Positions 1 through 44,606 of a stretch of 44,606 bases of DNA are shown here, in pieces. This stretch comes from Candidatus Nitrosopumilus sp. (GTDB taxonomy: Archaea; Thermoproteota; Nitrososphaeria; Nitrososphaerales; Nitrosopumilaceae), in contig NZ_JANQTA010000014.1 in the NCBI RefSeq assembly GCF_028278985.1, positions 1-44,606 on the forward strand, written 5' to 3'. Within the stretch, counting starts at the first letter, position 1, and the number at the start of each line of letters is the position of its first letter. Made by a program: the position numbers and the translations under genes. Below the pieces are notes generated by a model, which saw only the letters and a program-made list of their open reading frames with translations, was not told where the DNA came from and made no database searches.

Positions 1-672
1 ACTCCCGAACCCCAAAGTCCAAGAGGTTCATTACCAAAAGAATCATCAGAAGAACTTGCTCAAGAATTGGATTTAGCTCCAGAACCTGTTACTGAAGAAA
101 CTCCAGAACCAAAAGAGGAAGAAGCTACCGAAGAACAATTAGCTTACTTGGAAAAACTCCAAGAACAAATTAATGATTTAGAGGGAATTCTTCAATCTCA
201 ATCAACTGAACCACAACCAGAGCCTGAACCAGAAGAGGAAGAAGCTACTCCAGAACAATTTTCTCAATTAGAATTACTTCAAGATCAAATTGATGAACTT
301 GAGAAAGCAATCTCTAATAATGCAAAAAATCAATCATCAAAAAATGATTCAAGCTCACTTAACAATGTAAAAGAACTTGAGAAAGAAATTGAAAAATTAG
401 AAGCAGCAGATGTTGAGCACGAAATTATTCAAAAACTTCAAAAACAAAATAAAAAATTAGATGCAATAGAGAAAAAACTCAATTCATCTCCAAAAACACA
501 AGAAAAACCTGTTCAATTTGAAAATGTCCCTGAGGCCTACTGTGTTAAATGTAAAGCTAAGAGGCCCATTAGTGAACCTGAAGAAACGGTTATGAAAAAT
601 GGAAGACCTGCAATTAAAGGTCGTTGTTCAGTATGTAATTGTAAAGTTTTTCGAATAGGAAAAATGAAATAA
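1..672 (+). CDS. Acidic coiled-coil protein with C-terminal DUF5679-type zinc ribbon (5' partial)
   Basis: The frame is open from the first base of the window, so the gene begins upstream; the TTG at 67 is not a convincing start. The visible 224 residues are Pro/Glu-rich and contain two near-identical units (EEEATEEQLAYLEKLQEQIN and EEEATPEQFSQLELLQDQID) separated by a PQPEPEPEEE linker, then a long charged predicted coiled coil. The last ~45 residues form a small zinc ribbon, with CVKC followed about 30 residues later by CSVC and a further Cys, matching the DUF5679 family common in Thaumarchaeota. The function is unknown. The fold suggests a scaffold or nucleic-acid/protein-binding role, which is inference. 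It converges with the next gene, 11 bases away. Confidence 0.8.
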   Translation, partial: TPEPQSPRGSLPKESSEELAQELDLAPEPVTEETPEPKEEEATEEQLAYLEKLQEQINDLEGILQSQSTEPQPEPEPEEEEATPEQFSQLELLQDQIDELEKAISNNAKNQSSKNDSSSLNNVKELEKEIEKLEAADVEHEIIQKLQKQNKKLDAIEKKLNSSPKTQEKPVQFENVPEAYCVKCKAKRPISEPEETVMKNGRPAIKGRCSVCNCKVFRIGKMK

Positions 673-683
673 TTTTTTAGAAT

Positions 684-1157
684 TTACATTTGTCCAGATT
701 GCCACGCTTGATTGAATCTTTTAATGGCCTCTTGATATGCTTTAACAGAATCAGTTCCTGAGGTTTTCAAGAATCTCTCCCACTGTTCGTTAAATTTTTT
801 CACTGATTCAATGTTTGTTTCTTTGAAAATGTTTTCCATCATCTTTGTTTGTTGCTTGATATATTCAGGTCCTATTTCTTCCCAAGTGTTTTCCCAACTT
901 GAGCTAACTTTCTTCAATAATTCAGCATCCGATTCTAGAGCTTTTTGACATGCGTCATGATATGTCATCAATGTTTCATTAGTAGCCTTTTGCCATTGTG
1001 CTAGAGATTCCTTCCATCCATTTAATGCGGCATTATACTCTCTCCATGCTTTGTCAAATTCTGGTTTTTTTGAGGCTGCTTTGGCTTGCTTTTTTGGTTT
1101 TGCAGCTGCTTTTTTTGTGGGTTTTTTCTTTGCTGTAGTCTTTTTCTTTGCTGCCAT
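684..1157 (-). CDS. Lysine-rich, phasin-like helical protein
   Basis: 157 residues. The first ~32 are a histone H1-like tail of AAKKK/KPKK/AKAA repeats. The remaining ~125 are aromatic-rich amphipathic helices (WREYNAALNGW, WENTWEEIGPEY, NEQWERFLK), resembling phasin-type polyhydroxyalkanoate granule proteins, many of which also carry an Ala/Lys-rich tail. It could equally be a nucleoid-associated protein. No PHA synthase gene lies in this window, so the granule role is only a suggestion. A TATA-like GATTTAAC on the minus strand (about 1181-1188) is centred ~26 bases before the ATG, so the mRNA is probably leaderless. Confidence 0.7.
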   Translation of the reverse strand: MAAKKKTTAKKKPTKKAAAKPKKQAKAASKKPEFDKAWREYNAALNGWKESLAQWQKATNETLMTYHDACQKALESDAELLKKVSSSWENTWEEIGPEYIKQQTKMMENIFKETNIESVKKFNEQWERFLKTSGTDSVKAYQEAIKRFNQAWQSGQM

Positions 1158-1455
1158 AAATTCATTGAAAAAAGGTAGATGTTAAATCTTTCAACACTTT
1201 CATTGTTTGAAAAACAGGAATTAGATTTGAGATGCTTTAGTAAATTTTGTGGGATGAGTCTCATTTTTTGAGATAAACAATTCATAATGCTTTTTACAAA
1301 GATTTCTAGTTTCTCTGAAACTAATTTTAACTGTTTTAATTGATTGTAATTTACATTCTGAAATACTGCACTGCATGAATGATTTTTGAGATCTTTTCTA
1401 ATAAAACTTTGAAATAATGATATAACCTGGCTAGATTTTTATCAATGAAATTATC
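1158..1455. other. Intergenic region between divergent genes
   Basis: About 300 AT-rich bases between the phasin-like gene (minus) and the small orphan (plus). It holds the two outward promoters: GATTTAAC near 1181-1188 on minus, and TGATATAAC near 1418-1426 on plus. I see no RNA gene or repeat. An open frame on the minus strand (1022-1285) has runs of Gln and Lys expected from reading a lysine-rich gene out of frame, so it is not counted as a gene. Confidence 0.5.
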
Positions 1456-1674
1456 ATGAATTTTATGGATGATGATGAGAAAGGAAAACGATTCTTAGAA
1501 TTAATTGATGAACAAAGTAATCTTCAGTGGAGTATTGTATCCAAAGTTTCAGCCTTGATCAAATCTGAATGGCAATCTTCAAACTTACAAAATGAGTTGA
1601 AAGAACTGGTTCAAAAACATGAATCAATTACAAAAGAATTGAACAGTTTAGATGAAAATAACAGCATGTTATAG
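1456..1674 (+). CDS. Small coiled-coil hypothetical protein
   Basis: 72 residues, acidic, and almost entirely predicted helix (LELIDEQSNLQWSIVSKVSAL, then ELKELVQKHESITKEL). No family was recognised. A TATA-like TGATATAAC at 1418-1426 sits about 33 bases before the ATG, giving a short leader. Its stop overlaps the 3' end of the heme O synthase gene on the other strand by 6 bases. It could be a small regulatory or adaptor protein, but nothing in the sequence says which. Confidence 0.55.
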   Translation: MNFMDDDEKGKRFLELIDEQSNLQWSIVSKVSALIKSEWQSSNLQNELKELVQKHESITKELNSLDENNSML

Positions 1675-2598
1675 TGCTGAATCTACCATTAATGCAATAA
1701 ACAATACTGCAAGATATGGACTAGAGAATTTGAATAAAGTCCAAGAAGCTTTTTCCATTGGTTTTGCAATTACCCAGGCTGATAATGCAACCATTAATGC
1801 CCCTGATGCAATAGCAGTCCATAGATATACTCCTCCAATCATTGGTTCACCATTTTCTGTAGTGATGAAGAATGGTGCAATTGAGAACAGTACCATGACT
1901 ACTGTTGATAATGCAATAGCTCTTGCTGATGTTTTCTCAGACTGTACAGCAGTTAACATTGGGACGTTTACTTTATTGTAATCTTCTTTGAAATGTAGAG
2001 TTAATGCCCAAATGTGCATTGGAATCCAAATAAACACTAATCCTGCCATTGCAAGTCCCATAGTCCACAAATCTGACATTGTAACTGCAACCCATCCAAT
2101 CATTGGTGGTGAACCTCCACATAAACCTCCGAGAATAATGTTTGTTCTTGAATTTCGTTTTAATGCATACGAGTAAACAAGAATGTTGTTTAGTAATCCA
2201 AACGCAATAAATGCAGTAGCCCATAGTCCTTGTTCCAAAGTTGTTGTAAAAGAAATTCCAAATGCCAAAACTAATGAAATTCCTGCTAAAGCTAATCCAA
2301 AGTTTCTTGCTTTTACAGCTGGATAGATCCTTTTTGATGGAAGTGGTCTTCCTTTTGTTCTTTCCATAATTGCATCAATATCTCTATCATGATAATTTGT
2401 CAAAGTATTTGCTGCTGCAGAACCAGCTGCAACTGAAAATATCATTAATGCCCAAGTTGGAAGAGAAATTTCAATTCCATAAATATTGGATGCAGTTAAA
2501 GCTGCTCCAAATGCTGTAAATACTAACAAATACCAAATTTTTGGTTTTGTTAATTCATAATATACTGCAACACGGGATTCAGACTTTTGTTTTTGCAA
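1669..2598 (-). CDS. ctaB: Protoheme IX farnesyltransferase (heme O synthase)
   Basis: 309 residues, a polytopic UbiA-family prenyltransferase. It transfers a farnesyl group to protoheme IX to make heme O, used directly or via heme A in heme-copper terminal oxidases. The signature Asp-rich loop NYHDRDIDAIMERTKGRPLP (residues ~67-86) binds the prenyl diphosphate through Mg. The family's GGSPPMIGW and KVNVPML stretches follow, with several hydrophobic segments to the C-terminus. Length is normal for CtaB/CyoE/COX10. It starts 2 bases after the stop of the AsnC regulator, so the two are probably co-transcribed and the regulator may respond to redox or heme status (inference). Confidence 0.93.
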   Translation of the reverse strand: MQKQKSESRVAVYYELTKPKIWYLLVFTAFGAALTASNIYGIEISLPTWALMIFSVAAGSAAANTLTNYHDRDIDAIMERTKGRPLPSKRIYPAVKARNFGLALAGISLVLAFGISFTTTLEQGLWATAFIAFGLLNNILVYSYALKRNSRTNIILGGLCGGSPPMIGWVAVTMSDLWTMGLAMAGLVFIWIPMHIWALTLHFKEDYNKVNVPMLTAVQSEKTSARAIALSTVVMVLFSIAPFFITTENGEPMIGGVYLWTAIASGALMVALSAWVIAKPMEKASWTLFKFSSPYLAVLFIALMVDSAL

Positions 2599-2600
2599 TA

Positions 2601-3068
2601 TTATTCACTATCCTTTGATGGCATATATGGCATTGCTTTTGTTCGTGATTTCATCTCGATAAATGACTCTGAAGATTGGATCCCTTCAATTCTTCCTATT
2701 TTTTCAGAAACCATTTTGTGCATTTGATCCAAAGATCTTGAATACATTGTTACAAGAATATCAAATCTTCCTGTGACTTCGGCTACTTCTCTTACTCCAT
2801 CAATTTTGAATAATTCATCAATAATATGATCTCGTTTTTTAGTATCCATGTTAATTCCCGTAAGGGCTTTTACATTATAGCCTAATTCAGGATCATTTAC
2901 TACAATTGTAAATCGCTCAATTAACTTTCTTTTCACCAGTCTCTTAATTCTAGAATAAACAACTGATGAATTGACATTGATCTTTTTTGATAATCGTGGT
3001 ACAGAAATTGAAGCATCATTAGATAATTCTGATAAAATCTGTAAATCCAGATCATCAACTTTTGCCGT
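2601..3068 (-). CDS. Lrp/AsnC-family transcriptional regulator, start codon disrupted
   Basis: The C-terminal part from GTG 2936 is a classic ligand-sensing AsnC/RAM domain (residues GVREVAEVTGRFDILV, typical of Lrp). Upstream in the same frame, 2937-3068 encodes a winged helix-turn-helix (VDDLDLQILSELSNDASIS, then VPRLSKKI, SSVVYSRIKRL), so the full protein is about 155 residues as usual for the family. However, this frame has no ATG, GTG or TTG between its upstream stop (TGA 3069-3071) and the HTH; the first codon is ACG. A TTG at 3072-3070 would enter the frame if the A4 run at 3060-3063 were A3, giving MNGKVDDLDLQ. The end at 3068 is the open-frame limit, not a proven start. A strong TATA lies at 3101-3110. 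Confidence 0.75.
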   Translation of the reverse strand, partial: TAKVDDLDLQILSELSNDASISVPRLSKKINVNSSVVYSRIKRLVKRKLIERFTIVVNDPELGYNVKALTGINMDTKKRDHIIDELFKIDGVREVAEVTGRFDILVTMYSRSLDQMHKMVSEKIGRIEGIQSSESFIEMKSRTKAMPYMPSKDSE

Positions 3069-3100
3069 TCAAAACACCCGAGTCGATCTAGATTTCTGGT

Positions 3101-3110
3101 TCTTATAAAG
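3101..3110 (-). promoter_or_regulatory. TATA box of the AsnC-ctaB operon
   Basis: On the minus strand the sequence is CTTTATAAGA, a near-ideal archaeal TATA box. Transcription would start near 3080, only ~8-12 bases before the TTG 3072/ACG 3068 region. This supports translation beginning there, and so an intact DNA-binding domain, rather than at GTG 2936. Confidence 0.65.
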
Positions 3111-3119
3111 TTATTATTG

Positions 3120-3136
3120 AAAAAATTGCAAAAAAA
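3120..3136 (-). terminator. Oligo-T terminator after asd
   Basis: Directly after the asd stop, the minus strand carries a run of seven T (3136-3130) and then six T (3125-3120). Such T-tracts are intrinsic terminators in archaea. It separates asd from the AsnC promoter that follows on the same strand. Confidence 0.5.
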
Positions 3137-3139
3137 TGT

Positions 3140-4216
3140 CTAAATTTTACCTTTTTTGTATAGCATTTCTGCTAACAAAACTGCACCTTTTGCAGAACCC
3201 ATTTTCTTGTTGTGTGAGAACAACATGTACTTTAGTCCTTTATCGAACAACTCTTCTTTCTCAACTCTACCAATTGTTGTAGTCATTCCATCTCCTACTG
3301 ATCTTTCCATTCTTGGTTGAGGTCTTGTAGGATCTTCATGAAATGCATAGTACTCTTTTGGAGCTGATGGTAATCCTTCAACAGAAATACTTTGGTTGTA
3401 ACTATTGTAAAGCTCTTTTGCTTTTGAAGGATCAATATCTTCTGATGTTTCTACAAAGACAGATTCAGTATGTCCATCAATTACTGGAACTCTTGTACAT
3501 GTACAACTAACTCTAATATCAGCATCCTCAATCTTTCCATCCTTTAGTTTTCCTAAAATTTTTCTTGTTTCTAGTCTGACTTTACCTTCTTCTTTAGGAA
3601 TGTATGGCAAGATGTTATCTGTAATGCCCATTGCTGAAACACCTGATTTTCCACCACCTGAAATTGCTTGCATTGAAGTCATCATGACTTTCTTTGCACC
3701 ATATTTTTCAAGTAATGGTTTTAGTGTAATTGCTAATCCTGTAGTAGTACAGTTTGGTAATGGTGCAACAAATCCTTTCCAGTTACGGTTTTTCTTTTGA
3801 GTCTCAATCAATTCTGCTTGTTCATCATTTACTCCTGGAATGAGAATAGGAACATCTTCTTCGTATCTGTATGCAGAACTAGTTGAAACAACTGGTAATT
3901 CAGCTGCCATTTTAGTTTCAATATCTCTTGCAGCCTGTGACTCTACTGCTGAAAATATCAGGTCTAATTGTGATGTGTCTAACTCGTCAATTTTTTTGAC
4001 AGTCATTGATTTGATGTAATCTGGGATTTCGCCACCGACATCCCACATGATAATTCCGCCTTCATTTCGAATGGCATCAAGATAATTCTTACCTGCTGAG
4101 CGCTCAGATGCAGCAATTTGTGTTACTTCAAACCATGGATGGTTGTTTAAGGATTGAACAAACTCTTGTCCTACCGATCCGGTAACCCCGATGATTGCTA
4201 CTCTTTTTTTATCCAT
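3140..4216 (-). CDS. asd: Aspartate-semialdehyde dehydrogenase
   Basis: 358 residues. It reduces aspartyl-4-phosphate to aspartate semialdehyde with NADPH, the branch point to Thr, Met and Lys. The N-terminus has the Rossmann loop GVTGSVGQEF. The catalytic Cys156 is in PLPNCTTTG, and the active-site His is in the VIDGHTES segment. Archaeal-type ASADH is also the parent fold of the Sulfolobales malonyl-CoA reductase, so a role in the hydroxypropionate/hydroxybutyrate carbon-fixation cycle is a less likely alternative. A TATA-like GATTATTAAT at 4241-4250 is ~28 bases before ATG 4216, suggesting a leaderless mRNA. It is divergent from the cobalamin operon. Confidence 0.88.
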   Translation of the reverse strand: MDKKRVAIIGVTGSVGQEFVQSLNNHPWFEVTQIAASERSAGKNYLDAIRNEGGIIMWDVGGEIPDYIKSMTVKKIDELDTSQLDLIFSAVESQAARDIETKMAAELPVVSTSSAYRYEEDVPILIPGVNDEQAELIETQKKNRNWKGFVAPLPNCTTTGLAITLKPLLEKYGAKKVMMTSMQAISGGGKSGVSAMGITDNILPYIPKEEGKVRLETRKILGKLKDGKIEDADIRVSCTCTRVPVIDGHTESVFVETSEDIDPSKAKELYNSYNQSISVEGLPSAPKEYYAFHEDPTRPQPRMERSVGDGMTTTIGRVEKEELFDKGLKYMLFSHNKKMGSAKGAVLLAEMLYKKGKI

Positions 4217-4300
4217 AATATTGGTAAATGATCGCTTTCAATTAATAATCGTTTTCTGAATTACCAAAACATACTAAATCGCCTAAACCCATTTTGAACT

Positions 4301-5380
4301 GTGAAAATAACGGTAAAATCCTCTATTGTGAAACATTCTCCAATATCTCATGGTGGCAAAAATTCCAGAAATCTTGATTCTGATGTACTGGATTTCAGCT
4401 CAAATGTGAATCCCTTAGGATGTCCAAAATCTGTAAAAAATCAACTAAAGGCAAATATCACAAAAATTGAGGATTATCCAGATTTTGATTCTGATTCACT
4501 CATTTCAAGCCTCAAAAAATATACAAAATTTGAAAAATCCCATATTGTTGTAGGCAATGGTGCCGTTGAATTAATCTATAATTTTTGTTCAGCATTCATA
4601 TCAAAGAATTCTAAAGTCTTGATTGCAGTTCCAACTTTTCAAGAATATGAATCAGCTTCTTTACTAAACAATGCATCCTTAACTTTTTTCAAATCTATGG
4701 ATCTAGCACAAGATCTTGATTCATTTATTTCAAAAATCCCAAAAAAAGGATTTGTGTTTATTTGTAATCCGAATAATCCTACTGGAACAATACTCTCACG
4801 TAAACAAATGTGTAAAATCATTTCTGCAGCAAAAAAATTATCAACATTAGTATTTGTTGATGAATGCTTTATTGAGATGGTTCCAAATTCAAATGAATCG
4901 ATTTTAAATGACATTAAAAAATTTGATAATTTGTTTGTTTTAAGATCTCTTACAAAATCATTTGGAATACCTGGAATTAGAATTGGCTATGCCATTAGTT
5001 CTAAAAATATAATTTCAATAATGAAAAAGATCAAAATCCCATGGAGTGTAAATTCCTTAGCACAAGATGCTGGAATCACTGCACTATCAAACAAAGAATA
5101 CCTAACTACTTCCAAAAAATTAATTCAACAAGAAAATAATTTTCTTCAAAATAAAATTAACAGCATCGATGGCTTTCATTGTTATGATTCAGCTACAACT
5201 TTTATTTTAATTAAAACCAAAAAGAATTCTACACTATTACAAAACAAATTATTAAAAAAGAAAATATTAATTCGTGATTGTAAAAATTTTCGTGGATTAA
5301 ACAGTAATTATATTCGAGTAGCAATAAAATCTCATAAAGAAAACCTAAAACTTGTTTCAGCTTTGGAGAGTTTGAAATGA
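4301..5380 (+). CDS. cobD: Histidinol-phosphate aminotransferase-like PLP enzyme, probable L-threonine-phosphate decarboxylase (cobalamin)
   Basis: 359 residues from a GTG start, a fold-type I PLP enzyme. The PLP lysine is K219 in SLTKSFGIPG; NPNNPTG (residues ~156-162) and VDECF are the cofactor-contact motifs. The N-terminal HGG and FSSNVNPLG motifs are typical of CobD/CobC rather than HisC. CobD makes (R)-1-amino-2-propanol phosphate, the arm joined to cobyric acid by CbiB, and the next four genes are all cobalamin genes. A true hisC lies at 30758, so this copy is free for the B12 role. It overlaps the next gene by 4 bases (ATGA). It is the first gene of the operon, with a weak TATA-like ACTAAATC about 25 bases upstream. 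Confidence 0.83.
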   Translation: MKITVKSSIVKHSPISHGGKNSRNLDSDVLDFSSNVNPLGCPKSVKNQLKANITKIEDYPDFDSDSLISSLKKYTKFEKSHIVVGNGAVELIYNFCSAFISKNSKVLIAVPTFQEYESASLLNNASLTFFKSMDLAQDLDSFISKIPKKGFVFICNPNNPTGTILSRKQMCKIISAAKKLSTLVFVDECFIEMVPNSNESILNDIKKFDNLFVLRSLTKSFGIPGIRIGYAISSKNIISIMKKIKIPWSVNSLAQDAGITALSNKEYLTTSKKLIQQENNFLQNKINSIDGFHCYDSATTFILIKTKKNSTLLQNKLLKKKILIRDCKNFRGLNSNYIRVAIKSHKENLKLVSALESLK

Positions 5381-6216
5381 AATCATTAATGATTCAGGGA
5401 ACTTCTTCTGGTTCGGGTAAAACAACTATGGTGGCTGCATTATGCCGAATCTTTTCTGACATGGGATATCGTGTAGCTCCATTCAAATCTCAAAATATGT
5501 CAAATTATGCCTATTCTACGCCTAATTTTGAGATTTCACGAGCACAAGCCATTCAGGCTATAGGTGCCAGATGTGAAATTACACCAAAACTAAACCCCAT
5601 TTTACTAAAGCCGCTTGGAAATTACTATAGCATGGTGTATCTTGATGGAAAGCGATACAAGAAAATGCATGCAAAAGACTACTATGAAAAATTTGTTAAT
5701 TCCAAAGGTATGAAGACTGCAACTGATTCTTTGAAAACTTTGCAGAAAAATTTTGATTTTGTAATTTTAGAGGGTGCAGGATCTCCTGCTGAAATTAATT
5801 TACAAAAATATGACATTGCAAATATGAAAATTGCATCAAAGGCAAATGCATCTGTTCTTTTAGTCTCTGATATTGATAAAGGTGGATCTTTTGCAAGTAT
5901 TGTCGGTACGATATCTTTAATTGAAAAAAAATATCAAAAGCTTGTTCAAGGATTTATTTTTAATAAATTCCGTGGAGATATTGATGTCTTAAAACCAGGA
6001 TTCTCAAAACTCAAAAAAATTACAAAGATACCTACCTTAGGAACCATTCCTACAATTGAAATTGGATTACCTGAAGAAGACTCACTTCATGCAAATCCAA
6101 AAAACATTTCTTGGAATAAGAAAAATCTTTCAAAAATTGATAATCAATTAGATAAACTTGCAAAAACTGTCAAATCTAATCTAGATATTAAAGCAATAGA
6201 GAGGATGATTAAATGA
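5377..6216 (+). CDS. cobQ: Cobyric acid synthase ATPase domain, lacking the glutaminase domain
   Basis: 279 residues. The N-terminal half of CobQ/CbiP is clear: P-loop GTSSGSGKTT (residues 8-17), the hallmark PFKSQNMSNYA, ISRAQAIQA, LNPILLKP, VILEGAGSPAEINL and SDIDKGGSFASI. CobQ normally continues to ~480-500 residues with a class I glutamine amidotransferase domain that supplies ammonia to the four side-chain amidations. Here the protein ends after the ATPase domain and a short helical tail, with no Cys-His-Glu glutaminase. The stop overlaps the cbiB start (ATGA), so the gene looks intact and not cut by a frameshift. The ammonia may come from solution or from a separate glutaminase. Confidence 0.85.
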   Translation: MKSLMIQGTSSGSGKTTMVAALCRIFSDMGYRVAPFKSQNMSNYAYSTPNFEISRAQAIQAIGARCEITPKLNPILLKPLGNYYSMVYLDGKRYKKMHAKDYYEKFVNSKGMKTATDSLKTLQKNFDFVILEGAGSPAEINLQKYDIANMKIASKANASVLLVSDIDKGGSFASIVGTISLIEKKYQKLVQGFIFNKFRGDIDVLKPGFSKLKKITKIPTLGTIPTIEIGLPEEDSLHANPKNISWNKKNLSKIDNQLDKLAKTVKSNLDIKAIERMIK

Positions 6217-7184
6217 TTCTAGAATCTATTTTGATAATTGGATTTGCAATATTATTAGATTTTAAGTTTGGTGATCCTAAAAGTAAGTTTCATCCCACTG
6301 CATGGATAGGAAATTTGATTGCAAAGTTAGTTCCAACTGCAAAAAATCCAAATCATATTGTTGAAAAAATTGGAGGAATCATGATTCTAAGTATTACTGC
6401 AGGAATTGTCTTCATTATAACTTCTGGAATAGTTTATGGTTTTTCACTTATTTCGGATTATTTTGTTTCAGTAATTGTTTCTGTAATAGTTGGTGGTATT
6501 TTGGTGAAAACTACATTTGCAATTCGTGGTATGGAAAATCATGCAAAAGCAGTTTTAGATTCTCTTGATGCAAACAAACTAGAAAATGCAAGGGACAATC
6601 TATCCATGATTGTCAAGCGTGATACCTCAAAATTGGACCAAAATCATGTAATTTCAGGCGTGTTGGAGAGCATTAGTGAAAATACTGTAGATGGAATCAC
6701 AGGTCCAATGTTTTATTATGCATTATTTGGACTACCCGGAGCATTTGTCTATAGAGTTGTTAATACTGCAGATTCCATGATAGGTTACAAAACTGATTTA
6801 TTCAAAAACATTGGTTGGTTTACTGCAAAGTGTGATACTGTTCTTAATTACATTCCTTCAAGACTTACAGGATTTCTGATGATAATTGCAGCGGCTCTAT
6901 TACAAAATAATTGGAAAGAGTCCTACAAGATCATGGTTAGAGATGGACGAAAAACCGAAAGTCCAAATGCTGGATATCCAATGGCAGCATTAGCTGGTGC
7001 TTTAGGTACCAAATTTGAAAAAATTGATCATTACCAGTTAGGTGATGGGGAAATTCCATTGTCTAAAAAGCATGTTTATTCTGCAATTTCATTAATGAAA
7101 ATTACTTCATTGTTGTTTTTTGGAATTGTTGTAATTCCAATAATTACTATTTTGTCTATGTTGGGATGGTGGATTCATGCTTAA
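6213..7184 (+). CDS. cbiB: Adenosylcobinamide-phosphate synthase
   Basis: 323 residues, an integral membrane enzyme of the CbiB/CobD family that joins adenosylcobyric acid to aminopropanol phosphate. Family motifs are FGDPKSKFHPTAWIGNLI near the N-terminus, ESISENTVDGITGPMFYYAL, VNTADSMIGYKT and SPNAGYPMAALAGALG. There are several hydrophobic helices, including a C-terminal one. It overlaps cobQ by 4 bases and cobS by 8 bases, so translation is coupled. Confidence 0.93.
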   Translation: MILESILIIGFAILLDFKFGDPKSKFHPTAWIGNLIAKLVPTAKNPNHIVEKIGGIMILSITAGIVFIITSGIVYGFSLISDYFVSVIVSVIVGGILVKTTFAIRGMENHAKAVLDSLDANKLENARDNLSMIVKRDTSKLDQNHVISGVLESISENTVDGITGPMFYYALFGLPGAFVYRVVNTADSMIGYKTDLFKNIGWFTAKCDTVLNYIPSRLTGFLMIIAAALLQNNWKESYKIMVRDGRKTESPNAGYPMAALAGALGTKFEKIDHYQLGDGEIPLSKKHVYSAISLMKITSLLFFGIVVIPIITILSMLGWWIHA

Positions 7185-7902
7185 AGAAATTGGATCTGTT
7201 TTTTCATTTCTCACTATATTCCCATCATCAAATGCAACAATAGAAAATATTGCAAAATACATGTATGTATTTCCAATTGTAGGTATTGTTATAGGACTGT
7301 TAATTGGTTCATTTGGATTTGGTTTATCATTTGTCTTTGATCCATTGCTTGTTAGTTTACTAGTTGTTGCATCTTTAGCAATCGTAACTGGAATTCATCA
7401 TGCAGATGGATTAGCTGATTTTGCAGATGGATTGATGGTTAAAGGAAGTAAAGATAAGAAAATTTCTGCAATGAAGGATCTAAACACAGGTTCTGCTGGA
7501 ATTGTAGCTATTGTGTTGTATTTGGTTGGATTAATCATGACAATTTCATTAACCTCTGGATTTGATTTATTCAAAGCAATTCTCATCAGTGAAATTCTTG
7601 CAAAATTCTCAATGGTACTGATGGCAAGCTTGGGAAATTCTGCTTCTCTAGGCTCGAGTTCTCCCTTTGTATCCATAATGAAAGATAAACGAAAACTTGC
7701 TGCAGCATTTTTGATAATGATTATTCCAGTACTGTTGATTGGTGAAACAACAGGCTTGATCATGCTTGGAGTAACAGTAACTTTAACGCTATTCATACTA
7801 GCCATTTCTACTCGTAGTTTTGGCGGAATTACTGGCGATGTCCTTGGAGCATCAAATGAACTTAGTAGGTTGGCATCATTGATGGTGTTTGTTTCTATAT
7901 GA
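7177..7902 (+). CDS. cobS: Adenosylcobinamide-GDP ribazoletransferase (cobalamin synthase)
   Basis: 241 residues, a polytopic membrane protein that performs the last lower-ligand attachment, joining adenosylcobinamide-GDP to alpha-ribazole. The Asp-rich Mg-binding motif HHADGLADFADGLM lies at residues ~72-85. Residues TGSAGIVAIVLY and the C-terminal RSFGGITGDVLGA are also characteristic. Length is normal. It overlaps cobY by 4 bases. Confidence 0.92.
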   Translation: MLKEIGSVFSFLTIFPSSNATIENIAKYMYVFPIVGIVIGLLIGSFGFGLSFVFDPLLVSLLVVASLAIVTGIHHADGLADFADGLMVKGSKDKKISAMKDLNTGSAGIVAIVLYLVGLIMTISLTSGFDLFKAILISEILAKFSMVLMASLGNSASLGSSSPFVSIMKDKRKLAAAFLIMIIPVLLIGETTGLIMLGVTVTLTLFILAISTRSFGGITGDVLGASNELSRLASLMVFVSI

Positions 7903-8483
7903 TTGGAATAATCATGGCTGGAGGCAAAGGCTCTAGAATGAATTTAGATCGTGAAAAATTACTACTCAAATACAAAAAACCTGTAATTCTTCATGTAGTA
8001 GATTCTCTAAAACAATCAAATTGTTTTTCAAAAATTATTGCAATTACTAGTAGTAATTCCCCTCAGACAAAACAATTTTTAGAACAAAATAACATAGATA
8101 CTCTTAATTCTTCAGGAGATGGATATGTTGAAGATCTTAATGTAGTATTACAAAAATTTGATGAAGATATTTTTGTTACATCTGGAGATTTACCTCTATT
8201 AGATTCATCTATTGTTCAAAAAATCTGTAATCTTTATGATTCTGAAAACATTTGGACAAGCATACTGGTTTCTAAACAGTTTTTAGATAATTTAGGTACG
8301 AAATCTGATTTTACAGTTACATGTAACAATAAAGAATGTAGTTATTCGGGAATCTCTATGATAAATTCTAAAAAAATCAATTCATTAGATAACATTGAAG
8401 AAAAAACTATCATTATAGATGATAAAAGAATTGGACTAAATCTAAATACCAAAGACGATTATCTTTTACTCGGCACTGCCTGA
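7899..8483 (+). CDS. cobY: Adenosylcobinamide-phosphate guanylyltransferase (CobY type)
   Basis: 194 residues, a nucleotidyltransferase fold. IIMAGGKGSRM (residues 4-14) binds the guanine nucleotide, EKLLLKYKKP follows, and the metal-binding SGDLPLLD is at ~91-98. Archaea use this CobY enzyme in place of bacterial CobU to make adenosylcobinamide-GDP, the substrate of CobS encoded just upstream. It is the last gene of the operon. Its 3' end overlaps the 3' end of rps27e on the other strand by 18 bases. Confidence 0.88.
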   Translation: MIGIIMAGGKGSRMNLDREKLLLKYKKPVILHVVDSLKQSNCFSKIIAITSSNSPQTKQFLEQNNIDTLNSSGDGYVEDLNVVLQKFDEDIFVTSGDLPLLDSSIVQKICNLYDSENIWTSILVSKQFLDNLGTKSDFTVTCNNKECSYSGISMINSKKINSLDNIEEKTIIIDDKRIGLNLNTKDDYLLLGTA

Positions 8484-8663
8484 GATTTTACCATTAATTT
8501 TTGCTTTAGAACCAGTAGCTTCGGCAATTGTGTTTCCACATGAATTACATGCAACAGCAGTTGAAGCATGTGAATAAACTACTTGGACTTCACCACACTC
8601 ATTACAATTGACTTTTTGGAATTTGCTTGATGGTTTTGGAATTTCAATATGATCTTTTTTCAT
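8466..8663 (-). CDS. rps27e: Ribosomal protein S27e
   Basis: 65 residues, a small-subunit ribosomal protein with a C4 zinc ribbon (CNEC...CNSC, residues ~20-42). The basic N-terminus MKKDHIEIPKPSSKFQKV is typical of archaeal S27e. The start overlaps the stop of rpl44e (ATGA), so the pair is translationally coupled, the usual archaeal L44e-S27e order. The 3' end is convergent and overlapping with cobY. Confidence 0.95.
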   Translation of the reverse strand: MKKDHIEIPKPSSKFQKVNCNECGEVQVVYSHASTAVACNSCGNTIAEATGSKAKINGKISGSAE

Positions 8664-8941
8664 GCTGCCACCAACTCAAATTTCTTAATTCTAATTCCAG
8701 GCTTGTTGAATTTCTTTTTACAAGCGGTACATGTCAAAATAGGAGTAACTTTCTTTGTAACTTTGGCTGGTTTTGCAAGTTTTGGGAATTTTTGTCCACC
8801 ATAACCCTTTTTTCTTTCAGCGTGTCTACGCTCACCTCTTGCTGAACCTCTTCTCTTTCCAGCCTTGTAAATGGAGATCTTGTGGTCTTCGTGTGTCTTA
8901 CACTTAGAACAGTACTTTCTGATCACCTTTGGAATGTTCAT
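8660..8941 (-). CDS. rpl44e: Ribosomal protein L44e
   Basis: 93 residues, a large-subunit ribosomal protein. It has a zinc site built from YCSKC near the N-terminus and CTACKKKF near the C-terminus, with the basic RRGSARGERRHAERKKGYGG loop between. A TATA-like CTTAAATTA on the minus strand (8964-8972) is centred 27 bases before ATG 8941, implying a leaderless transcript. It is divergent from ade. Confidence 0.96.
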   Translation of the reverse strand: MNIPKVIRKYCSKCKTHEDHKISIYKAGKRRGSARGERRHAERKKGYGGQKFPKLAKPAKVTKKVTPILTCTACKKKFNKPGIRIKKFELVAA

Positions 8942-8963
8942 ATCAACAAAACCTTCTGACCCG

Positions 8964-8990
8964 TAATTTAAGCATTGAATCTATAATAGG
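8964..8990. promoter_or_regulatory. Back-to-back promoters of rpl44e and ade
   Basis: The 69-base gap holds two TATA-like boxes only 8 bases apart: CTTAAATTA (minus, 8964-8972) for rpl44e and CTATAATAGG (plus, 8981-8990) for ade. Each is centred 26-27 bases before its start codon, which supports the GTG start of ade at 9011. Confidence 0.6.
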
Positions 8991-9010
8991 CATAAATTTC
9001 AATCAAAAAT

Positions 9011-10774
9011 GTGAATTCAAGCCTAGCCAATTCAATTTCTTCATTGAATTCTGTTGCAATGGGTGACAAAAAAGCCGATCTAATTTTAAAAAATTGTAAT
9101 TTACTTTCTGTTTATACTAGAGAAATAATTCCTAAAACTCAGGTTGCTATAGTTGATGATAGGATTGCATATGTTGGACCCGATGCATCGCATGCAATAG
9201 GATCAAAAACAAAGATTATTGATGTGAAAAATAAATTTGTCAGTCCTGGATTTGCAGATCCTCATTTACACATTGATCAATTTGTCTTACCTTCAGAATT
9301 TGCAAAACAGGCTTTGTTGTGCGGTGTTACATCACTTTTTTCTGATCCTATTGATGTCGTAAGTGTTGGTGGAAGCAGAGGATTTCAAGAATTTTTAAGA
9401 CTTGGTGAAGATTTGCCAATTAGAATTTTCCAAGTTGTTCCTGGAGGATTACCTGTCGATGCAAAATTTAGCAATAGTAAAACAATGTCATTATCCCAAG
9501 AAAAATCTGCCATTAAACATCCTCATGTTCTTGGATTAGGAGAAGTATTTTCTTGGACTAAAGTAACTTTACGAGAACCAAAAACAATGAAATCTCTTTC
9601 TACTATGTTAGAGTGTGATTGTATTATTAATGGTCACACAGCAGGTGCAAGTGATAAAAAACTCAATGCATATGTTTCCTCTGGTGTTTTATCATGTCAT
9701 GAACCAATTAATTTTGATCAAGTCTTAGAGAGATTACGTCTTGGAATGTGGATTATGATTAGAGAAGGCTCAATTAGACGTGATCTTAAAGAAATCATTC
9801 CAAGAGTATTATCTCATGGAACTTATCTAAATCGTCTAATGTTTTGTTCAGATGGTCTGGATCCATTGGACCTTTCGAAATTTGGTCATATTGATCATTG
9901 TATTAGAGAATCCATAAAGCTTGGATTAGAACCAATTGATGCAATTTCTATGGCTTCAAAAAATAATTTTGATTACTATAACATGAGCAAAGATCTTGGA
10001 GGAATTGCTCCTGGAAAATTAGCTGATATTCTAATCTTCAAAGATTTGAAATCATTTAGACCTACACAAGTATTTGTTGGAGGAAAATTAATCATTTCAG
10101 ATGGAAAGTTTGTAACTCCAATAAAGAAGAAAACTATTCCTTCTTGGATAAAAAATACTGTAAAACTAAACAAATTCTCTAAAAAAAGCTTTGAAATCAA
10201 ATCAAAGAAAAATCAAGTTACAGCAAATACAATTTCAATGCTAACTGAAATTATTACCAAAATTGGTTCAGTTGAACTTCAAGCAAAAGACGGTTTAGTT
10301 TCAGCATCTTTGGATTCTGATGTATGGAAAGTAGCTGCTTTTGATCGTACTCATGGAACAAAACGTCATTCAATAGGATTTTTAGAAAATTTTGGAGCTG
10401 AAATTGGAGCTTTTGCCTCTACATGGAGTTTTCATGAAAATGATATGATTGTAATTGGTTCAAATGATTCTGATATGGCTACTGCTGCAAATCATATTAT
10501 CAAAAATCAAGGGGGACTGGTTGTAGTAAAATCTGGAAAAATTCTTTCATCATTACCATTACAATTTGCTGGAATTGTTTCTACTGACTCATTTGAGAAA
10601 GTCTCCAGCAATTTTGAAAAAATTAATAATTCTATTGTTGATTCTGGATGTAAATTTCCTAGACCTCATCTAATTCCATTATTCTTACCATTTTTGGCAT
10701 TACCTTCTGTTCGAATTTTGTCAAGTGGAATCGTTGATGTCAAAAAACGTCAATACATTGAGCCGATCTACTAA
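9011..10774 (+). CDS. ade: Adenine deaminase
   Basis: 587 residues from GTG. It is an amidohydrolase that converts adenine to hypoxanthine and ammonia in purine salvage. Metal ligands are in FADPHLHID (residues ~82-90), then GLGEVFSW, the NGHTAG segment, the CHEPINFDQ motif and FCSDGLDP. GIAPGKLADILIF marks the return to the beta-sandwich domain. The C-terminal ~190 residues, with DRTHGTKRHSIGFLENFG, are the extra domain specific to Ade. Length matches the family. The released ammonia could feed ammonia oxidation or assimilation in this organism (inference). Confidence 0.92.
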   Translation: MNSSLANSISSLNSVAMGDKKADLILKNCNLLSVYTREIIPKTQVAIVDDRIAYVGPDASHAIGSKTKIIDVKNKFVSPGFADPHLHIDQFVLPSEFAKQALLCGVTSLFSDPIDVVSVGGSRGFQEFLRLGEDLPIRIFQVVPGGLPVDAKFSNSKTMSLSQEKSAIKHPHVLGLGEVFSWTKVTLREPKTMKSLSTMLECDCIINGHTAGASDKKLNAYVSSGVLSCHEPINFDQVLERLRLGMWIMIREGSIRRDLKEIIPRVLSHGTYLNRLMFCSDGLDPLDLSKFGHIDHCIRESIKLGLEPIDAISMASKNNFDYYNMSKDLGGIAPGKLADILIFKDLKSFRPTQVFVGGKLIISDGKFVTPIKKKTIPSWIKNTVKLNKFSKKSFEIKSKKNQVTANTISMLTEIITKIGSVELQAKDGLVSASLDSDVWKVAAFDRTHGTKRHSIGFLENFGAEIGAFASTWSFHENDMIVIGSNDSDMATAANHIIKNQGGLVVVKSGKILSSLPLQFAGIVSTDSFEKVSSNFEKINNSIVDSGCKFPRPHLIPLFLPFLALPSVRILSSGIVDVKKRQYIEPIY

Positions 10775-10817
10775 GTAATGTTAAAAAGGGGGATTCAGGG
10801 GATGGATGCTGAATCTA

Positions 10818-12440
10818 ATGGCATCAATTCAACAAGGACCAAATGGACCTGTACTAGTTCTCAAAGAGAGTGCTTTACAGCAAAAAGGCAAAGATGCTCA
10901 ACAAAATAACATTGCTGCAGCAAAATTGGTTGCAGAGTTAGTTAAGAGTAGTCTTGGACCAAGAGGACTAGATAAAATGTTAGTTGATTCTTTAGGTGAT
11001 GTTACAATTACAAATGATGGGGCAACAATTCTCAAAGAAATTGATGTACAGCATCCTGCAGCCAAGATGATGGTTGAAATCTCAAAAACTGTTGATAATG
11101 AAGTAGGTGATGGAACTACATCTTCAGTTGTCTTTGGTGGAGCTTTATTGGCAAGAGCAGAAGACTTGCTCAAAAAAGATGTTCATTCTTCAACAATAGT
11201 TGAAGGTTTTCAGACAGCAGCAGAAAAAACACTTGAAATCTATTCTGAATTATCAAAGAAAATTAAATCAGATGATAGAGAATCATTACTAAAAATTGCA
11301 ACTACTAGTATGCAATCAAAATTAATTTCAGAAGACAGTGATACTTTATCAAAAATCGTTGTTGATTCCATTCTAAGTATTGCCACAAAAAAAGGTGATG
11401 AGTATTCAGTTGATTTAGAAAACATCAAAGTAGAAAAGAAATCTGGTGGCTCTATTCAGGATACTCAAATTGTAAAAGGCATTGTTCTTGACAAAGAAAT
11501 TGTTCATAGTGGAATGCCAACAAAAATTGAAAAAGCAAAGATTGCATTGTTGAACTCTGCATTAGAAATTGAAAAAACTGAGATGAGTTCTGAAATTAGA
11601 ATTACTGATCCAACTCAAATGCAGATGTTCTTAGAAGAAGAAAACAGAATGCTCAAGACTATGGTTGATAAACTTCATGATGTTGGAGTTAATGTTTTAA
11701 TTTGTCAAAAAGGAATTGATGATATTGCACAACATTATCTTGCAAAACATGGAATAATGGCAGTTCGTCGTGTAAAAGAAAGTGATATGATTAAACTTTC
11801 AAAAGCTACTGGCGGTCGTGTAATTAGTAATCTTGATGATCTTTCAGAAAAAGATCTTGGTACTGCAGATATAGCTCATCAAAAGAAAGTTGAATCTGAC
11901 AAATGGGTTTTCATTGAAGGTTGCAAACATCCACAATCTGTTACATTGCTAATTAGAGGTGGTTCTCAAAGAGTAATTGATGAGGTAGACCGCTCAATTC
12001 ATGATTCCTTGATGGTTGTTAAAGATGTAATTGAAAAACCAGAAATTGTTGCTGGTGGTGGTGCTCCTGAATCATTTGCAGCATCTCAACTCAAAGATTG
12101 GGCTGATAATTTTGATGGTAGAGAACAACTTGCAATCAAAAAATATGCTGAGGCACTAGAAACAATTCCACTAACAATTGCTGAAAATGCAGGTATGGAT
12201 CCAATTGATACTATGGCAAATCTTCGTGCAAAACAAAACCAAGGTAGAAAATGGACTGGAATAGATGCTCGAAACACAAAGATTGCCGATATGCTAGGAA
12301 TTGATGTAGTTGAACCAATTGCAGTTAAGGAACAAATTATCAAATCTGCAACTGAAGCAGCTTGCATGATTCTTAGAATTGATGATGTTATTGCTGTATC
12401 TGGCGCACCAGGCGGCGGCGGAATGCCTCCAATGGGTTAG
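10818..12440 (+). CDS. ths: Thermosome subunit (group II chaperonin)
   Basis: About 540 residues. An ATP-driven folding chaperonin of the TCP-1/thermosome family. Motifs include [13 protein letters not shown] (ATP binding), [27 protein letters not shown] (catalytic loop) and VAGGGAPE near the C-terminal equatorial domain. The protein ends in a Gly/Met tail, GGGGMPPMG, as in other archaeal and eukaryotic subunits. I prefer ATG 10818 ([11 protein letters not shown]) over the in-frame ATG 10806, because the TATA-like GTTAAAAAG near 10780-10789 and the family N-terminus both fit. Nucleotide use is regular and highly expressed in style. Confidence 0.96.
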
Positions 12441-12473
12441 AATTTCTTAAAACTTAAGCCTGTTAATTTTTAA

Positions 12474-13349
12474 TTGAATTTGTTGCATAGAGTAGGTGTT
12501 GATTTAGGTGGAACAAAAATTGAAGCTATTTTACTTGATGAAAATCTTAACACTATAGAACGTAAACGAATCCCCACCCCAAAAAATGATTATGAAGAAA
12601 TAATTTCTTCAATTACTAATTTAGTTTCAGAAATAACTTCTAATGTTTCTGATTTTACTTTTGGAATTTGCACTCCTGGTGCAATATCAAAACAAACAGG
12701 TAAAATGAAAAATAGCAATACACAATGTCTTATAGGAAAATCTATTCAAAATGATTTGGAAAATAGATTAGGAATAAATGTTTTTCAAGAAAATGATGCA
12801 AATTGCTTTGCAATGGCCGAAGCTACAATGGGTTCGGCAACAAATCATTCTATGGTTTTTGGAGTAATAATGGGAACCGGTGTTGGAGGTGGAATTGTAA
12901 TTGATAAAAAAATACATGCAGGTAGAAATCTAATTGCAGGTGAATGGGGACATCACATTTTGCATACTAATGGAAACCCATGTTATTGTGGAAAATTAGG
13001 CTGTGTTGAGGCTTATCTTAGTGGACCTGCATTAGAATTAAGATGGACTAGTCTTTCAAACGAATCAATTCAACTTCCAGATATTTTAACAAAATTGGAT
13101 TCAGATATTGGGATTCAATGGAAAACAGAATTTTTAGAAAATTTTGGTATTGCATTAGCCAATGTTATTGATATTCTAGATCCTGATGCTATAGTACTTG
13201 GAGGTGGTTTGTCCAATATTGATTTTCTTTATTCCTTAGGTAAAGAAAACGTCTATGAAAAAGTCTTTTCAGACCACATTGATACGCCTATAATCAAAAA
13301 TTCACTAGGTGATTCAGCAGGCGTATTTGGTGCAGCCTTGCTACCATAA
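12474..13349 (+). CDS. ROK-family sugar kinase (glucokinase-like)
   Basis: 291 residues from TTG. The N-terminal phosphate loop is GVDLGGTKIEAILL. A central MGTGVGGGIVIDKKI is followed by GEWGHHILHTNG and the ROK zinc motif CYCGKLGCVEAYLSG (a His plus three Cys). The C-terminal LGGGLSN completes the ATP site. ROK proteins phosphorylate glucose, mannose, fructose or amino sugars; the exact substrate cannot be read here. There is no N-terminal DNA-binding domain, so it is an enzyme rather than a ROK repressor. TTG 12480 is an alternative start. Confidence 0.85.
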   Translation: MNLLHRVGVDLGGTKIEAILLDENLNTIERKRIPTPKNDYEEIISSITNLVSEITSNVSDFTFGICTPGAISKQTGKMKNSNTQCLIGKSIQNDLENRLGINVFQENDANCFAMAEATMGSATNHSMVFGVIMGTGVGGGIVIDKKIHAGRNLIAGEWGHHILHTNGNPCYCGKLGCVEAYLSGPALELRWTSLSNESIQLPDILTKLDSDIGIQWKTEFLENFGIALANVIDILDPDAIVLGGGLSNIDFLYSLGKENVYEKVFSDHIDTPIIKNSLGDSAGVFGAALLP

Positions 13350-13427
13350 TTTCCAAATTGGAATCGTTTAGTCAAATAAATTGTAGACTATAGATATATC
13401 CACAGAAAAATAATAAAAATTAATAAT

Positions 13428-14081
13428 ATGATGCCTCAAAAATTTACAATCTTCTTTTCGTTATTGTTATTGATTCCAATTGGAACAGTTTTCGCTGATG
13501 AAGAGTTACCAATAATTTCAATTAATTTTCTTTCTGGTGATACAATTGATCTGGATGAGAGTCCTCAAATGCTTAGAGCTGAAATTGAAATTGAAAACTA
13601 TAATCCTCAAGATGGATATCATTTCATGCAAATAATTAGATTAAATGATGGAGAAATAATCAAAGACACAGAGATTATGCCAAAAGTCATTGATGATGAC
13701 GTATATGGAGTTCAAGTATTGCACTATCTTGAACAAGTTGACGATGAATCTGAATTAATTGGAGATTATGGATTTAGAGTTTATTCTGAATATGGTCCAA
13801 GTGAAGCTGTTTCTACATTTTCAATTATCAAATCAAGCATGCCTATTGTTACATCAGGAACTCTTGAGCAATTAGAAACTATTGAAGATACTACTGAAGA
13901 AATAACAGAAGATTCAACTGAAGAAATTACAGAAGAATTAGTTGTATCAGAATCTAAAATCCCATCATGGGTTCATGATATTTTTGTGTGGTATGCAAAT
14001 GAAACTATATCAGAAACTGAACTTCTTTCAGCTTTAGAATATTTAATTTCTCAAGGAACAATTGATGTAAATTTATCTTAG
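13428..14081 (+). CDS. Secreted protein with C-terminal IPxWV motif
   Basis: 217 residues. It has an N-terminal signal peptide (hydrophobic FFSLLLLIPIGTVFA, likely cleaved before DEEL), a beta-rich extracellular domain, then a Thr/Glu repeat linker (TTEEITEDSTEEITEE). The last ~35 residues (IPSWVHDIFVWYANETIS, then ELLSALEYLISQGTI) are a divergent copy of a motif seen at the end of many thaumarchaeal exported proteins, usually written IPxWV...W(W/Y)A...I...YLI..G.I. Its role is unknown; cell-surface anchoring or protein interaction is a guess. A TATA-like ATAGATATATCC is at 13391-13402. It is convergent with the next gene, overlapping by 4 bases. Confidence 0.75.
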   Translation: MMPQKFTIFFSLLLLIPIGTVFADEELPIISINFLSGDTIDLDESPQMLRAEIEIENYNPQDGYHFMQIIRLNDGEIIKDTEIMPKVIDDDVYGVQVLHYLEQVDDESELIGDYGFRVYSEYGPSEAVSTFSIIKSSMPIVTSGTLEQLETIEDTTEEITEDSTEEITEELVVSESKIPSWVHDIFVWYANETISETELLSALEYLISQGTIDVNLS

Positions 14082-14338
14082 TTTGGACATCCTTCCATTT
14101 TTGAAATAAAATAACCGTTAGTCATAATTTCAATTTCAATATCTTCTGGAACTGATTGCGTATGACAAAATTTACATTCTTCTGTAGTAACTTTTGATGA
14201 TTCTTCACCAATTAATTTTAGCCATTCTTTTGCAAAGGAAATTGCTTTTTCAGTGTCATTTTTGTCAGTTACTACATCAAAATGCATGGTGTGGCCATCT
14301 TTAGCCTTAACATATGTATCAAAAACATGAAAGTCCAT
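14078..14338 (-). CDS. DUF2024-family small protein
   Basis: 86 residues. The N-terminus DFHVFDTYVKAKDGHTMHFD and the following TDKNDTEKAISFAKEWL fit the DUF2024 family. A CKFCH motif (residues ~56-60) and a C-terminal Cys could bind a metal. The function is unknown. It is the last gene of the minus-strand guaA operon, 3 bases after the previous stop. Confidence 0.75.
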   Translation of the reverse strand: MDFHVFDTYVKAKDGHTMHFDVVTDKNDTEKAISFAKEWLKLIGEESSKVTTEECKFCHTQSVPEDIEIEIMTNGYFISKMEGCPN

Positions 14339-14341
14339 ATC

Positions 14342-14695
14342 TTAGTTGTAATTTTCCTTTATTTTTAGGATTTTATCTACTATGATATTAACATCTGCAT
14401 CTAATTCTGTACTCACCAAGATTAATCCTGCTCCTCCTATAGGAATTGTAATGCGATAAATTTTTTCATATTTTGCAAGTGCAAAAATAGGTTTTCCAAT
14501 TTTCTCAGATGTCTTCTTACGTGTTGACCATCTGTATACAGCTTGAGAAAGAGAAGTTTCTGTTTCTTCACGTGATAAATAATTTTCAACTCCATCTCTC
14601 ATCTTATCATAAAGTTCACCAAAATCATAAATTCCTATATAACGAATTTTTGAATCACAATCTAAGATCTCATCACAAATTTTTTCATATTCCAT
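14342..14695 (-). CDS. DUF6659-like thaumarchaeal protein
   Basis: About 117 residues, cytosolic alpha/beta, starting at MEYEKICDEI (an in-frame GTG at 14704 is the alternative). The stretches DCDSKIRYIGIYDFGEL, AVYRWSTRKK, YEKIYRITIPI and STELDAD match a lineage-specific family that I recall as DUF6659, present in many copies in Thaumarchaeota. It resembles roadblock/PAS-like sensory folds in overall pattern (inference). The guaA stop lies just upstream, so it is co-transcribed with guaA. Confidence 0.65.
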   Translation of the reverse strand: MEYEKICDEILDCDSKIRYIGIYDFGELYDKMRDGVENYLSREETETSLSQAVYRWSTRKKTSEKIGKPIFALAKYEKIYRITIPIGGAGLILVSTELDADVNIIVDKILKIKENYN

Positions 14696-14703
14696 AATTA
14701 TCA

Positions 14704-16227
14704 CTATTGGGGTTCAATTGTTGCTGGGGGTTTGCTGGAAATTGTATATGTTACCCAAGTAACATCTTCAATTTCATTTGTAATTCTATTACTTATTTTT
14801 TCTAATAATCCATGTGGTAATCTCGTCCAATCAGCTGTCATTGCATCAATTGAATCAACAACCCTAATCATAACTATGTTGCCGTATTTCCTTTCATCTC
14901 CAACTACTCCCACTGCTCTATCATCACCAACTGCAGCATATGCCTGCCAAACTTTACTGTACAAATTTGCTTCAAGTAATTCATCCTCAACAATTTTACT
15001 TGCAATTTTACAAATCTCAAGTTTTGAAGGGGTTACTTCTCCAATAATTCTTACAGACAAACCCGGACCTGGGAATGGATGTCTCATGAATAATTTTTCT
15101 GGGACGTTGAGAATTTTTGCAATTTGTCTTACTTCATCTTTGTATAATTCTCTTAGTGGCTCTAAAATTTCTAAGTTTAACCATTCAGGTAATCCTCCTA
15201 CATTATGATGTGATTTTATTACAGCTGCAGGTCCTTTAGAGACTCCACTTTCTATAACATCTGGATACAGAGTACCTTGTGCTAGCCATTTGAAAGGCCC
15301 ACTTTTTTCAGCAAAATTGGTAAAAACACGCACAAATTCTTCTCCAACAATCTTTCTCTTCTCTTCAGGATCTGAAATTCCCTTTAACTTTCCAAGAAAC
15401 TCCTGAGATGCATCAACAGGTGAAAAATTTACTTTGAAATTATCTCTGAACATTTCTTCAATTTCTTTTTCTTCATTCAGTCTTAGTAATCCATTATTTA
15501 CAAAAACACATTTGAGTCGATCTCCTATTGCTTTGTGAATTAATAATGCTGCAACTGTTGAATCTATACCTCCACTAACTCCACACAAAACATTACCTTC
15601 GATTTTTGAAATTTTTTCAACAGATGACTCTATGAAACCTTCCATTGTCCATTCTTGTTTTGCATTACAAACTTTTAACACAAAATTTTTGAGAATTTCA
15701 GTTCCTTGTTCTGTATGCACAACTTCAGGATGAAACTGTATTCCATACACTGATTTTTCTTCAGAAGCAATAGCAGCAGCTTTTGCACTTTCAGTATGTC
15801 CAATTACTTGGAAACCTGGGGGAATTTGTTCAGCTTCATCACCATGACTCATCCATGCTCGTACTGATTCTCCTACACCATTGAGAAGATCCTTATCATT
15901 GTCAATTGTTAATAGTGAAGAACCGTATTCTTTGTTTGCTCTTTTTACTTTTCCTCCATATTTGTTTACGATTAATTGATGACCGTAACAAATTCCTAGT
16001 AATGGCAAATTCATTTCAAAAATCTTATTTTCAGGCATTGGAGCCTCTGAACTATACACACTTGAAGGACCTCCTGAAAAAATTATGCCTTTAGGATTAT
16101 GTTTTTGTAATTCTTCATAACTAATGTCAAATGGAACTAGCTCTGCATAAACAGAAAACTCTCTTATTCTTCTACAGATTAGATGGCTATATTGAGAACC
16201 AAAATCTAAAACAACAATCTTATCCAT
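14704..16227 (-). CDS. guaA: GMP synthase (glutamine-hydrolysing), single-chain form
   Basis: About 507 residues from ATG 16227, which lies 4 bases after the stop of the upstream gene; an in-frame ATG at 16251 would overlap that gene. The N-terminal glutaminase has GGPSSVYS, the nucleophile in GICYGHQ and the His/Glu in GIQFHPEV. The ATP pyrophosphatase domain has the loop GVSGGIDST, and the C-terminal dimerisation domain follows (RHPFPGPGLSVRI). It aminates XMP to GMP. Many archaea split the two halves into separate genes, while here both are on one chain. It pairs functionally with guaB at 18503. Confidence 0.95.
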   Translation of the reverse strand: MDKIVVLDFGSQYSHLICRRIREFSVYAELVPFDISYEELQKHNPKGIIFSGGPSSVYSSEAPMPENKIFEMNLPLLGICYGHQLIVNKYGGKVKRANKEYGSSLLTIDNDKDLLNGVGESVRAWMSHGDEAEQIPPGFQVIGHTESAKAAAIASEEKSVYGIQFHPEVVHTEQGTEILKNFVLKVCNAKQEWTMEGFIESSVEKISKIEGNVLCGVSGGIDSTVAALLIHKAIGDRLKCVFVNNGLLRLNEEKEIEEMFRDNFKVNFSPVDASQEFLGKLKGISDPEEKRKIVGEEFVRVFTNFAEKSGPFKWLAQGTLYPDVIESGVSKGPAAVIKSHHNVGGLPEWLNLEILEPLRELYKDEVRQIAKILNVPEKLFMRHPFPGPGLSVRIIGEVTPSKLEICKIASKIVEDELLEANLYSKVWQAYAAVGDDRAVGVVGDERKYGNIVMIRVVDSIDAMTADWTRLPHGLLEKISNRITNEIEDVTWVTYTISSKPPATIEPQ

Positions 16228-16231
16228 GTAA

Positions 16232-16798
16232 TCACTTGTTAATGTTTTCAAGCATTCTTGTTAATGACCATCCTGCAGTGTTGATTAATTCATTAACTCT
16301 TTCTTTTTGACGATAATTTTTGATAATAATTTCTCGAATATCTGAGCCATTTTTGTTGATTATGTAATCTATGACTGATTCCCTTTGTATGGTGCCATTT
16401 TCAGCCTCAACAGTATCCTTTTTCTTCATTTCTCCAATAATTCTATCTAAAAAGAATGATTTGAAAGGTGGAGTTTCAGCATCAATTTCAACATCATCGC
16501 CTAGAACAATTGACACCTGTTCAGGAGTAACGTAAGCATTTGCAATAATTTTTCCATCATTACCTTGCTTAATTGGAATAGAGTTTTCAGTAGATTTTTG
16601 AGGAATCTCTTTAGATACCACTTTCTTAACTCTGCCTAGTTGTGATGCTTTAGTAAAACTAGATTCTTTTAATGTAAGATCTAAAATTGTCAAATTTTTT
16701 TCGAGCAAATCGATCTTTTTTTGATGTTTTTCAATCTGCTCGATCAAATTTTCTTTCAAGGCAACAATGTCTTTCATTTGCTCCTCTGAGAATTTCAT
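16232..16798 (-). CDS. Hypothetical coiled-coil protein upstream of guaA
   Basis: 188 residues. The first ~50 form a predicted coiled coil (LKENLIEQIEKHQKKIDLLEK), then a low-complexity basic linker and a folded C-terminal region (YVTPEQVSIVLGDDVEID, then SFFLDRIIGEMKKKD, ending AGWSLTRMLE). No named family was recognised; it looks like a conserved thaumarchaeal protein of unknown role. The 4-base gap to guaA indicates one operon. Confidence 0.65.
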   Translation of the reverse strand: MKFSEEQMKDIVALKENLIEQIEKHQKKIDLLEKNLTILDLTLKESSFTKASQLGRVKKVVSKEIPQKSTENSIPIKQGNDGKIIANAYVTPEQVSIVLGDDVEIDAETPPFKSFFLDRIIGEMKKKDTVEAENGTIQRESVIDYIINKNGSDIREIIIKNYRQKERVNELINTAGWSLTRMLENINK

Positions 16799-16833
16799 AC
16801 TCTGATAAATGCCTGATGGGTATTAAATGCATT

Positions 16834-17571
16834 CTAGGTAATTATAATATCTACTTCTTTCAAAGAGATTTTTTTAAATCCCTTTATTGGTCGTGAGACC
16901 GTGAATAACTCTGATTTTGTAAAGGATGAAAGCCAAGTTAGCAGTTCTTCACCTTTCTTTAATTTTTTAAGTTTGATTTTTCTATCTGATTTTTTTGTTA
17001 AAGAATATCTTCCAATTTTCTCCCCAAAATCCATTCCTACTAAAATAATTTTTTTAGCACGAAAATGATTTGCTAAGAAAACACATCTGTCCCCATCTGT
17101 GAATCCTCCAAAATTTCTAATTTTCTTGTAATGTTTTGATTGAGTTGTCCCGACACAATTTTTAAATTTTTTTACCATGTTTAGGTTGTCAAAATTATCT
17201 TCATGTGCATGTACAACCATAATGCAATTTGTTTTTCCAATTTGTTCTAAACTTTCTTTGTCCCCATCTAGATCTGTAACAACTATGTCTGGAATAATTT
17301 TATTTTCTAATAGTGGTTTTAATGCACTATCTGCAACAATTTTGATAGTTTTTTTCATTTTTTTTAATTTAGGTATGCATCGTGATAATGATGGTCCTGC
17401 GCCTATAACAATCACATTTTGTTGTTTAATTTTTTTAGAAATTTTTTCATAATTACTTGATTTCTTCAAAATTGAATCTAAATATTTTGCAGATTCTCTA
17501 TCTTTATTCTCATTATACATGAACTCTTTAAGAATTTCAGAATACTTTGTTTTCCACCCTGAAATCATCAT
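16834..17571 (-). CDS. mptE: 6-hydroxymethyl-7,8-dihydropterin pyrophosphokinase, archaeal MptE type (DUF115)
   Basis: About 245 residues. Archaea use this enzyme in place of FolK to activate the pterin for condensation with a pABA-type partner. Motifs are VIVIGAGPSLSRC (residues ~51-63), VVTDLDGD and the C-terminal FTDGDRCVFLANHF and LVGMDFGEKIG. ATG 17571 (MMISGWKTKY) is preferred over TTG 17580, because a TATA-like ATTTATCATAAA (17602-17591 on minus) is centred 25 bases before it. It is divergent from folP, the next enzyme in the pathway. Confidence 0.85.
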   Translation of the reverse strand: MMISGWKTKYSEILKEFMYNENKDRESAKYLDSILKKSSNYEKISKKIKQQNVIVIGAGPSLSRCIPKLKKMKKTIKIVADSALKPLLENKIIPDIVVTDLDGDKESLEQIGKTNCIMVVHAHEDNFDNLNMVKKFKNCVGTTQSKHYKKIRNFGGFTDGDRCVFLANHFRAKKIILVGMDFGEKIGRYSLTKKSDRKIKLKKLKKGEELLTWLSSFTKSELFTVSRPIKGFKKISLKEVDIIIT

Positions 17572-17590
17572 ATCACTCAAATTGGCTTAG

Positions 17591-17602
17591 TTTATGATAA
17601 AT
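17591..17602 (-). promoter_or_regulatory. mptE TATA box lying over the folP start codon
   Basis: On minus, ATTTATCATAAA covers the first bases of folP (ATG 17594). It is 25 bases before mptE ATG 17571, and the folP promoter must in turn lie inside mptE (ATCATATCA near 17568-17576). Confidence 0.45.
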
Positions 17603-18457
17603 CATGTGACTAAAATTGCAAAAGTAAGCATCGGAAAATCAAATCCAGTTAGAATTATGGGTATTTTGAATACCAGTCCTGAATCATTCTACAAAAAATC
17701 TGTTAAAACATCTAAAACGATGATCAAAGATGCAGTAAAAAAAATTGAAGATGACGGGGCTGATTTTATTGATGTGGGTGGAATGTCTACTGCACCATAT
17801 CTGTCTACAATTATTTCTGAAAAAATAGAGTCTTCAAGGATTCTAAATGCCATCAAAATTATTCAAGATCATTCCAATATACCGATTTCAGTTGATACAT
17901 GTCGTTCACATGTAGCAAAAGTTGCATTGGAAAACAATGTTGAGATTATTAATGATATTTCTGGACTAAAATATGATGAACAAATGCAAAAAATAATTTC
18001 AAAATACCATCCAGATCTTATATTATGTGCATTTAGTAAATCCATTGTTAAAGGAAATCAAGTTGAAAAAACAAAGCAACTAATTGAACAAAGTCTTAAA
18101 ATTGCTAAAAAATCAGGAATCTCATCACAAAAAATTGTTGTAGATCCTTCTATTGGATTTTTCCGAAAAACAGGCAAAGGTCCATTTTTTACAAAAATTT
18201 CATCAGATTGGGTTTCTCGCGATCTTTCAATCATTCAAAATCTTAAAAAAATCAAAGGAAAATTTCCAATTCTTGTTTCAGTTTCTAACAAATCTTTCAT
18301 AGGTAGTATTCTGGAAAAAGAAGATCCCTCTGATCGGTTGCCAGGAACCATTGCTGCAGAAACAATTTCTGTTTTAAACGGAGCAGATATCATTAGAACT
18401 CATAATGTTGCTTCTGCAAAAGATGCAATTTCTATTGCCAAATATTTATCAAAATAA
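17594..18457 (+). CDS. folP: Dihydropteroate synthase-like enzyme
   Basis: 287 residues, a TIM barrel of the pterin-binding family. Motifs are MGILNTSPESFYK, ADFIDVGGMSTAP (most homologues have ESTRPG), ISVDTCRSHVAKVAL, INDISGL, VDPSIGFFRKTGKG and VSVSNKSFIGSIL, with a final GADIIRTHNV. It joins the pterin diphosphate made by MptE to an aminobenzoate moiety, for folate or methanopterin. GTG 17606 is a possible later start given the crowded promoter. The Arg-to-Ala change in the STRPG motif may reflect an unusual aryl substrate. Confidence 0.88.
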   Translation: MINHVTKIAKVSIGKSNPVRIMGILNTSPESFYKKSVKTSKTMIKDAVKKIEDDGADFIDVGGMSTAPYLSTIISEKIESSRILNAIKIIQDHSNIPISVDTCRSHVAKVALENNVEIINDISGLKYDEQMQKIISKYHPDLILCAFSKSIVKGNQVEKTKQLIEQSLKIAKKSGISSQKIVVDPSIGFFRKTGKGPFFTKISSDWVSRDLSIIQNLKKIKGKFPILVSVSNKSFIGSILEKEDPSDRLPGTIAAETISVLNGADIIRTHNVASAKDAISIAKYLSK

Positions 18458-18502
18458 CACAAAGGCTTATAATTAATCTCAAACTTTCTTAACAAGGTTT
18501 CA

Positions 18503-19933
18503 TTGGAATTCAAAGAAGGATTAACTTTTGACGATGTGCTTCTTGTACCCAAATATTCAGATATCACAAGTCGAACCCAAACCGATCTAAGTACAAAATT
18601 ATCACGAAATATCTCAATCAACATTCCATTTGTTAGTGCAAACATGGATACTGTTACTGAATCTTCGATGGCTGTAGCCATGGCTAGAGTAGGAGGAATA
18701 GGAATTATTCATAGATTTCTAACTATTGAAGAGCAGGCAAATGAAGTTCTAAAGGTAAAACGTTCTGGTAGTGTAATGATCGAAAACCCATATTCAATAA
18801 GTTCTGATAAATCCATTCAAGATGCTCTTGATATTGCTGAAGAAAAAGAAATCTCTGGACTTTTGGTTGTAGATTCCAACTCTAAACTAATTGGAATTGT
18901 AACTGAAAGAGATTTACTCTTTGCAAATCAAAATGACAAGATTTCTGATGTGATGACTAAAGATGTTGTTACTGCAAATGTTGGTGTTTCATTAGATGAT
19001 GCAAAACAAATGTTGCATAAACATAGAATTGAAAAATTACCTTTGGTTGATGAATCAGGAGCAATCAAGGGTCTGATTACTAGTAAAGATATTACAAATA
19101 ATACAGATTTTCCTAATGCTTCAAAAGACAAGAAAGGTAGACCACTAGTTGGTGCAGCAGTAGGTGTAAAGGGGGATTTCTTGGAACGAAGCGAATCTCT
19201 CTTAGACGCAGGGTCTGATGTTTTGGTAGTTGATATTGCTCATGGTCATAGTGAAAACGCAATTAGTACTGTAAAAAATATCAAAAAAGCATTCCCTGAT
19301 TGTGAATTAATTGCAGGAAATATTGCAACTGCACAAGGTGCTGAAGATTTAATCAAAGCAGGTGTGGATGCTGTTAAAGTTGGAGTTGGTTCTGGTTCAA
19401 TTTGTATTACAAGGGTAATTACTGGTTCGGGAGTTCCACAACTTACAGCGGTTATGGATTGCGCAAAAATTGGTCGTGATCACGGAATACCAATTATTTC
19501 TGATGGTGGAACAAGAACTTCAGGTGATGCAACTAAAGCTTTGGCTGCAGGGGCATCTTCTGTTATGGTTGGTAGTATGCTTGGAGGAACCGATGAGTCT
19601 CCAGGCACTGTATTGACAAAAAATGGTAAGCGATTCAAAGTTTATCGTGGAATGGCATCATTAGCTGCTTCAATTGGAAGAAAATCAAAAGAAACAGGCT
19701 CAATTTCTCTTGAAGATGATCTTAATGATTATGTTGCTGAAGGAGTTGAGGCAATGGTTCCGTACAAAGGAACTGTAACTGATATTCTAAAACAACTTAG
19801 TGGGGGAGTTCGTTCTGGTCTTAGTTATTGTGGTGCCCATACAATTCCTCAAATGCAAGAAAATGCAGAATTTATCAAAATGTCAAGAGCTGGATTTGCT
19901 GAAAGTCAGCCTCATGATGTCTCTTTGATGTAG
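18503..19933 (+). CDS. guaB: Inosine-5'-monophosphate dehydrogenase
   Basis: 476 residues from TTG. It oxidises IMP to XMP, the substrate of GuaA. The TIM barrel is interrupted by a CBS-domain pair (about residues 92-205). The catalytic Cys301 lies in GSGSICITR, and [18 protein letters not shown] and YRGMASLAA complete the phosphate and flap regions. A TATA-like GCTTATAATT at 18466-18475 lies ~32 bases upstream. An ordinary full-length bacterial/archaeal IMPDH. Confidence 0.95.
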
Positions 19934-19968
19934 TTAATTTTTTAAACACCATTTAGAACAAATTAACT

Positions 19969-20436
19969 GTGTTATCAAAACGAACCATCATCGGTTTAGT
20001 TATCGGTTCTATAATTATGGGAATTGGTGCTTTATCATTAATCCAACATATTGGTACAATTACTATTGAAGAAGAACATTATGTAAAAGTGGGAGAATCT
20101 TCATTTTATACAATTCCTGCACCTGATGGTTCAAAACAATACATGAAAATTTCTGGTGACGCCTTTAACGTTACAATGTCTAGTCCTGGTGTTGGCTTAC
20201 AAATTCCTGAATCGGCTCACAAAAATGAAGTAGAATTAGATTGGGTTCATCTTGAAGATGGAGAAACCAATATCAAAATTAAAAATACTGGTAATGAGGA
20301 ATTATTAGTTACTGGTACTTTGATAAGAAGTTCAGATCCAATATGGTTTACTTATGATCTCATGGTCATTATTTCTGGCATGGTAATCATTGGATTTAGT
20401 ATGGGCTTTACTCTAAGAAAACCAAAAGGCTTTTAG
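19969..20436 (+). CDS. Two-helix membrane protein, unknown function
   Basis: 155 residues from GTG. One hydrophobic segment near the N-terminus (IIGLVIGSIIMGIGALSLI) and one near the C-terminus (LMVIISGMVIIGFSMGFTL) enclose a beta-rich ~95-residue domain, expected to be outside the cell, with both ends inside. A short basic tail follows. TTTTTTAAAC at 19938-19947 is ~26 bases before the GTG and supports that start. No family was recognised with confidence. It is convergent with pheA. Confidence 0.65.
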   Translation: MLSKRTIIGLVIGSIIMGIGALSLIQHIGTITIEEEHYVKVGESSFYTIPAPDGSKQYMKISGDAFNVTMSSPGVGLQIPESAHKNEVELDWVHLEDGETNIKIKNTGNEELLVTGTLIRSSDPIWFTYDLMVIISGMVIIGFSMGFTLRKPKGF

Positions 20437-20438
20437 CT

Positions 20439-21248
20439 TTATTTTGCTGAAGGGTAGGAACCCAAAATTTTCATGAAAATTGTTTCTTGCTTGATACTGT
20501 CTAGCATCGATGAAATCTCAGAATTATTTCCATGTCCTTCAAAATCTACAAAGAAATTGTATTCCCATGCGCTTTCTTTAGTTGGTCTAGACTCTATTTT
20601 TGTTAAATTTACATTATTTTTATTAAAATTTTCAATTATTCTAAACAATGATCCAGGTTCATGCTTTATTGAAAAAATTATTGAGGTTTTATCTTTGCCA
20701 GATTCAGGTGATTTATCTTTAGATAATACTAGAAATCGAGTGTAATTATTGAGATTATTAGCAATTTTTTCTGCAATTATTGGCATTTGATATAGAGATG
20801 AGGCTGCCTTACTAGCAATACATGCACAATTATTCTTGTTTAATTCTTTGACAATCTTTACACTTCCAGCAGTATCATACGTTGGAATTGTTTTGAGATT
20901 TTTTTCTTCAATAAATTTTCTACATTGTCCTAAAGCTTGTGGATGTGAATACACAGTATCAATTTCCTCAATTTTTCCATTACCAATTAGACAATGTTCA
21001 ATTTTGTGATATATTTCACCAGTAACATTTAGTGATGTTGAATAAAGCAAGTCGTAACTTTCTCCAACACTTCCCTCAATTGAATTTTCAACAGGTAATA
21101 CTGAGTAATCTGATTTCCCTTTTGTGGTAGAAGCTAGCGTTTCAGCAAATGTACTATGTGGAATAGTAGTGATGTCTTCATTGAAAAATGAGTTTGCGGC
21201 TGCTTCACTATATGCACCTCGTTCTCCTTGGAACGATACCTGAGTCAT
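20439..21248 (-). CDS. pheA: Prephenate dehydratase
   Basis: 269 residues. It converts prephenate to phenylpyruvate. The N-terminal catalytic domain starts VSFQGERGAYSEAAA and includes LPVENSIEGSVGES and the active-site NNYTRFLVL. The C-terminal ACT domain (IIFSIKHEPGSLFRII, then ESRPTKESAWEYNFFVDFEG) allows phenylalanine feedback. No chorismate mutase domain is attached. It begins 2 bases after the csl4 stop, so it is read in the same transcript. Confidence 0.93.
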   Translation of the reverse strand: MTQVSFQGERGAYSEAAANSFFNEDITTIPHSTFAETLASTTKGKSDYSVLPVENSIEGSVGESYDLLYSTSLNVTGEIYHKIEHCLIGNGKIEEIDTVYSHPQALGQCRKFIEEKNLKTIPTYDTAGSVKIVKELNKNNCACIASKAASSLYQMPIIAEKIANNLNNYTRFLVLSKDKSPESGKDKTSIIFSIKHEPGSLFRIIENFNKNNVNLTKIESRPTKESAWEYNFFVDFEGHGNNSEISSMLDSIKQETIFMKILGSYPSAK

Positions 21249-21250
21249 TT

Positions 21251-21802
21251 TTAACCTCTCAAGCTAATAAAATCATTTTTACCAAAGTTTGTTGAAAGTT
21301 TTCTATCATCAATCCACGAGCATTCAATACATTTGACAGCATCTCGCATCTGTACAACTTTTTTTCCACATTTTCTACATTTCGTAAATAACACTCCTAA
21401 TTCTGGCTCACTGATTGTAGCATGAATTGTTCCGTTTAGGTGATTTACAATTTTTAATGTAACAATATCATTTACTAATGCAACATTCTTTTTTCTGATA
21501 TTTCTTGTTGAACAAACACATTCTACTTTTGATGTTGTAGGATTTCCATTGATGAACTCGATTGTAACTGCAATCATTGATGACATTACTGCTGCAACAG
21601 AGCCAATCACCACATCTCCTACTCTGGGAATTGATAGTGCTTTAGGGTGTTTTACGTTCGCAATTCTGGAAGATTTGTCAATATCTTTCTCACCTATTGT
21701 TGCAGCTCTTACCATGTCACCATCGTCAAATGTGTTATATCCAGCCTCATATTCTTCAATAGATGCTATTTTGTCTCCTGGAAAAATTGCATTTTCAGAC
21801 AT
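21251..21802 (-). CDS. csl4: Exosome RNA-binding protein Csl4
   Basis: About 183 residues from ATG 21802 (MSENAIFPGDKIA). It caps the archaeal RNA exosome and recruits DnaG or RNA. Order: short N-terminal domain (FPGDKIASIEEYEAG), S1 domain (PRVGDVVIGSVAAVMSSMI, then DIVTLKIV), and C-terminal zinc ribbon (CRKCGKKVV...CIEC). The ATG 21862 extension is rejected, because a TATA box (ATTATAATC on minus, 21833-21823) is 26 bases before ATG 21802. Confidence 0.92.
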   Translation of the reverse strand: MSENAIFPGDKIASIEEYEAGYNTFDDGDMVRAATIGEKDIDKSSRIANVKHPKALSIPRVGDVVIGSVAAVMSSMIAVTIEFINGNPTTSKVECVCSTRNIRKKNVALVNDIVTLKIVNHLNGTIHATISEPELGVLFTKCRKCGKKVVQMRDAVKCIECSWIDDRKLSTNFGKNDFISLRG

Positions 21803-21822
21803 GTAATGATTTTTGACTTTGT

Positions 21823-21868
21823 GATTATAATTGTTTATGGTACCCCGATCCTGGTAAATCATATATCT
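21823..21868. promoter_or_regulatory. Divergent promoters of csl4 and the MDR reductase
   Basis: ATTATAATC (minus, 21833-21823) serves csl4 and CATATATCT (plus, 21860-21868) serves the reductase. Each is centred ~26 bases from its start codon (ATG 21802 and ATG 21890), so both messages are predicted to be leaderless. Confidence 0.6.
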
Positions 21869-21889
21869 GCAAAAAATTCTGGAAAAATG

Positions 21890-22966
21890 ATGAAGGCACT
21901 GGTATATGATGAATATGCAATAAATGATGATTATTCTAAAATTTTACAAATCAAAGATATTCCTGAACCTGTACCAAAACCTAACGAAGTTGTTTTTAGA
22001 GTTGAAGCAGCAGCTCTAAACTATGATGATATTTGGGGAATGAGAGGAAAACCATTAGCAATCCCCTTACCACATATTTCTGGAACCGATGCTGCAGGTG
22101 AAGTTACCGCTGTAGGTGATGAAGTAAAAAATTTCAAAGTTGGTGATAGAGTTGTTTCTCACGGAAACATGTCTTGTAGAGTTTGTAAACGTTGTACTAG
22201 TGGAAGAGAATTTGACTGTAAACAAAGAAAAGTTTGGGGATTTGAAACTGGTCCTCTTTGGGGAGGATATTGTGAAAAAACCCATCTTCCGGAAGTTAAC
22301 GTAGTAAAAATTCCCGAAAATATTTCATATGAAGAAGCCGCTGCGGCGTCAATGACACTTTTAACATCTTGGCATATGCTAGTTGGACGTGCAAAAATTC
22401 AACCTGGTCAAGTAGTCCTCATTATGGGTGGAGGTTCTGGTGTTGGAAATTATGGAATTCAAATTGCAAAATTATTTGGTTGCACAGTAATTGCAACTGC
22501 AAGTCCAGATAAACTAGACAAATTACTTGAACTTGGGGCAGATTATGCTGTTGATCATAGAAAAGAAGATTGGGATAAAGAAGTTCGCTCTATAGCAAAA
22601 AAACTCCCAAAACCATATGGTGAAGTAACTGGAGTTGATGTAATTTTTGAACACATTGGTGGTTCTCATTGGAATAAAGAATTGATGATGCTTAATTTCG
22701 GTGGAACAATCATTACAACTGGGGCGACAACTGGTTATATGGCAAAAACTGATTTACGCCATATTTTCTTTAAAGGAATCAATATTTTAGGATCAACTCA
22801 AGGAACAAGAGCAGAATTAGAACAAGGATTGTATTGGATGTCAAAAGGTAAAATAAAATCTATAATTGATTCTGAATATCCACTAGAAAAAGCTGTAGAG
22901 GCACATACTAGAATGCTCAAAGGTAAAGGAATGTTTGGAAAAATCATTATGAAACCAAATTTGTGA
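21890..22966 (+). CDS. Zinc-type medium-chain dehydrogenase/reductase (alcohol dehydrogenase or enoyl-CoA reductase)
   Basis: 358 residues starting MKALVYDEYAI; an ATG 3 bases earlier is equally possible. The structural zinc lobe CRVCKRCTSGREFDC is complete, and the Rossmann loop GGGSGVGNYGIQIAKLFG binds NAD(P)H. At the place of the usual catalytic zinc cysteine the protein reads NYDDIWGMRG (Tyr for Cys), which is more like quinone or acryloyl-CoA reductases than alcohol dehydrogenases. A role in reducing acryloyl-CoA in the carbon-fixation cycle is an inference. TATA at 21860-21868. Followed after 5 bases by the TPR gene. Confidence 0.8.
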   Translation: MKALVYDEYAINDDYSKILQIKDIPEPVPKPNEVVFRVEAAALNYDDIWGMRGKPLAIPLPHISGTDAAGEVTAVGDEVKNFKVGDRVVSHGNMSCRVCKRCTSGREFDCKQRKVWGFETGPLWGGYCEKTHLPEVNVVKIPENISYEEAAAASMTLLTSWHMLVGRAKIQPGQVVLIMGGGSGVGNYGIQIAKLFGCTVIATASPDKLDKLLELGADYAVDHRKEDWDKEVRSIAKKLPKPYGEVTGVDVIFEHIGGSHWNKELMMLNFGGTIITTGATTGYMAKTDLRHIFFKGINILGSTQGTRAELEQGLYWMSKGKIKSIIDSEYPLEKAVEAHTRMLKGKGMFGKIIMKPNL

Positions 22967-22971
22967 CTTAG

Positions 22972-23574
22972 ATGAGTGATCCAAAAATTAATTCCCTTTT
23001 AGATGAAGCAAATAGGCTTTTTTTAAAACACAAATTCACTGAAGCTATTAGATATTATGATCAAATTTTATTTGAAAATCCATCCCATTTGAGTTCACTA
23101 AACAATAAGGGATATGCATTAAGCAAACTGAAAGATTTTGAAAATGCTCTAAAATGTTATGATGCTGCACTAGAGGTTTTTCCAAATGATTTGTCTGTCA
23201 TGATTAACAAAATTTCCTCTTTAAGAAAAACCAAAAAATTTCAAGAATCTTTAGAAATCTGTAATCAAATTTTAGAAAAAAATCCCAAATATAATATCGT
23301 ATTATATCATAAAGAACGAATTCTTTTTTCAATGGAAAAATATGATGAATCTGTTAAATGCTGCAATAAAATTCTGGAAGATTACCCAAAAAATGAGGAT
23401 GTATTATTTGACAAATCTTGTAGTCTTGTAATGAATTCCAATATTGAAGAATCTCTTCAAATCCTTGAATTAGCTATAAATCAAAATTCAAAATTTAGGA
23501 CAAAGGCTACTCAATTGAAATGCTTTGAAAAATTGATTGATAATGCAAAATTTCAAGAATTAATTTCTAATTAA
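22972..23574 (+). CDS. TPR-repeat protein
   Basis: 200 residues made almost wholly of tetratricopeptide repeats: units with A..YYDQIL..NP, ALKCYDAALEVFPND, SLEICNQILEKNPKYN and SVKCCNKILEDYPKNED are spaced by 34 residues. No signal peptide or enzymatic domain. TPRs mediate protein-protein contact; the partner cannot be told. It is co-transcribed with the reductase upstream, and its stop overlaps the stop of dph2 on the other strand by 4 bases. Confidence 0.83.
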   Translation: MSDPKINSLLDEANRLFLKHKFTEAIRYYDQILFENPSHLSSLNNKGYALSKLKDFENALKCYDAALEVFPNDLSVMINKISSLRKTKKFQESLEICNQILEKNPKYNIVLYHKERILFSMEKYDESVKCCNKILEDYPKNEDVLFDKSCSLVMNSNIEESLQILELAINQNSKFRTKATQLKCFEKLIDNAKFQELISN

Positions 23575-24581
23575 AGCCAATGAGGAATTTCTAGATATCC
23601 TTCAATACTTTCATTTCTTAGAATTTTCAATAGTGCATTAGCTTGTGGAGTAGACAAAACTGGTTTGTCAAACTGATTGTCTGTTGAAATTCTTGGACAT
23701 GCCACTTGTACAAATGCATCGATTCCTTTCAAATTTTGTAATCTTTCGTTGGTGATATCTGTTAGAGCAAATAATTGGACTTCCTTTCCTTCTTTTTCTA
23801 ATTCTCTTTTCATCTTGAGTGCAAATACTTTGGATAATTGTCCTTCTTTTAGTCCTACAATCACTCCAAAAGATTTTGCTTCTGCAGCTTTGTAGATAGC
23901 TAATGTTGCTTTCTTTTTTAATTTCTGAGCAAAATCAGTAATTTCTCTAACTTCATTAAAGTATGGATCTAAAACATAGGTAGGTAAATTGGTTGACAAT
24001 GCAATTCCAGATGCATGAAAATTACTTTGTCCAAGGAAAACATAAGCATCAACTTCTTTTTTTAATTCTGTTGCGGGATAAAATTCACAACCAAAAACTT
24101 GTCCATCGTTTAGTTGACCCTTTCCTTTTCCAATCTTTACTTTGATGCCAGAATCTGTTAAAATTTTTTCAACTTTATCAACTTGATGTAAATGCTGACT
24201 ATCAGTTACTAATGAAATAGTTTTTCCTTGAAGAATTTCTTTGCATTTCAATGCAACACTATCAAATTCAACATCATCAAATGCATCAACTAACACTAAA
24301 TTTTTTTCTAATGATTCTGTATTGATTGTATGACCAATGTTAAATTGTATTTCAGCTCCTAATACTTTAGATCCGTTTGAATTAAGATCACATGTTCCCC
24401 ATGTAGTATCTGCTAGGACATAAGCTGGAATCTTGTATTTTTTGGATATCTTTTTTGCTGTTTCTTGAACTTGGGGCAAAATCCCATCAGGTCCATTTAA
24501 TGAGACAGAAGCAGGTTTTTTATCTTCTATTTCCCTGAATATTCTTTCTTCATCAACTATAATCAATTCAGCTTGGAACAT
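23571..24581 (-). CDS. dph2: Diphthamide biosynthesis enzyme Dph2
   Basis: 336 residues. It transfers the 3-amino-3-carboxypropyl group of SAM to the histidine of elongation factor 2, the first step of diphthamide. The three cysteines that hold the non-classical radical-SAM 4Fe-4S cluster are visible: C64 (WGTCD), C165 (GCEFYP) and C295 (VACPRI), one in each of the three homologous domains. C113 is an extra cysteine not expected to bind the cluster. Normal archaeal length. Confidence 0.93.
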   Translation of the reverse strand: MFQAELIIVDEERIFREIEDKKPASVSLNGPDGILPQVQETAKKISKKYKIPAYVLADTTWGTCDLNSNGSKVLGAEIQFNIGHTINTESLEKNLVLVDAFDDVEFDSVALKCKEILQGKTISLVTDSQHLHQVDKVEKILTDSGIKVKIGKGKGQLNDGQVFGCEFYPATELKKEVDAYVFLGQSNFHASGIALSTNLPTYVLDPYFNEVREITDFAQKLKKKATLAIYKAAEAKSFGVIVGLKEGQLSKVFALKMKRELEKEGKEVQLFALTDITNERLQNLKGIDAFVQVACPRISTDNQFDKPVLSTPQANALLKILRNESIEGYLEIPHWL

Positions 24582-24649
24582 GACTTTATTAATTTAAATC
24601 AACTGGACCTGACAACAAGTAAAAATGCTAGATTTTATCATGATGAATT

Positions 24650-25966
24650 ATGTCAAATCAAACTATTCTGAATATTGGATTTGATGATACTGATTCTCCA
24701 AAAGGAATGTGTACAACTTTTCTGGCATTCAAAATAGTTGATTTACTTCTTAAACAAAATACCAAATTTGTTGATTATCCACGCCTAATTCGATTCAATC
24801 CAAACATCCCATGGAAAACCCGTGGAAATGGTGCAGTTTCACTAAGAGTAAAAACGAAAAATCCTAAAAAAATTAAACACGAGATCAAAAAATTAGTTAC
24901 AAAATATTCTGATGTTAAAAATGGTGCTAACCCTGGCTTGGTATTTTTTGAAAGTGAACAGATTCCAAAAGATTTTTCAGACTTTAGTAGCCTTGCTATG
25001 TGGCAACTAATTAATCGAGACAATGCAAAAAAATTTGCTAAAAAAAATAATTTAGAATTTTTTTATCATGGAAATGGACAAGGATTAGTTGGTGCAATTG
25101 GTGCAATTGGATATGAATTTGATGATAATACTTTGGAATTACTAAGTTATAGAAGACAATCAAAATTTGGTACTCAGAGAAGTCTATCTACTCAAAGTGT
25201 CAAATTAATGCAAGAAAAAACATCTCCTGAAACCTTCAATAGTTTTGACACAAAAAAAGGCCGTATTCTAATTGCACCCCATGGACCTGATCCCGTATTT
25301 TATGGAATTCGTGGTGAAAATGTTGATTCTTTGTTACTAGCTTCAAAGATGATCAAAACAGATGAAAAATTAAATGGGTATATGATTTTTAAATCAAATC
25401 AGGGAACAGGAGATCATTTAAAAAATAATCTAACTCTTGAAAACTTAAAACCATATTCTTCAGGAAAATTACTTGGAATTGTTTCTAGCTCTCCAAAGAT
25501 TTCAAAAGGTGGACATGTATTTTTTAAAATAAAATCAAAAAATTTTGAAATTAATTGTGCAATGTACAAACCAACAGGTATTACATCTGTAGCATCAAAG
25601 TTAATCAAAGGGGATAAACTACTTGTCGGAGGAGGAGTTAGAAAGGCATCAAAACTTCATCCAAGAACTCTAAATCTGGAATTCATCCAAATTCTACATT
25701 TAGAAAAACTATTGATTTCAAGAAATCCTCTTTGTAAAATCTGTAACAAAAACATGAAATCAAAAGGGAAAAATCAAGGATTTCAATGTGTGGTTTGTGG
25801 AAAAAAATCAAAAAATAAAATCATTTTAGAAAAAACAAGGGATTTGAGAGAAAAATCATATCTACCAATCATTTCTGCGCATAGACATTTGACAAGACCA
25901 TCTCAGAGAGAAGGAAAGAAAAACAAGACAAAGTTTGAAGATTCGTTATGGTTTTCAATTAATTGA
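24650..25966 (+). CDS. tiaS: tRNA(Ile2) 2-agmatinylcytidine synthetase
   Basis: 438 residues. It attaches agmatine to C34 of the CAU-anticodon tRNA-Ile so that it reads AUA. The N-terminal kinase-like domain starts IGFDDTDSPKGMCTT, the segment with the autophosphorylated Thr in the Archaeoglobus enzyme; RGNGAVSLRV and GNGQGLVGAIGAIGYE follow. The OB-fold region (FFKIKSKNFEINCAMYKPTG) and the C-terminal zinc ribbon (CKIC...CVVC, residues ~364-384) bind the tRNA. An essential archaeal gene. Confidence 0.95.
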   Translation: MSNQTILNIGFDDTDSPKGMCTTFLAFKIVDLLLKQNTKFVDYPRLIRFNPNIPWKTRGNGAVSLRVKTKNPKKIKHEIKKLVTKYSDVKNGANPGLVFFESEQIPKDFSDFSSLAMWQLINRDNAKKFAKKNNLEFFYHGNGQGLVGAIGAIGYEFDDNTLELLSYRRQSKFGTQRSLSTQSVKLMQEKTSPETFNSFDTKKGRILIAPHGPDPVFYGIRGENVDSLLLASKMIKTDEKLNGYMIFKSNQGTGDHLKNNLTLENLKPYSSGKLLGIVSSSPKISKGGHVFFKIKSKNFEINCAMYKPTGITSVASKLIKGDKLLVGGGVRKASKLHPRTLNLEFIQILHLEKLLISRNPLCKICNKNMKSKGKNQGFQCVVCGKKSKNKIILEKTRDLREKSYLPIISAHRHLTRPSQREGKKNKTKFEDSLWFSIN

Positions 25967-25973
25967 ATTAGAA

Positions 25974-26048
25974 TAGCGGGGAGTAGATTTGAACTACTGA
26001 ACTGCGGGTTATGAGCCCGCCGGGATGACCTGGCTTCCCCACCCCGCT
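25974..26048 (-). tRNA. Initiator tRNA-Met (anticodon CAT)
   Basis: Read on minus, the sequence AGCGGGGTGGGGAAGCCAGG begins a full cloverleaf. The acceptor stem AGCGGGG pairs with CCCCGCT, the discriminator is A, and the T-loop is TTCAAAT. The anticodon CAT is at 26013-26011, flanked by GGG and CCC, the three G-C pairs that mark initiator tRNA. A1-U72 is also archaeal initiator-like. No intron; CCA is not encoded (TTC follows). The palindromic TATA GTATATAC at 26071-26078 is ~27 bases upstream. Confidence 0.95.
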
Positions 26049-26070
26049 GAATCAAGATTGGAGGTTGGCC

Positions 26071-26078
26071 GTATATAC
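26071..26078 (-). promoter_or_regulatory. TATA box of the initiator tRNA gene
   Basis: GTATATAC, a perfect palindrome, centred 27 bases before the 5' end of the tRNA on the minus strand. This is the expected archaeal spacing, so the 5' end of the primary transcript would lie at or next to the mature end. Confidence 0.6.
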
Positions 26079-26108
26079 GCTTTCTTAAATTATTGAAAGT
26101 AAATTAAT

Positions 26109-27224
26109 ATGATTTCAAAAAATAATTTCCTTATGGACAAACGAATTCAAATTGGAGCAATTGCTATAGCCGTAATCTTTTCAATTTTTGTTTTAACATC
26201 ACCTTCAGATCCTATTCCTTTACCTGGACCTAATTCAAATTCAGAAAGTGATTTTGTAACTATATTGGCAACTAATTTGGATAAACCAAGAGCAATTGCA
26301 GTACATGAAAATAGAATTTTTGTAACTGAAAAAGATGGTTACATTAGGGTCATTGAAAATGAGATTTTGTTAGAATCTCCCCTTGCTACATTTAGAACTG
26401 TTGATGCATTTGATGCAGGATTACTAGGAATTGCGTTGCACCCTGATTTTTCAAATAATAATTCAATCTATGTTTTTGTTACTTATGAGGAAAATGAACA
26501 ATTGTGGAACAAAATAGTTCGAATTACTGAATCAAATAACAGATTACAAGATGCAAAAACAATTTTTGATAAAATTCCTGGTTCGCAATTTACTAATGGG
26601 GGATTTTTAAAATTTGGACCAGACAATAAATTGTATGTTGGAACTGGAACAGTTTCTGACGCTTCTCATCTACCACAAGAACTTGATTCTCTTGCAGGAA
26701 AAATTTTGCGATTAAATGATGATGGTACAATTCCTGATGATAATCCATGGGAAAATTCTCCTGTATACTCTTTAGGTCATAGACATCCACAAGGAATCAC
26801 TTGGGATTCCAGTGGAAATATGTTAGTTGCAGAATTTGGACCTGAAAAAAATGATGAGATTAATTTAATCAAGCCTGGAAAAAATTATGGTTGGCCTGAA
26901 CAAGAATGTTCAGGAAATGACCAATTTGAAAATGCAATTCTCTGTTATGATCCAAGTATTGAACCTGGTGGAATCCTATTCTATTCAGGAGATCGACTTG
27001 ATTTTGAATTTCCATTCATTATGGCCTCAATGAGAGCATTCAATCTTTACCAATTGGATTTTGAAGAAGGTCTAAGCTCCCAAAAATCTATTCTTAGTGG
27101 AATTGGGAGAGTACGTGATGTTGTTCAAGGTCAAGATGGTAGTTTGTATGTAATTACTTCAAATACCGATGGAAAAGGTTTTCCGGATAGCATGGATGAT
27201 AAATTGTTGAGGATATTAAAGTAA
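26109..27224 (+). CDS. Secreted PQQ-dependent sugar dehydrogenase-family beta-propeller
   Basis: 371 residues. A single N-terminal hydrophobic segment (IGAIAIAVIFSIFVL, residues ~17-31) anchors or exports it, followed by a Pro/Ser linker. The glucose/sorbosone dehydrogenase fold shows DAGLLGIALHPDF, FTNGGFLKFGPDNKLYVGTG, SLGHRHPQGITW and EFGPEKNDEINLI, which carry the catalytic His and PQQ/Ca contacts of YliI/GDH-B relatives. No PQQ synthesis gene is in the window, so the cofactor and the substrate are uncertain. It ends 1 base before the HMG-CoA reductase gene. Confidence 0.85.
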   Translation: MISKNNFLMDKRIQIGAIAIAVIFSIFVLTSPSDPIPLPGPNSNSESDFVTILATNLDKPRAIAVHENRIFVTEKDGYIRVIENEILLESPLATFRTVDAFDAGLLGIALHPDFSNNNSIYVFVTYEENEQLWNKIVRITESNNRLQDAKTIFDKIPGSQFTNGGFLKFGPDNKLYVGTGTVSDASHLPQELDSLAGKILRLNDDGTIPDDNPWENSPVYSLGHRHPQGITWDSSGNMLVAEFGPEKNDEINLIKPGKNYGWPEQECSGNDQFENAILCYDPSIEPGGILFYSGDRLDFEFPFIMASMRAFNLYQLDFEEGLSSQKSILSGIGRVRDVVQGQDGSLYVITSNTDGKGFPDSMDDKLLRILK

Positions 27225-27225
27225 A

Positions 27226-28482
27226 ATGCCTGATTCATCAATTTCAAAATTTTTTGAAAAAACTAGAGATGAAAGATTAGATGTAATCAAAAATTTTGCT
27301 AATCTTTCTGATAAGGACATCAAATCACTTGAGCTTCCAGATGGAGGAATTACATTTGATAAAGCTGATAAAATGGTTGAAAATGCATTTGGAACATTTT
27401 CTTTGCCATTAGGAGTTGCCACAAACTTCAAAATTAACAATAAAGACTATCTCGTTCCTATGGTTATTGAAGAACCATCTGTAATCGCTGCTGCATCAAA
27501 AGCAGCTAAACTTGCTCGTCCTAAAGGTGGATTTACAGTTACAGTTGATGAATCTTACAGTATAGGACAGATTCAAGTTTTGGATGTAGATATTGATAAC
27601 GCTATTTCTATAATCAAAGAAAATACCCAAGAAATTTTAGATCTTGCAAATTCAAAAAGTAATACACTATCAAAAATGGGAAAAGGAGCAAAGGAAATAA
27701 CTTGTAAAAAACTTGATACTGATTTTGATCCTATGTTGATTGTCGAACTATTAATTGATGTAGGTGATGCAATGGGTGCAAATGTTACAAACACAATGTG
27801 TGAAGGAGTAGCTCCACTAATTGAAAAATTAACTGGAGGCAAATCACTTCTAAGAATTTTATCAAACTATTCTACAAGACGCATGGTAAAAGCATCTGCA
27901 GTTTTTGAAAAAGAATCTGTCGGAGGTAGTGAAGTTGTAGAAAACATGATTCATGCATATCAATTTGCAAAACATGATGTGTATAGGGCTGTTACTCACA
28001 ATAAGGGAATTATGAATGGTATTATTGCAGTTGCTAATGCGACTGGACAGGATAGTCGTGCAATTGAGGCTGCTGCAAATGCTTTTGCATCAAAAACAGG
28101 GCAGTACAGATCATTATCAGAATGGACAAAAGACTCAGAGGGAAATTTAGTTGGAACATTGGAAATTCCATTATCTGTGGGAATTGTTGGTGGAATCATT
28201 AATGTGCATCCAGTAGCAAAAATTTGTTCCAAAATTTTAGGTGTAGATTCAGCCAAAGAAATGGCGTGTATTATCACTGCTACAGGCCTTGCTCAGAACT
28301 TTAGTGCTATGAGAGCATTGGCAACAGATGGAATTCAGAAAGGTCACATGAGACTTCATGCTAGAAATCTGGCATCTGCAGCAGGTGCTTCAACTGAACA
28401 GATTGACAGAATTGTTTCTCAGATGATTAAAGAAAACAACATTTCAGTAAATAGAGCAAAAGAATTACTTGAACAAAATTAA
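27226..28482 (+). CDS. hmgA: Hydroxymethylglutaryl-CoA reductase, class II-like
   Basis: 418 residues. It makes mevalonate for archaeal isoprenoid lipids. Catalytic residues are E83 in IEEPSVIAAAS, K260 in THNKGIMNG, D276 in GQDSRAIEA and H378 in MRLHARN. DVGDAMGANVTNTM marks the nucleotide-binding region. Length, the early EEPS position and the C-terminal extension after the catalytic His match class II (Pseudomonas mevalonii-type, typically NADH) more than the usual archaeal class I enzyme. The gene follows the sugar dehydrogenase after 1 base, suggesting one transcript. Confidence 0.9.
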   Translation: MPDSSISKFFEKTRDERLDVIKNFANLSDKDIKSLELPDGGITFDKADKMVENAFGTFSLPLGVATNFKINNKDYLVPMVIEEPSVIAAASKAAKLARPKGGFTVTVDESYSIGQIQVLDVDIDNAISIIKENTQEILDLANSKSNTLSKMGKGAKEITCKKLDTDFDPMLIVELLIDVGDAMGANVTNTMCEGVAPLIEKLTGGKSLLRILSNYSTRRMVKASAVFEKESVGGSEVVENMIHAYQFAKHDVYRAVTHNKGIMNGIIAVANATGQDSRAIEAAANAFASKTGQYRSLSEWTKDSEGNLVGTLEIPLSVGIVGGIINVHPVAKICSKILGVDSAKEMACIITATGLAQNFSAMRALATDGIQKGHMRLHARNLASAAGASTEQIDRIVSQMIKENNISVNRAKELLEQN

Positions 28483-28490
28483 TGACGTTA

Positions 28491-28498
28491 TTATATAG
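28491..28498 (+). promoter_or_regulatory. TATA box of the histidine operon
   Basis: TTATATAG centred 25 bases before ATG 28519. This indicates a leaderless hisG mRNA and argues that HisG begins MSEIRFAIP rather than at the in-frame TTG 28504. Confidence 0.6.
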
Positions 28499-28518
28499 AC
28501 AGATTGAGAGATGATACC

Positions 28519-29496
28519 ATGTCTGAAATAAGATTTGCAATTCCAAAGGGAAGTCTAGAAGAAGCTACATTCAAGCTATTAGAAAGATCTTGGACAAAAG
28601 TAAATCGTAAGAGTAGAACCTATAGAGTATATCTAGACGATCCAAAAATTATAGTAAAAATGCTGAGACCTCAAGAAATTCCCACGTTAGTTAATGAGGG
28701 ATTGTATGATGTAGGAATTACAGGTAAAGATTGGGTTGGAGAAACCAAATCTGATGTAGAACCAATATTAGATTTAGAATATGGAAAAATTAGACTAGTT
28801 ATTGCATTTCCAGATAATTACAGATACAAAAATCTAGATGCAATGATTGCAGATTATGCTAAAAAGAAAAAAACCTTGAGAATTTCTTCTGAATATCTTA
28901 CAACTGCATCTCGCTTCATCAAGAATTGTAAATCATACAAAAAATATTTTGGAAATAAAGATCCTCAAATTGTTACCCCTTGGTTACGTATTGGAACCAA
29001 CAAATCTGTACAAATTCATCTATCATTTGGTGCAACTGAAGCAAAACCTCCTGAAGATGTAGATGCTATAATGGATGTTACAGAGACTGGAACTACACTA
29101 AAACAAAATAAACTAAAAATTGTAGATGAAGTTCTTACTTCAACAGCTCACTTGATAGTAAACAAAAAATCACTCAAAGACAAAGCAAAAAGAGAAAAGA
29201 TTTTTGACATTGTCACTTTGATGCGTGGAGCAGTTCACGGCAAAAAATATCTTCACATTTATCTAAATGTTGAAGAGAAGAATTTGCCAAAACTTCTTAA
29301 ACAAATTCCATCACTGAAAAAACCAACAATCAGCCCGTTAAGTGAAGCTGGTTGGTTTGGAGTCAATACAATTATCAATAAATCTGACTTTCACAAAATA
29401 ATTCCAAAATTACGAAAGATTGCACAGGGCTTAGTTGTCCATGAACCACGACAAATATTGGAACTAGAGGAGATCAAACGTGATGAAGAAAATTGA
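28519..29496 (+). CDS. hisG: ATP phosphoribosyltransferase, long form
   Basis: 325 residues from MSEIRFAIPKGSLEE. First step of histidine synthesis, joining ATP and PRPP. The substrate-binding signature is in VDAIMDVTETGTTLKQN, with NEGLYDVGITGKDW near the N-terminus. The C-terminal ~75 residues (KYLHIYLNVEEKNLPKLLKQ) form the regulatory ACT-like domain that gives histidine feedback, so no separate HisZ is needed. First gene of a nine-gene operon; its stop overlaps the hisD ATG (TGATG). Confidence 0.95.
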   Translation: MSEIRFAIPKGSLEEATFKLLERSWTKVNRKSRTYRVYLDDPKIIVKMLRPQEIPTLVNEGLYDVGITGKDWVGETKSDVEPILDLEYGKIRLVIAFPDNYRYKNLDAMIADYAKKKKTLRISSEYLTTASRFIKNCKSYKKYFGNKDPQIVTPWLRIGTNKSVQIHLSFGATEAKPPEDVDAIMDVTETGTTLKQNKLKIVDEVLTSTAHLIVNKKSLKDKAKREKIFDIVTLMRGAVHGKKYLHIYLNVEEKNLPKLLKQIPSLKKPTISPLSEAGWFGVNTIINKSDFHKIIPKLRKIAQGLVVHEPRQILELEEIKRDEEN

Positions 29497-30761
29497 TGAA
29501 AATCATTTCAATCAAAAACACTGAGCAGTTTCTAAAGAAAATACGCACAAAAAACTCTTCAAAAAACCAAAAAATTGTAGAATCTATTCTCAAAGACGTT
29601 AAAAAGAATGGAGATTTTGCAATCAAAAAATATGAAAAAAAATTTGGTGCAGGAAAAATTTCTTCATTAAGAGTTACAAAACGTGACATTTCTAGTGCAT
29701 ACTCTAAAGTTTCAACATCTGATATTTCTGCCATCAAGCTTGCAAAATCTCGATTATCAAAAGCAGAATCAGCTGTAAAACGTCAGTTAAAGGATATCAA
29801 AATACAATCAGGCGGAACAAAACTTTCTAAATCATTTGTTCCCATAGAAAGTGTTGGGTGCTATGTTCCAGGTGGTACTGCCAGATATCCTAGTTCTGCA
29901 ATAATGTCAGTAATTCCAGCTAAAGTTGCTGGTGTAAAACGAATTGTTGTTGTATCTCCACCAAATTCTAAAGGCGATATAGATCCTCTTACGGTAGTAG
30001 CAGCAGATATTTGTGGTGCCACTGAAATTTACAAAACAGGTGGAGTACAATCAATTGGAGCTTTATCTTATGGTACGCGTTCTATAAAAAAAGTAGATAA
30101 AATTGTAGGACCCGGCGGATCATTTGTAACTCTTGCAAAATATCTAGTTAGTAATTCTACATCTATTGATATGATGGCAGGACCAACCGAACTTGGAATT
30201 GTAATTGATTCATCAAGTTTTAGTGATTTTGCTGGACTAGATCTGATTTCTCAAGCTGAACATTCTTCAGATACTTTTTGTTTTGCACTAACCACAAATA
30301 GTTCAATTGCAAAGAAAATTCAATCTAGTGTAAACTCTAAACTAAAAAACATAGAGCGCTCTAATATTGTTAAATCTAGTCTAGAATCAAATGGTTTCAT
30401 TGCAGTTTGTAAACCATCAGATATTATTGAAGTTGCAAATGAACTTGCACCAGAACACTTGGAGATACTAAGTAAAAATCCAAATAAATGGAACAAAATC
30501 AAGAATCCAGGCACGATTTTGATAGGAAAGAACAGTCCTTCTTCAGCAAGTGATTACCTGTTAGGCTCAAATCATATTCTTCCTACCAATGGATTTGGAA
30601 AGACAAGAGGCTCGCTTTCTGTACTAGACTTTATCAAACTTCTAACAAAGATTGAAACTAGCAAAAAAGATTTACAGAAAATTTCAAAATCTATGAAGAA
30701 TCTTACATTAGCAGAAGGATTGCCTAATCACTATGAAGCAGTTAGAGGTAGATTGAAATGA
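29496..30761 (+). CDS. hisD: Histidinol dehydrogenase
   Basis: 421 residues from ATG 29496. It oxidises histidinol to histidine in two NAD-dependent steps. Motifs include VPGGTARYPSSAIMSVIPA, VGPGGSFVTLAKYLV, DMMAGPTELGIVID, DLISQAEHSSD and the zinc/catalytic ELAPEHLEI. The late GSNHILPTNGFGKTRGSLSV segment is also conserved. Overlaps hisC by 4 bases. Confidence 0.96.
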   Translation: MKIISIKNTEQFLKKIRTKNSSKNQKIVESILKDVKKNGDFAIKKYEKKFGAGKISSLRVTKRDISSAYSKVSTSDISAIKLAKSRLSKAESAVKRQLKDIKIQSGGTKLSKSFVPIESVGCYVPGGTARYPSSAIMSVIPAKVAGVKRIVVVSPPNSKGDIDPLTVVAADICGATEIYKTGGVQSIGALSYGTRSIKKVDKIVGPGGSFVTLAKYLVSNSTSIDMMAGPTELGIVIDSSSFSDFAGLDLISQAEHSSDTFCFALTTNSSIAKKIQSSVNSKLKNIERSNIVKSSLESNGFIAVCKPSDIIEVANELAPEHLEILSKNPNKWNKIKNPGTILIGKNSPSSASDYLLGSNHILPTNGFGKTRGSLSVLDFIKLLTKIETSKKDLQKISKSMKNLTLAEGLPNHYEAVRGRLK

Positions 30762-31828
30762 AAAATTCATGGTATGCAAAAAAATTAGATGAATTTTCAA
30801 AGCTTGGTGGATACAAAAAACCAGAAAAATTTGATGATGTCCTAAAGCTTGACTCTAATGAGAATTTTGTAATAAACAAAAAATTCCAACAAGATGTTAT
30901 CTCTTATGCTAGAACAAATTCTGATGTTAGAGAGTATCCATTAGGTGGAGTTGACAAACTTGTATCTAAATTATGTAAATATCTAAAAATTCCAGAAAAT
31001 ATGATTGGTGTAGGGAATGGCTCTGACCAAATTCTAGATCTATTTCTAGCAAATCTTGCATCAAAAAATACTAGAATCTTAACATCGGATCCTACATTTG
31101 GATTCTTTGAGGAACGATGTAAGCTATATTCAATTCCGTGTACAAAAATTCCATTTACTTCCGATATGAAACTTGATATTAAAAAATTTGATACAAATCT
31201 TAAAAAATGTAAGATTCTTTATTTAGATTCTCCCAATAATCCAACTGGATTTCAGTTCTCTAAAAGTCAGATTGAATCTTTAATCAAAAAATTTGATGGA
31301 TTAGTTATTGTAGATGAGGCATATGGCGAATTTGCTGATTCATCTACTATTTCATTAACAAAAAAATATGATAATCTAATTGTTGTCAAAACTTTTTCTA
31401 AGGCATTTGGTCTTGCAGGTCTTCGTATAGGGTATTTTGTTGCAAATAAGAAAATTGTTGAAGTATTCAATCAGGTATTACAGTATCCTTATCCTATCAA
31501 TACACTTGCAATTGAGGCTGGAATTGCGTCTCTTGACAAGGTAGATCAAATGAAAGATGCTGCAGAAACAATCAAGACTGAACGAAAAAGGATTATTGAA
31601 AATCTTCGAAAATATGATGCTTTTACAGTATTTGATTCAAAGGCAAATTTTGTTCTATTTGATGCTAAGGGTGCAGACAAACGTGTTTTCTCTGCACTAG
31701 TTGAACAAGGAATTTCAATTCGAAAACTAGGCAAAATTGGTTCTCATTCAGGATGTTTACGTGTTACAGTAGGGACAAAAGAAATGAATTCAAAATTCCT
31801 TTTGGCAATTCGTGATTTATTAGGATAA
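30758..31828 (+). CDS. hisC: Histidinol-phosphate aminotransferase
   Basis: 356 residues, fold-type I PLP enzyme. The PLP lysine is K215 in TFSKAFGLAGLRIGY; LDSNEN, GNGSDQILD and SPNNPTG are the usual HisC contacts. It sits in the his operon between hisD and the HAD gene, whose product is likely to act on its product, histidinol phosphate. A related paralogue in the window (4301) belongs to cobalamin synthesis. Confidence 0.94.
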   Translation: MKNSWYAKKLDEFSKLGGYKKPEKFDDVLKLDSNENFVINKKFQQDVISYARTNSDVREYPLGGVDKLVSKLCKYLKIPENMIGVGNGSDQILDLFLANLASKNTRILTSDPTFGFFEERCKLYSIPCTKIPFTSDMKLDIKKFDTNLKKCKILYLDSPNNPTGFQFSKSQIESLIKKFDGLVIVDEAYGEFADSSTISLTKKYDNLIVVKTFSKAFGLAGLRIGYFVANKKIVEVFNQVLQYPYPINTLAIEAGIASLDKVDQMKDAAETIKTERKRIIENLRKYDAFTVFDSKANFVLFDAKGADKRVFSALVEQGISIRKLGKIGSHSGCLRVTVGTKEMNSKFLLAIRDLLG

Positions 31829-31831
31829 AAA

Positions 31832-32752
31832 TTGAATAATCAAACATTTGATTCTATAATATTTGATTGTGATGGAGTACTAGTAGACATTACTCAGTCT
31901 TATGACAAAACAATTGATAAAACATGCAAATACATTCTCAAGGAGTTTGGTCAAATTAATTCAATAACAATTGATCATAAGATAATTGATGGATTCAAAG
32001 CATCAGGTGGGTTTAATGATGAAGTTGATTTAGCATATGCTGCAATTTTATCACTTTATACAGCTGACAAACTTAATGAAGTACCGTCAGAATTTATTTA
32101 CAAAGTTATTTCAAATGCGGATAAGACTGGCATTATTTCTGTTCAATCATATCTTGAATCACTTTTTGATATTTCGGATATGCTCTCAAAATTGGGCTCA
32201 TTAAATGACAGACACAATAATCCTGTTTATTCAATATTTGATCAATTATTCTTTGGTCCACAACTTTATGAGAAACTATTTGGTAAGCAATCAAAATTCT
32301 CTGAAGAAGGAATGATTTCAAATGATAAAGTGATTCTATCAAAATCACTGTTGCAAACATTACAAAAACAATTTGGACAAAAAATGGCAATAGTTACAGG
32401 ACGAGGAATTGAATCCATTAGTTATTCCTTAAAAGACATGATTAATTATTTTGATACTAAAAGTTCTGCATTTTTGGAAGATGAATCTAGAGATTTAGCA
32501 AAACCTAATCCTGCAAGTTTGATTCGTGCAATTCAATCAATGAAATCTAAAAACTGTCTTTACGTAGGTGACTCTATGGAAGATTACATGATGGCCAAGG
32601 ATGCATCTCTTGCAGGGAAATCTACCACATTTTGCGCAATTGTAGGCACAAGTACAAATCCTGATGACAGACGTAGATTATTTTCCAACTCTGGTGTGGA
32701 TTTGATTTTGGAATCAATTAATGATATTCCGAAGGTATTAAATTTAGTTTGA
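31832..32752 (+). CDS. HAD-superfamily hydrolase in the his operon, candidate histidinol-phosphatase
   Basis: 306 residues from TTG, 3 bases after hisC. HAD motifs are complete: I = IIFDCDGVLVD (D12 and D14), II = VTGRG, III = LAKPNP and IV = YVGDSMEDYMMA. Between motifs I and II a large ~160-residue cap, longer than in common IA phosphatases, would shape the substrate pocket. None of the neighbouring genes encodes the known HisB-N, HisN/HisJ or PHP histidinol-phosphatases, and this enzyme fills the one missing step beside hisC and hisB. The assignment is positional; the HAD fold is certain. Confidence 0.85.
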   Translation: MNNQTFDSIIFDCDGVLVDITQSYDKTIDKTCKYILKEFGQINSITIDHKIIDGFKASGGFNDEVDLAYAAILSLYTADKLNEVPSEFIYKVISNADKTGIISVQSYLESLFDISDMLSKLGSLNDRHNNPVYSIFDQLFFGPQLYEKLFGKQSKFSEEGMISNDKVILSKSLLQTLQKQFGQKMAIVTGRGIESISYSLKDMINYFDTKSSAFLEDESRDLAKPNPASLIRAIQSMKSKNCLYVGDSMEDYMMAKDASLAGKSTTFCAIVGTSTNPDDRRRLFSNSGVDLILESINDIPKVLNLV

Positions 32753-32770
32753 TTAAATATCAATATTCTC

Positions 32771-32776
32771 AGGTGA
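32771..32776 (+). promoter_or_regulatory. Shine-Dalgarno site of hisB
   Basis: AGGTGA ends 4 bases before ATG 32781. It decides for this ATG over the TTG at 32778. Confidence 0.5.
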
Positions 32777-32780
32777 TTTG

Positions 32781-33368
32781 ATGAAAAAACGTTCAAGTAA
32801 AATCAAACGTGAAACTAAGGAAACAAGTGTTTCCGTTATAGTCAATATTGATGGTACTGGAAAGACTATGGTATCAACTGGTGTAAATTTTATTGATCAC
32901 TTGATTACAGCATTTGGAAAACATGCAATGTTGGATCTAACTGTCAAAGCAAAATCACAAGACAACATTGTACATCATTTGATTGAAGATACTGCTATAA
33001 CAATCGGAAATGCATTAGATGAGGCATTAGGAAATAGAATGGGTATCACTAGATTTAGCTATGCTTCTGTTCCAATGGATGAATCATTAGCTGAGACATC
33101 TGTAGATTTAGTCAAAAGGCCTTTTTACAAATTGACCCTATCTATTAAGAGAACAAAGATTGAAGATGTTTCAAAAGAAGATCTTGAACACTTTTTCCAA
33201 TCTTTACTTCAGAACCTAAACAGCTGTATTCACCTTACAGTAAAGTATGGAGACAATGATCATCACAAAGTAGAGGCTGCAATGAAATCTCTAGCTGTTG
33301 CTTTTAGAATCGCATGTTCTAAGGACTCAAAGCAAAAAGGTATTCCAAGTACAAAAGGCGCAATGTAA
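32781..33368 (+). CDS. hisB: Imidazoleglycerol-phosphate dehydratase
   Basis: 195 residues, the dehydratase domain only, with no fused phosphatase. Metal-binding motifs are [34 protein letters not shown] and [15 protein letters not shown]. Substrate is imidazole glycerol phosphate, product imidazole acetol phosphate. The absence of a bacterial-type HisB phosphatase half makes the upstream HAD gene more relevant. Ends TAATG with hisH. Confidence 0.96.
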
Positions 33369-33970
33369 TGACAAAGATTGCAATATTTGATTATGGAGCT
33401 GGAAATATTTTCAGCCTCAAAAATGCATTAGAAAAACAAAATGCTACCGTAGAAGTTCAAACTAGAGTAGAAAATCTTAGAGAGTATGATGGAATCTTTT
33501 TACCGGGTGTTGGTAATTTTGATCCTGCAATACAAAGTATCAATCGTAATTCTACAGATTTTTTACAAGTTGTAGGTGATACACCCGTTTTTGGAATTTG
33601 TCTAGGTATGGAGATGTTTTTTGAGACAAGTCAAGAAGGAAACGAAAAAGGTCTAGGAATAATCAATGGTGATGTCATAGTCTTGCCCAATACCCTAAAG
33701 GTACCTCACATGGGATGGAATGCCCTAGAGATAAAACAAGAAAATAAAATTCTTGAAGGAATAGAAAATGGATCATGGGTATATTTTGTTCATTCGTATA
33801 GAGCAAATCCAACAACCCAGAGTGTCATTATTGCTGAATCTGATTATAATGTAAAAGTTCCTGCAATTGTTCAAAAGAATAATTATTTTGGAACTCAATT
33901 TCATCCAGAAAAATCAGGTGATGTTGGAGCAATAATGCTGAAAAATTTCTTGCGAGAGTGCAGCAAATGA
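33368..33970 (+). CDS. hisH: Imidazole glycerol phosphate synthase glutaminase subunit
   Basis: 200 residues, class I glutamine amidotransferase. The nucleophile Cys lies in FGICLGMEM, the oxyanion region in FLPGVGNFD and the His-x-Glu in GTQFHPEKSG. PHMGWN and YFVHSYR are HisH-specific. It passes ammonia to HisF. Overlaps hisA (ATGA). Confidence 0.95.
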   Translation: MTKIAIFDYGAGNIFSLKNALEKQNATVEVQTRVENLREYDGIFLPGVGNFDPAIQSINRNSTDFLQVVGDTPVFGICLGMEMFFETSQEGNEKGLGIINGDVIVLPNTLKVPHMGWNALEIKQENKILEGIENGSWVYFVHSYRANPTTQSVIIAESDYNVKVPAIVQKNNYFGTQFHPEKSGDVGAIMLKNFLRECSK

Positions 33971-34677
33971 AAATAATTCCTGCAATTGATCTGATGGATG
34001 GACAGGTAGTACGACTTTACAAGGGAGATCCAAAACAGAAAACAGTTTACAGTGATGATCCTGTTTCTATTGCCAAGCAATGGGAAGAAGATGGTGCTGA
34101 TATGCTACATATTGTTGATTTGGATGCAACAATTGGAACTGGAAGTAATCTAGATCTAATACAAAAAATTTCCCAAGAATTAACAATTCCTGTTGAGATT
34201 GCAGGCGGACTGCGTAATGAATCAATTATTGATAGAGCGATGTCTTTTGCTACTAGAGTTGTAATTGGAACTTTGGCATTCCAAAACAAAGAGTTGCTAC
34301 AAATAATTGCAAAAAAACACACATTTTCAAAAATTGTTATTTCAGTAGATCATGTTGATGGATATATTGTGACTCATGGGTGGCAAGAGAATACAAAAAC
34401 TCCCTTGCTTCATGCAATTAACGAATTTGTAGAAATGGGATTTACAGAATTTTTACTAACAAATGTTAGTAAAGATGGTACTTTGGAAGGACCAGATTTA
34501 GAATTTCTAGAAAAAGCATGTGCAATTGAAAAAACAAATGTAATCGCTAGTGGTGGCATATCAAATGTTAATGATGTATCAAATGTTCAAACTAAAAATG
34601 CCTTTGCAGTAATTTTAGGAAAAGCATTGTATGAAAACAAAGTTTCAATAAAGGAGGCAAAACAGGTTGTTAACTAA
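33967..34677 (+). CDS. hisA: ProFAR isomerase
   Basis: 236 residues from ATG 33967; the in-frame GTG 33958 is deeper in hisH and less likely. A (beta-alpha)8 barrel with the catalytic Asp in IPAIDLMDGQVVRLYKGD, VEIAGGLRNE and the second Asp in LLTNVSKDGTLEGPD, then IASGGISNVNDV. Related to HisF by duplication. Its 3' end contains the ribosome-binding site of hisF. Confidence 0.95.
   Translation: MKIIPAIDLMDGQVVRLYKGDPKQKTVYSDDPVSIAKQWEEDGADMLHIVDLDATIGTGSNLDLIQKISQELTIPVEIAGGLRNESIIDRAMSFATRVVIGTLAFQNKELLQIIAKKHTFSKIVISVDHVDGYIVTHGWQENTKTPLLHAINEFVEMGFTEFLLTNVSKDGTLEGPDLEFLEKACAIEKTNVIASGGISNVNDVSNVQTKNAFAVILGKALYENKVSIKEAKQVVN
34651..34657 (+). promoter_or_regulatory. Shine-Dalgarno site of hisF inside hisA
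   Basis: AAGGAGG, a full match to archaeal anti-SD, ends 9 bases before TTG 34667 and sits within the last codons of hisA. It compensates for the weak TTG start and shows that internal operon genes use SD-led translation even though hisG is probably leaderless. Confidence 0.6.
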
Positions 34678-35467
34678 GAGAATTATTCCTTGTTTGGATG
34701 TGGATAATGGACGTGTTGTTAAAGGATTAAACTTTGAATCAATCAAGGATGCTGGAGATCCAGTAGAACTTGCATCAAAATATAGTAAAGATGGAGCTGA
34801 TGAATTAGTATTTTTGGATATCACTGCATCACAAGAAAAAAGAAAAACAATCAAAGAATTAGTTTCTAATGTTGCGAAAGTAATTGACATTCCGTTTACT
34901 GTAGGTGGTGGTGTTAACAGCATGGATGATGCTAGAAATATTTTACTTAGTGGTGCAGACAAAGTTGGTGTTAACACAGGTGCAGTAAAGAATCCTAAAT
35001 TACTAACAGAGCTTATGACAATTTTTGGCAAACAATGTGTTGTAATAGCAATAGATGCTAAACGAAACTATTCTGAAGACTCTACCAAAACAATGTTTGA
35101 AGAGAATGGCAAAAAATTTTGGTTTGAGGTTTTCATTTATGGAGGAAAACAAGAAACTGGACTTGATGCAATTCAATGGGCAAAAAAAGCAACCGAATTA
35201 GGCGCTGGAGAAGTTCTTTTAACAAGTATTGATCGAGATGGAACAAAGGATGGATATGATGTCATTCTTACCAAAAGAATAGTAGATACAGTTTCTGTGC
35301 CTGTTATTGCTTCAGGTGGTTGTGGGAAACCTGAAGATATGTATGATATTTTTGAAAAATCTGATGTTGATGCAGCACTTGCAGCTTCAATATTTCATTA
35401 TGAGAACCAGTCAGTTAATCGAGTAAAAGAAATTCTTAAAACTAAAAGCATTTCAGTCAGGTTATAA
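34667..35467 (+). CDS. hisF: Imidazole glycerol phosphate synthase cyclase subunit
   Basis: 266 residues from TTG. Barrel with catalytic Asp in RIIPCLDVDNGRVVKG and Asp in LTSIDRDGTKDGYD; FTVGGGVNSMDDA and IASGGCGKPEDM are phosphate-binding loops. Works with HisH. The start is set by the strong SD at 34651. It ends one base into hisI. Confidence 0.96.
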   Translation: MLTKRIIPCLDVDNGRVVKGLNFESIKDAGDPVELASKYSKDGADELVFLDITASQEKRKTIKELVSNVAKVIDIPFTVGGGVNSMDDARNILLSGADKVGVNTGAVKNPKLLTELMTIFGKQCVVIAIDAKRNYSEDSTKTMFEENGKKFWFEVFIYGGKQETGLDAIQWAKKATELGAGEVLLTSIDRDGTKDGYDVILTKRIVDTVSVPVIASGGCGKPEDMYDIFEKSDVDAALAASIFHYENQSVNRVKEILKTKSISVRL

Positions 35468-35817
35468 TGGAAATAAACGTTGAAACATTAGGAACAAAAT
35501 CAATTGATGAAATCGATTTTGAAAAAAGTGGCGGATTGGTACCTGTTATTGTTCAGGATGTATCCACCAAAGAAGTTTTGACTTTGGCATATTCTAATAA
35601 GGAATCACTTGAGCTTGCCAAGAAAACTGGCAATTCTTGGTTTTGGAGTCGTTCAAGAAATAAACTATGGATGAAAGGAGAAGAATCTGGAAATACTCAA
35701 AAAATCGTAAAAATTTTTGTTGATTGTGATTCTGATGCAATAATATATCTTGTTGAACCATCTGGACCTGCATGCCATTTGGGTGAAAGAACTTGCTTTC
35801 ATAATTCCTTAGAATAA
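35467..35817 (+). CDS. hisI: Phosphoribosyl-AMP cyclohydrolase
   Basis: 116 residues, cyclohydrolase domain only. Zinc and magnesium ligands are in FVDCDSDAIIYLVEP and the final GPACHLGERTCFHN; FWSRSRNKLWMKGEESGN is the family signature. The HisE pyrophosphatase domain often fused or adjacent is absent. Last gene of the operon. Confidence 0.95.
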   Translation: MEINVETLGTKSIDEIDFEKSGGLVPVIVQDVSTKEVLTLAYSNKESLELAKKTGNSWFWSRSRNKLWMKGEESGNTQKIVKIFVDCDSDAIIYLVEPSGPACHLGERTCFHNSLE

Positions 35818-35821
35818 TTCA

Positions 35822-36412
35822 TTAACATACTGGATTGAAATTATTTTTTGAACCTGGTAATGTTTGATTAATAATCTTAAATTCTAAATTAGTATATTCT
35901 GTTCCTCTGAAAACAACTCTCCATTCTCCAATTATGTCATCAATTGAACATATACCTCTAGTCTTTGAGATTTGAGGTTCTATGTAATAATTGAATGCTT
36001 GTTTATTTGCTCCATCAAAGGGTACTGTTAGATATACTGAGTAATGTGTTCCATTACTTGGTTTAAGAAAAACAACTTGCCCTTTTTCTGAAAAATCTAA
36101 ACCTCCAATTCTAACAAAAATTTTCTCACCTAAAACATATTCACTTCGATCAATTTGAAATGGTCCCGATGTGATCCATTCCCTATCTCTTGGAGTATAT
36201 TCATTTTCTAAATTTATTGCTTCAATTTCATTAAGTTTATCACTAATTTCTGATGTTTCTTCTTGAGGTCTAAGTTCTCTATCTAAAGCATCTTCAACTT
36301 CCATTGATTCTGAATTTTGATTACTTGTAAACGCAATTCCTGCAATAACAATTACAATTCCTATGATAATTGGAATGATAATTTTTGAATTCAACACTGT
36401 ATGGATCTTCAT
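35822..36412 (-). CDS. Membrane-anchored extracellular beta protein, unknown function
   Basis: 196 residues. One N-terminal transmembrane helix (IIIPIIIGIVIVIAGIAF, residues ~11-28), an acidic linker, then a ~120-residue beta-rich domain with FQIDRSEYVLGEKIFVRI and IIGEWRVVFRG, likely an Ig-like surface module related to those of thaumarchaeal exported proteins. C-terminal Cys and an internal Cys (GICSIDD) could form one disulfide outside the cell. Convergent with hisI, 4 bases apart. Confidence 0.7.
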   Translation of the reverse strand: MKIHTVLNSKIIIPIIIGIVIVIAGIAFTSNQNSESMEVEDALDRELRPQEETSEISDKLNEIEAINLENEYTPRDREWITSGPFQIDRSEYVLGEKIFVRIGGLDFSEKGQVVFLKPSNGTHYSVYLTVPFDGANKQAFNYYIEPQISKTRGICSIDDIIGEWRVVFRGTEYTNLEFKIINQTLPGSKNNFNPVC

Positions 36413-36554
36413 AAAATCTCTAAAAACCTTCCTGCAAATTGAATTGTTTATGAAATATTGATTTTTCCCAATTTTTTTACCAAAATTATCAAAATTTCAA
36501 TAATTTTTATCACATTGGTAATCTTTTCATTTATTAAATTTCTATCATTAAAAA

Positions 36555-36569
36555 TTAAGTAATACTTAA
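36555..36569. repeat. 15-bp palindrome upstream of thrC
   Basis: TTAAGTA-A-TACTTAA: two perfect 7-bp arms around one base. It ends 1-2 bases before the TATA-like TTGATATTAG (36571-36580), at the TFB-recognition position, so a bound factor would control polymerase recruitment at thrC. Confidence 0.5.
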
Positions 36570-36601
36570 CTTGATATTAGGATTTTTTATCTATATTAGC
36601 A

Positions 36602-36607
36602 GAGGAG
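36602..36607 (+). promoter_or_regulatory. Shine-Dalgarno site of thrC
   Basis: GAGGAG ends 9 bases before TTG 36617 and 3 bases before TTG 36611. The 9-base spacing equals that of hisF, so TTG 36617 is favoured. thrC therefore has a real leader, unlike most first genes here. Confidence 0.45.
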
Positions 36608-36616
36608 AAATTGATC

Positions 36617-37831
36617 TTGGCTAGAATTTCACTACAATGTAGAGAGTGCAAAAAGGACTATGACTCTACTTTCAAGTATATCTGTGATGATTGTTTTGGA
36701 CCTCTTGATGTCAAATATAATTTTCCTCCCGTAACTAAGGACACATTTACTAATCGAGAAAAAACCTATTGGAGATATTTTGAATTACTTCCAATAGAAA
36801 ACAAATCAAATATTGTAAGTATTGATGCAGGAATGACTCCTCTTACAAAAGCAGAGAAATTAGGTGAACAATTAGGACTAAAAAATCTCTATATCAAAAA
36901 TGATTCTGTTAATCCAACATTTTCATTTAAAGATAGACCAGCAGGAGTTGCAATTTCCAAAGCTAAAGAATTTGGAATGTCTGCAGTTGGTTGTGCCTCA
37001 ACTGGTAATCTAGCTTCTGCTACTGCAGCACATGCAGCTAAAGGGGGTTTTCCATGTCATATTTTTGCACCAAGTAACATAGAGATGGCAAAAATAGCCC
37101 AAGCACTATCTTATGGTGCAAATTACATTGCAGTTGATGGAACTTATGATGATGCAAATAGAATTGCTGCACAAATTGGTGATAGTAAAGGAATTGGAGT
37201 TGTAAATATCAATATGCGTTCTTACTATGTAGAAGGTTCTAAAACTTTGGCTTACGAAGTAGCGGAACAACTTAATTGGCAAGTACCTGATCAATTAATT
37301 GTTCCAGTAGGAAGTGGTGCAATGCTTAATGCTATTTGTAAAGGATTTGAAGAATTACAATCTGTATCTTTACTTGGGGATGTTTCTAATATGCATATGA
37401 TTGCGGCACAACCTCATGGATGTGCTCCTGTAGTTGATGCATTTAAAAAAAATAGTACTGAAGTTATTCCAGTTGAAAATCCTGATACTGTTGCAAAAAG
37501 TTTGGCAATTGGGGATCCTGGTGATGGTCGGTATGTTCTCAAACGATTACAACAATATAATGGATTTGCAGAAGAATCAAACAACCAAGAAATCCTTGAT
37601 GCAATTTTACTCTTAGCAAAAACTGAAGGGATCTTTACTGAACCAGCTGGTGGAGTATCTGTAGCTGTATTACAAAAAATGGTAGAACAAGGTAAGATTG
37701 ATGCAAATGATAAAGTTGTATGTTATGTTACTGGAAATGGTTTGAAAGCTACTGAATCAATTATGGAAGTATTGCAAAAGCCTACAGTTATGAAGGCAGA
37801 CGTGGGAGAAATATCGGCGGTAGTTAACTAA
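36617..37831 (+). CDS. thrC: Threonine synthase (PLP-dependent, with N-terminal zinc ribbon)
   Basis: 404 residues from TTG 36617 (MARISLQC; TTG 36611 adds two residues). It converts O-phosphohomoserine to threonine. The N-terminus has a four-Cys ribbon (CREC...CDDC). The PLP lysine lies in PTFSFKDRPAG, GCASTGNLASATAAHAA is the phosphate and substrate region, and VPVGSGAMLNA the PLP-phosphate loop. Length is normal for archaeal ThrC. It begins an operon with the Ubl-E1 fusion 1 base downstream. Because related PLP enzymes such as CysM accept sulfur from ubiquitin-like thiocarboxylates, a sulfhydrylase side role is possible, but the sequence itself supports ThrC. Confidence 0.9.
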   Translation: MARISLQCRECKKDYDSTFKYICDDCFGPLDVKYNFPPVTKDTFTNREKTYWRYFELLPIENKSNIVSIDAGMTPLTKAEKLGEQLGLKNLYIKNDSVNPTFSFKDRPAGVAISKAKEFGMSAVGCASTGNLASATAAHAAKGGFPCHIFAPSNIEMAKIAQALSYGANYIAVDGTYDDANRIAAQIGDSKGIGVVNINMRSYYVEGSKTLAYEVAEQLNWQVPDQLIVPVGSGAMLNAICKGFEELQSVSLLGDVSNMHMIAAQPHGCAPVVDAFKKNSTEVIPVENPDTVAKSLAIGDPGDGRYVLKRLQQYNGFAEESNNQEILDAILLLAKTEGIFTEPAGGVSVAVLQKMVEQGKIDANDKVVCYVTGNGLKATESIMEVLQKPTVMKADVGEISAVVN

Positions 37832-37832
37832 G

Positions 37833-39170
37833 ATGGCAAATATCACATTTACAATTCCTTCGGTTCTAAATCAAGGTGGAGGAGAGAAGAAAACTGAGAT
37901 TTCAGCAGAATCATTAACTGATGCATTTGCAAAAATTTCTGAAATCATGGGTGATGACTTTAAACGTCGTGTACTAGAAGGTGATGGAACCCCTCGTTCT
38001 CTAATCAATATATACATCAATGGCAAAAATGCCAAATTTTCTGATGGAATGAATACTGTTCTAAATGATGGTGATGAGGTTTACATATTGCCAGCAGTTG
38101 CAGGTGGCTCTGAAGAACTTTCATCAAAGGAACTTGATAGATTTTCCCGTCAAGTAATGCTTGAAGAAATTGGTTATCAAGGACAATTGAAATTAAAAAA
38201 TGCTAAAGTATGTGTTGTTGGAACTGGAGGTTTAGGACACCCAATAATTTCTAGATTAGCTACAATGGGAGTTGGTAATTTGCGAATCATTGATCGAGAT
38301 GTAATTGAATTATCAAACCTACATAGACAAATAATGTTTGATGAAGATGATGTTGGCCAAGTAAAAGTAGAAGTAGCTGCAAAAAAATTGCAAAAATTAA
38401 ATCCAGAATGTAAAATTGAAGCACTTGCTATTTCAATAAATGATTATACTGCATTAGAAGTTGTCGAAGGATGTGATGTTGTAATTGATGCACTTGATAG
38501 TGTTAATGCAAGATATGCATTAAACAAAGCATGTGTTGAATTTAACATTCCATTTGTTACTGGAGCTGCAGTTGGAACATCAGGACAAGCTTTTACAATC
38601 TTACCAAAAAAATCTGCATGTTATTTTTGCATGTTCCCTGAACTAAATGAAGATACAATGCCAACATGCAGCATTGAAGGTGTTCATCCACCAATACTTT
38701 CTATTGTTGGTGCAATCGAAGTTGCCGAAGCTGTAAAAATAATTCTTGGAAAAAAACCAAATCTTTCTGAAAGAATTTTACATATTGATTTAGAAAATCT
38801 TGATTTCAACAGCACTAGAACATTTAGAGCAGATGAATGTCCAATTTGTGGAACTGGAAAATTAGAAGTTGTACAAAAAGAAGAATTGATTTTAGAAGAA
38901 TTATGTGGAAGAAACAGAGGAAAGCGAACTTACTCTATTACCCCAACTGAAATTTTTGATCTTAATATTGATGATGTAACATTGATTGCAAAAGAAAAAG
39001 GATTCATTGTTGATAATCAAGGTGACTTGGGACTATCTATGAGAACAAATGATTTGTCTGTAAGTTTCATGAAAAAAGGCTCAGCTGTTGTTGTTGGGCC
39101 AAAGGACGAATCTGAGGCTATCTCATTGTACAAAAGCCTCTTAGGTAAAGAGATCAAAGCAGGAATTTAG
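37833..39170 (+). CDS. Ubiquitin-like (MoaD/ThiS/SAMP) domain fused to an E1/MoeB-like adenylyltransferase
   Basis: 445 residues in three parts. Residues 1-92 are a beta-grasp domain like MoaD (ITFTIPSVLN, LINIYINGKN, LNDGDEVYILPAVAGG) ending in Gly91-Gly92. Residues ~100-340 are a MoeB/ThiF/UbaA domain: FSRQVMLEEIGYQGQ, nucleotide loop GTGGLG (130-135), LSNLHRQIMF, Asp219/Asp222 region, zinc cysteines C263/C266 and C336/C339, and candidate catalytic C279 in MPTCSIEGV. Residues ~345-445 are an unassigned C-terminal domain. The Gly-Gly is followed by SEELSSKEL instead of a free C-terminus. Known separate partners activate sulfur for molybdopterin, thiamin or tRNA, or modify proteins. The fusion means the carrier is either cleaved out or used in cis. 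Confidence 0.88.
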   Translation: MANITFTIPSVLNQGGGEKKTEISAESLTDAFAKISEIMGDDFKRRVLEGDGTPRSLINIYINGKNAKFSDGMNTVLNDGDEVYILPAVAGGSEELSSKELDRFSRQVMLEEIGYQGQLKLKNAKVCVVGTGGLGHPIISRLATMGVGNLRIIDRDVIELSNLHRQIMFDEDDVGQVKVEVAAKKLQKLNPECKIEALAISINDYTALEVVEGCDVVIDALDSVNARYALNKACVEFNIPFVTGAAVGTSGQAFTILPKKSACYFCMFPELNEDTMPTCSIEGVHPPILSIVGAIEVAEAVKIILGKKPNLSERILHIDLENLDFNSTRTFRADECPICGTGKLEVVQKEELILEELCGRNRGKRTYSITPTEIFDLNIDDVTLIAKEKGFIVDNQGDLGLSMRTNDLSVSFMKKGSAVVVGPKDESEAISLYKSLLGKEIKAGI

Positions 39171-39325
39171 CCTGTAAAAATTTCATAAAATAGTAGTAAA
39201 TAATAAAAAATCCAGGGATCAATAGTACAATTATAAAATAATTTGAAAAAATTGGATCCCGATTGCATAGAAAATATATCAAATTTGAGATTTTTATGAA
39301 ATAATCTCAAGATCTGACAGAATTG

Positions 39326-39340
39326 TGGACAATTTGTCCA
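39326..39340. repeat. 15-bp palindrome upstream of the S-layer TATA box
   Basis: TGGACAA-T-TTGTCCA: perfect 7-bp arms and one central base. It ends 5 bases before the TATA-like CTTAAATAC (39346-39354) of the S-layer gene. No coding function; a dimeric regulator or TFB-competing site is likely. Confidence 0.55.
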
Positions 39341-39345
39341 TTAGG

Positions 39346-39354
39346 CTTAAATAC
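39346..39354 (+). promoter_or_regulatory. S-layer gene TATA box
   Basis: CTTAAATAC centred ~31 bases before ATG 39381, giving a leader of about 5-6 bases. The rest of the 210-base gap (39171-39380) is AT-rich with no gene; a GGGATC inverted repeat with a 34-base spacer is discounted. Confidence 0.5.
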
Positions 39355-39380
39355 AAATTTTTGAGAAAAATGCTAATAAC

Positions 39381-42300
39381 ATGAATAACGAAATAGGACG
39401 TAAAATAACTAGTCTTACATTAATGGCAATTATGGTTGCCGGTGGTATGACATTTGCAGTTCCTGGTATGTTACCAGCTGCACATGCAGCCAACGCTAAC
39501 CTATTTGTTTCCGCAGAAAACTCACAGTTTGACAACTACATGGTAGGACCTCAAGTAATTGAGGTAGTCGTAATTGATTCAGATATCAACGATACAGATG
39601 AAGGAAAAGGTGAGCCAGACGTTACAGTAAACGGTAAGATCCTGAGAATGGTTCAAGCCGTCGATGGTAACTGGTATGGTTACTTTGCAGATAGAAATCA
39701 AGCACAAATTGCTGATAATACTGCAACAGGTAACGCCGGTTCTGGTTTAGACTTTGGTTCATTCTGTAGTGCAGATTCCGCAGACGATGTATTGGGTATT
39801 GATCTTACTGATACTGACGGTGTAGCAATTCCAAACGCTACCAGTACTGGTGGTGCTTTGGTAGACGGTAATGCCGCTGGTGGAGCTATCACAGCAACTT
39901 GTGATGGTACAGCAGCTGGTGTTAACGCCGCCTTAGAAAACAACGTCGTAAGAGAACCAAAAGATGTTAACTTAATGACCGGTGTTACTGGTGGTCAAGT
40001 TGGCCAAATTGGTTTAGTAAGCTTACCTGGTACTCAAGGAACTGAAAACTGGCCTTTCGTACAACTCTATGAATTAAATCCAACTGGTAATGTAGTCGTA
40101 CAGTACAACAAAGGTGGTGGTGTTCAATCTACAACACTTACTTTTGATGAAGCTGATGACTTTGCCGGTATTGAATTAGATAGAGGTGTATATCCACAAG
40201 GTGCACAAATTCATGCAACAGTTACAGACGTATGGTTAAACATTGACCCAACTGATGAAGACTCTTGGACATTTGGTGCCAATGCAGGTAACTCAACTGC
40301 AGCCGGCCCACACTACCAAGTCTTTGATGAAAACGGACAATCCGGTGGTACAGCAATTAGAATTGCTGATACCGACATACTCATGTGTGAGGATTGTCAA
40401 TTCTTCCTTGATACAAATACTCAAGGTGCAGATAACGAAGTAGTAACCCTTCAGGATAACGGAGATTCAATCCTCGTTAACCTGAATGCTACTCAAGGTA
40501 GCACTGCAGCTGGTGCAAACAATGCAACCGCATTCGGTGTATTGGCTGCAACAGCAACATTGGGAACAGGTTCACTTCCAGTTACCATCACAGAACAAGG
40601 TCCAAACAGTGGTGTATTTGGTACATATGATGAATCAGATGAATCAGTACTAAAAATCACAACCGATGCAGCAAGGGGAACCTCTGCAACTGTTGATTAC
40701 AATGATAGCCCAACTACCGTACTTGTAGGATTTGACTTTGCAACAATTGATATCCAACCAGTCGATGATACATGGAATTCTGGTGAAGCAATTCCAGTAG
40801 TCATTGTTGATGGAGATCAAAACAAAAACAGCAGAGTAGATGAAGACATAACAATATCAGACCCAACCTTCACGATCATTCCAGCATTAGCTACTGGTGA
40901 TCCATTTACAATTGGCGAGAGTACAACAACTCCTACTGTAAACATTGGTAATGGTACTATTAGTAAAGGTGCAATTTCTACTGCAGGCGATGCCGCAATA
41001 GGAACTGTAGGTAGTATCACTATCGCATTAAATGCTACAGCAGGTAACCAAACTTCCACAATTTCAGTCGATCCATTTAGTCAAAGAGCAATCTTAGACC
41101 AAACAGCAAATGCAACTGCACAAGTTGGATTTGTCATTGTTGACTTGAAAACAACCATGGAAGAACTACAAAATACTATTAGCCAAAATGGTACCAGAAA
41201 TGATGGTGTAGCATTTAACTTCTTCAATTATAATGTTGATTCATTCGGTCAAAGTGACGTAAGTGTCTACTTACTCAACAAGACTCAGAATATTCTCAAC
41301 ACTAATGATGAATTTGTTAATACAGCAGGTACTAACGCAGTTGTTCTTGCAGCTAACGCTACAGGAGCCGAGTACATCTCACTAGATGATCTCGATGCTA
41401 ACTTGTTCACAGACACAAATCCAAGTGATAATAACATTGGTCTCTTATTCGAATTCGAATATGATGGTGATGAATCAAATGGATTTGTTGGTATTGACGA
41501 TAAAGAAGTAATTGTAGCTGACTTCATGTCATTTGGTTTCAGTGATGATGGTGTGCAATCTGGTGAAAGATTCGCAAACCAAATCATCAGACTTGAAGCT
41601 GAAGAAACAGGCGATAACACAAGTACCTTCGAAGGTGAATTAGAATACTTCATGGTTAACCAATTAAGTATCCAAGAAGCAGGCACCTTTGAAATTGGTA
41701 CTTCTGGTGATGATCCAACATTCATAGTAATTGAGGATCTTACTGACGAAGATGCACCAAGAATCTCATACAATGATTTAGGTGCAGATGGTGTAGTTAC
41801 CCCAGTTTCTGACCAAGAAGAAGCTCCAAGCCACTCTGGTGTTGTTTCTCTAAATCAAGATTCTTACAAGATAGCTGATACTGTTGTCATTACTTTAGAA
41901 GACGCTGATCTTAACGTAGACTCTGATCTTATTGACATCTTTACTGTAGTCGGTCCAGGAACCGGAGCAACCGAAGATATGGTTGGTTCTGAAACCAGTC
42001 AAGCTTTGAGCTTTGGTGAACTTGGTAGATTACTTGATGTCACATTTGATGATATACAATGGGAAACTCCTGATGTAAATTCCTGTACCGCAGATGGTGA
42101 AACTGATGCTACAAACTCATTAGAGGATGTAACAACTGACACTGGACTCGGTGCAACCGGATTTACTTTGATTGAAACAGATACAGAATCTGGTGTTTTC
42201 ACAGGTGACTTCCAAATCCCAGCATTCTGGTGTAGAAACGCAGACACAACCGCAGTAGGTTCCGAACAAGCATACGAAACAACCACTGGTCTCGATATCG

Positions 42301-44591
42301 AAGTTAACTATGTTGACTTCAGAGATGCCTCTGGTGAAATCGTAGAAGTTGGTGACTCTGCAGGTGTCCGCGCAAACACTGGTTCCGTTAGCCTTGACAG
42401 AACAGTCTATCCAGTTCCATTCGGTGGTACTGCTGACTTTACTGGTGCTAACACAGAATCTCCAGACGGTAGATCCATCTTCCCAGTCCACGCTAGTGGA
42501 TTGACAGATGCAAACTCCGAATTAGATAATGGAGAATTCTTGCTAGGAGGAGATCTAAGCGTACACATTAGAGTAAACGATCCAGACTTTGACGTAAACC
42601 CAGCTGGTGAAGATACAATTGCACAAAACACCACAAACACCAACGTAGGTCCAGTTAAGATCTCTGTTCTCAGAGGTGCTTCAACTGTCGTACTTGGTTA
42701 TGCAGGTGGTCCAGCAGAGCTAAATGGCCCAATTGATGTCGCTGACAACAATGCCAATGCTGCTAGACAATTTGGTCCAATTAACGAAATCGCACCAGAC
42801 GCAGGTATTTACGAATTAGATCTAACTGTTAAATTCACCGATGGTCCAGCTGACGCACAATGCCCATCCAATGTGAGTTACACTCAGATTGGTAACGGTG
42901 ATGGCGATGGCGACACTGATGAAGTTGTAGACAGATTTGATGCAGCAGATGGCGATGGTAATGATTACTGTATCTTACAAGGAGATATTCTCCAAGTAGA
43001 ATACACTGATCCAGCTGACGCTTCTGGTGATATCAACACTGTTACTGATTCAGCAACATTTGACCTTAGAAACGGTGTATTGCAATCCGACAAATCCGTA
43101 TACATTATCGGTTCCGATATGATCTTAACACTCATTGAGCCAGACTTCGATCTTGACAATGATGCTGCTGAGACATATGACTTAGACTTAATCGAATGGG
43201 ACTCTGATGCTGCAACCATTTCCATGGGTAACCTTGGTGGTGCAGCAAATGCAGCCGCATTTGACCCAGAACCAACTGACTTTAGAGAAACAGGTGACAG
43301 CACTGGTATCTTCCAGATTGTTATCGAAATTCCTGAAGAATTAGATGGTGACAGATTAGAAAGAGGAGAAGAAATTATTCTCGAGTATACTGACTGGGGT
43401 CCATCCGGATCTGATTATGTAGGTGATGAAGATGAAGATGTCAACTTGACTGTCTTTACTTCTAACTTCGGAGCAACTGTAGAGCTTGACCAAAAAGTAT
43501 ACTCTTGGACTGACAAAGTTTACATTACTATCGTAGCACCAGATCACAACTTCGACAGTGACTTAGTTGATGAAATCGGTGACACTGATTTAGACCCAAT
43601 AAAGGTCTCAACCAGAGGATCTGATCTTGACAACTATAAACTCGTTGAAACTGGAACCGACACAGGCATCTTTACTGGTGAGGTTATCCTTACTGGTTTC
43701 ACACACGATGCTGATGGTGATTCCACAACTGGTACTGACGGTAATGATGTAGTTTCCGGTACTGCCACAGGTAACGGTCCAACTGATGGACTCTTACCAG
43801 CTGATGATGATGACGGACTTACTGTCTCCTTTGAATTCTCAGAGGATGAAACTGTAGTCGGTTCAGCACTCATTAGATGGAATATCGGTGAAGTTCAATG
43901 GTTAGAAGCAAGCTATCCAGCTAGCGGAACAGGTGTTGTAAGAGTAATTGATCCAGACATGAACTTAGATCCAGAAGCAGTCGACAACTTCGAAGTCGAC
44001 GTGTGGTCTGACTCCGTTGCCGGAGGTATTGACCTTACTGTAACTGAGACAAATGAGGCAACCGGAATCTTCGAAGGTACTGTATTCTTTACAGTTGCTG
44101 ACGAATCATCTGGTCACAGACTCAGAGTCGCAGAAGGTGACACAGTCACCGCAGAATATGAGGACAATACACTACCTGATCCATACACAACTGCAGATGA
44201 ACTTGATATTACTGCCACTTCACTAATTGGTACTGTTGTACCACCTCTCGAGAGAGCACCAGCTGCTAACTTGAGAACAGTTGATGCATTCGGTAACAGC
44301 TTAGATTCTGTTTCCGTTGACCAACAGGTGCAAATCAGTGCTGACTTAGCAAATGGTCAGGATAGAGAGCAATCATTCGCATACTTGGTACAGATTCAGG
44401 ATGCAAACGGTGTCACAGTCTCACTAGCATGGATTACAGGTTCACTATCTGCTGGTCAATCATTCAGCCCAGCTTTATCATGGATTCCAACTGAAGCAGG
44501 AACATACACTGCTACTGCATTCGTTTGGGAGTCTGTTGATAATCCTACGGCATTATCACCACCAGTTAGTACAACTGTCAACGTAAGCTAA
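39381..44591 (+). CDS. slp: S-layer protein
   Basis: 1736 residues. It starts with a signal peptide (KITSLTLMAIMVAGGMTFAV ... AHAA, cleavage near residue 36) and has no cytosolic motifs. The mature chain is acidic (Asp-rich), threonine/asparagine-rich with many N-X-S/T sites, and built of Ig-like units. Repeated pairs of motifs are DPDxNxD (for example at residues ~835, 1061, 1247, 1380, 1518) followed ~50-70 residues later by TGIF-G. Eight cysteines are in close pairs: 129/174, 336/339, 902/951, 1161/1197. Size and style match the N. maritimus S-layer protein as I recall it (about 1,730 residues). Codon use favours C-ending codons (AAC, GAC, TAC, GTC) far more than its neighbours, as in highly expressed genes. 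It makes the outer coat and, given its acidity, may concentrate ammonium near the membrane (published idea for Nitrosopumilus; not visible directly). Confidence 0.9.
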   Translation: MNNEIGRKITSLTLMAIMVAGGMTFAVPGMLPAAHAANANLFVSAENSQFDNYMVGPQVIEVVVIDSDINDTDEGKGEPDVTVNGKILRMVQAVDGNWYGYFADRNQAQIADNTATGNAGSGLDFGSFCSADSADDVLGIDLTDTDGVAIPNATSTGGALVDGNAAGGAITATCDGTAAGVNAALENNVVREPKDVNLMTGVTGGQVGQIGLVSLPGTQGTENWPFVQLYELNPTGNVVVQYNKGGGVQSTTLTFDEADDFAGIELDRGVYPQGAQIHATVTDVWLNIDPTDEDSWTFGANAGNSTAAGPHYQVFDENGQSGGTAIRIADTDILMCEDCQFFLDTNTQGADNEVVTLQDNGDSILVNLNATQGSTAAGANNATAFGVLAATATLGTGSLPVTITEQGPNSGVFGTYDESDESVLKITTDAARGTSATVDYNDSPTTVLVGFDFATIDIQPVDDTWNSGEAIPVVIVDGDQNKNSRVDEDITISDPTFTIIPALATGDPFTIGESTTTPTVNIGNGTISKGAISTAGDAAIGTVGSITIALNATAGNQTSTISVDPFSQRAILDQTANATAQVGFVIVDLKTTMEELQNTISQNGTRNDGVAFNFFNYNVDSFGQSDVSVYLLNKTQNILNTNDEFVNTAGTNAVVLAANATGAEYISLDDLDANLFTDTNPSDNNIGLLFEFEYDGDESNGFVGIDDKEVIVADFMSFGFSDDGVQSGERFANQIIRLEAEETGDNTSTFEGELEYFMVNQLSIQEAGTFEIGTSGDDPTFIVIEDLTDEDAPRISYNDLGADGVVTPVSDQEEAPSHSGVVSLNQDSYKIADTVVITLEDADLNVDSDLIDIFTVVGPGTGATEDMVGSETSQALSFGELGRLLDVTFDDIQWETPDVNSCTADGETDATNSLEDVTTDTGLGATGFTLIETDTESGVFTGDFQIPAFWCRNADTTAVGSEQAYETTTGLDIEVNYVDFRDASGEIVEVGDSAGVRANTGSVSLDRTVYPVPFGGTADFTGANTESPDGRSIFPVHASGLTDANSELDNGEFLLGGDLSVHIRVNDPDFDVNPAGEDTIAQNTTNTNVGPVKISVLRGASTVVLGYAGGPAELNGPIDVADNNANAARQFGPINEIAPDAGIYELDLTVKFTDGPADAQCPSNVSYTQIGNGDGDGDTDEVVDRFDAADGDGNDYCILQGDILQVEYTDPADASGDINTVTDSATFDLRNGVLQSDKSVYIIGSDMILTLIEPDFDLDNDAAETYDLDLIEWDSDAATISMGNLGGAANAAAFDPEPTDFRETGDSTGIFQIVIEIPEELDGDRLERGEEIILEYTDWGPSGSDYVGDEDEDVNLTVFTSNFGATVELDQKVYSWTDKVYITIVAPDHNFDSDLVDEIGDTDLDPIKVSTRGSDLDNYKLVETGTDTGIFTGEVILTGFTHDADGDSTTGTDGNDVVSGTATGNGPTDGLLPADDDDGLTVSFEFSEDETVVGSALIRWNIGEVQWLEASYPASGTGVVRVIDPDMNLDPEAVDNFEVDVWSDSVAGGIDLTVTETNEATGIFEGTVFFTVADESSGHRLRVAEGDTVTAEYEDNTLPDPYTTADELDITATSLIGTVVPPLERAPAANLRTVDAFGNSLDSVSVDQQVQISADLANGQDREQSFAYLVQIQDANGVTVSLAWITGSLSAGQSFSPALSWIPTEAGTYTATAFVWESVDNPTALSPPVSTTVNVS

Positions 44592-44606
44592 AACTAGTTC
44601 ACATTA

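Follow-up and report, generated by a model that had tools for sequence, protein, structure and literature searches.

A ubiquitin-like carrier fused to an E1-like enzyme in Candidatus Nitrosopumilus: a candidate JAMM-processed sulfur-carrier precursor

The presence of a ubiquitin-like carrier (Ubl), an E1-like activating enzyme and a TBP-like domain in one archaeal chain is already known. The architecture has been on record as "Ubl-E1-TBP in Thaumarchaeota" since the 2010 study of Makarova and Koonin (PMC2948915), and a 2024 survey of gene fusions lists it as a MoaD-MoeB fusion, cluster 356.1, in 61 of 98 thaumarchaeal assemblies (PMC11237513). Both reports describe the identical architecture in the same organisms without a processing step, a partner or a function for it, and the fusion has stood for more than a decade without a function; the present analysis adds its pairing with a threonine-synthase-like (ThrC-like) enzyme, a free-Gly-Gly ancestor, a genus in which the fusion has been split again, and the pattern of JAMM proteases. 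Carriers with an internal Gly-Gly are likewise on record in MoaX, which is cut between Gly82 and Ser83 (PMC4326299), and in the MoaD-MoaE fusion DR2607, which is cut by DRJAMM, and both HvJAMM1 and DRJAMM cut linear carrier fusions (PMC8832034). The premise of the original prediction, a carrier apart from its E1 and a free terminal Gly-Gly in the systems known so far, is contradicted by these published fusions, although they do offer a precedent for the processing that it proposed. As in the protein described here, the carrier of MoaX and DR2607 is N-terminal and its Gly-Gly is followed by Ser, and their function needs cleavage after the Gly-Gly; in contrast, the partner here is an E1 and not MoaE, which is missing from the genomes in question.

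Two further systems are close in composition. In the Mycobacterium CysO/CysM/MoeZ/Mec+ system (PMC3227635), CysO is the closest solved relative of the carrier, the activating enzyme is a MoeB-type E1, a PLP enzyme adjoins the carrier and a JAMM protease exists. The locus in Candidatus Nitrosopumilus differs, however, in that the carrier is fused to the E1, the E1 bears a TBP-like domain and not a rhodanese, the neighbouring enzyme is ThrC-like and not CysM, and the JAMM gene is unlinked. The Haloferax system of UbaA, SAMP1 and HvJAMM1, a modifier system (PMC4443979), similarly combines one E1, MoaD-like carriers and a desampylase, whereas its carriers are free and the UbaA and desampylase equivalog models fall below their cut-offs for the proteins considered here.

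The window, that is, the whole 44,606-nucleotide stretch of DNA analysed, encodes one 445-aa protein at 37833-39170 (+); its ATG follows the stop codon of the preceding gene with one base in between. The opposite strand carries stops throughout in the same register, and a homologue search finds the same protein across the order, so the observation is not a product of chance; the occurrence of Ubl and E1 in one chain in this organism is confirmed, and with the TBP-like domain the protein belongs to the Ubl-E1-TBP family of Thaumarchaeota. The features discussed below are as follows.

36611..37831 (+): threonine-synthase-like PLP enzyme, 1 bp upstream of the Ubl, NPxR motif replaced (PALP 247.7 bits)
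37833..38108 (+): CysO/SAMP/MoaD-like beta-grasp Ubl domain, residues 1-92, ending ...ILPAVAGG (Pfam ThiS, PDB match, model)
38103..38108 (+): internal Gly91-Gly92, putative processing site with the cut after Gly92 (conserved Gly-Gly, free homologues ending at Gly-Gly, low pLDDT)
38109..38141 (+): linker SEELSSKELDR..., corresponding to the N-terminus of free E1s (here 10 residues before the R[FY]SRQ motif)
38142..38852 (+): MoeB/ThiF/UbaA-type E1 adenylation domain, residues 104-340, with Cys279 and Cys263/266/336/339 (Pfam, Foldseek, invariant residues)
38868..39143 (+): TBP-like C-terminal domain, residues 346-437, seen on E1s of the group (separate model, Foldseek)

The assignment of residues 1-92 to a beta-grasp carrier and of residues ~100-340 to an E1-like enzyme, both made in the original prediction, is borne out by profiles and structure prediction alike. 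Pfam ThiS (PF02597) matches residues 49-92 with 34.8 bits against a cut-off of 22.5, and in a phmmer search of residues 1-93 against PDB sequences the closest entry is M. tuberculosis CysO (3dwg, E=8e-12), to which the alignment runs end to end, the terminal AVAGG included; the SAMP1 equivalog model NF041918 reaches 45.4 bits, below its cut-off of 60. As translated, however, the carrier has no free C-terminal Gly-Gly, since residues 91-92 are followed by SEELSSKEL. An AlphaFold2 model of the full protein (mean pLDDT 88.6, pTM 0.74) has a beta-grasp N-terminus, and the one stretch where its pLDDT is said to drop under 50, residues 89-93, coincides exactly with the Gly-Gly junction. Next, Pfam ThiF (PF00899) covers residues 104-337 with 248.7 bits (cut-off 28.1), which places the domain in the ThiF/MoeB-type E1 superfamily, and the modelled E1 core resembles ThiF and MoeB structures (Foldseek E about 1e-25, TMt about 0.95), the UbaA (NF047750, 217 against 450) and MoeB (TIGR02355, 179 against 377) equivalog models both remaining below cut-off. 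The GxGGxG nucleotide-binding motif, the catalytic Asp, Lys and Arg and the zinc cysteines are all present: G130, G132, G133, G135, R165, K178, D219, D222, C263, C266, C279 and C336 are invariant and the zinc cysteine C339 nearly so, which agrees with the earlier view that the enzyme is no relic. In the alignment with ThiF, C279 falls on the catalytic cysteine, Cys184 in ThiF numbering. Finally, the C-terminal ~100 residues, previously left unassigned, form a folded domain both in the full model and when modelled alone (pLDDT 88). The best Foldseek matches of this domain are TBP halves, with probabilities as high as 0.99 and TMq near 0.55 but an E of only about 0.1. A TBP-like domain has been named on archaeal E1s before (PMC2948915).

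The protein is somewhat more likely than not a composite precursor of a sulfur carrier and its E1 that a JAMM protease processes, the best of the readings considered and one drawn from comparison of sequences. The chain would be translated as Ubl-E1-TBP and cut after Gly92, probably by a stand-alone JAMM1 similar to desampylases and PfJAMM1, which would regenerate a CysO-like carrier whose Gly-Gly is free and a MoeB/UbaA-like E1 that starts with a normal N-terminus. Next, the released carrier would be adenylated by the E1, and Cys279 together with sulfur from a NifS/IscS-type desulfurase would convert it to a thiocarboxylate. The charged carrier would feed sulfur chemistry rather than molybdopterin synthase, the likeliest users being the adjoining ThrC-like PLP enzyme, much as CysO feeds CysM, and an NcsA/TtuA-type tRNA thiolase. 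If a JAMM protease does release the carrier, the only activatable Ubl carriers of ammonia oxidisers would be made as precursors, as is eukaryotic ubiquitin.

The natural history of the fusion is consistent with such a precursor. A thaumarchaeal survey, as the original prediction had proposed, covered 250 genomes from the class and returned a full-length match in 132 of them. The ThrC-like enzyme, the carrier and the E1 are consecutive separate genes in families f7, f9 and f11, and the free carriers end exactly in PAV(S/G)GG followed by the stop; separate genes with a carrier of this ending are also found in Bathyarchaeota, Brockarchaeota and other archaea. All fused proteins of the Ubl-E1-TBP type form one clade of the E1 tree (support 98/99), with the free-Gly-Gly forms outside it. 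Free E1s have 9 residues, Met included, before the R[FY]SRQ motif, and the linker from Gly-Gly to this motif in 82 fused proteins is 9 residues long in 57 and 10 in 18, so that the fusion simply attaches the Gly-Gly end of the carrier to the E1's own N-terminus, and a cut after the Gly-Gly would restore the ancestral pair. The linker itself is hypervariable, with 53 distinct sequences among the 82 proteins and lengths of 9-47 residues, the longest being of low complexity, and yet not one of 114 distinct fused ORFs, picked with no regard to the Gly-Gly, is without P..GG. In genus g21, furthermore, the genes have been split again within the fused clade (L053, L056), and the carrier there consists of the Gly-Gly form plus 8 or 15 unrelated residues. 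A Gly-Gly kept beside free-running sequence suggests a processing site.

Candidate proteases for such a site are encoded in the genome, which has two JAMM genes matching the Prok-JAB profile (80.3 and 43.3 bits against a cut-off of 25) and in this respect resembles the CysO/CysM/Mec+ system. One of them, JAMM1 (P0002), is a stand-alone protein of 130 aa encoded away from the Ubl-E1-TBP gene; it carries an intact HxHx7SxxD catalytic motif, among solved structures it comes closest to P. furiosus JAMM1 (5lda, E=5e-18), and the desampylase model NF041370 scores it at 62.3 bits, below the cut-off of 130. In a single-sequence search, which a divergent JAMM could escape, JAMM1 was found in 130 of the 132 genomes with the full-length fusion, the exceptions being two drafts (G179, G117). 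The same search found it in one of six genomes with free-Gly-Gly carriers, namely G202 of a fourth family, and not in the other five, which come from three families (G162, G165, G170, G186, G195). With one main fusion event this distribution offers few independent phylogenetic contrasts, and the co-occurrence is suggestive of a role in processing. More telling are JAMM genes that lie next to carriers or E1s in other lineages: directly upstream of an independent Ubl-E1-rhodanese fusion (L130:7575-9424), in a row of genes for a CysM-like enzyme, JAMM, a carrier with Gly-Gly plus tail and an E1 (L131), and adjoining an E1 (L132). The earlier proposal that a JAMM protein releases the carrier gains ground, and JAMM1 is the likeliest enzyme for the predicted cut, although it may instead serve a second fusion, Ubl-Cgi121, or general deconjugation.

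The relationship of JAMM1 also bears on whether the Ubl, once released, serves chiefly to modify proteins (sampylation or urmylation), with the E1 activating it and JAMM1 both processing and deconjugating it, as with ubiquitin precursors and SAMP1. JAMM1 is closest to desampylases, Haloferax SAMP1, UbaA and HvJAMM1 form a system of this kind, and double roles as sulfur carrier and modifier are common in the carrier family. The closest carrier relative, however, is the sulfur carrier CysO, the genes that accompany it code for PLP enzymes, cysteine synthase, a cysteine desulfurase and homoserine dehydrogenase and not for proteasome components, and there is no E2 or E3 gene within the window. A predominantly modifying role therefore appears unlikely, if quite conceivable.

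The carriers of the genome provide a separate argument for release. Two ThiS-family domains were found, in Ubl-E1-TBP and in Ubl-Cgi121 (L002:982-1755), each N-terminal with an internal Gly-Gly, and the ThiS profile search, which a divergent free carrier could escape, returned no further one. The E1 of Ubl-E1-TBP is the only ThiF-family gene found in the genome. Provided that it adenylates a C-terminal glycine, as its family does, an active E1 would find no substrate with a free end unless a carrier is processed. The Ubl-Cgi121 fusion has itself been on record since 2010, and its internal Gly-Gly is invariant in the Nitrosopumilaceae sampled; no erosion of this Gly-Gly was seen in genomes without a ThiF gene, where the ThiF absences are confounded by assembly gaps.

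Were the chain never cleaved, the Gly-Gly of the tethered Ubl could function as a pseudosubstrate or regulator or could mediate docking or dimerisation, and the E1 would charge some other, free carrier. The invariant Gly-Gly of Ubl-Cgi121 shows that conservation of this motif alone need not mean cleavage, and such a role would also be compatible with the unlinked position of JAMM1 in the genome and with the pTM of only 0.74, which leaves the placement of the domains in the model open. What makes an uncleaved chain rather improbable is the lack of any other ThiS-family carrier among those found in the genome, together with ancestral carriers that stop exactly at the Gly-Gly, a linker that varies too freely for a conserved interface, and re-split carriers that retain the Gly-Gly followed by a short random tail.

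As to the use of the carrier released from the proposed precursor, its most constant companion is the ThrC-like gene, which directly precedes the carrier in all 80 of the best loci (GTDB contigs) and is a neighbour of the Ubl in every lineage examined. The ThrC-like enzymes share the motif RPYYVEGSKT in place of the VNPYR(I/L)EGQKT of crystallised threonine synthases, so that the Arg near the substrate, which presumably binds the substrate phosphate, is replaced by Tyr, and another Arg stands three positions earlier. Annotation models name the 36611-37831 product threonine synthase despite this altered substrate-site motif. A ThrC with the canonical motif is encoded on another contig (L179), which leaves the neighbour of the Ubl free for another task. 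Unlike in the CysO/CysM/Mec+ system, the PLP enzyme adjoining the carrier is not of the CysM type, and a CysM-like enzyme next to a carrier occurs only in L131. It was considered that the genome might be missing a cysteine synthase and that the ThrC-like enzyme would thus be essential for cysteine; this was rejected, as a CysK/CysM-type gene is also present, and on present evidence cysteine synthesis does not depend on the ThrC-like enzyme. The genome further encodes an NcsA/TtuA-type protein and a NifS-type desulfurase. The best-supported reading of these associations is that the Ubl acts as a sulfur carrier for amino-acid synthesis in the manner of CysO and CysM, and tRNA thiolation may draw on it too. 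The product may be cysteine or homocysteine, or the ThrC-like enzyme may be a plain threonine synthase.

Family resemblance and the MoaD-MoeB name used in PMC11237513 would instead make the fusion a MoaD plus MoeB for molybdopterin biosynthesis, as fusion surveys annotate it. MoaE, however, was not found in any of 50 Nitrosopumilaceae genomes tested, nor in any of the three f2 genomes, and it was missing from three of the four f3 genomes, whereas it was found in deeper families and in 11 of 14 control genomes, which makes the molybdenum cofactor unlikely as the purpose. With the MoeB and SAMP1 equivalog models also below cut-off, a role in molybdopterin synthesis is very improbable, and the MoaD-MoeB label is probably misleading, as the constant pairing with the ThrC-like gene points to sulfur amino-acid synthesis.

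Other archaea combine the same elements in different ways. In a Bathyarchaeota MAG (JAUVYS010000074), a CysO-like carrier ending in PAVGGG is fused to cysteine synthase A (L256:4841-6055; 457 bits for the synthase part, cut-off 351), and the fused gene stands between a ThrC-like gene and one for a NifS-type cysteine desulfurase. This independent fusion with an internal Gly-Gly supports a role in sulfur amino-acid metabolism. At two other loci a homoserine dehydrogenase gene lies between the free carrier and the E1 (L260:7452-8606; L290:2827-3933). A more general scheme can be put forward tentatively, in which a diverged ThrC-fold enzyme with a CysO-like protein thiocarboxylate would make cysteine or homocysteine in a widespread archaeal pathway of Nitrososphaeria, Bathyarchaeia and Brockarchaeota, and in ammonia oxidisers carrier and E1 would have become one self-contained precursor that a general JAMM must open; a literature search found no paper linking threonine synthase with an archaeal sulfur carrier.

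An anti-phage E1/JAB component of the CBASS Cap2/Cap3 or Bil kind, to which weak E1-E2 and JAB profile matches in PADLOC might point, can practically be dismissed, as the matches span only the generic ThiF fold and reach at most 84 bits where Pfam ThiF scores 249, the gene is accompanied by neither an E2 nor a cyclase, its histidine and amino-acid gene neighbours are conserved across the order, and it is present in every single-contig genome of the order.

The apparent absence of the Ubl-E1-TBP gene from many marine MAGs is mostly a matter of assembly gaps and not of losses. A loss of the E1 in marine Nitrosopumilus was considered and rejected: the many same-genus genomes without the E1 also lack the ThrC-like gene and often the his genes, or have these neighbours cut at contig ends (L149-L153), and no single-contig genome of the order is without the E1. 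In G067 (L213), a mid-contig case of E1 absence, hisI is truncated and ambiguous bases are scattered. In the window, 39381-44591 encodes a 1736-aa S-layer-like protein, a locus around which the assemblies of many MAGs are interrupted, so that adjoining genes seem falsely absent.

A few variants of the E1 and its carriers were also observed. Some Nitrosopumilaceae have a second, unfused E1 paralogue that forms a long branch inside the fused clade (L138:7748-8704; L139:7432-8391), and in family f4 two different small carriers ending in Gly-Gly flank one E1 gene (L134:5072-5311 and 8671-8946).
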